A stretch of DNA of 64,000 nucleotides from Hymenobacter radiodurans (GTDB taxonomy: Bacteria; Bacteroidota; Bacteroidia; Cytophagales; Hymenobacteraceae). The notes under the pieces are model-generated. The model had not been told where the DNA came from, ran no database searches, and saw only the letters and a program-made list of their open reading frames with translations. The position numbers were made by a program, and so were the translations under genes. Positions 1 to 64,000 of this stretch are shown here, piece by piece. Location of the stretch: assembly GCF_004355185.1 (NCBI RefSeq), contig NZ_CP037922.1:2698001-2762000 (forward strand), given 5' to 3'. How positions within the stretch are numbered: position 1 is the first letter of the stretch; each line of letters begins with the position of its first letter.

Positions 1-87
1 CGTTTCCACCGCCAGCATCGATTCCTGCGTGAAATAGGCACGGCTCGTAGCCAGCGACTCGAATCCTGGGGGTACTGCTTCCTGCAT
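1..87 (-). CDS. ald: Alanine dehydrogenase, N-terminal fragment (cut by window edge)
   Basis: Translating the minus strand from an ATG at 85-87 gives 29 residues that run off the window edge, beginning MQEAVPPGF and containing FTQESMLAVET. Bacteroidota alanine dehydrogenases start with a similar stretch (a Gly-Phe segment, then a QE..L.. motif) just before their conserved nucleotide-binding region. The fragment lies directly downstream of tsaE on the same strand, an arrangement I recall from other Bacteroidota. The enzyme would interconvert alanine and pyruvate plus ammonia with NAD. With only 29 residues visible, the call rests on a short similarity plus neighbourhood and is tentative. Confidence 0.5.
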   Translation of the reverse strand, partial: MQEAVPPGFESLATSRAYFTQESMLAVET

Positions 88-188
88 TATGGCAAGTAAA
101 AATGTTTACCGAAAGACGATGAAGTAAGGCGGACTGATTGAATAGAACTGACTTAAAAACAGATTGGATTTTGCTTCAATTCTGCTTT

Positions 189-629
189 TTAACTCATCGT
201 TTTTAATTGAAGAACGCGTGCTTCTTCGCCGGTGACCGTGAGCGTGACGAGTAGATGACGCAAGGGCAAAAGGTCGGCTACTCGGCTTGGCCATTCTATC
301 AGGCAAAGATAGCCAGAATCGAAGTACTCAAGCGCACCCATGGCTAAAGCTTCGGCTGAATTGTCGAGCCTGTAAAAGTCGAAGTGATAGATGGGCTTAT
401 CGTGGGCGTCGCGGTATTCGTTTACCAAGGAAAAAGTGGGGCTGCTTACTTCAGCGGCCGGCACGCCCAGGTTTTCGCAAAGTGCCTTAATTAGAGTGGT
501 TTTGCCCGCTCCCATCTCACCCTCAAATAAGATAATAGTGTGGTCGTGGAGGGCTGCTCGCAACTGCGCGGCGGCGGCCGGCAAGTGAGCGAGGGAAGAA
601 ACGGCTATTTCGGTTTCGGTAATTGCCAT
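189..629 (-). CDS. tsaE: tRNA threonylcarbamoyladenosine biosynthesis ATPase TsaE
   Basis: This 146-residue protein is the P-loop ATPase that works with TsaB and TsaD to make the t6A37 modification of ANN-decoding tRNAs in the cytoplasm. The Walker A motif GEMGAGKTT lies at about residues 37-45. Other family hallmarks follow: SPTFSLVNEY near 63-72, HFDFYRL near 82-88 and IEWPSR near 111-116. The length is normal for the family. It sits 19 bases downstream of the membrane glycosyltransferase gene and about 100 bases upstream of the alanine dehydrogenase start, all on minus, so the three could be co-transcribed. Nothing looks degraded. Confidence 0.95.
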   Translation of the reverse strand: MAITETEIAVSSLAHLPAAAAQLRAALHDHTIILFEGEMGAGKTTLIKALCENLGVPAAEVSSPTFSLVNEYRDAHDKPIYHFDFYRLDNSAEALAMGALEYFDSGYLCLIEWPSRVADLLPLRHLLVTLTVTGEEARVLQLKTMS

Positions 630-648
630 AGCGCAGGACGTGAGCTCT

Positions 649-2254
649 TTATTTCAAAATCTGATAAATCTGCACGTGCTCGTCTTTGTGTACGCGTGGG
701 TTGAGCGCGTGCAACACCTGGTCGTAGGGCGAAGGAGTGATGGTGTGCTCCAGCTTCAGGCGCGGAAACAGCATGCGCAGTCGGTCAAGGCGGCGGTTGA
801 TGTCCTTCTCTCCTACCAATAGCAGGTAATTAGGCTGGCGTTGCGTCGTATTCAGCTCGCGGGTGAGCTTCTCCAGTGGCATCTCGTCGTTAAGCGCGTA
901 GGTCATCACGAAGTTAGTCGGTAAGGGGCGCTGCTGATGGTAGCGCCGCCACACACCGCTGGAATCGGGAATGAATGCGCTGGCTTCGGCTCCCATTCGA
1001 CCCAAATAAAACACGGGGGGCATTTTGGTACCATGGGGCCCAAAATCGAGCACCAAACCGCGCAAATCACTTTTTTGCGACAGATACACCATCGGCTCGA
1101 CGCGGCTTTTTTTAGAATACGTTAGTGCTAAGGCCAGCGCCACAATTCCATTCAGTACCCAAAAAAACCGCCAGCTATTCGCCAGCAATCGTGGGTGACG
1201 GTGCCAGAAACCAGCGCCGGCCACATACCGTTCCCACCCTATTACGCCCAGAATGATGAGCAGCGGAAACAGCGGGAGAATAAACCGTTCCTGCTTATTT
1301 GGAAACAAAGAATGGGCGACAAAAAACAGCACTCCCCCCAGAAGAGCAACGGAGCCAGCCGCCGGGTGCGGGCGTAGCCAAACACCAGAAAGACGCTGAT
1401 TGGCGGCACCAGAAAACCCAGAACCGTAAGGGCAAAGCGGTAAACGGGCCCCGTGCTATACTGGAAGGCGCCTTTCGAATTGAAAAGGAAATAAGCCACC
1501 AGCGAGTGCATGGGATAATCAAACAGAACGCCGTCGATGGTGCCCTGAACCAGTCCAACCACGCCGATGAAGCCGAGTGTGAGCCACGCAACCGCTTTCC
1601 ACTGCTGCCGAAACACCAGCACTGCGCTGGCGCCCATCAGAAATAAAGCCGTGTGATAGCGAAACAGAAACGATACGCCAAATAAAGCGCCAGCCAACAG
1701 AAAGTGGCGCGCCTGTAGCCGGTCGCGGTAGCGCACCAGCACATAAAAGCCCCCAGATAAGGCGGAATGCACACCATCTCAACCAGATTGCGCACGCTCA
1801 TAAAAGGCATAAACCAGAGCACCGCCAGCAACAGACCCGCCCGACGTGCGTAGGTTTCGCCTGCTAGTTGCTCAGTGATTTTATAGCCCAGATACACTGT
1901 AAGCAAAGAGTAGACCCCGTGCAGGAGGCGTACAAGAGTCATTTTGGCGTCGGGATTGGTAAAGCCGACTGCGTCGAGAAGCCAAAAAAGACCGTAGTGC
2001 AGCCCCGTATAAGTCATGCTGTGACGCGGGGGCAGGGGCTGATGCAGCCAAGTGGTAAGGCCGTATACCCAATCCTGTGCGATGCTGATTACGTCGAAAT
2101 GGTCATCGTGAAAAGCGTAGCCCTTGGAGAAAAAGGCCGCCAGCACCCGCAGGCCCAGGGCCAGCAATAAGATAGTGCGCAGCGGCGGCAGATACTCTCG
2201 GTGCCCGCGAACTTGCGCAGCGGGTTGAGGAGAAAGGGTAAGCGGGTCGGGCAT
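649..2254 (-). CDS. GT22-like membrane mannosyltransferase (frame broken twice)
   Basis: This is a multi-pass membrane protein of about 535 residues resembling the ALG9/PIG-B mannosyltransferase family (GT22). The C-terminal part carries the family hallmark NKQERFILPLFPL (HKE.RF..P in eukaryotic members). Enzymes of this type transfer sugars from polyprenyl-phosphate donors on the outer face of the membrane. The frame is interrupted twice: at the C run 1750-1754 and at the C run 1334-1339. Adding one base to each run joins the three pieces without loss (reading YLGGFYVL and FWGGVLFF across the joins). I regard both breaks as under-called homopolymers. The start chosen is the ATG at 2252-2254 (MPDPLTL); an open frame extends upstream to 2323. 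tsaE follows 19 bases later. The acceptor is unknown. Confidence 0.75.
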
Positions 2255-2434
2255 ACAACAGACGGACGTTAGGCTGAGGCCCTGACGCGGACCGGCGGGT
2301 TGAAACGGGCGCAAGTTCAACAATTCCTATGGGCCAACAGTTAGCTTTAGCGAATTTTGGATGCGGGTTGCGGCGCTGTCGGTAACCGGTTTCAACTTTC
2401 CGGCTACCAACCGGCTGTTATATTTAACCAAAAA

Positions 2435-3700
2435 ATGCCCCCCATGACTGTATCCAAAATGGCCGGTAGCTTGATCGGCTCTGAAATCATAAAAATCGGC
2501 AACGAGGTAAGCGAGATGATTAAGAAGGGTGCAGCCATCTGCAACCTGACCATTGGCGACTTCGACCCCGCTATTTTCCCCATTCCGGAAGAGCTGCGCG
2601 ACGAGATCACGCAGGCCTATGCGGACGGGCAAACGAACTACCCGCCGGCCAATGGCGTAGCCAACCTGCGCATCGCCGCCGCCAATTTTGTGCAACAGCG
2701 CCTCGGACTGAGCTATTCCCCCGCCGATGTGCTGGTAGCCGGTGGCTCGCGTCCGCTTATCTACGCCACCTATCGGGCGCTGCTGGACCCCGGCGACAAA
2801 GTGGTGTTTCCGGTGCCTTCGTGGAATAATAACCACTACTGCCACTTGGTTAGTGCAGAGGCGGTGATGGTGGAAACCAGCCCGGCTCATGATTTTATGC
2901 CAACGGCCGCCGAAATTGCCCCCCACCTGCCCGGCGCCACGCTGCTGGCGCTATGCTCACCGCTTAACCCAACCGGAACCGTGTTCGCCCGTGCCGATCT
3001 GGAAGCCATCTGCGACTTGGTAATAGCCGAAAATAAGCGCCGGGGCCCCAACGAAAAGCCCCTGTATATTCTGTATGATCAGATTTATTGGATGCTCACC
3101 TTCGGCACCGCGCAGCACTTCGACCCCGTAAACCTGCGTTCGGAGCTTCGCGACTATGTGATCTATATTGATGGTATTTCTAAGTGCCTCGCCGCTACGG
3201 GCGTGCGGGTAGGGTATGCCTTTGGCCCGAGCGGGGTTATCGACAAGATGAAGTCCATTCTGGGCCATGTGGGTGCGTGGGCTCCTAAGGCTGAACAGGT
3301 TGCTACGGCGCACTACTTACCCAACACCGCAGCCGTTGACACTTTTACGGCGGCATTCAAGCAGAAGATTCAGCGCAGCCTCGATACGCTCTACCAAGGA
3401 TTTCAGGATTTGAAAGCCTCGGGCCTTCCGGTTGATGCCATTGCCCCGGCGGGGGCCATTTATCTTACCGCACGGCTCGATGTGCTCGGCAAGACCACGC
3501 CGACGGGACAGTTGCTGGCCACTACCCGCGACCTCACCTCTTATCTGATTGCTGAAGCGGGATTAGCCTTGGTGCCCTTCAGTGCTTTTGGCACCGCCGA
3601 CACTTCGCCTTGGTTTCGCCTCTCTGTAGGTGGCGCTTCGCTGGAGTCGATTGAGGCTGCGTTACCCCGACTGCGGGCGGCTCTCACAGAATTAAAATAG
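2435..3700 (+). CDS. Class I/II PLP-dependent aminotransferase
   Basis: This is a fold-type I aminotransferase of about 420 residues. Visible hallmarks are the N-terminal NLTIGDFDP segment, the substrate and cofactor loop SPLNPTGTVF, the PLP-ring aspartate region ILYDQIYW, and the Schiff-base lysine in DGISKCLAATGVRVGYAFGP. The family resembles aspartate/alanine aminotransferases; the substrate cannot be read from sequence. The ATG at 2435 gives MPPMTVSKM. A second ATG at 2444 (MTVSKMAG) fits the family start equally well, and a longer open frame reaches 2357. One copy of the window-wide GCCCCCC motif lies between the two ATGs. The neighbours on either side are unrelated, so it is probably transcribed alone. 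Confidence 0.88.
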   Translation: MPPMTVSKMAGSLIGSEIIKIGNEVSEMIKKGAAICNLTIGDFDPAIFPIPEELRDEITQAYADGQTNYPPANGVANLRIAAANFVQQRLGLSYSPADVLVAGGSRPLIYATYRALLDPGDKVVFPVPSWNNNHYCHLVSAEAVMVETSPAHDFMPTAAEIAPHLPGATLLALCSPLNPTGTVFARADLEAICDLVIAENKRRGPNEKPLYILYDQIYWMLTFGTAQHFDPVNLRSELRDYVIYIDGISKCLAATGVRVGYAFGPSGVIDKMKSILGHVGAWAPKAEQVATAHYLPNTAAVDTFTAAFKQKIQRSLDTLYQGFQDLKASGLPVDAIAPAGAIYLTARLDVLGKTTPTGQLLATTRDLTSYLIAEAGLALVPFSAFGTADTSPWFRLSVGGASLESIEAALPRLRAALTELK

Positions 3701-3796
3701 TCAGCAAAGGGCGGTTTGGAAGCAATAGGTTCACTTTCCAGCGTTTCTCCTGTTTCTCCGATTCCTTAATCGTCCCGCAAATTCTTAGATTGACAA

Positions 3797-3848
3797 AATT
3801 TTTCACTGTTGGTTGCACTTGCGAAAGCGTAATCAATGGTGAAAAATT
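3797..3848. promoter_or_regulatory. Imperfect inverted repeat upstream of the outer-membrane receptor
   Basis: The 319-base gap between the aminotransferase and the receptor gene holds an inverted repeat with arms of about 15 bases at 3797-3811 and 3834-3848. The outer ten bases (aatttttcac and gtgaaaaatt) pair perfectly. It lies about 170 bases before the receptor ATG. No T tract follows on either strand, so it is not a typical terminator. It could be an operator or an mRNA element; the role is inference only. Nothing else is recognisable in the gap. Confidence 0.3.
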
Positions 3849-4019
3849 GTCCTGCTTACGCCACTCTATCCTTTGTGCTGCCCTTCATTCCGGCATACCG
3901 CAAAGGTCTGCTCCACTACGGCGCCGCAACAGCGCCGCTCACGATGCCCTCTTAACTACGCTCTAGCCCACATCTATCCCAACCCACAATTTAGCCCTGC
4001 TCCCCCTTATATAGTCTTT

Positions 4020-6479
4020 ATGCAAAGTGCTTTACCTACTTCGGCCGCGGGCCGACTAGGTTATTTGCTTATCCTGCTCCTCCTGACCTCTCAATCGGTG
4101 CATGCGCAAACCGGGTCTGGCCTGAGTAGCGTTACAGGTCGGGTGCAAAATGCAGTTGGAGGCGTACCCATACAATTCGCCAACGTAACGCTGCACCGGG
4201 CGGCCGACTCTGTGGCTGTCAAAACAGAGTTCAGTGATGCCCAGGGGGCTTTCCGGCTGGAGCAGGCAGTTGGGGGGCTTTTTTGGTTTCCGTTACTCAG
4301 GTTGGCTTCACCCGTTATTGGAGTCCGACCTTCGAGTTGACTGCCGGGGGGCAAAATTTAGCCGACATCGTCCTGCAAGCCAGTGAAGCTACCCAACTCA
4401 AGGAGGTAACCGTTGTAAAGCAAAAGCCTCTGTATGAGCGCTTGGCCGACCGTACAATTGTGAATGTGGAGAGCTCAACGCTGGCAGCCGGCAGTTCTTC
4501 GCTGGATGTACTGACGCGCGCTCCGGGCATAACAGTGGGAAGCAATGATAACCTGGCGCTACGCGGCCGGCAGGGCCTGCTGGTCTTGATTGATGGAAAG
4601 CGCCAGCCCATGACCGGCTCTGAGCTATCGGACTACCTGCGTGCGTTGCCCGCTGAGCAGCTCAGCAGTATCGAACTGATCACTAATCCTCCTGCCAAAT
4701 ACGATGCCCAGGGTGGAGCCGGTATTATTGCTATCAATCTTAAAAAAGATCAGCGGCAAGGCACAAATGGTACTGCAAATGCCGCCTATGGCCGCGGCCA
4801 GTATGGCAAATTCACCACAGGGATCACCCTCAATCATCGGCAAAAGAAAATTAATGCTTTCGGATCGTATGCGTATGCAGATCGGGAAAACTTCCAAAAA
4901 CTTACTTTCGACCGTTTCTTCTATGACGCAGGAGTACTGCAAAGCAGCAGCATCCAACGCAACAATGGCCGCAGCCACTTGCAGTCGCACACCTGGCGGG
5001 GTGGGCTCGATTATTCCATCTCCAAACGCACAGTTGTAGGAGTAGTGGTGGGCGGCTTGGATAGCCGCTTTCCAGGTTTTGCCACCAATAGAACGCTGTT
5101 GTTTGACGCCCAAAGTCAGCCACTGCCCACGTACCGCTCCACCATCAATCGGCGACCCTATAACCCGAGCATCACGAGCAATCTGAATTTCAGGCATTCA
5201 TTTGCCGACTCCAGCGGCGCTCCTACACTCTCGGTTGATATTGACTACGACCGATTTAATCGCTATGCTGATCAGGAACTGACTACCTTCTTCAGCGAGC
5301 CCGGTCGATCGGCGGTCATATTGGATGGTGATCAGGCAGGCAACCTGACCATTCAGTCGGTAAAGGCCGACTACACACGCAACCTACGCCGTGCTACTCG
5401 CTTGGAAGCAGGCTTTAAAGCCACCCTGATTGAATCTGATAATAACTTGGTATTCGAGGATATTATAGATGGAATACGAACGCCGAATCTGAATTTCAGC
5501 AACCATTTTCGCTATGAAGAAAACATCAATGCAGGTTATGTGACTCTGACGCGCACTCTGCCGAATCTTACAATTTCAGCGGGCTTGCGGGGGAGCAAAC
5601 GAATGTGGAAGGTCAGCAAGCGATAGGCAACGAAGGCTTCGACCGCAACTATTTTCAACTCTTTCCTAGTGCCAGCGTCCAGCGCAAGCTTTCAGACAAG
5701 CACGAGTTGAGCCTATCTCTCAGCCGCCGAATCAATCGGCCCACGTACAACCAGCTCAACCCGTTCCGATCTTACGTAGATGCCACCTCTTACCGCACCG
5801 GCAACCCCTATTTACGGCCTGAAACCAGTTATAATATTGAACTCACGCATACTTTCAAGGAGAAGTTTAGCGCCGCGCTAACATATAGCATCACCGATCT
5901 GCCGATCATTAATGTGGTTCAGCCAGCAGTTGAAGGCGGCTTTTTTGTCGTGAACCGAGATATCAATCTTCGTACGCTCCAGTATTACGCCCTAACCTTG
6001 ACAGTTCCCTTAGAGCCAACTAAATGGTGGAGCGTCTACAACAACCTCTTATTGTACTACAACCACTTTGAAGGAAAAGTGGCCGAGACAATGCCCCCCG
6101 CACTTGGGTGACAGTGAATGTAAGCAGCAACAGCACGTTTAGCTTTGGCCATGGCTGGACGGCTGATCTCAGTGGCACATATCTGGCGCCGGAGCGCTAC
6201 GGATATGAGCGCCTGCGAGCCCGCGGGCAGATAGGAGTCGGCATCCAGAAGCAGCTTTGGGCCAATAAGGCGACGGTGAAGCTGAGCGCAACCGACCTCC
6301 TTTATACGAGCCCCGTTCGCTCCACCTATGCCTACGCCAACTTTGAGGATACCTTCTTCAATCGGCAGGATACACGGGTCGTGACGCTATCGTTTACTTA
6401 TCGCTTTGGCAACGATAAGCTTGCCCCTATACGGAGGCGGCAGAGTGGGGCCGAAGACGAAAAGCGCCGCGCTCAGTAA
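4020..6479 (+). CDS. TonB-dependent-like outer membrane receptor, beta-barrel family 3 (frame broken three times)
   Basis: This outer-membrane protein of about 820 residues starts with a signal peptide (MQSALPTSAAGR..., hydrophobic LLILLLL, cleavage expected after SVHA). A carboxypeptidase-regulatory-like domain follows (GRVQNAVGGVPIQFANVTL), then a TonB-receptor plug (LDVLTRAPGITVGSNDNLALRGRQG) and a barrel with alternating aromatic strands ending in SFTYRFGN. This is the arrangement of the outer-membrane beta-barrel family 3 group. The frame breaks at 4272-4284, at the G run 5589-5593 and at the C run 6094-6099. One extra base at each restores a continuous protein (for example GLRGEQTNVEG at the second and PPRTWVTVN at the third). 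The ligand is unknown; no SusD partner is adjacent. Confidence 0.85.
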
Positions 6480-6520
6480 TTCCCTTATATAAAATCAAGT
6501 CCAATACTTTTTGATTAGCG

Positions 6521-6570
6521 GTCCAATGCAGAGAGATAACCTCTAATTCTGCGTTGGACCTATCTTTTTT
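6521..6570 (+). terminator. Rho-independent terminator of the receptor gene
   Basis: A 12-base stem (gtccaatgcaga paired with tctgcgttggac, one G-U pair) is followed by a T-rich tract ending in ctttttt. It lies 42 bases after the receptor stop and does not use the GGGGGGC motif. The region 6571-6778 after it is strikingly A+T-rich and has no supported gene; it presumably carries the promoter of the cassette that follows. Confidence 0.8.
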
Positions 6571-6778
6571 ATGTGCTATTTGATGGATACTTAAACTTAT
6601 ATAACTATTTTATTATCAGCATCTTACTTTAATAAATCGATATCATTATCAATAAATTTATGTTTTATCAACCTTAACTGCAATCCACCTAAAGAAAAAG
6701 TTATAAAAATTTGCCAAAAATTTGGATTGTCAATCGTAGCTATTGTATGTTTGAATGATATTATTGAATATAAATTAC

Positions 6779-7474
6779 ATGAAGGAGTATACAATAGTTG
6801 ATTGGAGTGCTATTAAAGTAGTTATTTTCGATGTCGATGGTACTCTATATACACAGTCGCGGCTCAGGAAGCGAATGTTTTATGCGTTGATTAAGCACTA
6901 CGCCTTAAGGCCTTGGCAAGCAAAAGATCTGATGATTCTGCAGCGTTTTAGAGTTGAGCGCGAGAAGCGTGCTGGATATGCCGGTGGAAACTTGGAAAAG
7001 GCCCAATACGAATGGTGTGTTGAGAAAGGAGGCTACTCACCGTTAAAGGTCAGACAAGTAGTGGAGCAATGGATGTTCACCTTCCCCAATCCATACCTGG
7101 CACAATGCACGTATCCTGGAACGCATAGCTTTTTTGCTAAACTCAAGAGTAAAGGAATTAAGGTTGCTATCTACTCCGATTATAAAGCACACGATAAGAT
7201 GCTCGCGATGGGTCTCGAGGCTGACCTTATCGTTAGCTCAACAGATCCTGAAATAGATCGACTCAAGCCAGACCCAACCGGGCTACTTTACATCGCTAAC
7301 AAGCTTCAGGTATTACCAGAGCAATGCCTATTTATTGGCGACAGACAAGAAATGGATGGTGAATGCGCCATAAGAGCTGGTATGCCATACCTCATCCTAG
7401 ATAAGAAACCCTTCAATAAATTTAATTTTTATCAACAGCTCGAACATACCCTCACCGTCCCTATTACTGCCTAG
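6779..7474 (+). CDS. HAD-superfamily hydrolase (probable phosphatase of a lipid-linked pentose pathway)
   Basis: This soluble HAD hydrolase of 231 residues has motif I FDVDGTLY near residues 16-23, motif II in AIYSDY, the motif III lysine in RLKPDP and motif IV IGDRQEMDGECA. The cap is a small helical insertion between motifs I and II. The ATG at 6779 (MKEYTIVDW) is chosen; an in-frame start lies eight codons upstream. The stop is only 11 bases from the UbiA gene, so the two are surely one operon. Phosphatases paired with phosphoribosyl-type UbiA enzymes remove the 5-phosphate from polyprenyl-phosphoryl-5-phosphoribose in pentose donor synthesis. That role is inferred from context; the fold itself says only phosphatase. 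Base composition is A+T-richer than the housekeeping genes around it. Confidence 0.85.
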   Translation: MKEYTIVDWSAIKVVIFDVDGTLYTQSRLRKRMFYALIKHYALRPWQAKDLMILQRFRVEREKRAGYAGGNLEKAQYEWCVEKGGYSPLKVRQVVEQWMFTFPNPYLAQCTYPGTHSFFAKLKSKGIKVAIYSDYKAHDKMLAMGLEADLIVSSTDPEIDRLKPDPTGLLYIANKLQVLPEQCLFIGDRQEMDGECAIRAGMPYLILDKKPFNKFNFYQQLEHTLTVPITA

Positions 7475-7485
7475 CAACAACCGTT

Positions 7486-8526
7486 ATGAGTAACACACTA
7501 TCCGTGCCTTCAGAGAGCACCGCTACAAAAGGCCAAGCCACAATTCCTGCAGGCCTAAGGGATTACGTAGCTATAGCCCGTCCCGATAACTGGGCGAAAA
7601 ACGTTTTCATGGTACCGGGAATGCTTTTCGCGGTAATAGTATTTGCCCCCCAGATCACTACTGCCCTGTTATTGAAAGTAATAATGGGAGTAGCAAGTAC
7701 ATGCCTTATTGCCTCGGCCAATTATGTTATCAACGAGTACCTCGACGCTGAATTTGACAAGTTTCACCCCTTAAAGAAGGCCAGAACTTCGGTAGTCAAG
7801 GTGGTAAATCCAGCTATCGTTTACTCCGAGTGGTTTCTACTAGCCGTTGTGGGCTTGAGCCTCGGATACCTCATTTCGATTCCATTTATGGTGGTATCGG
7901 CCTTCCTGCTCTTCATGGGTATCATGTACAATGTCCGTCCCATCCGTACGAAAGAGCGTGTTTATCTGGACGTTTTGTCCGAATCAGTAAATAACCCCAT
8001 CCGATTCGTTCTAGGCTGGTTTATAGTCGCTCCCGCCCTATCGTTACACGATTTCACTCCCCTATCCTTCTTTAGTGCCCTTCCGGCTACCAGTATTATC
8101 GTCGCCTACTGGATGGGGGGCGCATTCCTGATGGCTACGAAGCGCTTCGCCGAATATCGCCTCATCGATAATCCTGAGCTAGCTGGCCTTTATCGGAAGT
8201 CCTTTAAGTATTATACCGAGCATAGCCTGCTTATTTCTATGTTCTTTTATGCGCTTACGTCAGCGTTCTTCCTTGGTATTTTTCTGGTAAAAAACAGAGT
8301 AGAGCTGCTCGTTAGCTTCCCCTTCTTCGCGCTCTTGTTTTCCTGGTACTTACGTATTGGCCTCCTAGAGGACTCCCCGGTTCAGGGCTCAGAAAAGCTT
8401 TATACCCGCAAGTGGTTTATGCTCTATGTGGTATTGTTCTGTATTCTGCTAACGGGCTTGATGTTCGTAGATATTCCCTGGCTACACCAGCTTTTACAGG
8501 ATCATTATAATCTCAACAACCGGTAG
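7486..8526 (+). CDS. UbiA-family transferase resembling decaprenyl-phosphate phosphoribosyltransferase
   Basis: This integral membrane protein of 346 residues has about eight or nine hydrophobic segments. The first UbiA acidic motif reads NYVINEYLDAEFDKFHPLKK, where the NExxDxxxD core binds Mg and phosphate. The HP.KK.R continuation is typical of the branch that includes mycobacterial Rv3806c (5-phosphoribosyl pyrophosphate plus polyprenyl phosphate). The second motif region YLDVLSESVNNPIRFVLGW and the later ATKRFAEYR (KR.aE in that branch) agree. The likely reaction is transfer of phosphoribose onto a polyprenyl phosphate in the cytoplasmic membrane; menaquinone or haem prenylation is less likely because those branches lack these features. 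The gene is flanked by the HAD gene (11 bases) and a GT-C gene (31 bases). Confidence 0.8.
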   Translation: MSNTLSVPSESTATKGQATIPAGLRDYVAIARPDNWAKNVFMVPGMLFAVIVFAPQITTALLLKVIMGVASTCLIASANYVINEYLDAEFDKFHPLKKARTSVVKVVNPAIVYSEWFLLAVVGLSLGYLISIPFMVVSAFLLFMGIMYNVRPIRTKERVYLDVLSESVNNPIRFVLGWFIVAPALSLHDFTPLSFFSALPATSIIVAYWMGGAFLMATKRFAEYRLIDNPELAGLYRKSFKYYTEHSLLISMFFYALTSAFFLGIFLVKNRVELLVSFPFFALLFSWYLRIGLLEDSPVQGSEKLYTRKWFMLYVVLFCILLTGLMFVDIPWLHQLLQDHYNLNNR

Positions 8527-8557
8527 ATACTCCTCCCTGGTTTATTAGGCCCTCCTA

Positions 8558-10227
8558 ATGTCACTTACCACATTGGCCACGCCTGCTTCGGGGGTGCGTG
8601 AGCCTGCGCCTGCCAGCCCCGCTACGGCGGCTCACTACCAGCGCCTTGCCCTGTATTTAGTATTAGCTATAGGCATAGGCTTTCGCCTCTTCCATTTCTT
8701 TTACAATCGTTCATTATTCATCGACGAGTTATATCTGAACATTAGCCTTGTCAAGCTTAATTTTTGGGAATTGGCCACCCAACCCTTAGCCTATGAGCAA
8801 AAGGCACCTATTGGCTATCTCTGGACCGTTAAGCTATGCGTTCTACTTTTCGGCAAAGGCGAAAAGGCTCTACGGCTTTTCTCTTTGTGCTGCGGTATCA
8901 GTGCACTGTTCGCCTTTGTTCCCGTCGCTCGCTTTTATCTAAAGTCCTGGGGTGTGGTACTCGCAGTCGGCTTGCTTTCCCTATCATGGGCAACAATTTA
9001 CCACTCCGTCGAAGCAAAGCAGTACAGCGCCGAACTCTTGGCGACGGTTCTAGGCCTCCTACTTTATACTAAATATCACAACGCTACTCGCCTGCAACCG
9101 CTGTTGCTCTGGGGGCTTGCTGGGGGCTTTTGTTGTGGTTTTCTTTCTCGCTGATCTTCGTGCTTGCTGGCATAGCTTCAGCTCTTAGTCTCAAGGCAAT
9201 TCTTGAGCGCAACTGGAAACGCTTCTTTACTTATCTCATTTCCTTTTCGCTCTGGCTGTTCAGCTTTAGCTTGCTTTACATCCTGTTTCTGAGCAAATAC
9301 CATCAGTCCGGCTGGCTCATCGATTTCTTTGAAAAAGCCTACGATGGGTTCACGCCCTTGAAAGTGACCTCTTTTGATGATATTCTTTGGTTTATTAAGA
9401 AGTCATACAACATGCTCTACCACCCTCTTGGCGTGTTATTGCACCTTGACGAAAATATTGCTAGCTCCAGCGTTAAATTCATTCTAAAATTAGGCTGGTT
9501 AGAAGGGCTGTTTCTTGTATTCGGAATGATTATGCTGTTCCGATCAGATAGATTTAAATTCTTTCTTCTTTTCTTACCTATTCTTATCACCTTCCTTGCA
9601 TCAGCTTTTAAATTTTACCCTATTTTCGATAGATTCATTTTATTCTTAGCGCCATCATTAATTCTATTCCTTGCTTTTGGGGCAGAAAAGTTTATAGAAA
9701 TATTTTCTTTAAAATATTGGGGGCTTTATTAACTGTATTTTTCTTAATAAGCCCCGCCTTGGCAAATTCAACTCGGCATATTTTTTATCCAAGCACTTTT
9801 CTTAAACTATCAAACTCTACTGAGCGCGAAGGAATTCTATATATCAATGAGCATTTCAAGGAAGGTGATGCTGTCTATGTTTTCTGGAATATGCGCCATG
9901 CCTACGATTACTACAAAGAAGCCTATGGCTTGAAATACACTGCCGTTAGGGGAGCTACGTAAAAAGCACATCGACTGATCCGGACGATTATCTACGAAAT
10001 CTCTCACCTGATTTTAACAATTTTGAAGGCAAAAAAGGCTTTGGTATATATATAACACTAATAACAAAGATGATATAGGAGAATATGTAGGTCAGCCAGC
10101 TTGGTATAGTAAAAAAGGCTATGTTGCTCCTTTATCAGTGGAACAAGAATTAGGCAAGTTTGGAAATAAAGCTTTTCGCCATAAAATATTTTATCAGCAC
10201 ATTATCTTGTATGAGTTAAAAAATTAG
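8558..10227 (+). CDS. GT-C (family 39-like) membrane glycosyltransferase (frame broken)
   Basis: This is a polytopic membrane protein of about 557 residues. The N-terminal region has the GT39-like layout: an acidic first-loop motif FIDELYLNIS, then QKAPIGYLWTVKL and many hydrophobic helices, with a C-terminal periplasmic part. Such enzymes use polyprenyl-phosphate sugars on the outer leaflet. The frame breaks at the G runs 9122-9126, 9719-9723 and 9949-9952, and at a short T run near 10040-10042. Adding one base to each gives a continuous protein up to the stop at 10225-10227 (reading AGGLLLWFSF, KYWGALLTV and AVRGSYVKS over the first three joins). The second half is markedly A+T-rich. It is the third gene of the HAD-UbiA operon and the natural user of its lipid-linked sugar; the acceptor is unknown. 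Confidence 0.75.
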
Positions 10228-10273
10228 CTTGTAATAAGCACAGCTAAACTTTAGACATCTCATTATTACTCAT

Positions 10274-10308
10274 AAAAAAAGGCAGGCTAGTATAGCCTGC
10301 CTTTTTTT
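10274..10308. terminator. Bidirectional terminator between the GT-C gene and porX
   Basis: A 9-base stem (ggcaggcta and tagcctgcc) is flanked by seven A on the left and seven T on the right. It can therefore terminate both convergent transcripts: the glycosyltransferase operon on plus and porX on minus. Confidence 0.9.
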
Positions 10309-10321
10309 ATGAACTAAGTGA

Positions 10322-11890
10322 TTAAGAGCCTTTTGGGCTAAGTGTTACAAATGGAATAATGACTTCTTCCAGCGAAATACCTCCGTGTTGGAACGTGTCT
10401 TTATAGTAGTTCACGTAGTAATTATAGTTGTTCGGGTAAGCGAAAAAGTAATCGCCTAGGGTAAATACATAAGCAGTACTCACGTTTTCGCGGGGCAGGA
10501 AAATGCGCTCAGGCTTGCGCACCACGTATACGTCTTTCTCCGTAAAGCCCAAGTTTTTGCCGTGTTTGTAGCGCAGATTCGTGTTGGTATTACGGTCGCC
10601 TACAATCTTGAAAGGACGCTTCACGCGGATAGTGCCGTGGTCGGTGGTGATGATGAGCTTACCTTTCTTATCCGCGATTTGCTGGAGCATTTCATACAAA
10701 GGTGAGTGCAGAAACCACGAGCGGGTGAGTGAGCGATAAGCAGACTCGTCGCCCGCCAGTTCCCGAATCATGGCCATATCGGTGCGGGCATGGGAAAGCA
10801 TATCTACAAAGTTGTAGACGATGACATTGAGCTTATGATTGTTGTGCAGGTTGCTCATCTTGCCCAGTAAGTCCTTGCCAGCCTGCAGATTAGTTACCTT
10901 ATTGTAACTAAATTTCTGCTTCTGATTGGCTTTCTGAAACATGATTTCCAGAAACTCGGCCTCGTTTAGGTTCTTGCCCTCGTCGTCATCGTCGGTCACC
11001 CACAGATTCGGGTACTTCTTCTGAATATCACCGGGCATCATACCCGAGAAGATGGCATTACGGGCATAGGCCGTAGTGGTAGGCAGAATGCTATAATACA
11101 TCTCCTCCGTGTCCACGGTGAACATTTCGGCAATGATGGGCTCCAGAATCTTCCACTGGTCGTAGCGCAGGTTATCGATGAGCACAAAGTAAACGGGCGT
11201 ATCGCCAGTGTCTTTAAGCAACGGAAACACGCGCTTTTGGAATAGCTCATGCGACATGAGCGGCGCATCATCTACTTCCTTATTCACCCACTCCTCGTAG
11301 TTCTCCATAATGAACTTAGAGAAATAGGTATTGGCCTCATCCTTCTGCATGTTGAACACGTCGGCCATGCTCTTGCCTTCGGTTTCATCAATTTCTAGCT
11401 CCCAGTACACTAGCTTTTTGTACACATCCGCCCATTCCTGGGGCGAAAGACGGTCACCGAGCTGCATGCCCAGTTGACGGAAGTCGCGCTGATAGCCAGT
11501 GTTGGTACGCTCACTTACTAGACGCTTATTGTCAAGCACTTTCTTTACAGAGAGTAGAATCTGGTTAGGATTAACCGGCTTGATGAGATAATCGGCTATT
11601 TTGGAGCCAATTGCCTCCTCCATGATGTGTTCTTCCTCGCTTTTGGTAATCATAATAACGGGCACCGTAGGGCGCGCCGCCTTAATTTCCGACAAGGTTT
11701 CGAGGCCGGTAAGACCGGGCATATTCTCGTCGAGAAAGACAATGTCAAAGTTCTGCTCCCCGACTTGCTCAATGGCATCAGCGCCGCTGTTTACGGGTGT
11801 GACATCATAGCCGCGTTCTTTGAGAAAGAGAATATGGGGCTTGAGTAGGTCAATTTCGTCGTCGGCCCAAAGGATGTTGTATCGTTGCAT
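10322..11890 (-). CDS. porX: PorX: response regulator with PglZ/alkaline-phosphatase-like domain, type IX secretion regulator
   Basis: This 522-residue protein combines a CheY-like receiver (acidic pair D10/D11, phosphoacceptor D54 in VFLDENMPG, conserved lysine in LIKPVNP) with a C-terminal PglZ domain of the alkaline-phosphatase superfamily (VLIDNLRYDQW, IITTDHG). This architecture and length match PorX of Porphyromonas and Flavobacterium, which controls type IX secretion genes through PorY and SigP and cleaves oligonucleotides. The ATG at 11888-11890 (MQRYNILWADDE) is chosen because the receiver begins there; the frame stays open upstream but has no family match. porY and sigP are not in the window. 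The gene is divergent from the HD hydrolase gene, with a 382-base gap. Confidence 0.93.
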   Translation of the reverse strand: MQRYNILWADDEIDLLKPHILFLKERGYDVTPVNSGADAIEQVGEQNFDIVFLDENMPGLTGLETLSEIKAARPTVPVIMITKSEEEHIMEEAIGSKIADYLIKPVNPNQILLSVKKVLDNKRLVSERTNTGYQRDFRQLGMQLGDRLSPQEWADVYKKLVYWELEIDETEGKSMADVFNMQKDEANTYFSKFIMENYEEWVNKEVDDAPLMSHELFQKRVFPLLKDTGDTPVYFVLIDNLRYDQWKILEPIIAEMFTVDTEEMYYSILPTTTAYARNAIFSGMMPGDIQKKYPNLWVTDDDDEGKNLNEAEFLEIMFQKANQKQKFSYNKVTNLQAGKDLLGKMSNLHNNHKLNVIVYNFVDMLSHARTDMAMIRELAGDESAYRSLTRSWFLHSPLYEMLQQIADKKGKLIITTDHGTIRVKRPFKIVGDRNTNTNLRYKHGKNLGFTEKDVYVVRKPERIFLPRENVSTAYVFTLGDYFFAYPNNYNYYVNYYKDTFQHGGISLEEVIIPFVTLSPKGS

Positions 11891-12272
11891 AAGGGTGCTT
11901 AGAGGTACGTTTCTTGAATGGTAGATGCAGGGCAGCAGCGTGATAGACTGGCCTGGAGCACAAAGCTCCGCAGTTACTAACGCCCGCAACTGGAGTTTCG
12001 TCAGTAGCTTTACTGCCAATCGGTCAATTTTGATCCGAAAAATTCAGATTTCTCTATTTTTTGCGCCTAACTCGTCCGTTAAATAAGGCATAATACGATC
12101 ATTCTGGTTCCCTGGCTGGTTGCACCTGTCACAGACTAGTCGTTGGGTTTACCGATTGCTGGACTTAATTCCGGGGGGCTTTTTTTGATACTTATCACGA
12201 GCCACTAACCCCAATAGTGCTTTTCTTACTAACTGCTCCCACCCATTAAGCTTTGGCTTAAGGCAACTGCCA
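11891..12272. other. Intergenic region between porX and the HD hydrolase gene
   Basis: This 382-base gap between divergent genes must hold both promoters. It contains one unpaired copy of the window-wide motif (ccggggggcttttttt, 12171-12186). No partner arm lies close by, so it does not form a terminator hairpin. No credible small gene is seen. Confidence 0.5.
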
Positions 12273-13502
12273 ATGAACAAGAAGAAAATATTCAACGACC
12301 CGGTATATGGCTTTGTAACAGTGCCCACCGAGTTGCTATTTGATTTGATAGAACACCCTTATTTTCAACGGCTGCGCCGCATCCAGCAACTCGGCCTTAC
12401 AGGATTCGTCTACCCGGGGCGTTGCATACACGTTTTCACCACGCGCTGGGGCGATGCACTTGATGAGTATGGCCCTGCGCACCCTTAAAGACAAAGGCGT
12501 GCAGATTTCGGCGGCCGAAGGTCAGGCGGCGTTAGCAGCAATTTTGCTGCACGATGTGGGCCACGGCCCCCTCTCCCACGCACTGGAAACGGCCATTTTT
12601 GATGAGGTGCCGCACGAGCAGTTGTCGCTTTATCTGATGCAGCGCCTCAATGCCGAACACAATGGCGCCTTGGATCGAGCCATTGCTATTTTTCAGGGGA
12701 GCTACGCACGGCCGTTCTTTCATCAGCTAGTAAGCAGTCAGCTGGATATGGACCGGCTCGATTATCTCAACCGCGACTCATTTTATACCGGCGTGCAGGA
12801 AGGTCGGCCGGGGGCCGACCGTCTTATCAAAATGTTGACCGTGGTAGATGAGCGCCTAGCGTTGGAGGAAAAAGCCATTTATTCGGTGGAGAATTTCCTG
12901 GTAAGTCGGCGGCTTATGTACTGGCAGGTGTATCTGCACAAAACGGTGACCAGCGCCGAGCAAATGATTATCCGCATTGTGCAGCGGGCCCGCGACTTGG
13001 TACGCACCGGGCACGAGGTACCAGCCAGTGCCGATCTCCATTTCTTCCTGGCCAGAGCCGTGACAATCCTGGACTTCGAGAAAGATGATACGATTCTGCA
13101 ACGCTTTGTGCAGCTCGATGACCATGATATCTGGGGTGCTGTGAAAATGTGGGCATCTCACTCCGACCGCGTGCTGAGCTACCTTTCGCGCAGCCTGCTC
13201 GACCGGCGCCTGTTCAAAATAATTTTGCAGACTGAACCGTTTGAGGAAGAGATGAAAGCCGGTGTAGTTGAGTTGATTGCTGAGCACTTTAATTTGCCCC
13301 CAGCGAGGCGAGCATGCTGATGCTCACTGGCCGCATCAGCAACAATGCCTACGACGCTGATGGCAAGGATACGATTGATGTCCTAACCAAGTCAGGACGA
13401 GTAGTAAATGTGGCTGAAGCTTCGGATTTGCCTAATATCCGGGCGCTCGGCCAACGGGTGGAGAAGCATTATATCTGTTATCCGAAGGAAATAGCGCAAT
13501 GA
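12273..13502 (+). CDS. HD-domain phosphohydrolase, dNTPase-like (frame broken three times)
   Basis: This is a metal-dependent HD phosphohydrolase of about 410 residues, in the family often annotated as dGTPase-like or YdhJ-like. The corrected N-terminal half reads RRIQQLGLTGFVYPGALHTRFHHALG, followed by the metal-binding ILLHDVGHGPLSH and QLDMDRLDYLNRDS. The frame is broken at the G runs 12416-12419 and 12448-12451 and at the C run 13297-13301. One extra base in each gives the family sequence exactly, including LPPSEASMLMLTG at the last join and a C-terminal tail ending at 13502. It lies 95 bases upstream of lpxD on the same strand; the substrate is not defined by sequence. The first two breaks destroy the HD motif if taken literally, so an assembly error is the better reading. 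Confidence 0.85.
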
Positions 13503-13585
13503 GGTTGGCAATAGCTTCGGAGCAGTACAAGTAGCCGCTTCTTCCTCTTGGCGCTAACCACGACTATTCACCAATTGATTTTATT

Positions 13586-13593
13586 TACTTTTG
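13586..13593 (+). promoter_or_regulatory. Candidate -7 element (tacttttg) of lpxD
   Basis: The box tacttttg matches the Bacteroidota -7 consensus TAnnTTTG and ends four bases before the lpxD ATG at 13598. If used, the transcript would start at or within a few bases of the start codon, giving an almost leaderless mRNA. No TTG sits at the usual -33 spacing, so confidence is limited. Confidence 0.35.
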
Positions 13594-13597
13594 CCCG

Positions 13598-14636
13598 ATG
13601 GAATTTACTGTAGGCCAAATAGCCGAAGTACTAAGTGGAACTGTCGAGGGCGACGCGGCAATACGCATCGACCGGCTGGCAAAGATCGAGGAAGCGCAGG
13701 CTGGCTCTTTGGCTTTTCTGGCCAATGCCAAATATGAGCCCCACTTATATACAACGGGTGCTTCCGCCATTATTGTTAGCAAGAAGCAAGCGTTGAGGCA
13801 ACCAGTAACGGCGGCCCTAATCCGCGTCGATGACCCGTATTTGTGCTTTAGCCGCTTGCTGGAGTTTTATCAGCAGACCACGCGCACAGGTCGACGGGGC
13901 GTAGAAGAGCCCGCATTTTTGGGGCCAACTCCACTATCGGGGAAGGGCACTTCCGGGGGCTTTTTCCTACATCGGGGAAGGCTGCACCATCGGCCGCGAC
14001 GTGCTCATCTTCCCCCACGCTACCATTGGCGACCGGTGCCGCATCGGCGACGGCACTATTATTTACGCTGGGGCCAGAATTTATGCGGATACCGTTATTG
14101 GAGCGCGCTGTACCGTGCACGCGGGCGCCGTACTAGGCTCTGATGGCTTCGGATTTGCCCCCCAGCCCGACGGTTCTTACCGGGCTATTCCGCAAATCGG
14201 TAATGTGGTTCTGGAAGACAACGTCAGCATTGGGGCCAATACGACCATCGACTGCGCTACCATGGGCTCGACTATCATCCGGGAAGGCAGCAAAATTGAC
14301 AACCTAGTGCAGATAGCCCACAATGTGGAGATTGGACGCCACACGGTGGTGGCCGCGCAAACGGGTATTTCGGGCTCGACCAAGATTGGCGACTACTGTG
14401 TGCTGGCGGGCCAAGCCGGCCTGGCGGGCCACCTGACTCTAGCTAACCGCACGACCGTAACGGCGCAGTCGGGAGTTGGCAAATCGATAAAGGAGGAAGG
14501 TCAGTTTCTGCAAGGCTCTCCGGCGTTCAATCTGCGCGATAGTTTGCGTGCCAACGCTATTTTCCGGCATCTGCCCGAGCTTGCGCGTCGCCTCGACGCG
14601 CTAGAAGGCAACAAAAGCGCAACAGAAAAGCTTTAG
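13598..14636 (+). CDS. lpxD: LpxD: UDP-3-O-acylglucosamine N-acyltransferase (frame broken twice)
   Basis: LpxD adds the second hydroxyacyl chain to UDP-3-O-acyl-glucosamine in lipid A synthesis. The protein of about 346 residues starts [19 protein letters not shown], the usual N-terminal domain with [15 protein letters not shown] left-handed beta helix follows, with many hexapeptide repeats ([33 protein letters not shown]), then GSPAFNLRD and a C-terminal helix. The frame breaks at the G runs 13921-13924 and 13955-13959. One added base in each restores [10 protein letters not shown] and [14 protein letters not shown], exactly the hexapeptide pattern. Because lpxD is essential where lipid A is made, these breaks are almost certainly assembly errors. 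It is followed by lpxC-fabZ after 138 bases. Confidence 0.92.
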
Positions 14637-14669
14637 CTTTGCCTCTCGGAAAGCCGGAACTCGAAAACT

Positions 14670-14771
14670 AGGAGTTAGAAGCAAACAACTAGTGGCCGGG
14701 CCGGAATTCTTTTTCTTCTTGCTTTTGGTAATGCCATCCTTCCGGCTTCTAGCTTTCAGCTTCTAGCTCCT
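14670..14771 (+). repeat. Tandem and inverted repeat ending 3 bases before the lpxC start
   Basis: The gap before lpxC holds two 14-base tandem units starting gcttctagct (14745-14754 and 14759-14768). It also holds an upstream 13-base segment, aggagttagaagc (14670-14682), that is complementary to gcttctagctcct (14759-14771) with one G-U pair. In RNA this gives a 13-base stem whose right side ends three bases before the lpxC ATG at 14775. The upstream segment can instead pair with the first tandem unit, so two registers are possible. It may modulate lpxC translation; the pairing is seen, the function is inferred. Confidence 0.45.
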
Positions 14772-14774
14772 CTA

Positions 14775-16169
14775 ATGAACGACAAGCAACATACTATCAA
14801 GTCGCCGGTTACTGTGAGCGGCATTGGCCTGCACACCGGCGTACAGGCCACCATGACCTTTTGCCCGGCACCAGTCGACCACGGCTATAAGTTTCAACGC
14901 ATCGATTTGCCCGGTAAGCCCATTGTGGATGCCGACGTTGACAACGTGGTGGACCTGTCCCGCGGTACTACTATCGAGCAGAATGGTGCGCGTGTAAATA
15001 CCGTGGAGCACACGCTAGCTGCGCTGGTAGGCCTACAGATTGATAATGTACTGATTCAGTTGGATGGCCCCGAGCCGCCCATCATGGATGGCTCCTCGTA
15101 TGAGTTCATCAAGCCCTTGCAGGAAGCCGGCTTGGAGGAGCAAAACGCGTTGCGCAACTACTTCGAGATTCCGGAGAGCATTCGGTACGTAGACCACGCC
15201 CGTCATGTAGAGCTAGCTGTATTGCCTTTGCACGACTACCGCGTAACGGTAATGGTGGATTATAACTCCCCCGTGCTAGGCTCTCAGCACGCCACGCTCA
15301 CCGACATCACTCATTTCGCTACTGAAATAGCTTCCTCGCGTACTTTTTGCTTTTTGCATGAGTTAGAGGCGCTATACAAGCAAAACCTTATTAAAGGCGG
15401 CGACCTGAGCAACGCTATTGTGGTAGTGGACCGCGTGGTAAGCGAGGAAGAGCTACATGATTTGGCCGAAATGCTGGGCAAGCCTAAAGTGGCGGTCAAG
15501 AAAGAAGGCATTCTGAATAATGTGGATCTGCGCTACAAAAATGAGCCCGCTCGCCACAAGCTTCTGGACCTAGTAGGTGATTTGGCCTTGGTTGGTCGGC
15601 CGCTGAAAGGGCAGATTCTGGCGGCTCGCCCTGGCCATGCCGCTAATGTGGCGTTTGCTAAGAAGATCAAGAAGAAAATGATGGAGGTGGACTCCTCTCC
15701 GGTGCCCACCTACGACCCCGGCCGCGAGCCGGTGATGGATATCAACAAGATATCGGCTACCCTACCGCACCGCTACCCTTTCCTGCTCATCGACAAGATC
15801 ATTCACCTCGACACGACTACGGTGACGAGCGTGAAAAACGTGACGATGAACGAGCAGTTTTTCCAGGGTCACTTTCCTGGCAACCCCGTCATGCCCGGCG
15901 TCATTCAGATTGAGGCTATGGCCCAAACTGGCGGCATTTTGGTGCTGAACACAGTGAAAGACCCAGAGAACTACTGGACATACTTCCTTGGAATCGAGAA
16001 CTGCCGTTTCCGAAAGCGGGTAGTTCCTGGTGACACCATCATCTTCAAATGCCAGTTGCTCGCTCCCGTTAAGCGGGGCATTGCCAAGATGAGCGGCAAG
16101 GCTTTTGTGAATGGCAAAGTGGTAATGGAGGCCGAAATGAGTGCTGCCATCGTCCGCAAAGACGCTTAG
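14775..16169 (+). CDS. lpxC: Bifunctional UDP-3-O-acyl-GlcNAc deacetylase / 3-hydroxyacyl-ACP dehydratase (LpxC-FabZ)
   Basis: This 464-residue fusion is typical of Bacteroidota. Residues 1 to about 305 are LpxC, the zinc deacetylase that commits to lipid A. They show GIGLHTGVQATMTF, the zinc histidine in VEHTLAALVG, and HKLLDLVGDLALVG with the second zinc His/Asp pair. Residues from about 315 are FabZ (INKISATLPHRYPFLLIDK, then the catalytic histidine in FFQGHFPGNPVMPG), which dehydrates 3-hydroxyacyl-ACP and competes for the same hydroxyacyl pool. The frame is intact. It lies between lpxD and lpxA (21 bases away). The repeat just before the start codon could fold over the initiation region. 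Confidence 0.97.
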   Translation: MNDKQHTIKSPVTVSGIGLHTGVQATMTFCPAPVDHGYKFQRIDLPGKPIVDADVDNVVDLSRGTTIEQNGARVNTVEHTLAALVGLQIDNVLIQLDGPEPPIMDGSSYEFIKPLQEAGLEEQNALRNYFEIPESIRYVDHARHVELAVLPLHDYRVTVMVDYNSPVLGSQHATLTDITHFATEIASSRTFCFLHELEALYKQNLIKGGDLSNAIVVVDRVVSEEELHDLAEMLGKPKVAVKKEGILNNVDLRYKNEPARHKLLDLVGDLALVGRPLKGQILAARPGHAANVAFAKKIKKKMMEVDSSPVPTYDPGREPVMDINKISATLPHRYPFLLIDKIIHLDTTTVTSVKNVTMNEQFFQGHFPGNPVMPGVIQIEAMAQTGGILVLNTVKDPENYWTYFLGIENCRFRKRVVPGDTIIFKCQLLAPVKRGIAKMSGKAFVNGKVVMEAEMSAAIVRKDA

Positions 16170-16190
16170 TTTTTCAATTAACAATACAGA

Positions 16191-16949
16191 ATGAACCAGC
16201 CCCTCGCCTATATTCATCCGGAGGCTAAAATTGCGCAAAATGTAGTGGTAGAGCCTTTTACTACTATTGATAAAGACGTAGAAATCGGCGAGGGCACGTG
16301 GATTGGGCCCAATGTGACAATCATGCAGGGAGCCCGGATTGGGAAGAACTGCAAGATTTTTCCGGGTGCTGTTATTGCCGCCATGCCCCAGGATTTGAAG
16401 TTCGCGGGCGAAAAAACAACGGCTCATATCGGCGACAACACCGTAATTCGGGAGTGCGTGACCGTAAATCGGGGTACCATTGATCGGATGCGAACCGTGG
16501 TGGGGGCCAATTGCCTGCTGATGGCTTATGTACACGTAGCCCACGACTGTATAGTTGGTGATAACTGCGTGTTAGCCAATTCTGTACAGTTGGCCGGCCA
16601 TGTAGAGATTGGCGACTACGCTATTGTGGGAGGCATGTCAGCGGTGCACCAGTTTGTGAAAGTAGGACCGCACACCATGATTTCGGGTGGCTCGCTGGTA
16701 CGAAAAGATGTACCGCCATTTGTAAAAGCAGGCCGCGAGCCTCTGACTTACAGCGGTATCAACTCAATTGGTTTGCGCCGCCGTGGCTACTCCGACATTA
16801 AGATCAGCGAGATTCAGCAGATCTACCGCCTGCTGTTTTTAAGCAAGCTTAATAATGCCGATGCCCTCGATAAGGTTGAGTTGGAATTGCTGCCCTCGCC
16901 GGAGCGGGATGAGGTTGTAAACTTCGTGCGAAACTCTGGCGGGGCGTGA
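16191..16949 (+). CDS. lpxA: LpxA: UDP-N-acetylglucosamine O-acyltransferase
   Basis: LpxA catalyses the first step of lipid A synthesis, moving a 3-hydroxyacyl chain from ACP to the 3-OH of UDP-GlcNAc. The 252-residue protein has the left-handed parallel beta helix (repeats such as EIGEGTWIGPNVTIM and AKIAQNVVV) and the catalytic histidine segment AYVHVAHDCIVGDNC. It also has the typical VSGGSLVRKDVPPFVKAGREP region and C-terminal helices. Length and start match the family. It is the last lipid A gene in the run, 21 bases after lpxC-fabZ and 50 bases before the ABC ATPase. Confidence 0.97.
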   Translation: MNQPLAYIHPEAKIAQNVVVEPFTTIDKDVEIGEGTWIGPNVTIMQGARIGKNCKIFPGAVIAAMPQDLKFAGEKTTAHIGDNTVIRECVTVNRGTIDRMRTVVGANCLLMAYVHVAHDCIVGDNCVLANSVQLAGHVEIGDYAIVGGMSAVHQFVKVGPHTMISGGSLVRKDVPPFVKAGREPLTYSGINSIGLRRRGYSDIKISEIQQIYRLLFLSKLNNADALDKVELELLPSPERDEVVNFVRNSGGA

Positions 16950-16999
16950 TAAAAGGCTATTCGCGCAGCAGTAACGGCAGCTCCGACTACTAGTAGTTT

Positions 17000-17632
17000 A
17001 TGCAGATTCAGGCTACCGGGCTGGGAAAGCGCTTTAATCGCGACTGGATATTCCGACACCTGACTCACACTTTCCGTCCCGGCACTGCCACGGCTATTCT
17101 GGGACCGAATGGCGCGGGCAAAAGCACCCTTTTGAACACGCTTTCCGGGCAGCTGTTGCCCACTGATGGCACGCTTACCTACAGTCTACAAGGCAAACCG
17201 ATACCGGTAGAGGACATCCCGGCCCAACTGGCTTATTGCGCGCCCTATCTGGAGCTTATTGAGGAGCTGACACTAAGCGAGCTTCTCTCCTTTCATACCC
17301 GCTTTAAGCCTCTTCGGCCAGGCCTTAGTACGCGAGGCCTGATCGAGCTACTCTATCTGGAAAAGTCTCGTCATAAGCTCATACGGGATTTTTCGTCGGG
17401 CATGAAGCAGCGTCTCAAGCTAGGATTGGCGTTGTACAGCGCTGCCCCTCTCCTGCTTCTCGACGAGCCCACCACCAACCTAGACCGAGCCGGCGTGGCT
17501 TGGTATCAGGAGCACGTGCACGCTACGGTAGCTGGCCGCCTAGTATTGGTGAGCTCCAACGTGGCAGAGGAGTATGACTTCTGTCAGGAACAGCTGGACG
17601 TAACCAGCTTTGGGGCGACAGCCGCTCGGTAG
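17000..17632 (+). CDS. ABC transporter ATP-binding protein without an adjacent permease
   Basis: This 210-residue ATPase subunit has Walker A GPNGAGKST (near residues 34-42), the signature FSSGMKQRLKL and Walker B LLLLDEPTTNLD. No transmembrane domain is present in it or beside it; the next gene encodes an unrelated acidic protein. The position directly after lpxA on the same strand suggests co-expression with lipid A synthesis. Lipid A is exported by MsbA, a fused half-transporter, so this is not MsbA. Its membrane partner must lie elsewhere. The ATG at 17000 gives MQIQATGLGKRF, the normal start of the domain. Confidence 0.9.
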   Translation: MQIQATGLGKRFNRDWIFRHLTHTFRPGTATAILGPNGAGKSTLLNTLSGQLLPTDGTLTYSLQGKPIPVEDIPAQLAYCAPYLELIEELTLSELLSFHTRFKPLRPGLSTRGLIELLYLEKSRHKLIRDFSSGMKQRLKLGLALYSAAPLLLLDEPTTNLDRAGVAWYQEHVHATVAGRLVLVSSNVAEEYDFCQEQLDVTSFGATAAR

Positions 17633-17943
17633 CTTGGAAAAAGCCCCCCAGTTTCGTAAAATGAATGTTTGGGATAGGTGTGCTTCCTAATTGAATTTTC
17701 GCCAAATTGTAGGAGGGTCACAATTTTCTGTTATTCCTGAAGCTCATCTATTTGGGCTGCTCGTGGCGTAGTAAATCAAGCTCTATTGTGCAGATTTAAA
17801 GCTGAACACTCACAATCGATTCGTTAAAAAACGACTTTATTTCCAACGCAAAAACCATTCGAACCGTATCTTCGCAACTGCCCCCTGGTAATAGAGTTGA
17901 TTAAAGTATTCTTCTTTCACCCATCACCTGCCCTCACACGGCC
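17633..17943. other. Intergenic region with one motif copy
   Basis: These 311 bases contain an unpaired copy of the iterated motif (aaaaagcccccca, 17638-17650) right after the ABC ATPase stop. A+T-rich sequence follows, with a possible -7-like box (tatcttcg) about 75 bases before the acidic protein gene. No additional gene is visible. Confidence 0.45.
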
Positions 17944-18294
17944 ATGAGACAATACGACGACCTCGACGACGATTCGCTCGATGATGACGAGCTAGATAAC
18001 TTCGCCAAAAGTGGCGGCCGCGCTGGTATCGGCAGCACTGAAGACCGCCTCAGCGCCAAGTACGCCGACTATCTGATGTGGCGCGATACAGGCTCCTCGC
18101 ACGACGAGGCGCTGGACCTGGCCAGCATGACGGAGGAAGAGTACACCGCCGCCGAAGCCGCCGAGGACCCGGATAGCAGCGGCTTTGCTTCCTTAGATGA
18201 CGATGACGATTTTGATATTGCTGATGACGACGATGACCTCGGGAGCAGCCGCTCCGGTCGCAGCGGCCGCATTAGCGACGATGATGACTATTAG
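17944..18294 (+). CDS. Small aspartate-rich acidic protein, function unknown
   Basis: This 116-residue protein is dominated by Asp, with runs such as YDDLDDDSLDDDELD at the N-terminus and LDDDDDFDIADDDDD near residues 84-98. It ends in a Ser/Arg/Gly stretch and DDDDY. The middle (STEDRLSAKYADYLMWRDTGSSHDEALDLASMTEEEY) is less biased and probably helical, so the gene is real and not just a biased repeat. There is no signal peptide or membrane segment. I do not recognise the family. It could buffer cations or bind a basic partner, but that is guesswork. The gene stands alone with its own strong terminator. Confidence 0.7.
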   Translation: MRQYDDLDDDSLDDDELDNFAKSGGRAGIGSTEDRLSAKYADYLMWRDTGSSHDEALDLASMTEEEYTAAEAAEDPDSSGFASLDDDDDFDIADDDDDLGSSRSGRSGRISDDDDY

Positions 18295-18299
18295 CCTAA

Positions 18300-18351
18300 C
18301 CGCTAACAAAAAAGCCCCCAAGTAGACATTGGGGGGCTTTTTTGTTAGCGG
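18300..18351. terminator. Bidirectional terminator built from an inverted pair of the iterated motif
   Basis: Arms of about 22 bases around a 7-base loop are complementary. They are flanked by A and T tracts, with GCCCCC on the left and GGGGGGC on the right. Only the C and G run lengths differ (5 against 6). It serves both the acidic protein gene and the convergent DUF4197 gene. Confidence 0.9.
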
Positions 18352-18358
18352 TTGCCTG

Positions 18359-19114
18359 CTATGACTTCTTACCAAAGACCCTCTTTAGCAGTTCACTTCC
18401 ACGAGCCATCGGGTTCTCCCGGATATTGGCTTCCTCCTGCGCAATGAGGGTAAAAAGCCCCCCAATGGCTTTCTCCGTGGCATACTGGTTCAGATCAGTA
18501 TTAACGGGCTGGACCAGTGGAATTCGGTTGTAGCGCGTCGTCAGGTCGGTGTAGTAGCGGGTGGCATTGACCTTGTCAAGCGATTGCTGGATAATCGGCT
18601 TGAAGGCGGTGGTGAGTTGCGAGGTAGTTGTACGGCGCAGGTAATTGGTAGCGGCGTCTTTCTCACCAGTCAAAATCCCCCACACATCTTTAAAGGTCAG
18701 GCTTTTGATGGCGGCCAGAAATATTGGCTTCGCACTTTTAGCCGCGTCCTCAGCGCCGCGGTTCAACGACAGTTCGAACTTATCGACCTGCGACCCTAAG
18801 CCGATGCTACGCAGCGTATTAGCTACGCGCTGGGCATCTGGTGGAAACGGAATGCGAATAAGCTTGTTGAGGTAGAAGCCGTCTTGCTGAGAAGCTTGGT
18901 CGGCGCCCTTGCTTATACCTTGCGTAAGGGCTTCTTTCAGGCCACGGGCGGCTTCATCCTGCGTGATACTGCCCGTGGAACCCTGGGTTGGAGTCTTAGT
19001 GGTAGGAGTCGTCAAAATGCCCCCCAGCTTAGGTAGGCGAAAAACCTGCGCTGAGGCGGCCACATGCAGACCAAGCAGCGCAGTTATTACGAGTGAATAG
19101 CGAATCTTTTTCAT
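18359..19114 (-). CDS. DUF4197 domain-containing exported protein
   Basis: The protein of 251 residues begins MKKIRYSLVITALLGLHVAASAQ, a signal peptide cleaved near ASA. After a Thr/Pro-rich linker comes a DUF4197 domain: EAARGLKEALTQGISKGADQAS, YLNKLIRIPFPPDA, and the end motif ATEKAIGGLFTLIAQEEANIRENP. Proteins of this family are periplasmic or envelope-associated and of unknown function. The ATG at 19112-19114 is chosen because it starts the signal peptide; another ATG lies four codons upstream. The gene is monocistronic on minus between a shared terminator and cinA. Confidence 0.88.
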   Translation of the reverse strand: MKKIRYSLVITALLGLHVAASAQVFRLPKLGGILTTPTTKTPTQGSTGSITQDEAARGLKEALTQGISKGADQASQQDGFYLNKLIRIPFPPDAQRVANTLRSIGLGSQVDKFELSLNRGAEDAAKSAKPIFLAAIKSLTFKDVWGILTGEKDAATNYLRRTTTSQLTTAFKPIIQQSLDKVNATRYYTDLTTRYNRIPLVQPVNTDLNQYATEKAIGGLFTLIAQEEANIRENPMARGSELLKRVFGKKS

Positions 19115-19216
19115 AACTCGGGGCAACTAAAGTGTAACGACCCAACGGGCCGGGCGTACTGGCTAAGGCACAAACCGGACCAAACCATCCTATTTTTTCC
19201 TTCCTTATTCCCCTTT

Positions 19217-20467
19217 ATGCGGCAGGTACCTAATGCAGAAATCATTACCATCGGCGACGAGCTACTGTATGGCCAAGTTGTAGATACTAACTCCGCGTTT
19301 ATGGGTCAGGAGTTGGGTAAGCTTGGTATACGAGTGCGACAGATAACGAGTGTCTCCGACCGAGCGGCTGAAATAGTACTAGCCCTGGACGCCGCCCGCG
19401 AACGGGCCGATGTGGTGCTAATTACCGGTGGCCTCGGTCCGACGAAGGACGATTTGACCAAGCATATTCTCACGGAATATTTTCGCACCGAGTTGGTGCT
19501 GCATGAGCCTTCCCTGCGCGATGTGGAGGGCATTTTTGCTCGTTTTAACCGACCGATGCTGGAAGTGAACCGGCAGCAGGCTTACCTGCCCGCCGCCTGC
19601 ACGCCCGTTCGCAATGCGGTGGGTACGGCGCCGGGTATGTGGTTCGAAGACCGGGGCGTGGTGTTTGTGTCGATGCCGGGTGTGCCGTTTGAGATGAAGC
19701 GTATGATGACGGACATCGTATTGCCAAAGCTGAAAGAGCATTTTCACACGGCACCTATTGAGCACCTGGTTATTCAGACGGTAGGCATTGGCGAGTCGTT
19801 TCTGGCGGAGAAAATCTCGGATTGGGAAGACAGTTTGCCTCCCAATTTTAAGCTAGCTTATTTGCCTCACTTAGGGGCCGTACGCCTCCGCCTTACCGCC
19901 ACCGACGATGGAATACCCGACCTGCGCGGCCGACTGGAAGCGAACTTACCCTTGCTTCAGGAATTAATTGGAGAGTATATCTTTGCCGTTGGGGAAGTGT
20001 CGCTGGAGGCGGCCGTCGGCCAGTTATTAGTAGAGCGCAACCTCACTATTGGCACAGCCGAGAGTTGTACGGGCGGCTATCTGGCCCACAAGCTGACCAG
20101 TGTGGCGGGCAGCTCTCGCTATTTTCTGGGGGGCATTCTAGCTTATCATAACGATATCAAAATCAAACAGCTGGGCGTTAGCACTGAAACCTTAGCTACA
20201 CATGGAGCAGCAAGCGAAGCTACCGTGCGTGAGATGGCCGAAGGGGCGCGCAAGCACTTGGGCGTAGACGTGGCGCTGGCAACCAGCGGTATTGCCGGCC
20301 CGGGTGGCGGCACCCCCGAAAAGCCCGTCGGTACCGTCTGCATTGCCTACGCCGATGCCCACCAGACCATCAGCAAGCAGTTCACTTTCGACCGGGGGCG
20401 CCAGCTCAACATTGAGTACACAACTACAATCATCTTGAACCTGCTGCGGCTGAGCTTGCCGAAGTAA
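19217..20467 (+). CDS. cinA: CinA: competence/damage-inducible protein A, NMN deamidase family
   Basis: This is a full two-domain CinA of 416 residues. The N-terminal molybdopterin-binding-like domain shows IITIGDELLYGQVVDTN and TGGLGPTKDD. The C-terminal amidase domain shows GTAESCTGGYLAHKLTSVAG, GGILAYHNDIK and ATSGIAGPGGGTPEKPVGTV. The C-terminal domain deamidates nicotinamide mononucleotide in NAD recycling, and the N-terminal domain hydrolyses ADP-ribose in characterised homologues. The gene is intact. It lies between DUF4197 (divergent) and the E2 gene; no competence gene is adjacent. Confidence 0.96.
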   Translation: MRQVPNAEIITIGDELLYGQVVDTNSAFMGQELGKLGIRVRQITSVSDRAAEIVLALDAARERADVVLITGGLGPTKDDLTKHILTEYFRTELVLHEPSLRDVEGIFARFNRPMLEVNRQQAYLPAACTPVRNAVGTAPGMWFEDRGVVFVSMPGVPFEMKRMMTDIVLPKLKEHFHTAPIEHLVIQTVGIGESFLAEKISDWEDSLPPNFKLAYLPHLGAVRLRLTATDDGIPDLRGRLEANLPLLQELIGEYIFAVGEVSLEAAVGQLLVERNLTIGTAESCTGGYLAHKLTSVAGSSRYFLGGILAYHNDIKIKQLGVSTETLATHGAASEATVREMAEGARKHLGVDVALATSGIAGPGGGTPEKPVGTVCIAYADAHQTISKQFTFDRGRQLNIEYTTTIILNLLRLSLPK

Positions 20468-20584
20468 CGTAAGCGGCGGAAAGGAAGGGCTTAGATTTTT
20501 GGTAAAAGGGCATTGCTGTTTCAGGTTACTCCTGCCTTCTCTCTACCCGAAGCCTGCCACGCTTCCGCTACTCACTAAAACACC

Positions 20585-20592
20585 TACCTTTG
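20585..20592 (+). promoter_or_regulatory. Candidate -7 element (tacctttg) upstream of the E2 gene
   Basis: tacctttg matches TAnnTTTG and lies about 96 bases before the E2 ATG at 20689. The spacing would give a leader of roughly 90 bases. A -33 TTG is not obvious. Confidence 0.35.
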
Positions 20593-20688
20593 ATGCAGCT
20601 TAGCTGGCGTCCACCCCGCATACTATGGCGCCGACCAAGCAAGTTTTCTGACCTTCAACACCCAATAACCCCAACCCCCAATAACCGC

Positions 20689-22128
20689 ATGGCACGAGTG
20701 GAAATGGTGATGCCCAAAATGGGCGAAAGCATTATGGAAGGCACCGTCCTGAAATGGCTCAAACAAGTAGGCGACGCAATTGAGCAGGACGAATCAGTAC
20801 TGGAGGTGGCTACCGATAAAGTAGATACCGAGGTACCGGCCATTCATGCCGGCGTTTTGCAAGAAATTCTAGTACAGGAAGGCGAAGTAGTAGCGGTGGG
20901 GGCTCCCATTGCAATTGTTGAAACCGACGTGAATAGTGCCAGCGCTACGGCGCCAGCCGCAGCTCCTGCTGCTCCACAGGCAGTTTCGACCGTAGATACT
21001 CCAAATGGGCAGGATACGGCGGCCGATGTGCCACACGTACCTCAGCTGCAGGACGCGCAGGCTAGTCAATCATCGGCCCAGCCCCAACAAGGTCGCTTTT
21101 ATTCGCCCCTGGTATTGAGCATTGCCCGGCAGGAAGGCATTTCGATGGCTGATCTGGAATATTTGCCTGGTACCGGCAAGGAAAACCGCGTCACGAAAAA
21201 GGATATTCTGGACTACGTGGAAGGCGGCAAGAAGTCGTTAAGCCAGACGTCTGGCACAGCGGCTCCTGCGCCCGCGCAAACTGCTCCCCAGGCCGCCTCA
21301 GCGCCCGCCACGCAGTCGGTGCAGTCGCCACCTACGGCCACGGCTCAGGTGGCGCCAGCCGAAGCGGCAAAGCCAGCCAGCAGCGCGCCGGCCAGCAAGC
21401 CGGCCCCATCGGTGAGCGGCAACCAGGAGTTGATCGAAATGGACCGCATGCGCAAGATGATTGCTCAGCGCATGGTAGACAGCAAGCGAATTGCCCCCCA
21501 CGTTACCTCCTTTGTGGAAGCGGACGTGACTGATCTGGTAAACTGGCGCAACAAGCACAAAGACGCCTACAAGAAGCGCGAGGGCGAAAACCTCACCTTC
21601 ACGCCTATCCTCATCCAAGCCATTGCCCGCGCCATTCAGGACTTCCCCAATATCAACGTATCGGTGGATGGCGACTACATCATCAAGAAGCGTGACATCA
21701 ACATTGGCCTAGCGGTGGCGCTGCCTTCCGGCAATCTGATTGTGCCGGTTATTCATAATGCCGATCAGTTGAACCTGAATGGGTTGAGCAAAAAGGTGAA
21801 TGACCTGGCTAACCGGGCCCGCATCAACAAGCTAACTCCTGGCGACTTGGAAGGCGGTACCTATACTGTATCCAACGTAGGATCTTTCGGTAACGTGATG
21901 GGCACGCCCATTATCATGCAGCCGCAGGTAGCCATCATGGCGCTGGGTGCTATCAAAAAGAAGCCGGCTGTTATTGAAACGCCCCAAGGTGATTTGATCG
22001 GTATCCGTCACTTCATGTTCCTTTCCCACTCCTACGACCACCGTGTGGTTGATGGCTCGCTAGGCGGTATGTTCGTGCGTAAAGTGGCCGACTATCTGGA
22101 GCAATTTGATCCAAATACGGTTATCTAA
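20689..22128 (+). CDS. 2-oxoacid dehydrogenase E2 (dihydrolipoamide acyltransferase)
   Basis: This 479-residue acyltransferase core of a pyruvate or branched-chain 2-oxoacid dehydrogenase complex starts with a lipoyl domain (MARVEMVMPKMGESIMEGTV; lipoyl lysine in EVATDKVDTEV). An Ala/Pro linker follows, then a peripheral-subunit-binding domain (YSPLVLSIARQEGISMADL), a second Ala/Pro linker, and the catalytic domain ending with SHSYDHRVVDGSLGG, which has the HxxxDG histidine and aspartate. The GESIMEGTV lipoyl start is more like branched-chain or generic E2 than pyruvate E2, so the substrate is left open. The ATG at 20689 is chosen because the lipoyl domain begins there. E1 and E3 genes are not adjacent. 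Confidence 0.92.
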   Translation: MARVEMVMPKMGESIMEGTVLKWLKQVGDAIEQDESVLEVATDKVDTEVPAIHAGVLQEILVQEGEVVAVGAPIAIVETDVNSASATAPAAAPAAPQAVSTVDTPNGQDTAADVPHVPQLQDAQASQSSAQPQQGRFYSPLVLSIARQEGISMADLEYLPGTGKENRVTKKDILDYVEGGKKSLSQTSGTAAPAPAQTAPQAASAPATQSVQSPPTATAQVAPAEAAKPASSAPASKPAPSVSGNQELIEMDRMRKMIAQRMVDSKRIAPHVTSFVEADVTDLVNWRNKHKDAYKKREGENLTFTPILIQAIARAIQDFPNINVSVDGDYIIKKRDINIGLAVALPSGNLIVPVIHNADQLNLNGLSKKVNDLANRARINKLTPGDLEGGTYTVSNVGSFGNVMGTPIIMQPQVAIMALGAIKKKPAVIETPQGDLIGIRHFMFLSHSYDHRVVDGSLGGMFVRKVADYLEQFDPNTVI

Positions 22129-22172
22129 ATCTGCGCTCAACATCGTAAATAGCGGCGCGGCTGCACTTGAAT

Positions 22173-22204
22173 AAGCCCGTCTGGTAGACGGGCTTTTCTT
22201 TTTC
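22173..22204 (+). terminator. Terminator of the E2 gene
   Basis: The stem aagcccgtct with agacgggctt and a 4-base loop is followed by ttcttttt. It is one of the few terminators here that does not use the GGGGGGC motif. Confidence 0.85.
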
Positions 22205-22218
22205 TAAATCAATTGCTT

Positions 22219-22407
22219 ATGAAGAATATTTTTTCACTGATTGCCCTCGTCATTTCATTAGGGCTAATCATCTTTTTGTACTTCCAGTTATCCTCAACTC
22301 AAGAGGCGTTGCGCCAAGCAGAACAACGATATGCCGACTGCGAGAAGGTGACGTTTCAACTGCAAAATCAGCTTACGGCCCAGCAACGCGCGGCTGAAGC
22401 GAAGTAA
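22219..22407 (+). CDS. Small membrane-anchored coiled-coil protein, function unknown
   Basis: This 62-residue protein has an N-terminal hydrophobic helix (IFSLIALVISLGLIIFLYFQL) followed by a charged heptad-like segment (SSTQEALRQAEQRYADCEKVTFQLQNQL) typical of a short coiled coil. The layout is that of a single-pass protein with a soluble helical tail, like FtsL/FtsB-type or small envelope-stress proteins. The ATG at 22219 follows the E2 terminator by 15 bases, and a terminator follows at 22429, so it is a separate transcription unit. I do not recognise the family. Confidence 0.6.
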   Translation: MKNIFSLIALVISLGLIIFLYFQLSSTQEALRQAEQRYADCEKVTFQLQNQLTAQQRAAEAK

Positions 22408-22428
22408 ACCCACCGCTGGCGCAGCCAT

Positions 22429-22464
22429 AAAAAAAGCCCCCAGATATTTTCTGGGGGCTTTTTT
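22429..22464. terminator. Bidirectional terminator, iterated-motif type
   Basis: Seven A, GCCCCCAGA, a short loop, TCTGGGGGC and six T. Both homopolymer arms have five bases. It lies between the small coiled-coil gene (plus) and the oligopeptidase gene (minus) and can serve both. Confidence 0.9.
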
Positions 22465-22477
22465 CGGCTGGATAGTC

Positions 22478-24607
22478 CTACGACTTAATTCCCAAAAGCA
22501 TCAGCATAAACGCTTGCTGCCGGGCTACGTCGCGAATGGACTTAAAGCGGCCAGATGCACCGCCGTGGCCCGCTGCCATATCGGTGTGCAGCAGCAATAA
22601 GTTGTTATCGGTTTTCATGGTGCGCAGCTTCGCAACCCATTTGGCAGGCTCAAAATACTGTACCTGCGAGTCGTGCAGACCAGTGGTAACGAGCATGTTA
22701 GGGTACGGCTGCTTTTTCACGTTGTCGTAGGGCGAGTACGAGAGCATGTAGTCGTAGTACTCTTTCTTGTTAGGATTGCCCCACTCGTCATACTCGCCAG
22801 TGGTGAGCGGAATGCTTTCATCCAGCATGGTAGTTACCACATCCACGAACGGTACGCCGGCCAATACGCCTTTGTACAGATCAGGACGCATGTTCACTAC
22901 GGCACCCATCAGCAGGCCACCGGCGCTGCCGCCTTGAGCAAACAGCTTAGCTGGCGAGGTAAACTTCTGCTGAATTAGGAACTCCGAGCAGTCGATGAAG
23001 TCGGTAAAGGTGTTCTTTTTCTTGAGCAATTTGCCATCCTCGTACCACTGTCGGCCCATTTCCTGTCCACCGCGAATGTGGCACAGCGCGTAGGCAAAGC
23101 CGCGGTTAAGCAGGCTCAGGCGCGCGGCACTGAAGGTCGCGTTGGAAATAATCCCGTAGGAACCATAGGCGTATTGGAGCACCGGCGCATTGCCGTCTTT
23201 CTTGAAGCCCTTCTTGTACACAATCGAAATCGGAATCTTCGTGCCGTCTTTGGCCGTGGCGTACATGCGCTCCGTCACGTAATCTTCCTTATTAAAGCCC
23301 CCCAGCACGGCTTGCTCCTTGAGCAGCGTTTTCTGCTTCGTGACCATGTTGTAGTCGTACGTGGAATTGGGCGTGGTAAGCGAGGTGTACGAATAGCGCA
23401 GTACTGGCGTATCAAACTCGGGGTTCACACTGATACTAGCCGAGTACGTAGGCTCCCCGAAATTGAGGTAGTGCTCCTCGCCTTTCCAGGGACGCACGCG
23501 CAAGCCTAACAAGCCTTCCTTGCGCTCACCCAGCACGAGGAAGTTCTTGAACAGCTCCATGTTCTCCAGAAACACGTCCTTGCGGTGCGGAATAATCTCT
23601 TTCCAAGCCGTTTTAGCTGTATTGCTGACGGGTGTTTCGAGCAGACGATAGTTGGGAGCACCGGCATTCGAGCGAATGTAAAATTTGTCCCCCAGGTGCT
23701 CTACGTCGTAGAGATGGTCCTTTTCGCGGGCCAAGAATACTTTGGGAGCAGCCGTGGGGTTGCTGGCGTCGATGTAGCGCAACTCGGAGGACATGGTGCT
23801 GCCCATGCCGATGAAGATGTACTTCTTCGACTTGGTACGACCTACGCCTAGGTTAAAGGTATTATCCTTCTCCTCGTACACCAGCACGTCCTGCTTGGGG
23901 TCAGTGCCCAGCGTGTGCCGGTACACCTGATAAGGCAGCAACGTGGTGGGGTCTTTTTTGGCGTAGAAAAGTGTCTTGTTGTCGGCGGCCCACACGGCAT
24001 TACCGCTCGTATTCACGATTTTCTCGGGGTACAGCTTGCCTGTTTTCAGGTCCTTAAAGCGCAATGTGTACAAGCGGCGGCTCACTGTATCGGCGCCGTA
24101 GGCCATCACCAGGTTGTTGTCGCTAACCTCGTAGCCGCCAATTTGGAAGTACGTTTTATCCTTCCCCAACTCGTTGGCGTTGAGCAGAATTTCCTCCGGC
24201 GCCTTCATATCGCCCTTCTTGCGGCAGTAGATGGGGTACTCGCTGCCCGCCTCGTAGCGGGTATAATAATAGTAGCCGTTGTCGCGGTAAGGCACCGATT
24301 CGTCCTGCTCTTTGATACGACCTTTTATTTCGTTAAACAGCTTGTCTTCCAGCTCTTTGGCGGGCGCCATCTGCTTGTCGAAGTAAGCATTCTCAGCGTT
24401 GAGGTAGCTGATTACCTCGGGGTTTTCGCGCTCATTCAGCCAGTAATAGTTATCAGTGCGCGTGCCAAAGGGCGAGGTGAGCTGCTTGGGCTTGCTGGGC
24501 GCGAGAGGCGGAGTGGTCATGGTGTAGGTTGTAGGCTGGGTCTGGGCCTGCGCTACGCCGAGCGTCAGGGCGAAGGCACCAGCCAGCCAGAGTAAGGAAT
24601 GATTCAT
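22478..24607 (-). CDS. ptrB: Oligopeptidase B-like S9 family serine peptidase, exported
   Basis: This 709-residue peptidase begins with a signal peptide (LLWLAGAFALTLGVAQAQ), then the N-terminal seven-bladed propeller of the prolyl oligopeptidase family, starting near NYYWLNERENPEVISYL. The alpha/beta-hydrolase catalytic domain carries the nucleophile serine in FAQGGSAGGLLMGAV, the acid in TGLHDSQVQY and the histidine in DMAAGHGGASGR. The family cleaves small peptides after basic residues (oligopeptidase B) or proline; the overall pattern is nearest to oligopeptidase B. Export suggests peptide digestion in the periplasm. The gene has its own terminator and no co-transcribed neighbour. Confidence 0.9.
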   Translation of the reverse strand: MNHSLLWLAGAFALTLGVAQAQTQPTTYTMTTPPLAPSKPKQLTSPFGTRTDNYYWLNERENPEVISYLNAENAYFDKQMAPAKELEDKLFNEIKGRIKEQDESVPYRDNGYYYYTRYEAGSEYPIYCRKKGDMKAPEEILLNANELGKDKTYFQIGGYEVSDNNLVMAYGADTVSRRLYTLRFKDLKTGKLYPEKIVNTSGNAVWAADNKTLFYAKKDPTTLLPYQVYRHTLGTDPKQDVLVYEEKDNTFNLGVGRTKSKKYIFIGMGSTMSSELRYIDASNPTAAPKVFLAREKDHLYDVEHLGDKFYIRSNAGAPNYRLLETPVSNTAKTAWKEIIPHRKDVFLENMELFKNFLVLGERKEGLLGLRVRPWKGEEHYLNFGEPTYSASISVNPEFDTPVLRYSYTSLTTPNSTYDYNMVTKQKTLLKEQAVLGGFNKEDYVTERMYATAKDGTKIPISIVYKKGFKKDGNAPVLQYAYGSYGIISNATFSAARLSLLNRGFAYALCHIRGGQEMGRQWYEDGKLLKKKNTFTDFIDCSEFLIQQKFTSPAKLFAQGGSAGGLLMGAVVNMRPDLYKGVLAGVPFVDVVTTMLDESIPLTTGEYDEWGNPNKKEYYDYMLSYSPYDNVKKQPYPNMLVTTGLHDSQVQYFEPAKWVAKLRTMKTDNNLLLLHTDMAAGHGGASGRFKSIRDVARQQAFMLMLLGIKS

Positions 24608-24709
24608 AGAGGGTTAGGCTGAGTTGGAGTGTAGAACAAGCTAAAGATACTGAAATGAATTAGCCTAGCTTACAGCGCAAGCTATTTCCAAACAGAAACA
24701 GGCATGCGC

Positions 24710-24745
24710 AAAAAAGCCCCCCAGTATGCGGCTGGGGGCTTTTTT
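24710..24745. terminator. Terminator pair of the iterated motif between ptrB and valS
   Basis: AAAAAAGCCCCCCAG ... CTGGGGGCTTTTTT with a short loop; the arms have six C but five G. It lies just downstream of valS on the minus strand. Confidence 0.88.
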
Positions 24746-24758
24746 GAAAGGAATAAAT

Positions 24759-27389
24759 CTACAGTGCGGCTAGGCTCTGCTCCAACGCCGTAATTTTTCC
24801 CTCGGCGTCGGCCTGCTTCTGTCGCTCCCGCTCCAATACGTCAGGCTTGGCATTCTGCACGAATTTCTCGTTGCTTAGCTTCTTCATTACCGACTCTAGA
24901 AAGCCACGGGCGTACTCAATTTCCCTCGTCAGTCGCTCGCGCTCGGCGCCCAGGTCAATGTGGCCTTCCAAGGGAATGAAGAACTCACCCGTACCCAGCA
25001 CGAAGCTGACAGCCCCGGCCGGAGCAGCCTCCACGAAGCTGATGTCGCTGAGCGCGGCCAGCTTCCTAATTACCCCGTCGTAGTCGCGCAGCAAAACGGC
25101 TTCCTCGGTTTTCGCTGCCAGCGTCAGTGGCTTGTTTGGGCCGATGCCTTTCTGATTGCGCACATTCCGAACGCCGGCTACTATTTCCAGTGCTTTGTCC
25201 ATGCGGCTCAGGATATCGGCAGCGTTTGCCAACGGCTGCGGCTTGGGCCAGGCCGCTACGCAGACGTACTCTTTCTCACCGCGCTCAGCCAGTTCGTGCC
25301 ATATCTCCTCCGTAATGAAGGGCATGAACGGATGCATAAGCTTGAGCAGAGTTTCGAGGTAAGCCGTGGTCTGGCGTAGCGTCTCCGGGTCGATGGGCGC
25401 CTGATAAGCCGGCTTAATCATTTCCAGGTATACCGAGCAGAAGTCATCCCACACAAGCTTGTACACGGTCATGAGTGCGTCTGACATGCGGAACTTGGCA
25501 AAATGCTCGTCCAGCTCTGTCTGCGCACTTTGCAGCTTCGCCCCGAACCATTCTACAGCCTTTTCATTCACGAACGGCAGCTCCTGATTTACCTCCCAGC
25601 CCTGCGTTAGGCGGAAGGCATTCCAGAGCTTGTTGGTGAAGTTGCGGCCTTGTTCCACGAGGCGAATATCGAACAGCAAATCATTACCAGCCGGCGACGA
25701 AAACAGCATACCAGTGCGCACGCCATCGGCGCCGTACTGCGCAATAAGGTCCAGCGGGTCAGGCGAGTTGCCGAGCTGCTTGCTCATCTTACGGCCCTGG
25801 TCGTCGCGCACGATGCCCGTCAGGTATACGTTGCGGAATGGCACCTCTTTGCGGTACTCCAAACCGGCCATGATCATGCGAGCTACCCAGAAGAACAGAA
25901 TCTCGGGGGCAGTTACGAGGTCATCGGTAGGATAGAAATAGTTGATGTCGGGATTGTCGGGATCCTTGAATCCATCGAACACTGAAATGGGCCACAACCA
26001 GGAAGAAAACCACGTATCGAGCACGTCTTCTTCCTGCCGTAAGTCACTGATTTGCAAATCAAGGTTCCCGGTCTTTTCACGTGCTGCTTCAAGTGCCTCG
26101 TTCTCCGAAAGAGCAACTACAAAAGAGCCATCGGGGAGGTAGTATGCCGGGATGCGCTGCCCCCACCATAGCTGCCGCGAGATGCACCAGTCACGCACGT
26201 TCTCCATCCACACCCGGTACATGTTCTTAAACTTGGGCGGGTGCAGTTTGATTTCGTCGTTCTCCACTACGGCCAGCGCTTTGGCAGCCATCTGGTCCAT
26301 TTTGCAGAACCACTGCATGCTCAGGCGCGGCTCAATCACTGCCCCGGTGCGCTCAGAAGTTTGCAGCACGCTAGCGTAGTCCTCAATCTTATCGAGCAGG
26401 CCGGCAGCCTGCAAATCTTTGGCTATCTGCTTGCGGGCAGCAAAACGATCCTGCCCCACGTAGAGCACAGCTTTTTCATTCAGCGAGCCGTCGTCGTTGA
26501 GAATATCAATAACGGGCAGATTGTGCTTCACGCCCAACTCGTAGTCGTTCAGATCGTGGGCCGGCGTCACTTTCAGCGCGCCCGTTCCGAAATCGATGGC
26601 TACGTACTCATCCAGAATAATGGGCACCTCACGACCCAGCAGCGGAATGCTTACCTGCTGGCTGTGTAGGTGCTTGTAGCGCTCATCATTGGGGTTTACG
26701 GCCACGGCTACATCGGCCATAATCGTCTCGGGGCGCGAGGTAGCTACGGTCAAGAACTGGCCCTCCTGCCCTACCACTGGGTAGCGCAGATAATACATTT
26801 TGGCCTGGGTATCCTTGGCAATAACTTCCTCATCGGAAATAGCCGTGCGGCTCTGCGGATCCCAGTTTACCATGCGTATCCCACGGTAGATCTGGCCCTT
26901 TTGGTATAGGTCCACGAAGACGCGCAGTACAGCGTCGGTCAGTTCGGGCTCCATGGTGAAGCGGGTGCGGTCCCAATCGCAGGAAGCGCCGAGCTTCTTG
27001 AGTTGCTCCAGGATAATGCCGCCGTATTTTTCCTTCCATTCCCAAGCGTGAGCCAGAAACTCTTCACGGGTGAGGTCGCGCTTGTCGATGCCTTTTTCCT
27101 TCAGTAGGGCCACTACCTTAGCTTCGGTAGCAATAGACGCGTGGTCGGTGCCGGGCACCCAGCAGGCTTCCTTGCCCTGCATGCGGGCCCGGCGCACCAA
27201 CACATCTTGAATGGTATTATTGAGCATATGGCCCATGTGTAGCACGCCCGTCACGTTGGGCGGCGGAATCACCACGGAGTAGGCAGGCTTGCGCGGGTTG
27301 GGCTTGGCTTTAAAAAAGCCCTGCTCCTGCCAACGCGTGTACCATTTGGCTTCTACGTCGGCGGGAGTATAGGTTTTGGCGATAGACAT
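24759..27389 (-). CDS. valS: Valyl-tRNA synthetase
   Basis: This class I aminoacyl-tRNA synthetase of 876 residues charges tRNA-Val. Hallmarks in order are PPPNVTGVLHMGHML (HIGH motif), CWVPGTDHASIATE, the editing domain with TVATSRPETIMAD, the KMSKS equivalent GRKMSKQLGNSPDP, the anticodon-binding domain, and a C-terminal arm with the coiled coil (GAERERLTREIEYARGFL). The ATG at 27387-27389 (MSIAKTYTP) is preferred over one five codons upstream. A copy of the iterated motif (ggggggcaaattc) sits a few bases before the start. Confidence 0.97.
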   Translation of the reverse strand: MSIAKTYTPADVEAKWYTRWQEQGFFKAKPNPRKPAYSVVIPPPNVTGVLHMGHMLNNTIQDVLVRRARMQGKEACWVPGTDHASIATEAKVVALLKEKGIDKRDLTREEFLAHAWEWKEKYGGIILEQLKKLGASCDWDRTRFTMEPELTDAVLRVFVDLYQKGQIYRGIRMVNWDPQSRTAISDEEVIAKDTQAKMYYLRYPVVGQEGQFLTVATSRPETIMADVAVAVNPNDERYKHLHSQQVSIPLLGREVPIILDEYVAIDFGTGALKVTPAHDLNDYELGVKHNLPVIDILNDDGSLNEKAVLYVGQDRFAARKQIAKDLQAAGLLDKIEDYASVLQTSERTGAVIEPRLSMQWFCKMDQMAAKALAVVENDEIKLHPPKFKNMYRVWMENVRDWCISRQLWWGQRIPAYYLPDGSFVVALSENEALEAAREKTGNLDLQISDLRQEEDVLDTWFSSWLWPISVFDGFKDPDNPDINYFYPTDDLVTAPEILFFWVARMIMAGLEYRKEVPFRNVYLTGIVRDDQGRKMSKQLGNSPDPLDLIAQYGADGVRTGMLFSSPAGNDLLFDIRLVEQGRNFTNKLWNAFRLTQGWEVNQELPFVNEKAVEWFGAKLQSAQTELDEHFAKFRMSDALMTVYKLVWDDFCSVYLEMIKPAYQAPIDPETLRQTTAYLETLLKLMHPFMPFITEEIWHELAERGEKEYVCVAAWPKPQPLANAADILSRMDKALEIVAGVRNVRNQKGIGPNKPLTLAAKTEEAVLLRDYDGVIRKLAALSDISFVEAAPAGAVSFVLGTGEFFIPLEGHIDLGAERERLTREIEYARGFLESVMKKLSNEKFVQNAKPDVLERERQKQADAEGKITALEQSLAAL

Positions 27390-27423
27390 GGGCGCGGGGG
27401 GCAAATTCAGTTCTAAACAAAGA

Positions 27424-27431
27424 CAAAAGTA
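27424..27431 (-). promoter_or_regulatory. Candidate -7 element (tacttttg) of valS
   Basis: On the minus strand tacttttg lies about 35 bases before the valS ATG and matches TAnnTTTG. A TTG lies upstream at slightly short spacing (15 bases). An iterated-motif copy lies just upstream of it and another lies between the box and the gene. Confidence 0.4.
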
Positions 27432-27513
27432 GGCATTTCAACTGGGCAAATGCCCCCCAGAACATCAGATTGGCTAAACTGAAACCGGGACGTCAATTCT
27501 TAGCTTCTGGTCC

Positions 27514-27521
27514 TACCTTTG
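27514..27521 (+). promoter_or_regulatory. Candidate -7 element (tacctttg) of the nitrilase gene
   Basis: tacctttg matches TAnnTTTG, about 92 bases before the ATG at 27613. No clear -33 TTG is present. Confidence 0.35.
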
Positions 27522-27612
27522 AGTCCGAAAAGGGATTGACCGATCTACAGAGAGGAGTCAGGTTCGTTTTTTGCTTTATTTTTACTGTTCTGTTCACCGT
27601 TTTTCTGTCGGC

Positions 27613-28530
27613 ATGGCCGCTTTGTTCTCTTTTCGAAAAGCACCAAAAGCTACTCCCAGCACTTCTGGACCGGTTAATTTGCCCCCCACTACCTCCGTAC
27701 GGATCGGGATGGGCCAGCTACTGGTAGAGGGCGGCGAACCACTGCGCAACTTGGAGCGGGCCGCTCGCATGATCGGTGAAGCAGCGCAGCAAGGCTGCGA
27801 GTTAATTCTGCTACCCGAAACGCTCGACTTTGCTTGGACGCACCCAAGCGCCCTCACAGAGGCGCAACCTATTCCAGGACCGTTCAGCGACCTGCTTTGC
27901 GAGCAGGCAAGCAAGCACAAGATCTACGTGTGCGCGGGCCTTACGGAACGGTTAAATGGTCGGAACTACAACGCCGCAATTCTGATAAATCCGGAAGGCG
28001 AAATTATCGTTAAATATCACAAGATAAACCTATTAGGCGTTGAGTTGCCGTTTTACGCAGTGGGTCAGACCCTGAATGTAGTGGACACGCCTTTGGGGAA
28101 AATCGGAGTTAATATCTGCGCCGACAACTACCTCGATGGTTTGTCCATTGGTCACACGCTAGCTCGTATGGGCGCTGAGTTCATCATCTCTCCTTCTTCC
28201 TGGACCGTCGATTATTCGCTGACGGAAGAGGATGATCCGTACCGCGAAAAATGGGTGAATCCATTCTCCATTCTGGCGCGCCTATATAATGTGGTGGTGG
28301 TCGGCACCACGTCGGTGGGCTATATTGTGGGCGGCCCGTATGAGGGCAAGAAAAGCGTAGGCTGTTCTCTGGCAGTCGATGCGAGCGGTGTGCGGGCCCA
28401 AGGTACTTTTAACGAGTTTGCGGGTGACTTAGTGGTGGCCGATTTGCCCCGTCCGATTCGTCCGGAGCAGGGAACGGCCATTGGCGAAATGCTCCAACGC
28501 AAAGGCTATCAGTTTGATAAGTTGCTTTAA
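27613..28530 (+). CDS. Carbon-nitrogen hydrolase (nitrilase superfamily)
   Basis: This 305-residue amidase-fold enzyme has the complete nitrilase triad: glutamate in LLPETLDF, lysine in VKYHKINLLG and cysteine in VNICADNYLD. It also has the family's NYNAAILINPEGEI strand. Members hydrolyse amides or nitriles, and some serve as glutaminase domains that feed ammonia to a PP-loop synthetase. The next gene, 84 bases downstream, encodes a PP-loop amidotransferase, which makes that role attractive here (inference). The ATG at 27613 (MAALFSFRKAP) is chosen; the frame is open further up. An iterated-motif copy (ttgccccccact) is in frame near the N-terminus. Confidence 0.88.
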   Translation: MAALFSFRKAPKATPSTSGPVNLPPTTSVRIGMGQLLVEGGEPLRNLERAARMIGEAAQQGCELILLPETLDFAWTHPSALTEAQPIPGPFSDLLCEQASKHKIYVCAGLTERLNGRNYNAAILINPEGEIIVKYHKINLLGVELPFYAVGQTLNVVDTPLGKIGVNICADNYLDGLSIGHTLARMGAEFIISPSSWTVDYSLTEEDDPYREKWVNPFSILARLYNVVVVGTTSVGYIVGGPYEGKKSVGCSLAVDASGVRAQGTFNEFAGDLVVADLPRPIRPEQGTAIGEMLQRKGYQFDKLL

Positions 28531-28614
28531 AATAACGCCTATCCATTTATTCACGTTATAAACCTTACTAAGCAAAGCTTCAAATTTCCTAGTCTTTCAC
28601 TTTTCCTTTGCCGC

Positions 28615-29859
28615 TTGTCCGCTCCTATTCCTTCTTCTACTAGCTCACCAGTCAGGGCAACAGAGCCTACTGCTGCCGTGGCGTCCGCTTATCAGCCGAA
28701 AGCACCCGCCCAGCGCTGCACCCGGTGTATTATGGATAGCACCGTGCCTGGTATTCAGTTTGATACCCGCGGCGAATGCAGCTTCTGTGCTCTGCATGAC
28801 AAGTTAGATAAAGCTTTTCCGCTCGGTGAAGCCGGTCGCCAGCAAGTGCAAAAGCTCGCCGACGATATTAAGCGCGTGGGCCGGGGCAAGAAATACGACT
28901 GCGTACTGGGCGTAAGCGGCGGCCGAGACAGTTCGTTTACGCTCTGGTATTGCGTTACCAAGCTGAAGCTGCGCCCGCTGGCAGTGCACTTCAACGACGG
29001 CTTCGGTAACCCCGTAGCGGGCGAAAACATGGTGAAAGCTTGCCGCAAGCTGGGCGTAGAGCTGCGCACCATCACCTCCGACTGGCGCGAATCCAAAGAC
29101 CTCAAAATTGCCTTTCTCAAAGCCTCCACTCCGGATATGGAGGAAGGTACTGACCTCGGTATTGCTACCGCTTTGTATGGAGTAGCGGCCAAAGAAGGGA
29201 TTCAGCGCATCGTGATTGGCCAGAGCTTCCGCACCGAAGGCATCTGCCCATTATCCTGGAATTATTTGGATGGCCGCTACCTGAAAGCTGTGCACAAGCG
29301 TTTCGGCACGGTGCCGCTGCGGCCTTGGTCGCCCGCTGACCCAGGTTTCAATCTGGATTTGAAGGAGATGTTTTACTACGCCTTCGTGCGGCGCATTAAG
29401 ACGGTAACCTTGCTTTACCACATCGACTATGTGCGGGCTGATGTAGACGAGTTGATTGCCCGTGAACTGGACTGGGTAAATCCGGGCGCGCATTACTTCG
29501 ACGACCTCTACCAAAGCGTTATCTACTACCTCAACCGGACCAAATTCAACATTGATCGGCGGCTGTTCAACTATTCAGCGCTGGTGCGCTCAGGTCAGAT
29601 GTCGCGGGAAGAAGCATTGGAACGCACCGCTCACATCAATTCCATCGAAGACCCGCGCGTAATTGACCTCTGCATCAAGCGTCTTGGCCTGACTCGTGCG
29701 GAGTTCGATCAAATTGTGGCCACGCCACCCAAAACTTTCCGCGACTACCCAAACAACTATTCGCTCATTCGGCGGCTGCGCTGGCCGATCAAAGTGCTTA
29801 GTCAGCTGAATCTGATTCCAGAGTCAGCTTACGACAAGTATTTTAACTGCGGCGCTTAA
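28615..29859 (+). CDS. N-acetyl sugar amidotransferase (WbpG/PseA-like PP-loop enzyme)
   Basis: This protein of about 414 residues has an N-terminal zinc-ribbon-like CTRCIMDSTVPGI with a second pair in CSFCALHD. A PP-loop ATP pyrophosphatase follows, with SGGRDSSFT and, later, GQSFRTEG. The family (TIGR03573-type, WbpG/PseA/LegA relatives) uses ammonia to form amidino sugars in surface polysaccharides or pseudaminic/legionaminic acid derivatives. Those enzymes usually pair with HisH/HisF-like glutaminase and cyclase subunits; none is adjacent here, but a nitrilase is. No ATG lies upstream of the zinc motif, so the start is TTG 28615 or GTG 28678. The C-terminus, ending YFNCGA, is complete. 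Confidence 0.82.
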   Translation: MSAPIPSSTSSPVRATEPTAAVASAYQPKAPAQRCTRCIMDSTVPGIQFDTRGECSFCALHDKLDKAFPLGEAGRQQVQKLADDIKRVGRGKKYDCVLGVSGGRDSSFTLWYCVTKLKLRPLAVHFNDGFGNPVAGENMVKACRKLGVELRTITSDWRESKDLKIAFLKASTPDMEEGTDLGIATALYGVAAKEGIQRIVIGQSFRTEGICPLSWNYLDGRYLKAVHKRFGTVPLRPWSPADPGFNLDLKEMFYYAFVRRIKTVTLLYHIDYVRADVDELIARELDWVNPGAHYFDDLYQSVIYYLNRTKFNIDRRLFNYSALVRSGQMSREEALERTAHINSIEDPRVIDLCIKRLGLTRAEFDQIVATPPKTFRDYPNNYSLIRRLRWPIKVLSQLNLIPESAYDKYFNCGA

Positions 29860-29888
29860 GCATTGCTTTTCAGAAGTATACGCATACC

Positions 29889-29925
29889 AAAAAAGCCCCC
29901 CAGAAACTATCTGGGGGGCTTTTTA
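29889..29925. terminator. Bidirectional terminator, iterated-motif type
   Basis: AAAAAAGCCCCCCAGA ... TCTGGGGGGCTTTTT with equal six-base arms and a 5-base loop. It is placed between the amidotransferase (plus) and the convergent ferredoxin gene (minus). Confidence 0.92.
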
Positions 29926-29969
29926 TAGCTACTTTTGGAAAGCAGAGAATGCTTGCAAGCTGCCGGCTG

Positions 29970-30416
<447 letters not shown>

Positions 30417-30597
30417 CTAACCTTGTTTTAATTTTGAATGTTCAGCTTTGAGGGACGAATAACTAAAAAATCTCTTTTACTCCTGCTCTGGTTGAACGCC
30501 CATTGCGAGCAGACATCAACAACGCTAGTAGTACTGCGAAGCCCTTTAGCCATTCGGAGTACTACCCCGCCACTTCTCTCATTAGAATACTTGCACA

Positions 30598-31611
30598 ATG
30601 AATCATTTCGAACGCCTGGCCGCATTTATTAACCTCGGCCAGCGCCTGCGCCACCTCACCGAAGACGACAGAGATGACTTATATCGTCGGGCCCGCAACA
30701 ATAATTCGTGGTTTGATGCCCCCAACGTAGCCGCAGCTCTGGATGGGATTGCGCGCTTGCTGGAAGAACACAGCCTGCGCACCTGGGCTAGTCGTTACCC
30801 AGCGGAGGCTGCTACGCCCCGCGCCGTAGGCGTGGTGATGGCGGGCAATATCCCGCTGGTAGGCTTCCACGATTTGCTGTGCGTGGTGCTCAGCGGCCAC
30901 AATCTGTTGGCTAAACCCAGTTCCGATGACCGGTATCTGATGCACTGGATTGTGGGTGAGCTGACGCGGATTGAGCCACGCATGGCGGAGCGCATCACCT
31001 TCGTGGAGCGCCTGAATGCCGCCGATGCCTTCATTGCTACCGGCTCCGATAACACGGGCCGCTACTTCGAATATTATTTCCGCAACAAGCCCAACCTCAT
31101 CCGCCGCAACCGCACCAGCCTGGGCATCCTGACGGGCCAGGAAACTCCGGAGGAGCTAGCCGCCTTGGGTGCCGACATTTTTCAGTACTACGGCCTAGGC
31201 TGCCGCAATGTGTCGAAACTGTTGGTACCGAAAGACTACCGCTTCGATAAGCTGCTGGATAATTTACAGCCCTGGGAGCGCGTGCTGGAGCAGAACCGCT
31301 ACCAGAACAACTACGATTACAACAAGAGTATTCTGCTCGTAAACCGCGTGCCGCACTTCGACAATGGCTTCGTGCTGTTCACGGAAAGCGCCCAGCTCGT
31401 GTCGCCGATTTCGGTGGTGCATTACGGCACCTACCACGACGAGGCCGACCTTCAGCAGCAACTAGCGCAGGTAGCCAACCAAACGCAGTGCTTAGTATCG
31501 GCTGGGGGGCTTTTTCCAGGCAGCTTTGCCTTCGGGCAAGCCCAATGCCCCAGCGTAAGCGACTACGCCGATGGCGTGGATACGATGGCTTTTTTAACGT
31601 CGCTCCCGTAG
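30598..31611 (+). CDS. LuxC-like acyl-CoA reductase domain protein
   Basis: This 337-residue protein belongs to the LuxC acyl-CoA reductase group (aldehyde-dehydrogenase fold). The nucleotide-binding region is PRAVGVVMAGNIPLVGFHDLLCVV, and the likely nucleophile cysteine is in YGLGCRNVSKLLVP. LuxC reduces fatty acyl groups to aldehydes using NADPH. In Bacteroidota this smaller homologue is a conserved housekeeping gene next to a ferredoxin, with an unknown physiological substrate. The start is the ATG at 30598 (MNHFERLAAF). A six-G copy of the iterated motif in the 3-prime part (about 31503) is read in frame as GGLFPGS, with the G run intact. Confidence 0.85.
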   Translation: MNHFERLAAFINLGQRLRHLTEDDRDDLYRRARNNNSWFDAPNVAAALDGIARLLEEHSLRTWASRYPAEAATPRAVGVVMAGNIPLVGFHDLLCVVLSGHNLLAKPSSDDRYLMHWIVGELTRIEPRMAERITFVERLNAADAFIATGSDNTGRYFEYYFRNKPNLIRRNRTSLGILTGQETPEELAALGADIFQYYGLGCRNVSKLLVPKDYRFDKLLDNLQPWERVLEQNRYQNNYDYNKSILLVNRVPHFDNGFVLFTESAQLVSPISVVHYGTYHDEADLQQQLAQVANQTQCLVSAGGLFPGSFAFGQAQCPSVSDYADGVDTMAFLTSLP

Positions 31612-31719
31612 TAGTAAGAGCATAATAGCCCTTCAAGAGAACATTGTGAAGCCCGTTTCTACAGCTTATTACTTGCTCCTAAGCCAGCCATTCCCTGTCG
31701 CAACCAACCCTACTGCTTT

Positions 31720-32019
31720 ATGAACTCTGACTTTCCCGACGTCGAAACAATTGAGAAAGAGGCTATTCCCGGCCTGGCATTTCCGCACGATGATGTATTA
31801 AGCGACCCAGCACAACAACTCCAACGTCGCCACGATGCCGAACGCGCCTCAAAGCTTGGCAACTCGTATCAGGGTAAAGTGACGATCTATTTTCAAACTC
31901 ACGAAGGCATCACCAGACGCGTGCAAACCACCATTTGGGCCGTTCACGAGGAATACGTAACCTTAAAAGCCGGCATTACCCTCCCGCTGCGCTCCATCAT
32001 CCGATTCGATTTTCAATAA
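31720..32019 (+). CDS. Conserved hypothetical protein, 99 residues
   Basis: The N-terminal third is acidic and probably disordered (MNSDFPDVETIEKEAIPG). The C-terminal half is beta-rich: GKVTIYFQTHEGITRRVQTTIWAVHEEYVTLKAG, then LPLRSIIRFDF. The C-terminal pattern resembles small beta-barrel or Sm-like modules, but I do not recognise a named family. There is no signal peptide or membrane segment. It is separated from the reductase gene by 108 bases and has its own terminator. Confidence 0.65.
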   Translation: MNSDFPDVETIEKEAIPGLAFPHDDVLSDPAQQLQRRHDAERASKLGNSYQGKVTIYFQTHEGITRRVQTTIWAVHEEYVTLKAGITLPLRSIIRFDFQ

Positions 32020-32020
32020 G

Positions 32021-32057
32021 AAAAAAGCCCCCAGAAGACACCTGGGGGGCTTTTTTG
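32021..32057. terminator. Bidirectional terminator, iterated-motif type
   Basis: Six A, GCCCCCAG, a short loop, CTGGGGGGC and six T; the arms are five C and six G. It lies between the 99-residue protein gene (plus) and the nucleoside phosphorylase gene (minus). Confidence 0.9.
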
Positions 32058-32073
32058 CTTTAACAAAGTAGCC

Positions 32074-32946
32074 TTACACGCGGTCCAATGTTTTAGCAAT
32101 TAAGTCGTTCATGGTTTGCTCGGCGTTGGTGGCAAATTCGCCAGTAGCCCGGTTCGCCACAATGGCATTCAACGATACAATCTCGTGGCCCAGCATGCGA
32201 CCAAGTGCATAGTAACCAGCGGTTTCCATCTCGAAGTTTGTCAGGCGAAATTCGCCTTCAGCGCTTTCGTACCGGAAGTTCTGAAACTGCTTAATCAGGT
32301 CGGGCTGCCGTAAATCGAGGCGGAGTACGCGGCCCTGCGGGCCGTAGAAGCCAGGGCAAGTGAGCGTGTTGCCAGTCAGCATTCCGGCCCCAATCTGCTC
32401 CCGAATAAGGTCGTGGCCCCGCACGCAGTACGGGCGATAATCGAGCTGCAAAGCCTTTTGGATGCCAGTGCCTACTTCTACTTCCAAGCCGGTTTCTACC
32501 AGCGGATAAAACTGCATCAGGGCATCGAGGCCCACGCCGTGCTCCGTTACGAGGTGGGCGCCCAAGGGAATATCAGGCTGCAAAGCGCCGCTGGTACCCA
32601 CCCGAATGATGCGCAGCGTAATGCGCTCTTCCAAGGGCCGCGGCTCGCGGGTTACGAAGTCAATATTCACGAGTGCATCCAGCTCATTCAGCACGATATC
32701 AATGTTATCGGTGCCAATGCCAGTAGAAACAACCGCGATGCGCTTGCCCTTGTAGTAGCCTACATGGGTCACGAACTCGCGCTTGTTTACCTGCGTCTCG
32801 ATGGAGTCGAAGTGCTGGCTCACCAGTGCCACCCGATCCGGGTCGCCAACGGTGATAATGGTTTCGGAAATATGATCAGGCAGCAGGTTAAGGTGATACA
32901 CGCTGCCGTCGCGGTTCAGGATGAGCTCGGAGTCGAGAATAGGCAT
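32074..32946 (-). CDS. Nucleoside phosphorylase (uridine phosphorylase-like)
   Basis: This 290-residue member of the PNP/UDP phosphorylase family cleaves nucleosides with phosphate to give the base and ribose-1-phosphate. It shows the phosphate-binding TVGDPDRVALVSQHF, VVSTGIGTDNIDIVLNELDAL, RVGTSGALQPDIPLG and the late NFEMETAGYYALGRML, in which the E/M/E set contacts the ribose. Uridine phosphorylase is the nearest characterised relative; the base preference is not certain. The ATG at 32944-32946 (MPILDSELI) is chosen over an upstream in-frame start. The gene stands alone between a terminator and the divergent glutamate dehydrogenase gene. Confidence 0.88.
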   Translation of the reverse strand: MPILDSELILNRDGSVYHLNLLPDHISETIITVGDPDRVALVSQHFDSIETQVNKREFVTHVGYYKGKRIAVVSTGIGTDNIDIVLNELDALVNIDFVTREPRPLEERITLRIIRVGTSGALQPDIPLGAHLVTEHGVGLDALMQFYPLVETGLEVEVGTGIQKALQLDYRPYCVRGHDLIREQIGAGMLTGNTLTCPGFYGPQGRVLRLDLRQPDLIKQFQNFRYESAEGEFRLTNFEMETAGYYALGRMLGHEIVSLNAIVANRATGEFATNAEQTMNDLIAKTLDRV

Positions 32947-33108
32947 AGGAAGTGGGATTAGAAAGTGGCGCGAAGGCGGCAAATTAGTCATAACCTGTTA
33001 CGCAGCGGCTCAGGCATAGTTTGCGGGCCCCTGCTCTTCCAATTGAGATACAACTGATTTCGAACTTCACTCGTTGGAATTAAGATACATTCACCAACAC
33101 CCCATCCC

Positions 33109-34533
33109 ATGAGCAACACCCAGATTCAGGGAAAAGACTTTTATAATAGTGTGCTGCAGTTCTATGATCAGGCCGCGCAGTTTTCAAAACTTGATCCTGG
33201 CATTCTTTCTCAGATCAAGGCTTGCAACAGCATTTACAAGGTTAATTTCCCGGTAGAAGTTGATGGGCATGTGCAGGTTTTTGAGGGAATACGGGTACAG
33301 CACAGCCACCACAAGCTACCCAGCAAAGGTGGTATTCGCTACAGCGTGTATGTAGATGAAGAGGAAGTAATGGCCCTGGCTACGCTCATGACCTTCAAAT
33401 GCGCCCTCGTCGATGTTCCGTTTGGCGGGGCAAAAGGTGGCGTCAAAATCAACCCCCGCACCAGTTCCGTAGAGACACTGGAGCGCGTGACTCGCCGCTA
33501 TGCAAGCGAGTTGATCAAGAAAAATCTCATTGGTCCGGGCATGGACGTGCCTGCCCCCGATTACGGTACAGGCAGCCGCGAAATGGCCTGGATTGCCGAC
33601 ACGTATCTAGCGTTCAAATTTGGCGACACCAACGCGCTGGGCTGCGTAACAGGCAAGCCCGTGGGCCAAGGTGGTATCCGCGGCCGGACTGAAGCTACTG
33701 GTCTGGGCGTATTCTTCGGCTTGCGCGAGCTGCTAGCCGACAACGAACTCCTGAAAAAACTCGGGATGACGAGCGGTATGGCCGGCAAACGAATTATCGT
33801 ACAAGGTCTGGGCAATGTAGGCTACCACGCGGCGCACTTCTGCGAGCTGGAGGGCGCCATCATAACGGGGATTGCAGAGCGCGAGGGGGGCATTTTTAAC
33901 GCCGATGGCCTCGATGTAGCCGCCGTGTTTAAGCACCGCAACGAAAGTGGCTCCATTCTTAATTATCCCGGCGCGCAAAACGTAGCGGAAGCTAGTCAAT
34001 TGCTGGAGTATGAGTGTGATGTACTCTTGCCCGCCGCGCTGGAAAACCAGATTCACGCTGGTAATGCCGCTCGCATTAAAGCCAAGATAATTGCGGAAGG
34101 CGCCAATGGCCCTACTACCAAGGATGCCGAGAAGATTCTGCTCGAACGCGGCGTTGTTATCCTCCCCGACCTTTATCTCAACGCGGGGGGCGTTACGGTT
34201 TCGTACTTCGAGTGGCTAAAGAATCTCTCAAATGTGCGCTTTGGTCGCATGGGCAAACGGGCGGAAGAAGCGTCTCTCCGCCGTCTTGTAACCACTATCG
34301 AGCAGACCACCGGCAAGAGCATCAGCGCTCAGGAACGGGAGCTAATCATTCAGGGCGCCGATGAGACCAGCCTCGTGCGCTCGGGCCTAGAAGACACTAT
34401 GATTGTGGCTTATCATGAGATTAGGGAGGTAATGCATCAGATTAAGGGCATTGAAGATCTGCGCACTGCCGCCTTCTATAGTGCCATTGAGAAAGTAGGC
34501 GTCAGCTATCAGTCATTGGGTATATTCCCATAA
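33109..34533 (+). CDS. Glutamate/leucine dehydrogenase
   Basis: This 474-residue amino-acid dehydrogenase of the Glu/Leu/Phe/Val family most likely interconverts glutamate and 2-oxoglutarate plus ammonia. Visible signatures are LPSKGGIRYS and FKCALVDVPFGGAKGGV, with the substrate-binding and catalytic lysines. The aspartate loop is GPGMDVPAPDYGTG, the NAD-binding core is VQGLGNVGYHAAHFCE, and EGANGPTT and LPDLYLNAGGVTVSYFEW follow. Length and start (MSNTQIQGKDFYN) are normal. A G6C motif copy is in frame (GGIFNADGL). A perfect palindrome terminator follows. Confidence 0.93.
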   Translation: MSNTQIQGKDFYNSVLQFYDQAAQFSKLDPGILSQIKACNSIYKVNFPVEVDGHVQVFEGIRVQHSHHKLPSKGGIRYSVYVDEEEVMALATLMTFKCALVDVPFGGAKGGVKINPRTSSVETLERVTRRYASELIKKNLIGPGMDVPAPDYGTGSREMAWIADTYLAFKFGDTNALGCVTGKPVGQGGIRGRTEATGLGVFFGLRELLADNELLKKLGMTSGMAGKRIIVQGLGNVGYHAAHFCELEGAIITGIAEREGGIFNADGLDVAAVFKHRNESGSILNYPGAQNVAEASQLLEYECDVLLPAALENQIHAGNAARIKAKIIAEGANGPTTKDAEKILLERGVVILPDLYLNAGGVTVSYFEWLKNLSNVRFGRMGKRAEEASLRRLVTTIEQTTGKSISAQERELIIQGADETSLVRSGLEDTMIVAYHEIREVMHQIKGIEDLRTAAFYSAIEKVGVSYQSLGIFP

Positions 34534-34553
34534 GCCTAGATGCTTTTCGAAAG

Positions 34554-34607
34554 AACCAAAAACAGAAAAGGTCGCACCATATGGTGCGACCTTTTCTGTT
34601 TTTGGTT
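34554..34607. terminator. Bidirectional terminator that is a perfect 54-base palindrome
   Basis: Positions 34554-34607 form a palindrome with 27-base arms, no mismatch and no loop bases (centre caccat|atggtg). A-rich and T-rich outer parts flank a GC-rich core. It separates the convergent glutamate dehydrogenase and trhO genes, so it can terminate both. It is unrelated to the GGGGGGC terminators. Confidence 0.9.
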
Positions 34608-34637
34608 TGTGTTAAGTGAAATGCCTGTTAGCGCCTC

Positions 34638-35591
34638 TTAATATGATGGAGCGCGGTAGGAAACCAGGCCTTGTTCGGGACGATAGTTGTTGCTCAGCTT
34701 CGGATACGTGCCAGTGCCATCATACGCCCGTTTATCAGGGTGGGCTTGGCAAGTAGTTGAGCAAGCTCCTTCTAGTTCATGACCACAGTTTTCGCAGAGA
34801 GCTAGATGGGCGTTGCAGTGCGGATTGGCACAGTTCACCAGCCTGTCGGAAGGCGCATGGCAATGGTGGCAATAAGAGATAATGGTGGGATTGACGCTGT
34901 TCACATCTACCGCCACGCGGTTGTCGAAGACATAGCATTTGCCCTCAAAATCTTCGCCGCCCTCTTCAATTCCGTACTTGATGATACCACCGTGGAGTTG
35001 GTACACGTTCTCAAAACCCTGCTCCAGTAAGTAGGCGCTGGCTTTTTCGCATTTGACGCCGCCAGTGCAATACGTCAGAATTTTCTTGTCCTTAAATTCC
35101 TTCAGCCGCTCTACCCGCTCGGGGAAGTCGCGGAAGTTTTCCATATCCAAGGTGACGGCGTTTTTGAAACGACCTACGTTGTATTCGTAGTCGGAACGCA
35201 CATCTACCACTACCACATCATCGCGGTCTTTGAGTTCCTTAAACTCCTGCGGTGAAAGATGTTGCCCAGTGCGCAAGTGCGGCCGCACATGACGCAGGCT
35301 ACTGTGCACAATTTCAGGCTTCACGCGAACATGCAGCTTTTGAAAGGTATGCGCAGGCGCTTCGTCAACCTTAAACTCTAAGGCAGCGAAGCGCGGATCG
35401 GCTTTTACAATCTGCATATACTCCTCACAATCAGCCGCCAGCCCCGACACCGTACCATTGAGACCTTCAGCCGCCACAATGATGCGACCTAACAGCTTCA
35501 AACGCAGACACAGCCGATGATGCTCCTCGCGGAACGCCTCCGGATTTTCAATCGGTGAATAGCAGTAGTAAAGCAGAACGCGATAATCCAT
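34638..35591 (-). CDS. trhO: TrhO: tRNA uridine-34 hydroxylase (rhodanese family)
   Basis: This 317-residue protein of the YceA/TrhO family catalyses oxygen-dependent 5-hydroxyuridine formation at tRNA position 34. An N-terminal acylphosphatase-like domain (VLLYYCYSPIENPEAFREEHH, GRIIVAAEGLNGTVSG) is followed by a rhodanese domain with the active-site loop YCTGGVKCEKASAYL. A cysteine-rich tail (YCHHCHAPSD, CANPHCNAHLALCENCGHEL) probably binds zinc, as in longer family members. The frame is complete, and the start MDYRVLLYY is the usual one. Confidence 0.95.
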   Translation of the reverse strand: MDYRVLLYYCYSPIENPEAFREEHHRLCLRLKLLGRIIVAAEGLNGTVSGLAADCEEYMQIVKADPRFAALEFKVDEAPAHTFQKLHVRVKPEIVHSSLRHVRPHLRTGQHLSPQEFKELKDRDDVVVVDVRSDYEYNVGRFKNAVTLDMENFRDFPERVERLKEFKDKKILTYCTGGVKCEKASAYLLEQGFENVYQLHGGIIKYGIEEGGEDFEGKCYVFDNRVAVDVNSVNPTIISYCHHCHAPSDRLVNCANPHCNAHLALCENCGHELEGACSTTCQAHPDKRAYDGTGTYPKLSNNYRPEQGLVSYRAPSY

Positions 35592-35709
35592 CTCTGAAAT
35601 GGTGTTTTGTGCTACGAGTGAATGCTAAATTAGGCACGAAGGGTTCCGGGGGGCTTTTTTTCGCGTGGCTAAACACAAGTCACGTTTCACCCTTCCCAAA
35701 AGTCAGTCC

Positions 35710-36342
35710 CTAAACTTTCGCGGCGGGGTTCCCGAATACCGTCTGGTTGGCTGCTACATCAGCTACTACAACCGAGCCAGCACCCACGCGGGCTTTTGCG
35801 CCGATCTTGACGCCCCCAACGATTATAGCGCCCGGGCCGATAAACGCCTGCTCAGCCAGCACGGCACCTGCATTAACGATGGCTCCAGCGCCGACCTGCA
35901 CAAAGTCGGCTAGTTCTACCTGCACGTCAATTACGGCATTGGCCCCGATCAGGCAGCTATTGCCCATTTTGCTATTGCTGGATACGACGGCTCCAGCCCC
36001 AACGAGGTTGCCATGACCCAGCCACGCCTGTTCCGAAACGCTAGCGCGGGCATGAATGGCATTCACCGGCACCACCTCATACTCGTCGCGGAGCATATTG
36101 GTGAGGCTGCGGCGACTGGCCGTATCCTCGGTGGCCACGAACACTTCGCACTTTTTGCCCAATAGCTTGAGCAATTCGCGGTCGTCGGTGTTGCCCATCA
36201 CGGGCACGTTGTTTAGCTCGGTATTCTGCAGCTTAGCATCGTCGTCGAGCAGACAATACACGACTACATCGTTGCTTTGAAAGGCATCTAGTGCCGTTGC
36301 ACCCAGGCTTTGTGCGCCCAAAATGATTACTGGATTTTCCAT
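35710..36342 (-). CDS. PglD-like hexapeptide acyltransferase
   Basis: The protein of 210 residues has an N-terminal Rossmann-like nucleotide-sugar-binding part (MENPVIILGAQSLGATALD, VYCLLDDD). A left-handed beta helix follows, with hexapeptide repeats (VGAGAVVSSNSKMGNSCLIG, FIGPGAIIVGGVKIGAKARVGAGSVV) and the end NQTVFGNPAAKV. This is the PglD/NeuD layout, enzymes that N-acetylate amino sugars using acetyl-CoA. It is not inside a glycan cluster here, so the substrate is open. The ATG at 36340-36342 is chosen; an iterated-motif copy is centred about 13 bases upstream of it. Confidence 0.85.
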   Translation of the reverse strand: MENPVIILGAQSLGATALDAFQSNDVVVYCLLDDDAKLQNTELNNVPVMGNTDDRELLKLLGKKCEVFVATEDTASRRSLTNMLRDEYEVVPVNAIHARASVSEQAWLGHGNLVGAGAVVSSNSKMGNSCLIGANAVIDVQVELADFVQVGAGAIVNAGAVLAEQAFIGPGAIIVGGVKIGAKARVGAGSVVVADVAANQTVFGNPAAKV

Positions 36343-36459
36343 GCGAAGCGAAAATGCCCCCCAGGGGCGATTTTTTCTAAACTGCAAAGATACATCCTGC
36401 TGCGAGCGGGGCCAAGTATTGGGCAATAGTCAGCAAGTATTGCTATCGAAAACCAATAC

Positions 36460-37731
36460 CTACTCAGCCCTAAAGCGAGGAAGCCAGCGGGCCACGTACT
36501 CATTCTGGAGCAGCAGAAACACCAGATACGGCAGCAATACCGCCCGATAGCGGTTTAAAGTACCCAGGTTAGGGGTGCTCAGTCCAAGTAAAGCAGCTAA
36601 AGCGAGGCAGTATAGTACCAAAACTACGACCAGCGCGAACGGTAGATAACCGGGGACCCGGCGAGCCAATGCCACCAGAGTGACGCTAATTAGTAACAGC
36701 AAAGCCAGGTTTTCGAGACCAGCTACTATATATAAAAGCTGTTTATCCTCCCCAAGCCAGGGGCGAGTAATGGTACTTATTATGGCTTTCGGTGCATAGC
36801 TAAGCATGCTTTCCAACGTAGGCTTTAAGTCGGCGTACTCAATATGAGGGCGTGTTTGGGAGGCTCTTAGCAATTGGTAATAGTTGTTGCTGAGCTGATT
36901 AGTAAACTTATTAACGCGAAGAACGGGGAATATTTCAGCCGCCACCCGCATACCTCCCACCAGCACTACCACGATAACGGCCAACTGCACCAGCCAATGC
37001 CGGGCGCGGCCAAAAAGCTGTTGCAGCAGATGCACTACAATAAGACTGCTTAATCCGCCCAAAAGCAGACCGGCAAAGAAAAAGCGCATTTTGAAGTGCA
37101 ACCAAGCTAGCAGCAGAGCCCCAACAATCCCTGCTAGTCGAATGGGTTGACCACCATACAGCCAACCTACAACCAATGCGGTGAGCCAAGCCCCACTCCC
37201 TATTAGCAGGCTCTCTTTTGTGATGCCAGCCGACCAATACACCACTGACGGCCATGCCAGCCATGCTATTGCCGCCGCTGCTAATGGTACTTGAGGCAAA
37301 TACTTTTCTACCGCCCGCACCAACTGCCAGCTGCCCACGAAACTAAACAGGCTTAAATAAGCTCCATTCACAAACGGATTCCCCAGTGACCCCAGATTCA
37401 ATACCGACAGAATCTTGATGATAAAGAAGGTATTTGAAAAGCCGTGAAAAATAAGCTTTTCCCCATAGCCATGGAATTCTTCACCCAGCAGTGTATGCAG
37501 CCAGGCACCAGGATTATCCCATAGTTGGGCGTTGAGTAGTCTCCCCCAGAACTGAAAGTAATCGGCGTCACCGGTGAGTGCCAGGCACGCAGCGGTACCC
37601 GCCAGGAGCCTGAGCCCCAATGCAGGCAGCAGCACCTTGCGCAACGCAGAAACGCGGGCTTGCCGCCGCAGCCAGTAGGCTAGCGCTACCACTAATAGAA
37701 TATTCAGCCCGATGGCAACTACGATCTTCAC
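36460..37731 (-). CDS. Polytopic membrane protein, possible GT-C-like glycosyltransferase
   Basis: This 423-residue protein has about ten hydrophobic segments. Between the middle helices is PSVVYWSAGITKESLL, and near the end are STPNLGTLNRYRAVLLPYLVFLLLQN and a loop with NYYQLLRAS. The NRYR.PYL ending and the WxxGIxKE motif occur in uncharacterised Bacteroidota membrane proteins related to O-antigen or GT-C enzymes. I do not assign a reaction. The start is GTG at 37729-37731, which overlaps the stop of the DUF2851 gene as GTGA, so the two are translationally coupled. The start region also carries a GGGGGGC motif. Confidence 0.7.
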   Translation of the reverse strand: MKIVVAIGLNILLVVALAYWLRRQARVSALRKVLLPALGLRLLAGTAACLALTGDADYFQFWGRLLNAQLWDNPGAWLHTLLGEEFHGYGEKLIFHGFSNTFFIIKILSVLNLGSLGNPFVNGAYLSLFSFVGSWQLVRAVEKYLPQVPLAAAAIAWLAWPSVVYWSAGITKESLLIGSGAWLTALVVGWLYGGQPIRLAGIVGALLLAWLHFKMRFFFAGLLLGGLSSLIVVHLLQQLFGRARHWLVQLAVIVVVLVGGMRVAAEIFPVLRVNKFTNQLSNNYYQLLRASQTRPHIEYADLKPTLESMLSYAPKAIISTITRPWLGEDKQLLYIVAGLENLALLLLISVTLVALARRVPGYLPFALVVVLVLYCLALAALLGLSTPNLGTLNRYRAVLLPYLVFLLLQNEYVARWLPRFRAE

Positions 37732-39031
37732 CTGGGGGGCAAATTATGCTGTAAAATCCGGCTGCCTACTGCGCATTGCAGGCAGCGGCGTGGTTGGCAG
37801 TAACCATGGTGCATAGCTAGCAGGCCTTGCGAATCGGCGGCAGTGCGGTGCTCAAAATGAAGTTTTTCGTAAGGCGCCGTAAGATGATTGCGCTCAGCGG
37901 GCAGCTGTTCTAATAAACCTACGGCTTGCTCCACCAACTCGGGCTGGCCCACATGGCGAGCATAGGCTACACGCAGGGGCACCACCACGTTGATTATCAG
38001 TAGATGAATGCTACTTTGCCCTAGTGCAGCTACTTTACCGGGGCTGCCCGGCCGGTAGTGCGTTTGCCAATAGGGTGATACCGCCACCCGAAAAAACTGC
38101 TCCAAAGCCCCCACGCTAATCGCCGTAAGTAGCGCATCAAACAGGGCCGGACGGGCATGAAGCAAAGCCGCGAGCTGAGCGATACGTACAGTGGGAAAGT
38201 TAGCGGGCCGCAGACGCAGAAAATTCCAGGCATGAGCCGGCAGAGCCAGAGCAGCCAAATCATATTTATGGCGCAGAAACTCATACTCCCGACGCAGGTC
38301 GGCTAGGTAAGCATCACTGGGGGGCAAATCTGAGGCGGTGGGCAAGAGTCCGGCCTGACCGAAAAGCAACGCTTCCATCTGGAGGGAATCATGGCGGTGA
38401 CGGCGTAGAATACTCAGCGGCAATGCCTTGGCCAACCGCGCTAAGGGTTCACTATTTTTCTTAAACCCAAATGCTGCCGCCAGTGCATGGTATGCTGTAG
38501 CCTCCCAATCGCCGCCCAAGTGCTTGTTCTGGATTTCTATCAAATCAGCCTTTTGCTCTACTCTTTCCAGCAATGCCCTCCCGAGCATCATGGTGCGGGT
38601 AATGCTCGGTACCAATGGCAAAAATGGCGCACAGGGCACTGATACTGTATCTAAATTGCCCCCAGAGTGGCATAAGTAGTTAAAAGAGCCGGCGTTAGGC
38701 GAGGTGCTAGAGTCAGCGAAGGAATGACAGAGCCATTGGTACGCTGCACGGGTTGATCGGCCGCATACACCACGTGCAATACCACTTGGTCATACTTTGG
38801 GTCCGTCTGGTGCTGGTGACGCTGCCAGTCGGAAGCTCGCAAATGGATTTCAACGGCTCCATTCCATTCAACCTCTCCAATCTGAAGACGAGCATTCAGG
38901 AAGTCGGGACCGGCATCAGTATTGTGTTGACCAGGACGCAATACAATAAGCTTTTCCCCCTGATCTGTTAGCAAATCTGCTTTATCGAAATACTGGTGCT
39001 GCCAGACGTAGTGAAGTAGCTCTTCTTTCAT
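37728..39031 (-). CDS. DUF2851 family protein (frame broken once)
   Basis: This protein of about 434 residues has the DUF2851 start MKEELLHYVWQHQYFDKADLLT and the hallmark GPDFLNARLQIGEVEWNGAVEIHLRASDW. That part resembles the PD-(D/E)XK-like core described for this family; the function is unknown. The frame breaks at the C run 38659-38663; one extra base restores LTTYATLGGNLDTVSVPC. The C-terminus is cysteine-rich (GYCQPRRCLQCAVGSRIL). It overlaps the following membrane-protein gene by four bases. The family is widespread and single-copy in Bacteroidota. Confidence 0.85.
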
Positions 39032-39150
39032 AAGTAATAAGGTGATCTAATATAAGTAGTAGCCGGGCAGGACCGGATAACGCCCTGATTAACTAAAATT
39101 TGCTTGAAGGCGGTATACAAAAACCAAGCACTTCTTTCAGATTAGCCACC

Positions 39151-39190
39151 AAAAAAACGGCCCGCCTCCACCAAAAGTGAAAGCGGGCCG
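39151..39190 (-). terminator. Terminator of lolA
   Basis: Read on minus, the stem cggcccgc ... gcgggccg is followed by seven T. It lies 19 bases past the lolA stop at 39209. Nothing else is seen in the gap up to the DUF2851 gene. Confidence 0.85.
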
Positions 39191-39208
39191 AAATTCTTGA
39201 GCCGTGGA

Positions 39209-39853
39209 TTAACGCAGGTCAATCACCTTTACGCCCTTGTACTTCGCCTTATCAAAGTTGAAGGTAGTGGCATCTACCGGCGGATTCGGCTGGAATTTGC
39301 GGATAGTTACGGTTGTACGGCTGCCGTTCTTTTTGAACATCTTCCAGCTTTTCAACGATTTATCCGCCTTACTCACGGACAAACGCACTTTAAAAACCTG
39401 ATTGTTCTTATCCTCTGGGGCTAGCTCAATGATATCAACGGCCTCACCGGCTTCTTTGGCTTCCTGTACATAAGAGTACTTATAGCCCTTTTTATACAAG
39501 GTATAAATCTGAGCCGGTGATATCTCGCCTTCTTCAGGCTCGTAGTCAGAGATATTCACCTCGTTTTCGTCCTTCATATAGGTCCACATCGTCTGGCCGT
39601 TGTTGATGATTTCCTGACCACTCAACTTCAGCCGAAACTTTTGGCCACTTACCGTTATGTCACCGGTCATGTTCTCCTTCACCTTAGCCGCGTCGTTTTC
39701 GAGGGTTTGGGTGAAAGTGGCTTTAAACGCTTTCATTGCCTGGTATTTGGCACTCATCTGGTCGAGAATCTTACCAGCTTTGGGGTCCTGCTGCACGGGA
39801 GCAGCAGCAATCAGCGTAACCGAAAACGCCAGTAAAGCGATATACTTTTTCAT
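39209..39853 (-). CDS. lolA: LolA-like outer-membrane lipoprotein carrier protein
   Basis: This 214-residue periplasmic protein has a signal peptide (MKKYIALLAFSVTLIAAAP) and the LolA fold: FTQTLENDAAKVKENMTGDITVSGQKFRLKLSGQ, an unsteady MWTYMKDENEV loop, then VRLSVSKADKSLKSWKMF. LolA shuttles lipoproteins from LolCDE to the outer membrane. The gene lies 61 bases downstream of ftsK, the same order as in many bacteria. Start at the ATG 39851-39853. Confidence 0.9.
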   Translation of the reverse strand: MKKYIALLAFSVTLIAAAPVQQDPKAGKILDQMSAKYQAMKAFKATFTQTLENDAAKVKENMTGDITVSGQKFRLKLSGQEIINNGQTMWTYMKDENEVNISDYEPEEGEISPAQIYTLYKKGYKYSYVQEAKEAGEAVDIIELAPEDKNNQVFKVRLSVSKADKSLKSWKMFKKNGSRTTVTIRKFQPNPPVDATTFNFDKAKYKGVKVIDLR

Positions 39854-39914
39854 TGCAAAGGGAAAGGGATAGCTTGGGCGAAACAAGGATTTAGTTGACT
39901 TTAATCCTTCATTT

Positions 39915-42848
39915 CTAACTTTTGTTCAGGTTATTCAATAATTGCTCCAAACTGTACTCGTCCGGAATTAATACCTCACGGGCTTTGCTGCCCTCGAATG
40001 GTCCTACGACGCCAGCGTGTTCAAGTTGGTCAATCAGGCGTCCGGCGCGGTTATATCCTAGTTTCAGACGACGTTGGAGCAGCGAGGTACTGCCTTGCTG
40101 ATGCGTCACGATAACGCGGGCAGCTTCCTCGAACATACTGTCGCGGGAAGCCGGATCAAAGTCTTCGTTGTTACCGCCCGTATCACCTTCGGCACCAGCC
40201 ACTTCAGGCAGCAAATACGCTTCCGGATAGCCTTGTTGCTCACCCACGAAGTCGCAAAGACGATCTACTTCGGGCGTATCAATAAATGCGCACTGCACCC
40301 GAATCAGATCGGAGCCGGCTGAGAACAGCATGTCGCCTTGCCCGACCAACTGATCGGCGCCACCGGTGTCCAGAATGGTGCGGGAGTCAATCTTGGAAGT
40401 TACTTTGAAAGAGATGCGGCACGGAAAGTTGGCCTTGATAATACCGGTGATTACGTTCACGGAAGGCCGCTGCGTAGCTACAATCAGGTGAATACCAATG
40501 GCACGCGCCAATTGAGCCAGACGCGCGATGGGTGTTTCCACCTCCTTCCCTGCTGTCATCATCAAGTCGGCCAACTCATCGATAACCAGCACAATGAATG
40601 GCATGAACCGGTGGCCTTTTTTAGGGCTAAGCCGACGCTCTACAAACTTGCGGTTGTACTCCTTCAGGTTGCGGCAGCCAGCATCCTTTAATAGGTCGTA
40701 GCGCCGATCCATCTCCATACATAAGGAGTTGAGCGTGTTCACCACCTTTTTTGTGTCGGTGATGATGGCTTCTTCCGTGTCGGGGAGTTTAGCTAGGAAG
40801 TGGCGCTCTATCTTGTTGAAGATGCTCAATTCCACCTTTTTAGGATCGACAAGCACAAACTTCAACTGCGAAGGATGACGCTTGTAAATCAATGATGCCA
40901 GAATCACGTTCAAGCCCACTGACTTACCCTGACCTGTAGCACCAGCCATGAGTAAGTGTGGCATTTTAGCCAAATCGGCCACAAACACTTCGTTGGTAAT
41001 CGTGCGGCCGAAGGCAATGGGCAGGTCCATTTCGCTCGTGCGAAACTTCTCGTGGCTCAGCACCGAACGGATGCTCACCATTTCCTTCTTGGTATTCGGC
41101 ACCTCAATACCAATGGTTCCTTTACCCGGGATAGGCGCAATGATGCGAATACCTAAGGCCGCCAAACTCAGGGCAATATCATCTTCCAAGCTCTTAATCT
41201 TGGAGATGCGCACGCCGGCATCCGGCACAATCTCATACAGCGTCACCGTGGGGCCGATGGTGGCTTTGATGCTGGCGATGTTGATGCCATAGTGCCCCAG
41301 CGTTTCAACGATGCGGTCTTTGTTGTCCTCTAGTTCCTCCTTGCTCACCTGGGCTTTGGCGGCACCGTAGTCGTTGAGTAGTTCTAGGGTTGGATATTGG
41401 TAGCGCGAGAGGTCAAGCGTGGGGTCGTAGTTCTCCGTGCCCTCGGCGAAGAAATCGTCGTCATCGGCCACGGTGATAGCTATGGGGGGCGTTTCGGCGG
41501 GAGTTGCCGGGGCAACAGTTAAAGGTGGTGAACTGGGCGCAGCAGCAGTGCCATCAGCCAGATCAGCTAGGGAAAGCGGCGTAGGTACACGGCTACTTAC
41601 GGGAGCTACCTCGGCATCAACCGGCATTTCAACGGAGAAGCTAGGTCCGCTGATGCTAGCAGCCGAAGCAGCCAATGCTGCCGCGCTCGACGTGGCCACG
41701 CTGGGCGCAACCGACAACGGTAGGGACTCGCCGGCTGGCGCTGTTACGCTGAAAGATGGAGAGGCAACCGAACCTGTATATGACGGAACTTCCACTTCCA
41801 ACTCATCACTTTCGTCCTCCCCTATTGTTGAGGTAAACTGAGGCGCAACTCCCTCCTCCGGTTCCCTCCTAGCGACGGGCTTTATGTTGCGCAGCGTCAT
41901 CTGGGGGGCAATTTCGGACTCTTCAGCATCGAGTGAGGCGGTGGGGTCAGCCCCGTGATTCACGCCAAGGCCGGTGCGACCATACAGATCTAATCCATCG
42001 GTGCTTGCGTTGGGGCTCGCGGCATCTGCTTCCTCTTCGGCAGCCGTTCCCATGTTCAGACTGGTAACATTAAAGAAGAAGACCACGAAGGAAATCAGCA
42101 AAAATGCCAGCAGTAGTACCGTGCCCCAGCCAATCAGGCTATCGAGCCAGTAGGCTACTTCGTACCCGATGCCGCCACTCAAAAAATCGAGGGTATGCGC
42201 CAGGTTTGGGTCGGCGTCGGGGGTTTGGAGGGTAAGTACCACGTAGCCAAGCAAAGCACTCAGCCACAGCATCGAAAACAGGCACAAGGCAATAACGTAG
42301 CTGAGCGACACGCCTATTCCTGCCCGTCGGAACACGATTTTATACCCCAAGAAGAAGACGATCGGAATGACCGCAAACGCGGCTACCCCAAAGCCTTTAT
42401 AAATGAGCACCTGCGCGGCCATTGCCCCTAACAGGCCCAGCCAGTTACCCGATTCTTGCCCCGCTTCCTTGGCGGGCGTGGTGGCCAAGCTACCCACTAC
42501 GCTCTGATCGGCGTGGCCCGTAAACAGGAACGACACGAAGGCAATAGTGAGGTAAATGGACCCTAGCAGGAAGAAAAAACCGAGAAAGAGTTGAAAGCGA
42601 CGGTCGCGCACAAAGCTAAAAATGCCCCCCAATGAAGGCAGCTTCGGCCATTGGCGCGGCGGTTTCGGGGCTTTGATAGCAGCCTTAGCTGCTGGTTTTG
42701 GACCAGCCTCATTGCGGCGACTATTCTCGCGGGGCGCCGGAGCGGGGTCTGGCGCGGGCGTTGGGCGCGTGGCGGGACGGGCGGACGGGCGGGGCTCGTT
42801 GCCGCGGGCCGGCGGAGTGATGGGTTGTTTATATGTATTCTTTGCCAT
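39915..42848 (-). CDS. ftsK: DNA translocase FtsK/SpoIIIE
   Basis: This 977-residue translocase moves DNA at the septum and activates Xer recombination. After a basic, proline-rich N-terminal tail (to about residue 70) come four or five membrane helices. A long Ala/Ser/Glu linker runs from about 280 to 470, then the motor: Walker A AGATGQGKSVGLN, Walker B VLVIDELADLMM, and the alpha/beta domain starting near LDLSRYQYPTLELL. The C-terminal gamma domain contains SLLQRRLKLGYNRAGRLIDQLE, which reads KOPS-type polarity sequences. The complete frame and neighbours (lolA, xerD) agree. Confidence 0.96.
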   Translation of the reverse strand: MAKNTYKQPITPPARGNEPRPSARPATRPTPAPDPAPAPRENSRRNEAGPKPAAKAAIKAPKPPRQWPKLPSLGGIFSFVRDRRFQLFLGFFFLLGSIYLTIAFVSFLFTGHADQSVVGSLATTPAKEAGQESGNWLGLLGAMAAQVLIYKGFGVAAFAVIPIVFFLGYKIVFRRAGIGVSLSYVIALCLFSMLWLSALLGYVVLTLQTPDADPNLAHTLDFLSGGIGYEVAYWLDSLIGWGTVLLLAFLLISFVVFFFNVTSLNMGTAAEEEADAASPNASTDGLDLYGRTGLGVNHGADPTASLDAEESEIAPQMTLRNIKPVARREPEEGVAPQFTSTIGEDESDELEVEVPSYTGSVASPSFSVTAPAGESLPLSVAPSVATSSAAALAASAASISGPSFSVEMPVDAEVAPVSSRVPTPLSLADLADGTAAAPSSPPLTVAPATPAETPPIAITVADDDDFFAEGTENYDPTLDLSRYQYPTLELLNDYGAAKAQVSKEELEDNKDRIVETLGHYGINIASIKATIGPTVTLYEIVPDAGVRISKIKSLEDDIALSLAALGIRIIAPIPGKGTIGIEVPNTKKEMVSIRSVLSHEKFRTSEMDLPIAFGRTITNEVFVADLAKMPHLLMAGATGQGKSVGLNVILASLIYKRHPSQLKFVLVDPKKVELSIFNKIERHFLAKLPDTEEAIITDTKKVVNTLNSLCMEMDRRYDLLKDAGCRNLKEYNRKFVERRLSPKKGHRFMPFIVLVIDELADLMMTAGKEVETPIARLAQLARAIGIHLIVATQRPSVNVITGIIKANFPCRISFKVTSKIDSRTILDTGGADQLVGQGDMLFSAGSDLIRVQCAFIDTPEVDRLCDFVGEQQGYPEAYLLPEVAGAEGDTGGNNEDFDPASRDSMFEEAARVIVTHQQGSTSLLQRRLKLGYNRAGRLIDQLEHAGVVGPFEGSKAREVLIPDEYSLEQLLNNLNKS

Positions 42849-43065
42849 GCTTAGGCACCGAAAGGCTAAATGTAAAAGTCACGAGGCGGCAGTGTGGCTT
42901 CTGCGGGGAATGGGTTCTCCCGGCAGCCAACACCTCACGCTTCGTAAAGATACACTTGCCCGCCCGCAGTCCTAACCGAAAATTTGCCCCCCAAATTGCC
43001 CAGATGCTTGAATATGCTGGTTCCAAAACCCTTACAGGGCAAAAAGCCAATAGCAAATAACAAGC

Positions 43066-43112
43066 TTGAGCCCTTGGGCGGAGCTATCTAATGGCTCTAC
43101 TCAAGGGCTCAA
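43066..43112. other. Stem-loop between xerD and ftsK, no T tract
   Basis: The segments ttgagcccttg (43066-43076) and caagggctcaa (43102-43112) are perfect 11-base complements. An inner weak gagc/gctc pair lies in the 25-base spacer. No T run follows on minus, so it is not a standard terminator. It sits in the 290-base gap downstream of xerD and upstream of ftsK, which otherwise shows only one iterated-motif copy (tttgccccccaa) near 42986. The role is unknown. Confidence 0.45.
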
Positions 43113-43138
43113 TACAAAGTTGATCTGATACTGCGTGT

Positions 43139-44038
43139 TTAGCTGCGCGGGTGAAACTCAGTTATAACCTGCTTGAGGTAATCCCGATCGAGGTGGGTGT
43201 AAATTTCAGTAGTGGTAATGCTTTCGTGGCCCAGCATTTCCTGCACGGCGCGCAGGTCGGCACCGCCTTCAATAAGGTGGGTAGCAAAGCTGTGTCGGAA
43301 CGTATGTGGGCTTATAGTTTTGCGAATTCCCGCTTTGTCGGCCAGCGCTTTGATGATGTTAAAGATCATCACCCGCGACAATTTTGCCCCCCGCCGATTC
43401 AAAAACACGAAATCCTCGTGACCGCGCTCAATGTCGAGATGGCAGCGCACACCAGTGAGGTATATATTCAGGTGCTTGAGGGCATCGCGGCCAATGGGCA
43501 CGAGGCGTTCCTTATTGCCTTTGCCCGTGACGCGCACAAAGCCCTGATCAGCATACAAATTGGACAAGCGCAGCTCCGTCAGTTCGGATACACGCAGGCC
43601 TGAGGAGTACAGCACTTCCAGGATGGCGCGGTTGCGAGTGCCCTCGTTGGTGCTCACGTCCACTGCATCCAACAATTGTGTTATTTCTTCATACGCCAAG
43701 GTATCAGGCAGCTTACGGCCAATTTTAGGCGCCTCCAGCGTATCAGTTGGGTCGAGCAGCAGCATATCCTCCATAATAAGGAAGCTATAAAAGGCTTTGA
43801 TACCGGAAAGCGTACGGGCTTGGGAAGTAGCCCCAAGGCCCAACTCTCCCAACCAAGCCAGAAAATCGCGTAGAATACGAGTTGTTACCTGCTCTGGGTT
43901 AGCCGGGAGTTTCGATATTTCTAGGTACTGCCGCAATTTGCCCACATCCCGCACATACGCCTCCACACTATTGCCTGATAATGACTTTTCGAGTTGTAAA
44001 TAGCCTTCAAATTGCTTGAGGCTGACGGACCAATTCAA
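43139..44038 (-). CDS. xerD: Tyrosine recombinase XerD
   Basis: This 299-residue recombinase resolves chromosome dimers at dif with FtsK. It has an N-terminal SAM-like DNA-binding domain (EGYLQLEKSLSGNSVEAYVRDV) and a catalytic domain with the first arginine in SSGLRVSELTEL. It also has TGKGNKERLVPIG, the HTFRHSFATHLIEGGADL box and the tyrosine in TTEIYTHLDRDYLKQ. The start is TTG at 44036-44038, which gives 299 residues, the normal XerD length. An ATG at 44123-44125 would add a tail with no match to the family. aroQ is divergent 197 bases away and ftsK lies downstream on the same strand. Confidence 0.94.
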   Translation of the reverse strand: MNWSVSLKQFEGYLQLEKSLSGNSVEAYVRDVGKLRQYLEISKLPANPEQVTTRILRDFLAWLGELGLGATSQARTLSGIKAFYSFLIMEDMLLLDPTDTLEAPKIGRKLPDTLAYEEITQLLDAVDVSTNEGTRNRAILEVLYSSGLRVSELTELRLSNLYADQGFVRVTGKGNKERLVPIGRDALKHLNIYLTGVRCHLDIERGHEDFVFLNRRGAKLSRVMIFNIIKALADKAGIRKTISPHTFRHSFATHLIEGGADLRAVQEMLGHESITTTEIYTHLDRDYLKQVITEFHPRS

Positions 44039-44235
44039 TAGTATAAAAGTTAGAAGCGTGAGGTGTGAGGAAGAATCCAAGAGTCGTGCCGAATGGGGGC
44101 TTTTTCCAGGAATCTGTAGGAGCATTAGGGTCGGGTAATAGATGTAGCAGCAAGTAGTACTTTTTGGCTCAATCTAGAAAACGCTAGTTTTAGCCACGTT
44201 CCCCGACCTTTACCTTTTCGCTTCACTCCTGCTTC

Positions 44236-44682
44236 ATGAAAATCATCATCATCAACGGTCCCAACCTCAACTTATTGGGTCGCCGCGAACCGGGCATCTA
44301 TGGCAACCGCTCTTTCGAGGACTTTCTGCCTGATTTGCACGAGGCATTTCCCGCCATTAAGCTCGAGTATTTTCAGTCGAGCCACGAAGGCGAGCTAATT
44401 GATAAGCTGCATGAAGTGGGCTTCACTTTTCATGGCATTGTGCTCAACGCCGGCGGGTACACGCATACCAGCGTTGCCCTAGCCGATGCCGTGGCCGCTA
44501 TCAATACGCCTGTAATAGAGGTACATCTGTCTAACCTGGCAGCCCGCGAAGAGTTTCGGCAGAAAAGTTTACTGGGCAAACATTGCGTCGGCACTATCAC
44601 CGGCTTCAAGCTCGACAGCTACCGGCTGGCCCTGCATTATTTTGAAGGATTACGGCCCAAGCGCGTTGGTTTTAAGGTGTAA
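44236..44682 (+). CDS. aroQ: Type II 3-dehydroquinate dehydratase
   Basis: This 148-residue enzyme converts 3-dehydroquinate to 3-dehydroshikimate in the shikimate pathway, as a dodecamer in the cytoplasm. Signatures are NGPNLNLLGRREPGIYG (active-site tyrosine and lid loop), FQSSHEGELIDKLHE, VLNAGGYTHTSVALADA and PVIEVHLSNLAAREEFRQKS. Length and start are typical. An unpaired motif copy (ctggggggctttttt) follows 15 bases after the stop; I found no complementary arm close enough to call it a terminator. Confidence 0.97.
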   Translation: MKIIIINGPNLNLLGRREPGIYGNRSFEDFLPDLHEAFPAIKLEYFQSSHEGELIDKLHEVGFTFHGIVLNAGGYTHTSVALADAVAAINTPVIEVHLSNLAAREEFRQKSLLGKHCVGTITGFKLDSYRLALHYFEGLRPKRVGFKV

Positions 44683-44798
44683 AGCTTAATTGGTTGCTGG
44701 GGGGCTTTTTTGTGTTCAGGCTCATATACTGAACATGAATCAAGCCACGGTAGGCGTTAGTTACCCTAAGAAAGGCAGCGGCCAAACTCCGCTCCTAC

Positions 44799-44806
44799 TA
44801 CCTTTG
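44799..44806 (+). promoter_or_regulatory. Candidate -7 element (tacctttg) of serC
   Basis: tacctttg matches TAnnTTTG and lies 28 bases before the serC ATG at 44834, a comfortable leader length. Confidence 0.45.
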
Positions 44807-44833
44807 TCTTCTCCACTAGCAATCACCAACTGA

Positions 44834-45894
44834 ATGTATACTTTCAATCCTGGACCATCGGCTGTGTATCCGGCCGTGCGCCAATACCTCACGGATGCCT
44901 TCGATGAAGGCTGGCTATCGGCTCCGCACCGCGGCGAGCGTTTCACGGGCTTGGTGCGCCAAACCGTGACTGATCTTCGGGCTAAGCTTAATATCCCACA
45001 AGACTACACCGTTTTCTTCCTCAGCTCGGCCACGGAGTGCTGGGAAGTTTTGACCCAAAGCCTGACGCCCACCAAGAGCTTTCACTTGTATAGTGGCGCC
45101 TTCGGGGAAAAGTGGCTCGACTATGCCCGCGCCCTGCGCCCTGCCTCTACCGGCCTAGCCTTTGGACTCGATGAGCTGCCCAATGTGCACACGCTCCCCT
45201 TCAACGACGACACCGATCTGGTTTGCCTTACCCAGAACGAGACCTCAAACGCGACTCAACTCCGCGATGGTTTTATCCTGAACGTGTTCAACCGCCTCGG
45301 CAACGCTTTACTAGCCATCGATGCCACTTCGTCGCTGGGGGCATTCAACTCAAATATATTAAGGCTGATATTTGGTTTGCTTCGGTGCAGAAGGCTTTTG
45401 GCTTGCCCGCTGGCTTAGCGCTTATGGTGCTTTCGCCTCGGGCAGTGGCTCGCTTCCGTCACCTCAACGAGCGCGCCCACTACAATAGCCTGACGGCCCA
45501 GTACGAGAAAATGCTCAACTGGCAAACCAATTACACTCCCAACGTACTCGGCATATATTTGCTCAGCCGCGTGCTTCAGGATCGAGCACCTATTAAGGCC
45601 GTGCACCAGCACCTTCAAGACCGGGCCACCAAGCTCTACGATTTCTTCGATAGCGCTACCCAGCTGAGCCCGCTGGTGCAAAACCCCGAGACCCGCTCCA
45701 CCACCGTCATTGGCTTGCAAGGCCCCCCAGCCCTCATCGACGAGATAAAGCGCAGCGCTTTGGCCCAAGGCATGCAACTGGGCAATGGCTATGGCACCTG
45801 GAAAGCGAATAGCCTACGCATTGCCAACTTCCCAGCCATTCCAGATGCAGCCTACGAGAAGCTGGTGCAGTTTTTCGCTAAGGACTTCGCCTGA
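44834..45894 (+). CDS. serC: Phosphoserine aminotransferase (frame broken once)
   Basis: This protein of about 354 residues is the PLP-dependent transaminase of serine (and possibly pyridoxine) synthesis. It shows MYTFNPGPSAVYPAVRQYL, SAPHRGERF, LSSATECWEVLTQSL and the Schiff-base lysine in ADIWFASVQKAFGLPAG. The frame breaks at the G run 45337-45341; adding one G gives SSLGGIQLKYIKADIWF, the family sequence. The C-terminus ANFPAIPDAAYEKLVQFF is complete. In other Bacteroidota serC is next to the LuxC-like reductase and ferredoxin genes; here it is 13 kb away. Confidence 0.9.
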
Positions 45895-46014
45895 TTTCAA
45901 CTTTAAGCGTCAGCAGGCTCCTTCACTTCACAAAGTAGCCGATGGGCGTTATTCTAATTGTTTTGCTCCTCCACTCAGGCTGCATTTTGCAGCCCTCCGG
46001 TTGAGGTTACCAGT

Positions 46015-46575
46015 ATGTTTTCACTCAAAGAAATCTTCTCCGTCACGCTTACGCTGTTCGCTATCATTGATATTTTGGGCTCCATTCCCATTATTATTCA
46101 GATCCGGCAGCGTGAGGGCAAAGTGCATTCCGAGAAAGCCACGTTGGTAGCGGGGGCACTCATGGTGATCTTCCTATTTCTCGGCCAAAGCATTTTGTCC
46201 TTATTTGGTGTTGACTTTCAATCGTTTGCCTTAGCCGGCGCCATCATCATCTTCCTCATTGGCATGGAGATGATTCTGGGCATTGAGCTATTCCGCAACG
46301 ATCCACTGGCGGCGTCGGGCTCCATCGTGCCTCTTGCTTTCCCCATCATCGTAGGGGCCGGCACCATGACCACCTTACTCTCGCTGCGGGCGGCGTATTC
46401 CTTGCCTAATGTACTGGTAGGCATCGCGCTGAATCTTGTCTTTGTATACGCGGTACTCAAAAGCAGCGCTTGGATTGAGCGCAAGCTCGGCAAGGCCGGA
46501 GAAGACATTCTACGCCGCGTTTTCGGGGTGATTCTGCTAGCAATTGCTATTAAGCTATTCAAAGCCAACTTTTAA
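46015..46575 (+). CDS. MarC-family integral membrane protein
   Basis: This 186-residue protein has six predicted membrane segments and is typical of the MarC/YhgN family (UPF0056): FSVTLTLFAIIDILGSIPIIIQI at the start, LAGAIIIFLIGMEMILG and VPLAFPIIVGAGTMTTLLSL. No transport substrate is established for the family; a link to antibiotic resistance was proposed and later questioned. The ATG at 46015 is chosen from the domain start. The leader holds a small perfect hairpin (ggctgca with tgcagcc, 45978-45994) between serC and this gene. Confidence 0.9.
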   Translation: MFSLKEIFSVTLTLFAIIDILGSIPIIIQIRQREGKVHSEKATLVAGALMVIFLFLGQSILSLFGVDFQSFALAGAIIIFLIGMEMILGIELFRNDPLAASGSIVPLAFPIIVGAGTMTTLLSLRAAYSLPNVLVGIALNLVFVYAVLKSSAWIERKLGKAGEDILRRVFGVILLAIAIKLFKANF

Positions 46576-46588
46576 GTAAGTATCTGAT

Positions 46589-46657
46589 TATCCGGATTGT
46601 CGGCTGACCATTCACACATCCAATCGATGCGCGGTCAGGCAGTCGGCAATTCGGATA
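46589..46657 (+). other. Imperfect inverted repeat between the MarC gene and rnhA
   Basis: The left part 46589-46609 and right part 46633-46657 are complementary except for three transitions and a small bulge, over about 21 pairs. No T tract follows, so a terminator is uncertain. It ends about 22 bases before the rnhA start. Confidence 0.4.
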
Positions 46658-46679
46658 TATTGCCATCCAATCCGTAAGA

Positions 46680-47144
46680 ATGATTTATCTTTTTACCGAC
46701 GGGTCGTCCCGCGGAAACCCTGGTCCGGGCGGCTATGGTGCCATTCTACGCTTCGGCCGACATGAGAAAGAGCTTACTGAAGGCTTTCGGCTCACCACAA
46801 ATAACCGAATGGAGCTACTTGCAGTAATTGTTGGTTTGGAAGCTGTTACGCGTCCCGAAATGCCCATCACCGTAGTCACCGACTCGAAATATGTGGTTGA
46901 TGCCGTTGAGAAGCGTTGGGTATTCGGTTGGGCGATGAAGCCTGATTTTGGCAAGAAAGCTAATGAAGACCTCTGGCGTCGCTTCCTAAAGGTATATAAG
47001 CAACGCACGGTACATTTTCGCTGGGTGCGTGGCCACAATGGCCACCCCGAGAATGAGCGCTGCGACCGACTAGCTGTATTCAGTGCTACCCAAGGCAAAC
47101 TACTCGTGGATGAAGGCTATGAGCTTATTGAGGCTAAACGGTAA
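46680..47144 (+). CDS. rnhA: Ribonuclease HI
   Basis: This 154-residue nuclease cuts the RNA strand of RNA-DNA hybrids. The four metal-binding acidic residues lie in FTDGSSRGNPGPGGYG, NRMELLAVIVGL, VVTDSKYVVDAV and PENERCDRLA. The basic handle region (WAMKPDFGKKANEDLWRRF) of RNase HI is present, as is the catalytic histidine loop RGHNGHPENE. The frame is complete. Confidence 0.96.
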   Translation: MIYLFTDGSSRGNPGPGGYGAILRFGRHEKELTEGFRLTTNNRMELLAVIVGLEAVTRPEMPITVVTDSKYVVDAVEKRWVFGWAMKPDFGKKANEDLWRRFLKVYKQRTVHFRWVRGHNGHPENERCDRLAVFSATQGKLLVDEGYELIEAKR

Positions 47145-47214
47145 ATTCACGTTCATACCGTTCACTCAGTTTATTCACTGCAAAGCATAGCCATAGTACT
47201 AGCTTAATTCACTA

Positions 47215-48381
47215 ATGCGACCCCCTTACTATTCTTCCTTAACGGGTGTGCGAGCAGTAGCTGCGTTCATGGTCTATTTGCACCATTATAATCCGGGGCA
47301 ACTAATATTTAACAGTCCTTTTTTAAAATCTGTGTTTCACGAATTCCACGTAGGAGTAACAATTTTCTTTACACTTAGTGGTTTTCTTATTACGGAAAGA
47401 TATTTTATTACAGATGTAGTATCCATCAAAAATATAAAAACATATCTTATCAATCGATTTGCGAGGATATACCCCTTGTATATTATTTTGACTCTTCCAG
47501 TCTTCTTTATTGCTTTTTATAATGTGGGTTTTAGTAGATACTATTTATATGCGCTTATCCTAAACATTACACTTCTTAAGAGTTTATCGTTAGAATATGC
47601 ATTCACCGGGTTGCCCCAAGCTTGGTCGCTAACCGTGGAGGAGTGTTTCTACTTTTTTGCCATATTCTTTTTCGCAGCTCTAAATGCCCCCCGATTCAGT
47701 AAAGCTATAGTTTGGGTATCAGCTATAGTTTTACTACCCGCGACAGGGTTTGTACTGGTCAAAATCTTTAACTATCTGCACTTACCATTCTTTGAGAATA
47801 TGTCTTTTGTGGCATACACCACTTTTTTTGGCCGCTTCTTCGAGTTTTTTATTGGCGCTGGTTTAGCGTTATTACTAAAGAAAGTAAAAACTAATCATTA
47901 TTTACCTTTTCTCACGTACGGAGGCATTATATTATTTTCACTTGGCGTGTTTGCATTAACAAAAATAAAAATAGCGTACGAAGCCAATTTTGGTATAAGC
48001 CCACCCATTGGTATTACAGTAAATAACCTTTATCTACCTTTATGCATAGCCATTATATTTATGGGATTACTCAGAGAAAAAAGCCTAGTATCAACGTTCT
48101 TATCTACCAAACCATTATCTGTACTTGGGAAAAGCTCTTATGCATTTTACCTGATTCATATGGGCCTTATTCATGAGTTACTGTCGCCTTATTTCAATGA
48201 GGAATCAGTATTAGGAGCTGTGGCCATTTATTTAGTCCTTGTAGTGTTAGCAATAGCTTTGTATTTCTTTTTCGAAGAGCCAGTAAATAAAAAAATCAAA
48301 TCACTTACTTCTCGTCACAATTGGCCAACTCCTACTTCCAGTTCAAGCAATTCCGCATTGAGCAAGGCCAGTGTGCGATGA
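47215..48381 (+). CDS. Acyltransferase family 3 membrane protein (OafA-like), likely acquired
   Basis: This polytopic O-acyltransferase of 388 residues starts YYSSLTGVRAVAAFMVYLHHY with the catalytic histidine. It has TLSGFLITERYF, NRFARIYPLYIIL, QAWSLTVEECFYFF and LGKSSYAFYLIHMGLIHELL. Such enzymes acetylate or succinylate surface polysaccharides from the cytoplasmic side. The base composition is visibly A+T-richer than the genes on both sides. Its last 20 codons run into the 5-prime end of trmN6 in another frame, giving a Ser-rich tail (PTPTSSSSNSALSKASVR) that looks like accidental read-through. A plausible reading is insertion of a foreign gene whose original end was lost. Confidence 0.88.
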   Translation: MRPPYYSSLTGVRAVAAFMVYLHHYNPGQLIFNSPFLKSVFHEFHVGVTIFFTLSGFLITERYFITDVVSIKNIKTYLINRFARIYPLYIILTLPVFFIAFYNVGFSRYYLYALILNITLLKSLSLEYAFTGLPQAWSLTVEECFYFFAIFFFAALNAPRFSKAIVWVSAIVLLPATGFVLVKIFNYLHLPFFENMSFVAYTTFFGRFFEFFIGAGLALLLKKVKTNHYLPFLTYGGIILFSLGVFALTKIKIAYEANFGISPPIGITVNNLYLPLCIAIIFMGLLREKSLVSTFLSTKPLSVLGKSSYAFYLIHMGLIHELLSPYFNEESVLGAVAIYLVLVVLAIALYFFFEEPVNKKIKSLTSRHNWPTPTSSSSNSALSKASVR

Positions 48382-49043
48382 AGGTGTGCACCGATGCCTG
48401 TGTGCTCGGTGCGGCGGCCTACTTATGTGAGGATACTCGCCTCTTGGATATCGGCACGGGTACTGGGCTGTTGGCCTTAATGGCCGCCCAGCGAAATCCT
48501 ACTATTCGGATAGACGCAGTTGAAATAGATGAACTGGCGGCCACACAAGCGATTGATAACGTGAGGGCTAGTCCTTGGCCAGAGCGCATCAAGGTTCACG
48601 CAATGAGTTTAGCTCAATTTGCTGGTACCCAACCAGAACCTTTCGATCATATTATCTCTAACCCGCCTTTTTTTCGGCATTCCCTGCGCTCCCCTGACGT
48701 AGCCCGGACAACGGCCCGCCACACCGCCACTGATACGTTATCCTTTGAGGCACTACTTGCCTTCACTGCACAATATCTGACCCACAGCGGTCGGCTTACT
48801 ATACTATTGCCTCCGCCGGAAATGCACCATTTCGAACAAACGGCAGCCTTGGGGAGCTTTTTTCCTAGCGTGCAGCTGGAATTGCATCATCGCTTGGGTA
48901 GCCGAGCCAACCGCCATATTACTACCTTCACCCGAATGCCAGTGGCTACTAAAAGTCACAGTCTGGCCATCTACACTGATACTGGGTCAGCGTATTCTCC
49001 CGAATTCAAGGCTTTGCTACGCGACTTTTATCTGGCTTTCTGA
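48321..49043 (+). CDS. trmN6: tRNA1(Val) (adenine-37-N6)-methyltransferase TrmN6
   Basis: This SAM-dependent methyltransferase of 240 residues methylates A37 of tRNA-Val. It shows FKQFRIEQGQCAMKVCTDACVLGA, the SAM-binding LLDIGTGTGLLALMAAQRN and the catalytic NPPFF (ISNPPFFRHSL). The start is TTG at 48321 (reading MANSYFQFKQF), which fits the family; no ATG lies nearer the domain. The first 61 bases overlap the acyltransferase gene. The TTG start and lack of spacing suggest that its promoter or leader was displaced by the upstream acyltransferase. Confidence 0.92.
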   Translation: MANSYFQFKQFRIEQGQCAMKVCTDACVLGAAAYLCEDTRLLDIGTGTGLLALMAAQRNPTIRIDAVEIDELAATQAIDNVRASPWPERIKVHAMSLAQFAGTQPEPFDHIISNPPFFRHSLRSPDVARTTARHTATDTLSFEALLAFTAQYLTHSGRLTILLPPPEMHHFEQTAALGSFFPSVQLELHHRLGSRANRHITTFTRMPVATKSHSLAIYTDTGSAYSPEFKALLRDFYLAF

Positions 49044-49122
49044 GCTGCTTCTGCCATTCTTAATAAACCTTAGCACGTTAAGAATCGCCCACAAGCTCAA
49101 ACCTGATGTGAAAAACGATTTA

Positions 49123-50478
49123 TTAATCCGGAAGCTCGCTTTCTTCTTCCTGAAATTGAATTCCGTACTCAGCCTCTAGTTCAGCCAAAATCGGCTCGTA
49201 TAAGTCGGCGTGCGTTGGGATAACCACACCACGCTGGGGCACCAGACCACGGGTAAGGCGGCGCACGGCCATACCCAGGGGCAAGCCTACTGTTTTGGCC
49301 ATTGCCGTGTGCGTGGCGTCGTCGCCGGGCACAACCAGCGAGGAGGTACGCCGGTATCGTTTGCCCTGCAACGTAAACTTAAACAGGTGCTGCATCACAA
49401 TCAAGTCGCGGTCGCCGGGCTGGAGACGCCATTTTTCGGTCAGTAAATGCTCCAGTAGCTGGGCGGGCGTGGCATTGGGGAGGCCAACCGCTACATGCTT
49501 GAATAGCCCGAGCCAGCTGAGCAGTCGCATTTCCTCCCCTTCCGGATTCAACTCTAGATAATCGGCAAAGTGTGTTGCCAAATTGCCCCCCACGGCAGCG
49601 GCGGGAGGCAAATAGGCAGCAATAAGTTGTTGCCACGTCCAATCGGCTGTATTTCCCAAATGCACGGTGTCGTCGGTGAGGCCGAGGCGCACCAAAGCAT
49701 TCCAGGCAGCACAATAGCCCGGCCGGCGTAGGGTGCCGCGCAAAATGGTCGGGATAGTATCGAGGCCATACGGCGCGCGGTAATTGAGCGAATCGCGGTT
49801 AGCGTAGCCCTCAAACTGTCCGTAGCCGGGCACTTCCAACACCTCAAAGCGGCGAAATAGCTGTTGATACGGAATAAAATGAGGCCGACCATTTTCAAGG
49901 TATTTGGCGGTACTTTGCCCAGCTAATACCACATTGCGCGGGTTCCAGGTAAACTTGTATCGCCACGGATTATCCCCTTCCGACTCGGGGGTAAGCAAGC
50001 CGCCACAGTAGGATTTGAAAGATAATAATTGCCCCCCGCGAGCTTTAATATCACTTATGGCCTGCATCGCCGACATATGATCGAGGCCGGGGTCGAGGCC
50101 ACACTCCATCAGCAGCGTGACGCCGGCAGCCTGGGCTTCTGCATCCAAGGCCCGAATTTCGTCGGTGGCGTAGCTGGCGGTGGCTAGGTGACGGCCGTGG
50201 TGTAAGCAAGCGCGAGCTACCATCGGATGAAACGCCGCGGGCAGCATGGATATCACTATATCAGCGGCAGCTACTAATTCATTCAGTAGCACATCATTCT
50301 GAATATCAAATGGTACTACGCGGGCGTATTCGGTGTGCGCTACGAGTATGGGCACCAAATGAGCTGGCTGCACATCGGCCACGGTGAGGTACCAGCCCTC
50401 ACTGGGCGCATGGCGCAAGAGGTAGTTTATCAGAGAAGACGCCGAACGACCGGCCCCGAGCAGCAGAATATTTTTCAA
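49123..50478 (-). CDS. Saccharopine dehydrogenase family protein
   Basis: This 451-residue oxidoreductase has an N-terminal Rossmann fold (ILLLGAGRSASSLINYLL, VISMLPAAFHPMVARACLHHG) and the Lys9-type substrate region LLMECGLDPGLDHMSAMQ followed by FKSYCGGLLTPE. It matches saccharopine dehydrogenases of the L-glutamate-forming type, which act in the alpha-aminoadipate route or in lysine breakdown. The exact step is not certain in a genome whose other genes for the route are not in view. The frame is complete. Confidence 0.88.
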   Translation of the reverse strand: MKNILLLGAGRSASSLINYLLRHAPSEGWYLTVADVQPAHLVPILVAHTEYARVVPFDIQNDVLLNELVAAADIVISMLPAAFHPMVARACLHHGRHLATASYATDEIRALDAEAQAAGVTLLMECGLDPGLDHMSAMQAISDIKARGGQLLSFKSYCGGLLTPESEGDNPWRYKFTWNPRNVVLAGQSTAKYLENGRPHFIPYQQLFRRFEVLEVPGYGQFEGYANRDSLNYRAPYGLDTIPTILRGTLRRPGYCAAWNALVRLGLTDDTVHLGNTADWTWQQLIAAYLPPAAAVGGNLATHFADYLELNPEGEEMRLLSWLGLFKHVAVGLPNATPAQLLEHLLTEKWRLQPGDRDLIVMQHLFKFTLQGKRYRRTSSLVVPGDDATHTAMAKTVGLPLGMAVRRLTRGLVPQRGVVIPTHADLYEPILAELEAEYGIQFQEEESELPD

Positions 50479-50745
50479 GAGATGGGTGCGAAGTGATGCG
50501 CAAGTGTACGAACTCTATCTCTAATTGGGCGCCTGACGGCTGGGCATTACGTTTATTGCGAAGAGGCAGCAGTTGCAAATACTGTTGGGGCTGCTAACGA
50601 ACGAGGCAGGGGCGTGGGGGGCAAATTTTTGAATGTTTGGATGTAGATACACTTGTAAAAGGATAAATGTCTTACATTCACCGCCCCTTCTCCTACCGGG
50701 GCCGCTTGGTTGGTGATGGAACGCTGCATTTCCTTAGACCTGCCA

Positions 50746-51243
50746 ATGGCTCACCCGTTACAACTGACTATTACTGTGGATGTACTGGCTTCCGAAGCGG
50801 AGCTCACACCATCCGAAGCCATCATTTGGCACGCGGCCCGCGCCGCCACCGATCATGCCTACGCTCCTTACTCTCACTTTAATGTGGGTGCTGCGCTACT
50901 CCTCGACGACGGCTCGGTTTTCCGGGGTTCAAATCAGGAAAATGCGGCGTATCCATCGGGTTTGTGCGCCGAACGTACGGCTTTGTTTGGCTTGGCGGTA
51001 AGCCAGCCTGAACGTCGCATTATTGGGATGGCGGTGGCCGCTCGACCGGCTCAGGGCGATTTTATGCTGGCAATGCCGTGCGGAGCCTGCCGCCAGGTCA
51101 TGACTGAGTACGAAAACCGCCAGGGTCAGCTGATACCACTGCTTTTGCCTGGCCCCGAAGGCACTATTTACCGCTTCCGCACGCTGGCCGATTTGCTGCC
51201 GTTTCAGTTTTCCGCCGAAAATCTACCGGGGCAGCCCACGTAG
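50746..51243 (+). CDS. cdd: Cytidine deaminase
   Basis: This 165-residue homotetrameric-type enzyme deaminates cytidine to uridine. The zinc and proton-shuttle motif is NAAYPSGLCAERTALF, and the second zinc motif is MPCGACRQVMTEY. The substrate loop YSHFNVGAALLLDDG is also visible. The ATG at 50746 (MAHPLQLTITV) is chosen; an in-frame upstream start at 50710 is possible. The esterase gene begins 30 bases after the stop, so the two are likely co-transcribed. Confidence 0.93.
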   Translation: MAHPLQLTITVDVLASEAELTPSEAIIWHAARAATDHAYAPYSHFNVGAALLLDDGSVFRGSNQENAAYPSGLCAERTALFGLAVSQPERRIIGMAVAARPAQGDFMLAMPCGACRQVMTEYENRQGQLIPLLLPGPEGTIYRFRTLADLLPFQFSAENLPGQPT

Positions 51244-51273
51244 TTTACTGCTGCAATATTCTACCCATCAGGT

Positions 51274-51924
51274 GTGGCTTTAGCTCAGGAACATCAGCTT
51301 ACAGTGGCGCGTACGGCGCGGTACTATCAGTTGGGTGAGTTTTCTGAGCGCACCCGGCACGTGTGGTTTGTGTGTCATGGGTACGGGCAGTTGGCGGCGT
51401 ATTTTATCCGGCATTTTGCCGTGCTCACCGAAGCCGACGACATTGTCATAATAGCTCCCGAAGGCGTCTCCCGCTTTTATTTACAGGGCAATGGCGGTCG
51501 GATCGGGGCGAGTTGGATGACGCGCGAAGACCGACTGGCTGAGATTGACGACTATGTTGCCTATTTAAACCAATTGGCTGAAACGCTATTCGAAAAAAGC
51601 CCCCCCGGCGTAGCTGTCACTGTGTTGGGCTTCTCGCAGGGCGCAGCTACCGTTAGCCGGTGGCTGGCCCGCGCAACGTTTCGGCCAGACCGGCTCATTT
51701 TGTGGGCTGGTGCCTTCCCCGACGATATCGACTATGCGGTGGCTACCCACTTATTACAACGCCTGCCAGTAGTGCTAGTGTGCGGCGACCAAGACGAATT
51801 TATTAAGGAAGCTGACTTGCAAAAGCAGCGCGACTTTCTCCTTAAGCTGGGCGTTGAGCCAACCATCCTGCGCTTTGCGGGCAAGCATGAGCTTCAGGCT
51901 GGCGTCCTACGGCAATTGAAGTAG
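51274..51924 (+). CDS. Alpha/beta hydrolase, phospholipase/carboxylesterase-like
   Basis: This 216-residue hydrolase has an oxyanion-hole VWFVCHGYGQLA segment and the nucleophile serine in LGFSQGAATVSRW. The acid is in LVCGDQDEFI and the histidine in FAGKHELQ. It resembles the carboxylesterase/phospholipase group (YpfH/lysophospholipase-like). The start is GTG at 51274, shortly after cdd. A seven-C copy of the iterated motif lies in frame (SPPGVAV). The substrate is unknown. Confidence 0.82.
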   Translation: MALAQEHQLTVARTARYYQLGEFSERTRHVWFVCHGYGQLAAYFIRHFAVLTEADDIVIIAPEGVSRFYLQGNGGRIGASWMTREDRLAEIDDYVAYLNQLAETLFEKSPPGVAVTVLGFSQGAATVSRWLARATFRPDRLILWAGAFPDDIDYAVATHLLQRLPVVLVCGDQDEFIKEADLQKQRDFLLKLGVEPTILRFAGKHELQAGVLRQLK

Positions 51925-52295
51925 CGCGGCGCATAGCTAGCTATCAGCATATCAGCATCGTTTTACCTTCCGGGTTGATTTCTTGGCTTTTTTCGAGGCC
52001 TCATATCGTTTGTCGGCCTAGGTGAACAATGGAAGCTCGACATAAGCGGTCGTTCTATGAGGACGGCATGTTTCGAATAATTCCTACCGTTGCAAACCAG
52101 AAACATAAACTATCAGTGGTTTCTTCCAGCGAACAAGTTGGCATTAATAGCTGATCATTAGAAGGTTGGTTTCGTATAAGCCAGCAAGACAATGCTGCAT
52201 TCTTATATTATTTTACGATATATGCCTACACCTAGGTGTTTCTAAGCAGCAGAATCGCATGTAATTGACGGGTAACTTTTCATTGCTAATCAGCT
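51925..52295. other. Intergenic region upstream of the sensor kinase
   Basis: These 371 bases show no recognisable gene or hairpin. One 41-codon open frame starts at 52029 but has no family match, so I do not call it. The region must contain the kinase promoter. Confidence 0.4.
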
Positions 52296-54331
52296 ATGCA
52301 GCGAGGCATTATCCATTTGATTTATCCCACGTTTGCCTGCGATGGATCAGTAGTGATCAGCGCATCCTCTATTGGATTTCCCTGCCTGCCCGTTTGCAGT
52401 TATGTAATTGTATTTGTGCTGCTTTTGGGATGTAAGCTCCTGATGCCATCAGTAGTGAAGGCTGCCCCTAATTTACCCCCCAAGCTTGCCGATACGCTTT
52501 ATCTGCGAGAATCGAATGGCGCTCACCTCTCCGAAACCTACCGTTATTACACAGAGCCTTTTTCAGCCCCTGCCACACCTGCTCACGCCGATAGTATGTT
52601 TAGGTCTGGGGCTTTTAGCGCAGGCCCATGGCATCGGACGCTCAACTTAGGCTTTGCGCACCAGCGGCTTTGGCTGCGATTGGCTGTTGTGAATACGTTG
52701 CCGCAACGCACACGTTTTATCTGGAGCCTCTACAACTACACTGATAGCGCCACCCTTTACTACCGGCGGGCGGGCGACGAGTTATTTACGCGGGTTTCCG
52801 CTGCTTCCTCCCAAGTTCCGGCTGCTGAGCGCATATTTCCGGCTCGGGCCTTGTGCCTCCCGTTCACGCTCGCGACCGGCGAGCACGCCGAATTATATCT
52901 CCGCATTGATCATCATGCGGGCGCTCTCTACGTGCCCACCGACGTGACCACGACCGAGGATTTCCTGGCTTGGGAAGTGAATTATGTTTTTACGAAGCGC
53001 TGGATTTGGCTCATCGGGTTTTATTTAGGTAGCGCCGTATTCAACCTCGTTTTGTTCGGGTTCCTACGCGACCGAATTCACCTGTGGTATGTAGCGTATG
53101 TGGTCTTCACCACGATTTTTCTGCTGATGGAGGACGGGCTGGATGCGTTGGCTTTTCCGGCCGGTATCTACCGCTTGCTGTGGTCCATTGGCCAATTCAA
53201 CTTTATGCTGCTGGCAGCAGCCTGCGGGCTTCGCATACTGCAGTTGTTTCTGCGGCTGCGCAATGGCTGGTCGTATCTCTACCGTGTGGGTACTGGTTTG
53301 ATTGTTACGGCCGCTGTTTTTGTGCTGGTTTACACGCTGCTTTATCCGGCCGCTCGCATTCAGGGGAATACGCTGGGGCTTACCCTGCTCAACGGTGGGC
53401 GGGAGGTGCTGCTGGTTGCCATTTTCACCTATTGTTGGGTAGCGCTCATAACCGTTTTCCGGGCGCCGAACCACCGCCGGCTAGCTCTGTACTACTCCCT
53501 CACCTACTTCTTTTTCTTCGGGGGTTTGTGCTGTTCTGGCTAAACCATGTTGGGCTTACAACTTTACACTTGGTTGAGCCCAATGCCTTGGCTTGGGGGC
53601 TATTTCTGGAGCTGTTAGTACTAAGCTTCCTCCTCACCGGACGTTTTCGCCACACATTACGCCAAAATGCCAAGCTGCGCATCCGGCAGCTTCGCCAGCG
53701 CAATGACATGGGCGCCCGCCTGATAGCTGCTCAGGAAGAAGAACGTGAACACCTGGCCCGTGAATTACACGACGCCTTGGGGCCAAACCTCATGGCCTTG
53801 CACATGGCTTGGCAAGGGCAGGCGATTCGTGATGCCCTGGCTGCTTTCCCTGAAGCCGCCGCCGCCGCACGCCAAACCGAATTGCTATTGCGCCACCTGC
53901 GCGATGAGGTGCGTACCCTAAGTCATGCGCTGCTGCCCGCCGAGCCCGGTCTGGGTGGTTTAAGCGACTCTATAGCGCACTTAGGCGAGCTATTGAATCT
54001 CTACGGCCATCCAACGGTGCGCACATACTGTGATGCCCAGCTCGACACTATTCCGCAAAACCTGCAAATGTCAGCCTACAGAATTGCGGCTGAGCTGCTA
54101 AATAACGCGGTGCGCCATGCTCGTGCCTCCGAAGTAAACGTGCAGCTCCTTAGACACCCAACCTCCTTGGAGGTTCTGGTGGAAGACAATGGAAAAGGCT
54201 TTGAATCAAGCACTGCGGGCAATGGCATTGGTTTGCGGGGCGTACGCGCCCGCGCCGATTATTTAGGCGGTCAGGTTCACATCGAGAGTTCCAGCACTGG
54301 CACTAGTATCATGGTTTGGCTACCGTGTTGA
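52296..54331 (+). CDS. 7TM-DISM sensor histidine kinase (frame broken once)
   Basis: This membrane sensor kinase has about 678 residues. The N-terminal extracytoplasmic 7TMR-DISM extracellular domain (LWLRLAVVNTLPQRTRFIWSLYNYTDSATLYY) is followed by seven membrane helices. Then come a HisKA_3 dimerisation region with the phosphorylated histidine in AQEEEREHLARELHDALG and a HATPase domain (ELLNNAVRHA, VEDNGKGF, GIGLRGVRAR). Such kinases sense small ligands and usually phosphorylate NarL/LuxR-type regulators. No response-regulator gene is adjacent, so it is an orphan here. The frame breaks at the G run 53520-53524; one extra G gives FFGGFVLFWLNHVG. Confidence 0.87.
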
Positions 54332-54444
54332 GTCCACAAAGTCTTGCCAGTAAGGTCATGATGAGTTGGCATTCACCAATTCTTCGCAAGGCTAGGCTAC
54401 TGACGGTCGATGCTATAGTTTGCCATCGACCGTGACTTGTACAC

Positions 54445-54488
54445 AAAAAAGCCCCCCAGCGCCTACTTTCATGCATTGGGGGGCTTTT
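54445..54488. terminator. Bidirectional terminator, iterated-motif type
   Basis: AAAAAAGCCCCCCAG ... TTGGGGGGCTTTT with six-base arms and a loop of about 16 bases. It lies between the kinase gene (plus) and the SDR gene (minus). Confidence 0.88.
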
Positions 54489-54513
54489 CATAATATCCTC
54501 CGAAAGACAAGCC

Positions 54514-55263
54514 TTACAATTCCTTTCGCATGGTCGTAGCGGCTCCTTGGGCAGCTGGCAAAAGCAGAACTTCCGCGATGTTTACGTGGGCCGGACGCGT
54601 AACCATAAACTGAATAACATCCGCCACATCTTCGGCTCGCAGGGGTTCGTAGCCTTTATACACGTTACTGGCGCGTTCAGTATCTCCTTTGAAGCGAACT
54701 GTTGAGAATTCCGTCTCTACCGCCCCCGGATTGACCTCTGCCACCCGAATGTGGTGGGGCAACAGATCCAAGCGCATACCTTTCGAAAGCGCTGCTACGG
54801 CCGCTTTGGAGGCACAATACACGTTGCCATTGGCATAGGTTTCACTCCCGGCTATCGAGCCAATATTGATGATGTGGCCCTGCTTACGCTGCACCATGCT
54901 AGGCAAAATGGCTTGGCTCACGTTGAGCAGACCTTTGACATTACTGTCCAGCATCTGATCCCAATCATCGGGGTCGCCGTCTTGAATTGGAGCTAGGCCA
55001 TGCGCACCACCAGCATTATTGACCAGCACATCGATTTGCTGAAAATCTGCAGGCAGACTCGCCACGGCAGCATCCGTGGCCGCACGGTCGCGCACGTCGA
55101 AGAGCAGCAGATGCACAGGTGTAGGGGCTAGCAGTAGCGCTAATTCTTCTAGTCGTTCCCGCCGGCGGCCCGTCACAACAAGTTGAAAGCCCGCGTGGGC
55201 CAGTGCTACGGCCGTCGCCCGACCAATTCCGGAAGAAGCGCCTGTAATGAAAGCTGTTTTCAT
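54514..55263 (-). CDS. Short-chain dehydrogenase/reductase (YdfG-like)
   Basis: This 249-residue classical SDR shows the cofactor motif TGASSGIGRATAVALA and NNAG in VLVNNAGGAHGL. The catalytic serine region is INIGSIAG and the YxxxK active site is YCASKAAVAAL. The family includes YdfG, an NADP-dependent 3-hydroxy acid/serine dehydrogenase, and that is the best guess. The ATG at 55261-55263 (MKTAFITG) is chosen over an upstream in-frame start. The gene is monocistronic between two terminators. Confidence 0.9.
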   Translation of the reverse strand: MKTAFITGASSGIGRATAVALAHAGFQLVVTGRRRERLEELALLLAPTPVHLLLFDVRDRAATDAAVASLPADFQQIDVLVNNAGGAHGLAPIQDGDPDDWDQMLDSNVKGLLNVSQAILPSMVQRKQGHIINIGSIAGSETYANGNVYCASKAAVAALSKGMRLDLLPHHIRVAEVNPGAVETEFSTVRFKGDTERASNVYKGYEPLRAEDVADVIQFMVTRPAHVNIAEVLLLPAAQGAATTMRKEL

Positions 55264-55297
55264 GGTAAGCTGTGCAAATATGGAAGTTACAGACAAG

Positions 55298-55343
55298 AAA
55301 AAAAGCCCCCCAGAGCACGGAAACAGGCGCTGGGGGCTTTTTT
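55298..55343. terminator. Terminator of porT, iterated-motif type
   Basis: AAAAAAAGCCCCCCAG ... CGCTGGGGGCTTTTTT with six C and five G, downstream of porT on minus. The A-rich side would also work for a plus transcript, but none reads in here. Confidence 0.85.
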
Positions 55344-55353
55344 GGCTCTTGAT

Positions 55354-56133
55354 TTATTCGAAAGTAAAATATAGTGTAACAGTGTGAGCGCGCATACTTT
55401 GCAGGCTACGGCTGTACACGTTGTCGCCGGGCTGCAAGAGGTTGGTCAAGCCGTGAGATACTCGCAATTCAGGCGCAAACTTAAACAGCGGGTAGAATAA
55501 GTCGAGCCCAACACCATACTCAATGGCAATGTCGCTATCATCAGTGCGGAGCAGGTTGCGCTCGGGGTCTTTACGGCGGTTGCCGACGTTAAAGCTCGGC
55601 TTGACGCCTCCTACTACATACACCCGCGTGTTGCGCCGCCGGTCAGAGTGAAACTTCAACAAAAGTGGAAATTCAAGCTGCGTGGTTCCTATTTCCTGCG
55701 TCTGGATGGAGTCGCTGGTGAGTAGAGGTTTAAACTCAACGCGGCGCGTGATAAAGCTCACTCCCGGCGCGAAACGCAAGTTGAAATGGTTAGCTAAGCG
55801 TACATCACCCACAAAACCAACCGAAAAGCCGGGACTGATTATAGAGTTAGCGGTTACCGCCTGGCTGCCTACATACGCTTGCGACTGCTCAATGCGGTAA
55901 CTCGAAAAATTGGGCGCGATATAAAAGCCAGGGTGAAACCACCGGTTGTCATAATCGGCCAAGTTATCAACGGTGATAGACTTAATGTTTCCCCGCTTAC
56001 CAATTTTGGCGCGGGTCTTTCGTTGCGCCTCTGCACTGAATGGCAGCAGCAACAAAAGAAATCCGACGAGAGCCAGACAATTTATTTTTGAGCTGTGTAA
56101 ATGGAGCTTATGCCGAACGTGAGGGGTTGCCAT
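55354..56133 (-). CDS. porT: PorT-family outer-membrane protein, type IX secretion
   Basis: This 259-residue protein has a signal peptide (ALVGFLLLLLPFSAEAQ) and beta-strand-rich barrel repeats (NRWFHPGFYIAPNFSSYRIEQ, FNLRFAPGVSFITRRVEFKP, TLYFTFE end). PorT of Porphyromonas is required for the type IX secretion system, and in Bacteroidota the gene follows ubiE, as here. The ATG at 56133 is the only usable start and overlaps the ubiE end by 52 bases, so translation may be coupled. The short sequence makes the PorT name moderately certain. Confidence 0.82.
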   Translation of the reverse strand: MATPHVRHKLHLHSSKINCLALVGFLLLLLPFSAEAQRKTRAKIGKRGNIKSITVDNLADYDNRWFHPGFYIAPNFSSYRIEQSQAYVGSQAVTANSIISPGFSVGFVGDVRLANHFNLRFAPGVSFITRRVEFKPLLTSDSIQTQEIGTTQLEFPLLLKFHSDRRRNTRVYVVGGVKPSFNVGNRRKDPERNLLRTDDSDIAIEYGVGLDLFYPLFKFAPELRVSHGLTNLLQPGDNVYSRSLQSMRAHTVTLYFTFE

Positions 56134-56807
56134 GCGGGATTTTTGAAGCCAACCTGCGTTAAAATGGACAGGAAGTCAGGACCATCGGGGAAAGCCTGCA
56201 CCGATTCGGGCAGGTAGGTGTAGGCAGCGCGGTCTTTGGAAATAAGCTTCCCAAAAACGGGCAATACGCGCCGGAAATAGAAATTATACGCTTGCTTGAG
56301 CGGAAAAGCAGTGGGTTTGGAGAACTCCAGAATCACCATTTTGCCCCCCGGCCGCAATACCCGCTGCATTTCAGCGAGTCCTTGCTTAAGGTTTTCAAAA
56401 TTACGCACTCCAAACGAAGCAGTCACCGCATCGAAGTGATTATCTGGAAAAGGCAGGCTTTCTGAATCGCCTAGCTCGAGCTGAATACGATGAGAAAGGC
56501 CTTTATCGACCAGCTTGCGCCGCCCTACCTCCAGCATACCTTCCGAGATATCAACGCCGGTCACCTGCGTTTCCGGCGACAGGCGCAGGCTCTCAATGGC
56601 AAAGTCCGCCGTACCGGTAGCAATATCCAGAATGCGCGTCGGGCGCAGATCCTTCAACTGATTCACGGCCTTGCGCCGCCAGTAGATATCAGTACCAGCG
56701 CTCAGGAAGTGATTCAGGAAGTCATACTTGCCAGCAATGCTGTTAAACATCTGGGCTACCTGCGACTTCTTGCCGGCAGCATCGTCTTTATAGGGTACAA
56801 CAGTCAT
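56082..56807 (-). CDS. ubiE: Demethylmenaquinone methyltransferase UbiE/MenG
   Basis: This 241-residue SAM-dependent C-methyltransferase carries out the last step of menaquinone synthesis. Hallmarks are FNSIAGKYDFLNHFLSAGTDIYWRR, the SAM motif ILDIATGTADFAIE, GVDISEGMLEVGR, ASFGVRNFEN and VILEFSKPT. The ATG at 56805-56807 (MTVVPYKDD) matches other members; a longer upstream start lacks support. A copy of the iterated motif lies just upstream (about 56835). The pathway fits a menaquinone-using Bacteroidota. Confidence 0.95.
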   Translation of the reverse strand: MTVVPYKDDAAGKKSQVAQMFNSIAGKYDFLNHFLSAGTDIYWRRKAVNQLKDLRPTRILDIATGTADFAIESLRLSPETQVTGVDISEGMLEVGRRKLVDKGLSHRIQLELGDSESLPFPDNHFDAVTASFGVRNFENLKQGLAEMQRVLRPGGKMVILEFSKPTAFPLKQAYNFYFRRVLPVFGKLISKDRAAYTYLPESVQAFPDGPDFLSILTQVGFKNPAWQPLTFGISSIYTAQK

Positions 56808-56880
56808 AAGGATCTGGGGCAAACAACGAAAGAAGGGGGGCAAAATTGCTCAAACATAACGCGGCGGGGGCATTATGTTG

Positions 56881-56917
56881 AAAAAAAACGGGTCGGGCAG
56901 TATGCCCGACCCGTTTC
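56881..56917 (-). terminator. Terminator of the PorE-like gene
   Basis: On minus, the stem acgggtcgggca ... tgcccgacccgt with a 3-base loop is followed by eight or more T. It lies about 20 bases after the PorE-like stop. Confidence 0.9.
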
Positions 56918-56937
56918 TTAGGGTAGTCGAAAGCCGA

Positions 56938-59226
56938 TTAGTCGTTGTCGGTCTTTACTTTGGTCTTGCCATCAGCATCTTTCACTTTGGAGTCAATCTC
57001 GCCGTTTTTGGCTTTGGTCTTCGACTCTTCGCCATTGGCTGACTCCGTCTTGATTTTCACTTTCTCGTCGTCCACTTTCGTTTTGATCGTAGTGCCGTCG
57101 GCTGTTTTAACCTTGGCTTTACCATCTGGCAACGCGGTGCCCATAGGAGCAGCGGTTGTGGAAGAGTCTGTAGTCGTAGCTGGCGTGGTTGAAGCCGGAG
57201 CTACTGACTGAGAAGTCGATGGCGTAGTGCCAGCGCCGGTAGTGGTAGTGCTGCCACCTGTGTTCAGGGCCGGAGCAGGCTCGCCTTCACGCTGAATCAC
57301 GCGGAACTCAACCCGACGGTTAAGCTGCATGTTCTCAGGCGTATCGTTCGGAGCAGCCGGACGACGCTCACCGTAGCTTGCCGTTACGAGGCGAGCATCA
57401 GAGATGCCCTTACGCAGCAAATACTTATAAGCGGCCGTCGAGCGGTTGTCGCCGAGGGTCATGTTGTACTCATCCGTATTGCGCGAGTCACAGTGACCTT
57501 CCACCGAAATATTTACGCCGGGGTTAGCCTTCAGAATGCTGGCAATTCGATCTAGTTCGGTGATAGACTCAGGACGCAGTGCGTACTTATCCGTCTCGAA
57601 GTAGATTTTCTTGAAAGCATACACATTAGAGCTGTCCACGTAAGGCACGTAGAAGTTTTTCTCAACGATTGTCGAGTCGTTGATGGCTACTGGCACCTGG
57701 AACTCCTCTGTAATGATGTTCTTGCCATCTACGGATACGGCAACCTGATAAGGACGACCCGACAGTACGCTTACCTGGTAATCACCCGTTCCGGGCTTAG
57801 TAACGTCGCGGTAGCTAAGGGCAGTCTGGTCAGCCTGGGCACCACTGAACACCAACTCTACGCCTGGAATGACAGTGCTATCACGCTGGCTGAATACTTT
57901 ACCACGGATAATAGCATTCTTGATGTAGTTGATGGTGTAAATATCTTTCTCACCGTAGCCGCCAATGCGGTAGCTTGATAAATACGCATATGTACCATCT
58001 GCACTCAGGCGGTAGTAGGTATCATCATCAGGCGTGTTGATTGGGTAGCCCATATTCTCGGGCCGGCCCCACTTCCGACCTATGGAGTCGTAAGTAGACT
58101 TGAAGATGTCATACCCACCCATGGTGTTTAGACCACGTGAGCTGAAGTACATTGTTTTGCCGTCTTTGCTCAAGTAAGGGCTGTCATCATCATACTTGGT
58201 GTTGATGCCAGTTACCGGCTTAGGCTTACCCCAGTCTCCATTGCCAGAGCGAGTAGATACATAGATATCCAGCGTATTATCCTCAGAGTACTTACCCGTA
58301 GAAAAATACATTGTCTGACCATCTGGCGTGATGTAAGCGTCCGACTCGAAAGCACTGGTATTGATGTTGCCATTCAGCTTTTTGGGTGGAGTCCAGTCGC
58401 CTCCCGTTTTTTCGGAGTAAAACAGGTCACCATTCTCGTCCTGGCGATACATCAGCATTTTGGTGTCGTTGTCGTACACCTGAATAGATGCGTCATGGCC
58501 TTTACCGTTGAGGACACCGCTCAGTGAGCGGGGCTTTTCCCACTCATCGTCCCCAATGCGCTTCGCTTCGAAGATATCCTCGAAATACTCACCGTCTGCA
58601 GCTAGATTACCGCCTTTTTTGCTATTGCCAGCGCCGGCACCAGTTACATTCTCGCCCCGGGAAGTGAAGAGTAGAACTTTGTCATCGGACGTAATAACGG
58701 GGCTATGCTCAGAGTGAATCGTATTAATCGTAGGTCCGAGGTTCTTCACGAAGATGTCCTTCGGAGTGCTGAACTGAACCTTCGCGTTTTTGCTGTGCTG
58801 GATCAGCTGTGCCAATTCGGCTTTACGCGTGTCCTTTTGCTTAAGCGTAGCGTTATAGGTCTGATAATGGGTGATTGCCTCATCAAAGTTGTAGTTGAGG
58901 TGATCTACACGGCCCAACCAATACTCAACATCCTTCGAAACCTTCGGCTTCAAACGCTGAGCTTTATAAATATAGTCGCTAGCTTTTTCCTTGTCGAACG
59001 ACATGTAAGAAACACCGGCCCGAAACAGAGCAAGCGCATTGTTTGGCTCTGCGGCTAGTACCTGCTCGTAAAAAGGAATAGAAGCTCGGTAGTTCTCTTG
59101 AGAAAAGAACTTATTCGCAGTCTTGAGTTGCTTACGGGTACCCTGTGCCATTGCGGGCTGAGCTACAGCAGCGGCAAGGGCGAAGGCACAAGAAGCTTTC
59201 AATAAACTTCTGACTAAGTTATCCAT
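56938..59226 (-). CDS. PorE-like TPR/beta-propeller/OmpA protein with a repetitive C-terminal tail
   Basis: This exported protein of 762 residues has a signal peptide (FALAAAVAQPAMAQ) and TPR helices (about 30-150). PD40/WD40-like propeller blades follow (SDDKVLLFTSRG, DDDTYYRLSADGTYAYLSS), then a carboxypeptidase-regulatory domain (IIRGKVFSQRDSTVIPGVELVF) and an OmpA C-terminal peptidoglycan-binding domain (IYFETDKYALRPES, VEGHCDSRNTDEYN, YGERRPAAPNDTPENMQLNRRVEFR). This order matches PorE of the type IX system and related OmpA-PD40 proteins. After a Thr/Ser/Pro linker, the last 60 residues are built of KVKT/DG-like repeats (KAKVKTADGTT, KVKIKTES), which I do not know from PorE. Confidence 0.8.
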   Translation of the reverse strand: MDNLVRSLLKASCAFALAAAVAQPAMAQGTRKQLKTANKFFSQENYRASIPFYEQVLAAEPNNALALFRAGVSYMSFDKEKASDYIYKAQRLKPKVSKDVEYWLGRVDHLNYNFDEAITHYQTYNATLKQKDTRKAELAQLIQHSKNAKVQFSTPKDIFVKNLGPTINTIHSEHSPVITSDDKVLLFTSRGENVTGAGAGNSKKGGNLAADGEYFEDIFEAKRIGDDEWEKPRSLSGVLNGKGHDASIQVYDNDTKMLMYRQDENGDLFYSEKTGGDWTPPKKLNGNINTSAFESDAYITPDGQTMYFSTGKYSEDNTLDIYVSTRSGNGDWGKPKPVTGINTKYDDDSPYLSKDGKTMYFSSRGLNTMGGYDIFKSTYDSIGRKWGRPENMGYPINTPDDDTYYRLSADGTYAYLSSYRIGGYGEKDIYTINYIKNAIIRGKVFSQRDSTVIPGVELVFSGAQADQTALSYRDVTKPGTGDYQVSVLSGRPYQVAVSVDGKNIITEEFQVPVAINDSTIVEKNFYVPYVDSSNVYAFKKIYFETDKYALRPESITELDRIASILKANPGVNISVEGHCDSRNTDEYNMTLGDNRSTAAYKYLLRKGISDARLVTASYGERRPAAPNDTPENMQLNRRVEFRVIQREGEPAPALNTGGSTTTTGAGTTPSTSQSVAPASTTPATTTDSSTTAAPMGTALPDGKAKVKTADGTTIKTKVDDEKVKIKTESANGEESKTKAKNGEIDSKVKDADGKTKVKTDND

Positions 59227-59679
59227 TGTTGGAGGGGGGTTTATTACTAAAGAGTGCTGGAAGTATGATGTAGCAGAAAGGCGCTTACCTTATGAGGAGA
59301 GGAATCCGGTCAAATGGGCCCTTATACTTGAATGTAGTTCTAAAGTTGGGAGCTATTTAGCACGTTCTAAGAAGCGGCGTTTAAAAAGTGCAAATAACAT
59401 TCTAATTAAACCAGCATATTTCTATCCAAAAAGCAGGTACTTGGCGGCAAAGATAGAAATTTTATAATACGACCTTCATCCTATACAATTTAATTAAAAA
59501 AAATCCTGTGACGGGTTTTAAACGCATTAAATTCATTGGCCTAAATATATGGAGGCAAATAATAATGTGCGCAGATAATGCATGCAACAACAACGCTCTG
59601 CGAGTAAACTAAATAGTTACGGAGCGTTACGGCCAAGGCTTTCACTTACCTTTGCAGCATCACCCGTGCAGAGAAAACC
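59227..59679. promoter_or_regulatory. Divergent promoter region of the PorE-like gene and engB
   Basis: This 453-base region is A+T-rich. On plus, tacctttg (59647-59654) matches TAnnTTTG, 25 bases before the engB ATG. On minus, tatctttg (59448-59455) matches it about 220 bases before the PorE-like ATG. No -33 TTG is convincing at either site. No other gene or repeat is seen. Confidence 0.45.
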
Positions 59680-60297
59680 ATGCTGATTCGCGAAGCTAAA
59701 TTTGTTACAAGTAACTCACGCGCAGACCAATGCCCGCCCGCTACCCTGCCGGAATACGCTTTTATCGGGCGCTCAAACGTAGGGAAGTCTTCACTGATTA
59801 ACATGCTTACGAATCAGAAAGGATTAGCTAAAACCTCCTCCTCTCCTGGCAAGACGCAGCTAATAAATCACTTTCTTATTAATAATGAGTGGTATTTGGT
59901 CGACTTGCCGGGTTATGGCTATGCCAAAGTAAGCAAGACGGCGCGGGCCACATGGAGCAAAATGATTGGATTCTACATGCGGCAGCGCGAGAACCTGACT
60001 TGCGTGTTTGTGCTTATCGACTCGCGTCATCCGCCCCTCGCCCCTGATATCGAGTTTATCGAGATGCTGGGCAAAGAAGGCGTTCCTTTCGTGCTTGTAT
60101 TTACCAAAGCCGATAAGCAATCGGGCTCACGTACCCAGCAAAATGTGGTAGACTATACCCGCAAGCTAAGTGAAACTTGGGACGAACTTCCGCGCTATTT
60201 TATCACCTCAGCGGAGGATATGACGGGCCGCGAGGAAGTGCTAAATTTTATTAATGAGATAAATAAGCAGCTAGCGCAGACACCAGACAATCCTTAA
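59680..60297 (+). CDS. engB: Ribosome biogenesis GTPase EngB/YsxC
   Basis: This 205-residue GTPase of the EngB (YsxC/YihA) family assists assembly of the large ribosomal subunit. G1 is GRSNVGKSS, the G2 region is KTSSSPGKTQLIN, G3 is VDLPGYGYAKV and G4 is FTKADK. The protein is a single GTPase domain of normal size. The start MLIREAKFVTSN is the usual one. The TonB-like gene begins 62 bases after the stop. Confidence 0.96.
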   Translation: MLIREAKFVTSNSRADQCPPATLPEYAFIGRSNVGKSSLINMLTNQKGLAKTSSSPGKTQLINHFLINNEWYLVDLPGYGYAKVSKTARATWSKMIGFYMRQRENLTCVFVLIDSRHPPLAPDIEFIEMLGKEGVPFVLVFTKADKQSGSRTQQNVVDYTRKLSETWDELPRYFITSAEDMTGREEVLNFINEINKQLAQTPDNP

Positions 60298-60358
60298 ATT
60301 GGCCTTGTAATTGCCAATACGAGAATATTATTTTTCGACGTATTAATCTGTTTTTTTC

Positions 60359-60778
60359 ATGAAAAGAATCTCATTTGTTTTTTTTCTGGCTTTACTACTT
60401 GGTGCCGTACCAAGCTTTGCTCAAACTCCGGCTGCCAAACCAGCAGCGCCTACTGGCGTAGGAAAAGCTATTCCGGTTGCTGAGTATTACGAAGGTGGTC
60501 AGGAAGCCATGTATGCTTTCATCGATAAGCAAATCAACTACCCTGTGCTGGCCCGTCGCAATCGTATTCAAGGTACTTGTATCGTGAGCTTTACGCTGAA
60601 CACGGATGGTACCATGACGGGTATTAAACTGGTGAAGGGCGTGGGTGGTGGCCTTGGTGAAGAAGCTTTGCGCGTTGTGCGCCTGCTCAAGTTCAACAAG
60701 CCCGATTACGCGATTCTGACTAGCTTGCCCATCGTTTTCCGCTTGTCGGCTAACAAGCCGGCCGGCAACACCGAATAA
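60359..60778 (+). CDS. Small TonB C-terminal domain protein
   Basis: This 139-residue exported protein has a cleavable signal peptide (ISFVFFLALLLGAVPSFAQ), then Pro/Ala, then a TonB_C domain: INYPVLARRNRIQGTCIVSFTLNTDGT, IKLVKGVGGGLGEEALRVVRLL. Unlike energy-transducing TonB it has no membrane anchor and little proline linker, so it may be a free periplasmic TonB-box binder or a different envelope function. It lies 30 bases before the DUF5606 gene and may share its transcript. Confidence 0.85.
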   Translation: MKRISFVFFLALLLGAVPSFAQTPAAKPAAPTGVGKAIPVAEYYEGGQEAMYAFIDKQINYPVLARRNRIQGTCIVSFTLNTDGTMTGIKLVKGVGGGLGEEALRVVRLLKFNKPDYAILTSLPIVFRLSANKPAGNTE

Positions 60779-60807
60779 CTTTTCTTTTTCATCCCAACTG
60801 TTTTTTT

Positions 60808-61440
60808 ATGCCCTACGACCTGAAGGAAATCGCCGCCATAAGCGGAATGCCGGGTCTTTACCGCTTGGTGCGCCCAACCCGCAACGGCGTTATTGTAGAG
60901 TCGCTCGACGAGAAGGCGGCCCGCTCGGTAGCCTCAGCCCGCAACAAGGTTTCGCTCCTGCAGGAGATCTCCATTTATACCCAGGATTACGACCAGACGG
61001 TGCCTCTGACGGAAGTATTCGATCGGATTTATCAGCAGCACGGCACTAGCCTGTCTGTCACGAATAAAGCTGATGACCGCGACCTGACGTCCTTTATGGA
61101 AAGCATCATTCCAGACTATGATCGTCAGCGAGTGTATATGTCTGACATTAAAAAGCTGGTATCGTGGTATCATGCCGTAAGCAGCCGCCTCGACTACCAA
61201 GCGCCGGCCGCAGAGGAAGCTGCCAGCACTGAGGAAGCAGATAAGCCCGCCAAAAAAGCCCCCCAAGCCAAGTCGAAAGAGGCGGATAAGGCTGGCACGC
61301 AGCAGGAAACCGCAGCAGCAGATGAGGCGCTGAGCACGGCTGGTATAATCCCCGCCGAAGGCGAATCGGATGAGCCTACAAACCCCGAAGCGGGCGATGA
61401 GACCAAAGCAGCTAAGAAGAGCAAGAAGAAAGCTGAGTAA
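60808..61440 (+). CDS. DUF5606 family protein
   Basis: This 210-residue protein is restricted to Bacteroidota as far as I know. A conserved N-terminal domain (MPYDLKEIAAISGMPGLYRLV; VSLLQEISIYTQDYDQTVPLTEVF; MSDIKKLVSWYHAV) is followed by a disordered Ala/Glu/Lys tail ending KAAKKSKKKAE. The iterated motif lies in frame in the tail as AAA AAA GCC CCC CAA (KKAPQ). The function is unknown; the conserved part probably binds a cytosolic partner. Confidence 0.85.
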   Translation: MPYDLKEIAAISGMPGLYRLVRPTRNGVIVESLDEKAARSVASARNKVSLLQEISIYTQDYDQTVPLTEVFDRIYQQHGTSLSVTNKADDRDLTSFMESIIPDYDRQRVYMSDIKKLVSWYHAVSSRLDYQAPAAEEAASTEEADKPAKKAPQAKSKEADKAGTQQETAAADEALSTAGIIPAEGESDEPTNPEAGDETKAAKKSKKKAE

Positions 61441-61456
61441 ATAGCTTCGACTCTAT

Positions 61457-61492
61457 AAAAAAGCCCCCAGAAATTATTCTGGGGGCTTTTTT
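61457..61492. terminator. Bidirectional terminator, iterated-motif type
   Basis: AAAAAAGCCCCCAGAA ... TTCTGGGGGCTTTTTT with five-base runs in both arms and a short loop. It lies between the DUF5606 gene (plus) and fbp (minus). Confidence 0.92.
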
Positions 61493-61512
61493 ATAACCTA
61501 GGGATGATTCTA

Positions 61513-62538
61513 TTAACTGACTGCGACATCGGCGGCCGCTTGCTCTTTGGCCAATAGCTCCTCAGCTTTTTCTACTAATTCAGTGGAGCCAATAAATAAA
61601 GGGCAGCGCTCGTGCAGATTGCTTGGCTCAATTTCCATCGTCCGTTGGCGGCCATTGCTGGCTTTGCCGCCAGCCTGCTCTACAATGAAAGCCAACGTAT
61701 TGCACTCATACAGCAGGCGTAATTTGCCTTGGGGGGCTTTTTTGGTTGCTGGATAAATATAGATACCACCTTTGAGCAGGTTGCGATGGAAGTCCGCAAC
61801 CAAGGACCCGATATAGCGAGCCGAAAAGCTGTTCTCTTTACAGTGAGCGACGAAAGCCGCTACGCCCGGCGAAAACGAGTCAGAGCTACCTTCATTGATC
61901 GAGTAGATCGTGCCCGTTTTAGGCGAAATAATATTGGGATGTGAAAGGAAAAACTCACCCAGCGAGGGCTCATACGTAAAGCCATTTACACCATTGCCCG
62001 TAGTGTACACGAGCATGGTGCTGGAGCCATAAATAACGTAGCCAGCCGCTACCTGGTGGGTGCCAGGCTGCAGACAATCCTGCTCTGTGCCATCGGTGCC
62101 GGTGGGCGATATGCGCCGGTAAATACTGAAAATAGTCCCGATAGAAACGTTTACGTCAATATTGGAAGAGCCATCCAGCGGGTCGATTGCCACGACGTAC
62201 TTACCCTGGGTGTTGCCCGTTTGGATCATCTCATCGTCTTCTTCCGACACGATGGTGCACACCTCGCCGCCATTGCGCAAGGCCCGGATAAAGCGGATAT
62301 TAGCAATCACGTCCAGCTTCTGCTGATCTTCGCCCTGCACATTACGGTTGCCATAAGCCCCGGCGATATCAATGAGGCCGGAACGATTGATTTCGCGGTT
62401 CACGATTTTGGCCGCTAAAGCAATGTCACGCAGCAGTTGAGAAAGCTCCCCCGTAGCGTAGGGAAAGTCCTCCTGCTTGCGCATAATGAAACGGTCGAGG
62501 GTGGCGCCGACCGGAAGAGCGAGTTTATTATGATCCAT
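61513..62538 (-). CDS. fbp: Class 1 fructose-1,6-bisphosphatase
   Basis: This 341-residue gluconeogenic enzyme hydrolyses fructose-1,6-bisphosphate. Hallmarks are [24 protein letters not shown] (metal-binding acidic residues), [45 protein letters not shown] and [10 protein letters not shown]. The ATG at 62536-62538 ([11 protein letters not shown]) is chosen; the frame is open further upstream to 62676, where it would overlap lysC, so the later start is preferred. A six-G copy of the iterated motif (61732-61738) is in frame in the coding strand as KKAPQGKL. Confidence 0.96.
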
Positions 62539-62662
62539 ATGGGTGGGATAGAGAACCGTGGGTCTGGTATGCAAAACTAAGCGATTTGAATTGTTTCCGA
62601 AGTGCTGAGTTGCAGCGATTGTACCTTTTCGGGCACAATTCGCAACACTAAAGCCGAGTACG

Positions 62663-62670
62663 TACTTTTG
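62663..62670 (+). promoter_or_regulatory. Candidate -7 element (tacttttg) of lysC
   Basis: tacttttg matches TAnnTTTG and ends four bases before the lysC ATG at 62675, the same spacing as at lpxD. Transcription would start at or near the start codon. No -33 TTG is at normal spacing, so this could be chance. Confidence 0.35.
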
Positions 62671-62674
62671 GCCC

Positions 62675-63976
62675 ATGCAGGAAAAGCATCGTTTGCTGAT
62701 TTACAAATTTGGCGGCGCATCGGTGCGCGATGCTGAAGCTATTCGCAATTTGGCGCGCATTGTGGGCGCAAATGCCCCCCATACTCAACTACTCATTGTG
62801 GTATCGGCGATGGGCAAGACAACCAATGCGCTAGAGGAGATTTTCCATCTGGCGCATTCGGGCCTGGATTACGCCGCTCCGCTCGCTGCATTGCGGGAAT
62901 ACCATCAGAACGTAGCGTTGGAACTGCTGCCGGAAATCGGGGGGCAAATTGGTACTGATGGAGCAGTCGAAACGCAGCTCGGAATGCTGCTAAGTCAGCT
63001 CAGCGACCAGCTCACCGTCCTCACTCCCGGCGACTACGACCGACAGTACGACCAGATTGTGAGCTACGGCGAGCTGCTAGCAACCAGCATCGTGGCACAG
63101 GCGTTGGGCGCACATTGGCTTGATTGCCGGCCTCTTATTCGCACTGACTATACCTGGCGCGAAGGCCGCCTCGACTGGCCCACCACGGAGTATAATATTC
63201 GCGATGAAGTGCCCCGCCTCCTACTGACGGGCCCCGTCGTGACGCAGGGGTTTCTGGGTGGAACGGCTAGTGGTGCCACCACTACGCTTGGTCGCGAAGG
63301 CTCTGACTTTACCGCTGCCATTTTTGCGTATTGCCTACACGCAGAGTCAGTTACGATCTGGAAAGACGTGGCCGGCCTGCTCAATGCCGACCCCAAAATA
63401 TTTGCCGATACGGTGCGCTACCCGGAAATCAGCTACCAAGAGACAATTGAAATGGCGTATTATGGCGCCTCCGTCATTCATCCCAAAACCATTAAGCCAC
63501 TGGCGGTGCAACATATTCCGCTGTACGTGAAGTCGTTTCTGGACCCCACGGCCGAAGGAACCCGCATTGGTGATTGTCGACACGCGGCCTTGGCACCCGC
63601 CTTTATTCGCAAAACCAATCAGTGCCTTATTTCCTTCGAATCAAAAGATCTCACCTTTATTTCGGAGGAAAATCTGGAAGTCATTTTTGGCGCATTAGCC
63701 CAAGTGCGGCTCAAGATCAACCTGATGCAGAACTCCGCAATATCCTTCTCCGTCTGCACCGACTTTTCCGCCTACCGCTTAGAAAAACTGCTAGAGCATC
63801 TGCGCGACCAGTTCACCATTCATTACAACACGGAATTGGAGCTATACACCATCAAAAACTACGACTCGGCCAGTATCCAACGTCTCACTAATGGCCGCGA
63901 GCTACTGCTGGAACAACGCACCCGCCTTACTTTTCAGTTTGTATCGCGAGGCGGGTTAAATGAATTCGTAAAATAA
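62675..63976 (+). CDS. lysC: Aspartate kinase
   Basis: This 433-residue monofunctional aspartokinase starts the lysine/threonine/methionine pathway. It has the ATP-binding [50 protein letters not shown] and [16 protein letters not shown]. The substrate motif is [19 protein letters not shown], and a C-terminal ACT pair starts near [12 protein letters not shown]. The ACT part probably mediates feedback by lysine or threonine. It is divergent from fbp, as in other Cytophagales. The frame is complete, ending 24 bases before the window end. Confidence 0.95.
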
Positions 63977-64000
63977 GTTTGGTTACTAATCAGCCTTCGA

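Follow-up and report, generated by a model that had tools for sequence, protein, structure and literature searches.

A HAD-UbiA-GT-C gene cassette of Hymenobacter radiodurans as a candidate system for polyprenyl-phosphate-linked ribofuranose

Results

Organization of the cassette and its flanks

The window analysed in this study (the whole stretch of 64,000 nucleotides from Hymenobacter radiodurans, contig NZ_CP037922.1, out of a genome of 4.92 Mb in 2 contigs) carries a cassette at 6779..10227 in which the open reading frames were found in the order HAD, UbiA and GT-C, all on the + strand. The first gene encodes a HAD-type phosphatase (6779..7474, + strand, start possibly at 6755; PF00702, 2.9e-18), the second a UbiA-superfamily membrane enzyme (7486..8526, + strand; PF01040, 8.6e-16) and the third, the frame of which is broken, a GT-C glycosyltransferase (8558..10227, + strand; PMT_2, PF13231, 9.4e-08 on the first piece). 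The HAD and UbiA frames are both intact. The measured coordinates leave 11 bases between HAD and UbiA and 31 bases between UbiA and the third frame, in agreement with the original prediction, which had been made from the letters alone. The A+T-richness noted there was also borne out, as the G+C fraction is 0.44 over 6779-10227 versus 0.521 for the whole window; an equally A+T-rich composition was found in 9 of 606 segments of the same length, and all 9 begin at 6400-7300 and overlap the cassette.

A terminator-like hairpin with a T-rich tail is located at 6520..6560 (+ strand; -24.6 kcal/mol, z -5.44) after the upstream TonB-receptor-like gene, and an A/T-flanked one, without assigned strand, at 10270..10312 (-30.0 kcal/mol, z -9.17) where the GT-C gene and a response-regulator-like gene converge. 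Both fold much more strongly than shuffled sequences. The consensus terminator scan of the window picked up neither of them, and the promoter and terminator consensus scan gave no enrichment over shuffles. The nearest named proteins and contigs belong to Hymenobacter, close to H. qilianensis, with a nucleotide identity to the latter of 84 to 93% over those parts of the first 20 kb of the window that align.

The broken GT-C gene and other split genes

The third gene had been taken as one GT-C frame and was found not to be intact. Its readable pieces, 8558-9154 (198 aa) and 9130-9732 (200 aa), lie in different frames, and additional stops occur downstream of 9732 up to about 10224. The first break falls at a G run near 9120 and is common to H. 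qilianensis. The relative in H. roseosalivarius is a single open reading frame of 557 aa, and this intact protein has the GT-C fold. The GT-C protein is likely to be the user of the lipid-linked product, as had been predicted; its gene is broken in this assembly, and the final transfer step may not work in this strain.

Two more genes of the window are likewise spread over several frames: a TonB-receptor-like one (4283-6479) and an LpxD-like one (13598-14636), each identified by eye. Sequencing error is therefore a live explanation of the GT-C break. LpxD is normally essential. The splits of these two genes recur in H. qilianensis, which suggests either homopolymer sequencing errors or common lesions.

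Partnership of HAD, GT-C and GtrA with UbiA

The synteny survey proposed with the original prediction placed HAD directly upstream of UbiA in 20/20 retrieved loci, which come from 19 other genomes. Among 149 related genomes, a UbiA match with E below 1e-100 is present in 20 (this genome included), and a HAD match with E up to 1e-30 was found in all 20 of these and in 0/129 of the remainder. Members of the GT-C family, at E up to 1e-60, are present in all 20 UbiA-positive genomes and in 6 others. The Fisher p values for co-occurrence with UbiA are 3e-25 for HAD and 7e-20 for GT-C, and they overstate independence because the tested genomes are related. The HAD motif residues showed no variation across 20 aligned relatives. 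With this strict partnership and the intact HAD motifs, the HAD protein is likely to be the 5'-phosphate phosphatase of a lipid-linked pentose, and the role first given to it is supported at that level.

A GT-C of the window family adjoins the HAD-UbiA pair in 12 of the 20 retrieved loci. Of the remaining 8, 4 have a large membrane protein from a second family next to the pair, 1 has a further such protein, and 3 have neither. In five genomes (G009, G023, G039, G057 and G065) the UbiA locus lacks this GT-C, but the protein is encoded elsewhere in the genome. The GT-C match is distant in G050 and G062 and fragmented in G000.

In a wider sample of 81 loci (80 kept out of 388 found, plus the window locus), 59 have a same-family HAD not more than 3 genes away by HMM, 2 more have one beside UbiA by tblastn, and 3 further loci have a HAD of another type; L146 and L161 are loci with a HADIB-type HAD. 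No recognisable HAD was found within 3 genes in 17/81 loci, some of which are on cut contigs. The window-family GT-C lies within 3 genes in 44/81 loci (the broken copy of the window being uncounted), and either this GT-C or another large membrane protein, the latter class defined by hydropathy count only, in 67/81. Of the 127 neighbours at 26 more distant loci, 124 were analysed by Pfam; PF00702 was present in 12 of these proteins, PF12710 in 6, GtrA in 8 and PMT_2 in 10, where one protein may fall under several families. GtrA, the flippase that was looked for, is within 3 genes of UbiA in 16/81 loci and is not beside the window cassette; a single copy is present in the genome at C2:37347-37694, far from the cassette.

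Family, active-site residues and phylogeny of the UbiA protein

The motifs described earlier for the UbiA protein (NExxDxxxD...HP.KK.R and the KR.aE segment) are present. The proposed subfamily profile search favoured the phosphoribosyltransferase family NF008976-NF008978, with 65.9 bits for NF008977, over haem o synthase (26.9 bits), although the former score stays below its NCBIfam cut-off of 234. The best PDB relative, by sequence and by fold, is 8j8j; the fold is nearest to the membrane PRTase, with archaeal prenyltransferase structures next at a modest margin, and the structure alignment with Rv3806c has 22% identity. The Mg/pyrophosphate site (R22, N73, D77, K87, R90, Y138 and K143) and the K28/Y70 sites are retained in the window UbiA and in 81/81 clade rows, with R22 and K28 counted in 79 rows and 2 gaps. 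On the other hand, Q135, which contacts ribose O3, is replaced by Gly and Y157, which contacts the 5'-phosphate, by Asn in 81/81 rows, and a P-x-R-x-K loop is inserted beside these changes. Position 74 is Glu in 81/81 clade rows versus Asp in 47 classical-type rows, giving an E/G/N signature at 74/135/157.

The KRxxE segment is present in the window UbiA and in 0/5 UbiA paralogue rows of the same genome, two of which are fragments. Its use as a discriminator from menaquinone, haem and aromatic prenyltransferases is our own reading, and it is not strict, 8 classical-type rows having KRxxD. The motif-1 count in HAD-UbiA fusions is circular, as those rows were chosen by that motif. A position in the menaquinone or haem branch, which the original prediction had named as the outcome that would tell against it, was rejected on the profile scores and on the paralogues lacking KRxxE.

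In a quick maximum-likelihood tree of 76 rows, one clade (SH-aLRT 96) gathers all but one of the 38 rows that had been labelled as relatives. Rv3806c falls in the classical clade of 34 rows (SH-aLRT 98), together with the NF008977 rows and the HAD-UbiA fusions, and so does the remaining labelled row, which is a second copy from Pedobacter hartonius. The outgroup branches of this tree are too long for rooting one clade against the other. The protein is thus not a member of the Rv3806c branch, to which it had been assigned, but of a separate deep clade, and the PRPP-site residues, fold and nearest relative support its prediction as an enzyme of the polyprenyl-phosphate phosphoribosyltransferase type. 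The clade is distributed in Bacteroidota, Pseudomonadota, Bacillota, Planctomycetota, Verrucomicrobiota, Cyanobacteriota, Nitrospinota and Thermodesulfobacteriota, its members beyond Cytophagales and Sphingobacteriia being mostly metagenome bins taken at their given assignment.

Distribution and mobility

At E up to 1e-40, UbiA was found in 4 of 296 genomes of the phylum, this genome included, and the gene neighbourhoods of the cassette differ among loci, with several types. A tblastn search found 27 plasmid records with UbiA, 16 of them from Rhizobium. Four plasmids were viewed, and E/G/N is present in the UbiA of each: two from Rhizobium have the arrangement UbiA-HAD-GtrA, one from Rhodobacter encodes a large HAD-like protein with UbiA and GtrA, and the fourth, a small plasmid from Paracoccus, has UbiA but no annotated HAD. 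A search of 50,697 phage records gave no match at E 1e-5. Horizontal transfer of the cassette is supported by the patchy occurrence, the differing neighbourhoods and the plasmid copies in other genera; the terminators, on which the suggestion of transfer had partly relied, are themselves no evidence for it.

The 9.1-kb plasmid p9146 of Paracoccus aestuarii (L196) combines a MobV relaxase, a BrnT/BrnA toxin-antitoxin and a UbiA of the clade beside a large unnamed protein. In three Lachnospiraceae loci (L156, L163 and L168), placed from Pfam tallies and gene order, UbiA and HAD appear downstream of a row of PASTA-kinase, RsgA and ribulose-phosphate 3-epimerase genes.

DprE1 and DprE2

The absence of DprE1/DprE2-like epimerases, stated earlier for the vicinity of the cassette, was borne out by the genome-wide check. 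None of the 20 cassette genomes has a DprE1 match above the NCBIfam cut-off of 500 (best 49.9 bits), the DprE1 of the phylum member L183 scoring 398.6 bits and thus itself lying below this cut-off. For DprE2, the best match in the own genome is 73.3 bits versus 183 for L184; 33 SDRs of this genome match the DprE2 model, none above cut-off. When the open reading frames of the 81 loci were searched by BLAST (E 1e-4), with two queries each for DprE1 and DprE2, 0 DprE1 matches and 1 weak SDR match (L147) were returned. With no DprE1/DprE2-grade match, the sugar should remain ribose unless another epimerase acts. A PF04030 match was considered as DprE1 and rejected, since it scores 168.5 bits as FAD-linked oxidoreductase (below the cut-off of that model) versus 53.8 for DprE1.

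A stretch of 16-17 kb was viewed for each of three classical loci from the phylum, and DprE1 and DprE2 lie at UbiA in two (L183 and L184; the DprE1 of the former and the DprE2 of the latter were profile-checked), with a small open reading frame between UbiA and the DprE genes in L184. L182 has neither gene, and missing DprE genes are therefore not special to the E/G/N clade. In three other Bacteroidota loci (L064, L072 and L078) a classical phosphoribosyltransferase adjoins a methylmalonyl-CoA mutase-like gene, named by eye.

A GMC-type oxidoreductase of about 480 aa (PF05199; for example L111:8984-10426) directly follows UbiA in 20/81 loci, nearly all from Pedobacter, and is itself followed by a small open reading frame. 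Its substrate might be the lipid-linked sugar or the glycan.

Discussion

The cassette probably makes and uses polyprenyl-phosphate-linked ribofuranose, to which we give a rough probability of 0.68. From its PRPP-site residues, fold and nearest relative, UbiA would take 5-phosphoribose from PRPP and load it onto polyprenyl phosphate at the cytoplasmic face, and the HAD protein, its strict partner with intact motifs, may then take off the 5'-phosphate. A flippase would turn the lipid outward; GtrA is a candidate in the minority of relatives that have it nearby. Finally, the GT-C protein, where its gene is whole, could put the ribofuranosyl group on a surface glycan. These predicted reactions draw on the computed gene order, co-occurrence, residue conservation, clade, fold matches and the lack of DprE1/E2-grade matches. 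Counting against them are the changes Q135 to Gly and Y157 to Asn and the E74, the NCBIfam score below cut-off, the non-classical clade, the modest fold margin, the broken GT-C and missing adjacent GtrA at the window, and the 17/81 loci without a recognised HAD.

The cassette may also be in decay, with donor synthesis kept, the GT-C a pseudogene and the lipid used by another GT-C or left unused. This is compatible with ribofuranose as the sugar and is possible, though we hold it with some doubt: the GT-C break shared with H. qilianensis and the additional stops favour it, whereas HAD and UbiA are intact, and the presence of an LpxD-like gene among the split genes makes assembly error plausible.

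A donor other than PRPP is conceivable given the altered pocket residues, and the same architecture could serve another sugar, either from a non-PRPP phospho-sugar diphosphate or through epimerisation or oxidation of the ribosyl lipid before transfer, for instance by an unlinked SDR. The invariant G135 and N157, which replace the ribose O3 contact and one 5'-phosphate contact beside the inserted loop, point this way, as do the GMC-type oxidoreductase, the richness of the genome in SDRs and the single SDR used by Citrobacter O2 (PMC11127046). We regard this as unlikely, with the pyrophosphate, Mg and K28/Y70 sites retained and the DprE queries almost without matches at the 81 loci. Further, the E/G/N clade could be conceived as a second, independent solution for loading sugar on polyprenyl phosphate, deep, multi-phylum, horizontally moving and with its own HAD, a non-PRPP donor and a lipid-linked sugar not yet known; this idea is decidedly speculative. 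That UbiA is an ordinary prenyltransferase of the aromatic, quinone or haem kind, with HAD and GT-C as unrelated neighbours, would agree with the UbiA fold, the archaeal structures next in the fold ranking and the bare UbiA assignment by Pfam; it is very improbable against the profile scores, the KRxxE-less paralogues, the HAD co-occurrence and the linkage to GtrA and GT-C in several phyla.

The ribofuranosylation system, which had been thought new, is of a type already shown in Citrobacter. Kelly et al. 2024 (PMC11127046) showed that PRPP is converted to farnesyl-phosphate ribose by a HAD-UbiA fusion, that a GT-C transfers the ribose from it, and that an added SDR gives xylose instead of ribose; the cluster also encodes a four-helix transporter, called MATE-type, and its GT-C, which carries a CBM, is the founding member of GT136. 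As in the three-component pentofuranose systems of Citrobacter youngae O1/O2, a UbiA-type synthase and a HAD are combined at the window cassette, here with a GT-C gene of broken frame, and the ribose version in Citrobacter also has no epimerase. Unlike the fusion there, the HAD of the window is a separate gene, GtrA is not adjacent, and its UbiA lies outside the clade of Rv3806c. With Rv3806c (8j8j/8j8k; PMC10994848) the window UbiA shares the fold, the Mg and pyrophosphate site, K28, Y70 and the KRxxE loop, and it differs in E/G/N, the inserted loop, the separate clade and the lack of an arabinan pathway. The HAD-UbiA fusions (NF006088, PRK08238) have the same domain pairing, with 52.4 bits over the UbiA part, but are fused, with a HAD of another type (by eye) and a UbiA part in the classical clade. 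The loci L183 and L184, from the same phylum and in L183 with a HAD-like gene near UbiA, differ by their DprE1 and DprE2 genes.

The general route has been known since 2024, and the window cassette uses a separate, little-noticed branch of the predicted loading enzyme, which is also found in other bacterial phyla. Among the papers listed on the subject we recognised no description of the E/G/N UbiA clade, and Figs. S11-S12 of PMC11127046 may hold members of it; the matches listed for ribose polysaccharides have no mention of Hymenobacter. If the ribofuranose prediction is right, lipid-donor ribofuranosylation of surface glycans is wider than the classical enzyme family implies, and ribose or another pentose is to be expected on the glycans of cassette-carrying strains of Hymenobacter and Pedobacter and of Rhizobium strains with the plasmids. 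The question of the donor is open to direct testing through the two swapped pocket residues. In combination with a HAD partner, the E/G/N signature can serve as a simple genomic marker of the cassette, the proteins of which were met in databases as 'UbiA family prenyltransferase' and 'HAD family hydrolase' and, in one automatic source, as decaprenyl-phosphate phosphoribosyltransferase.
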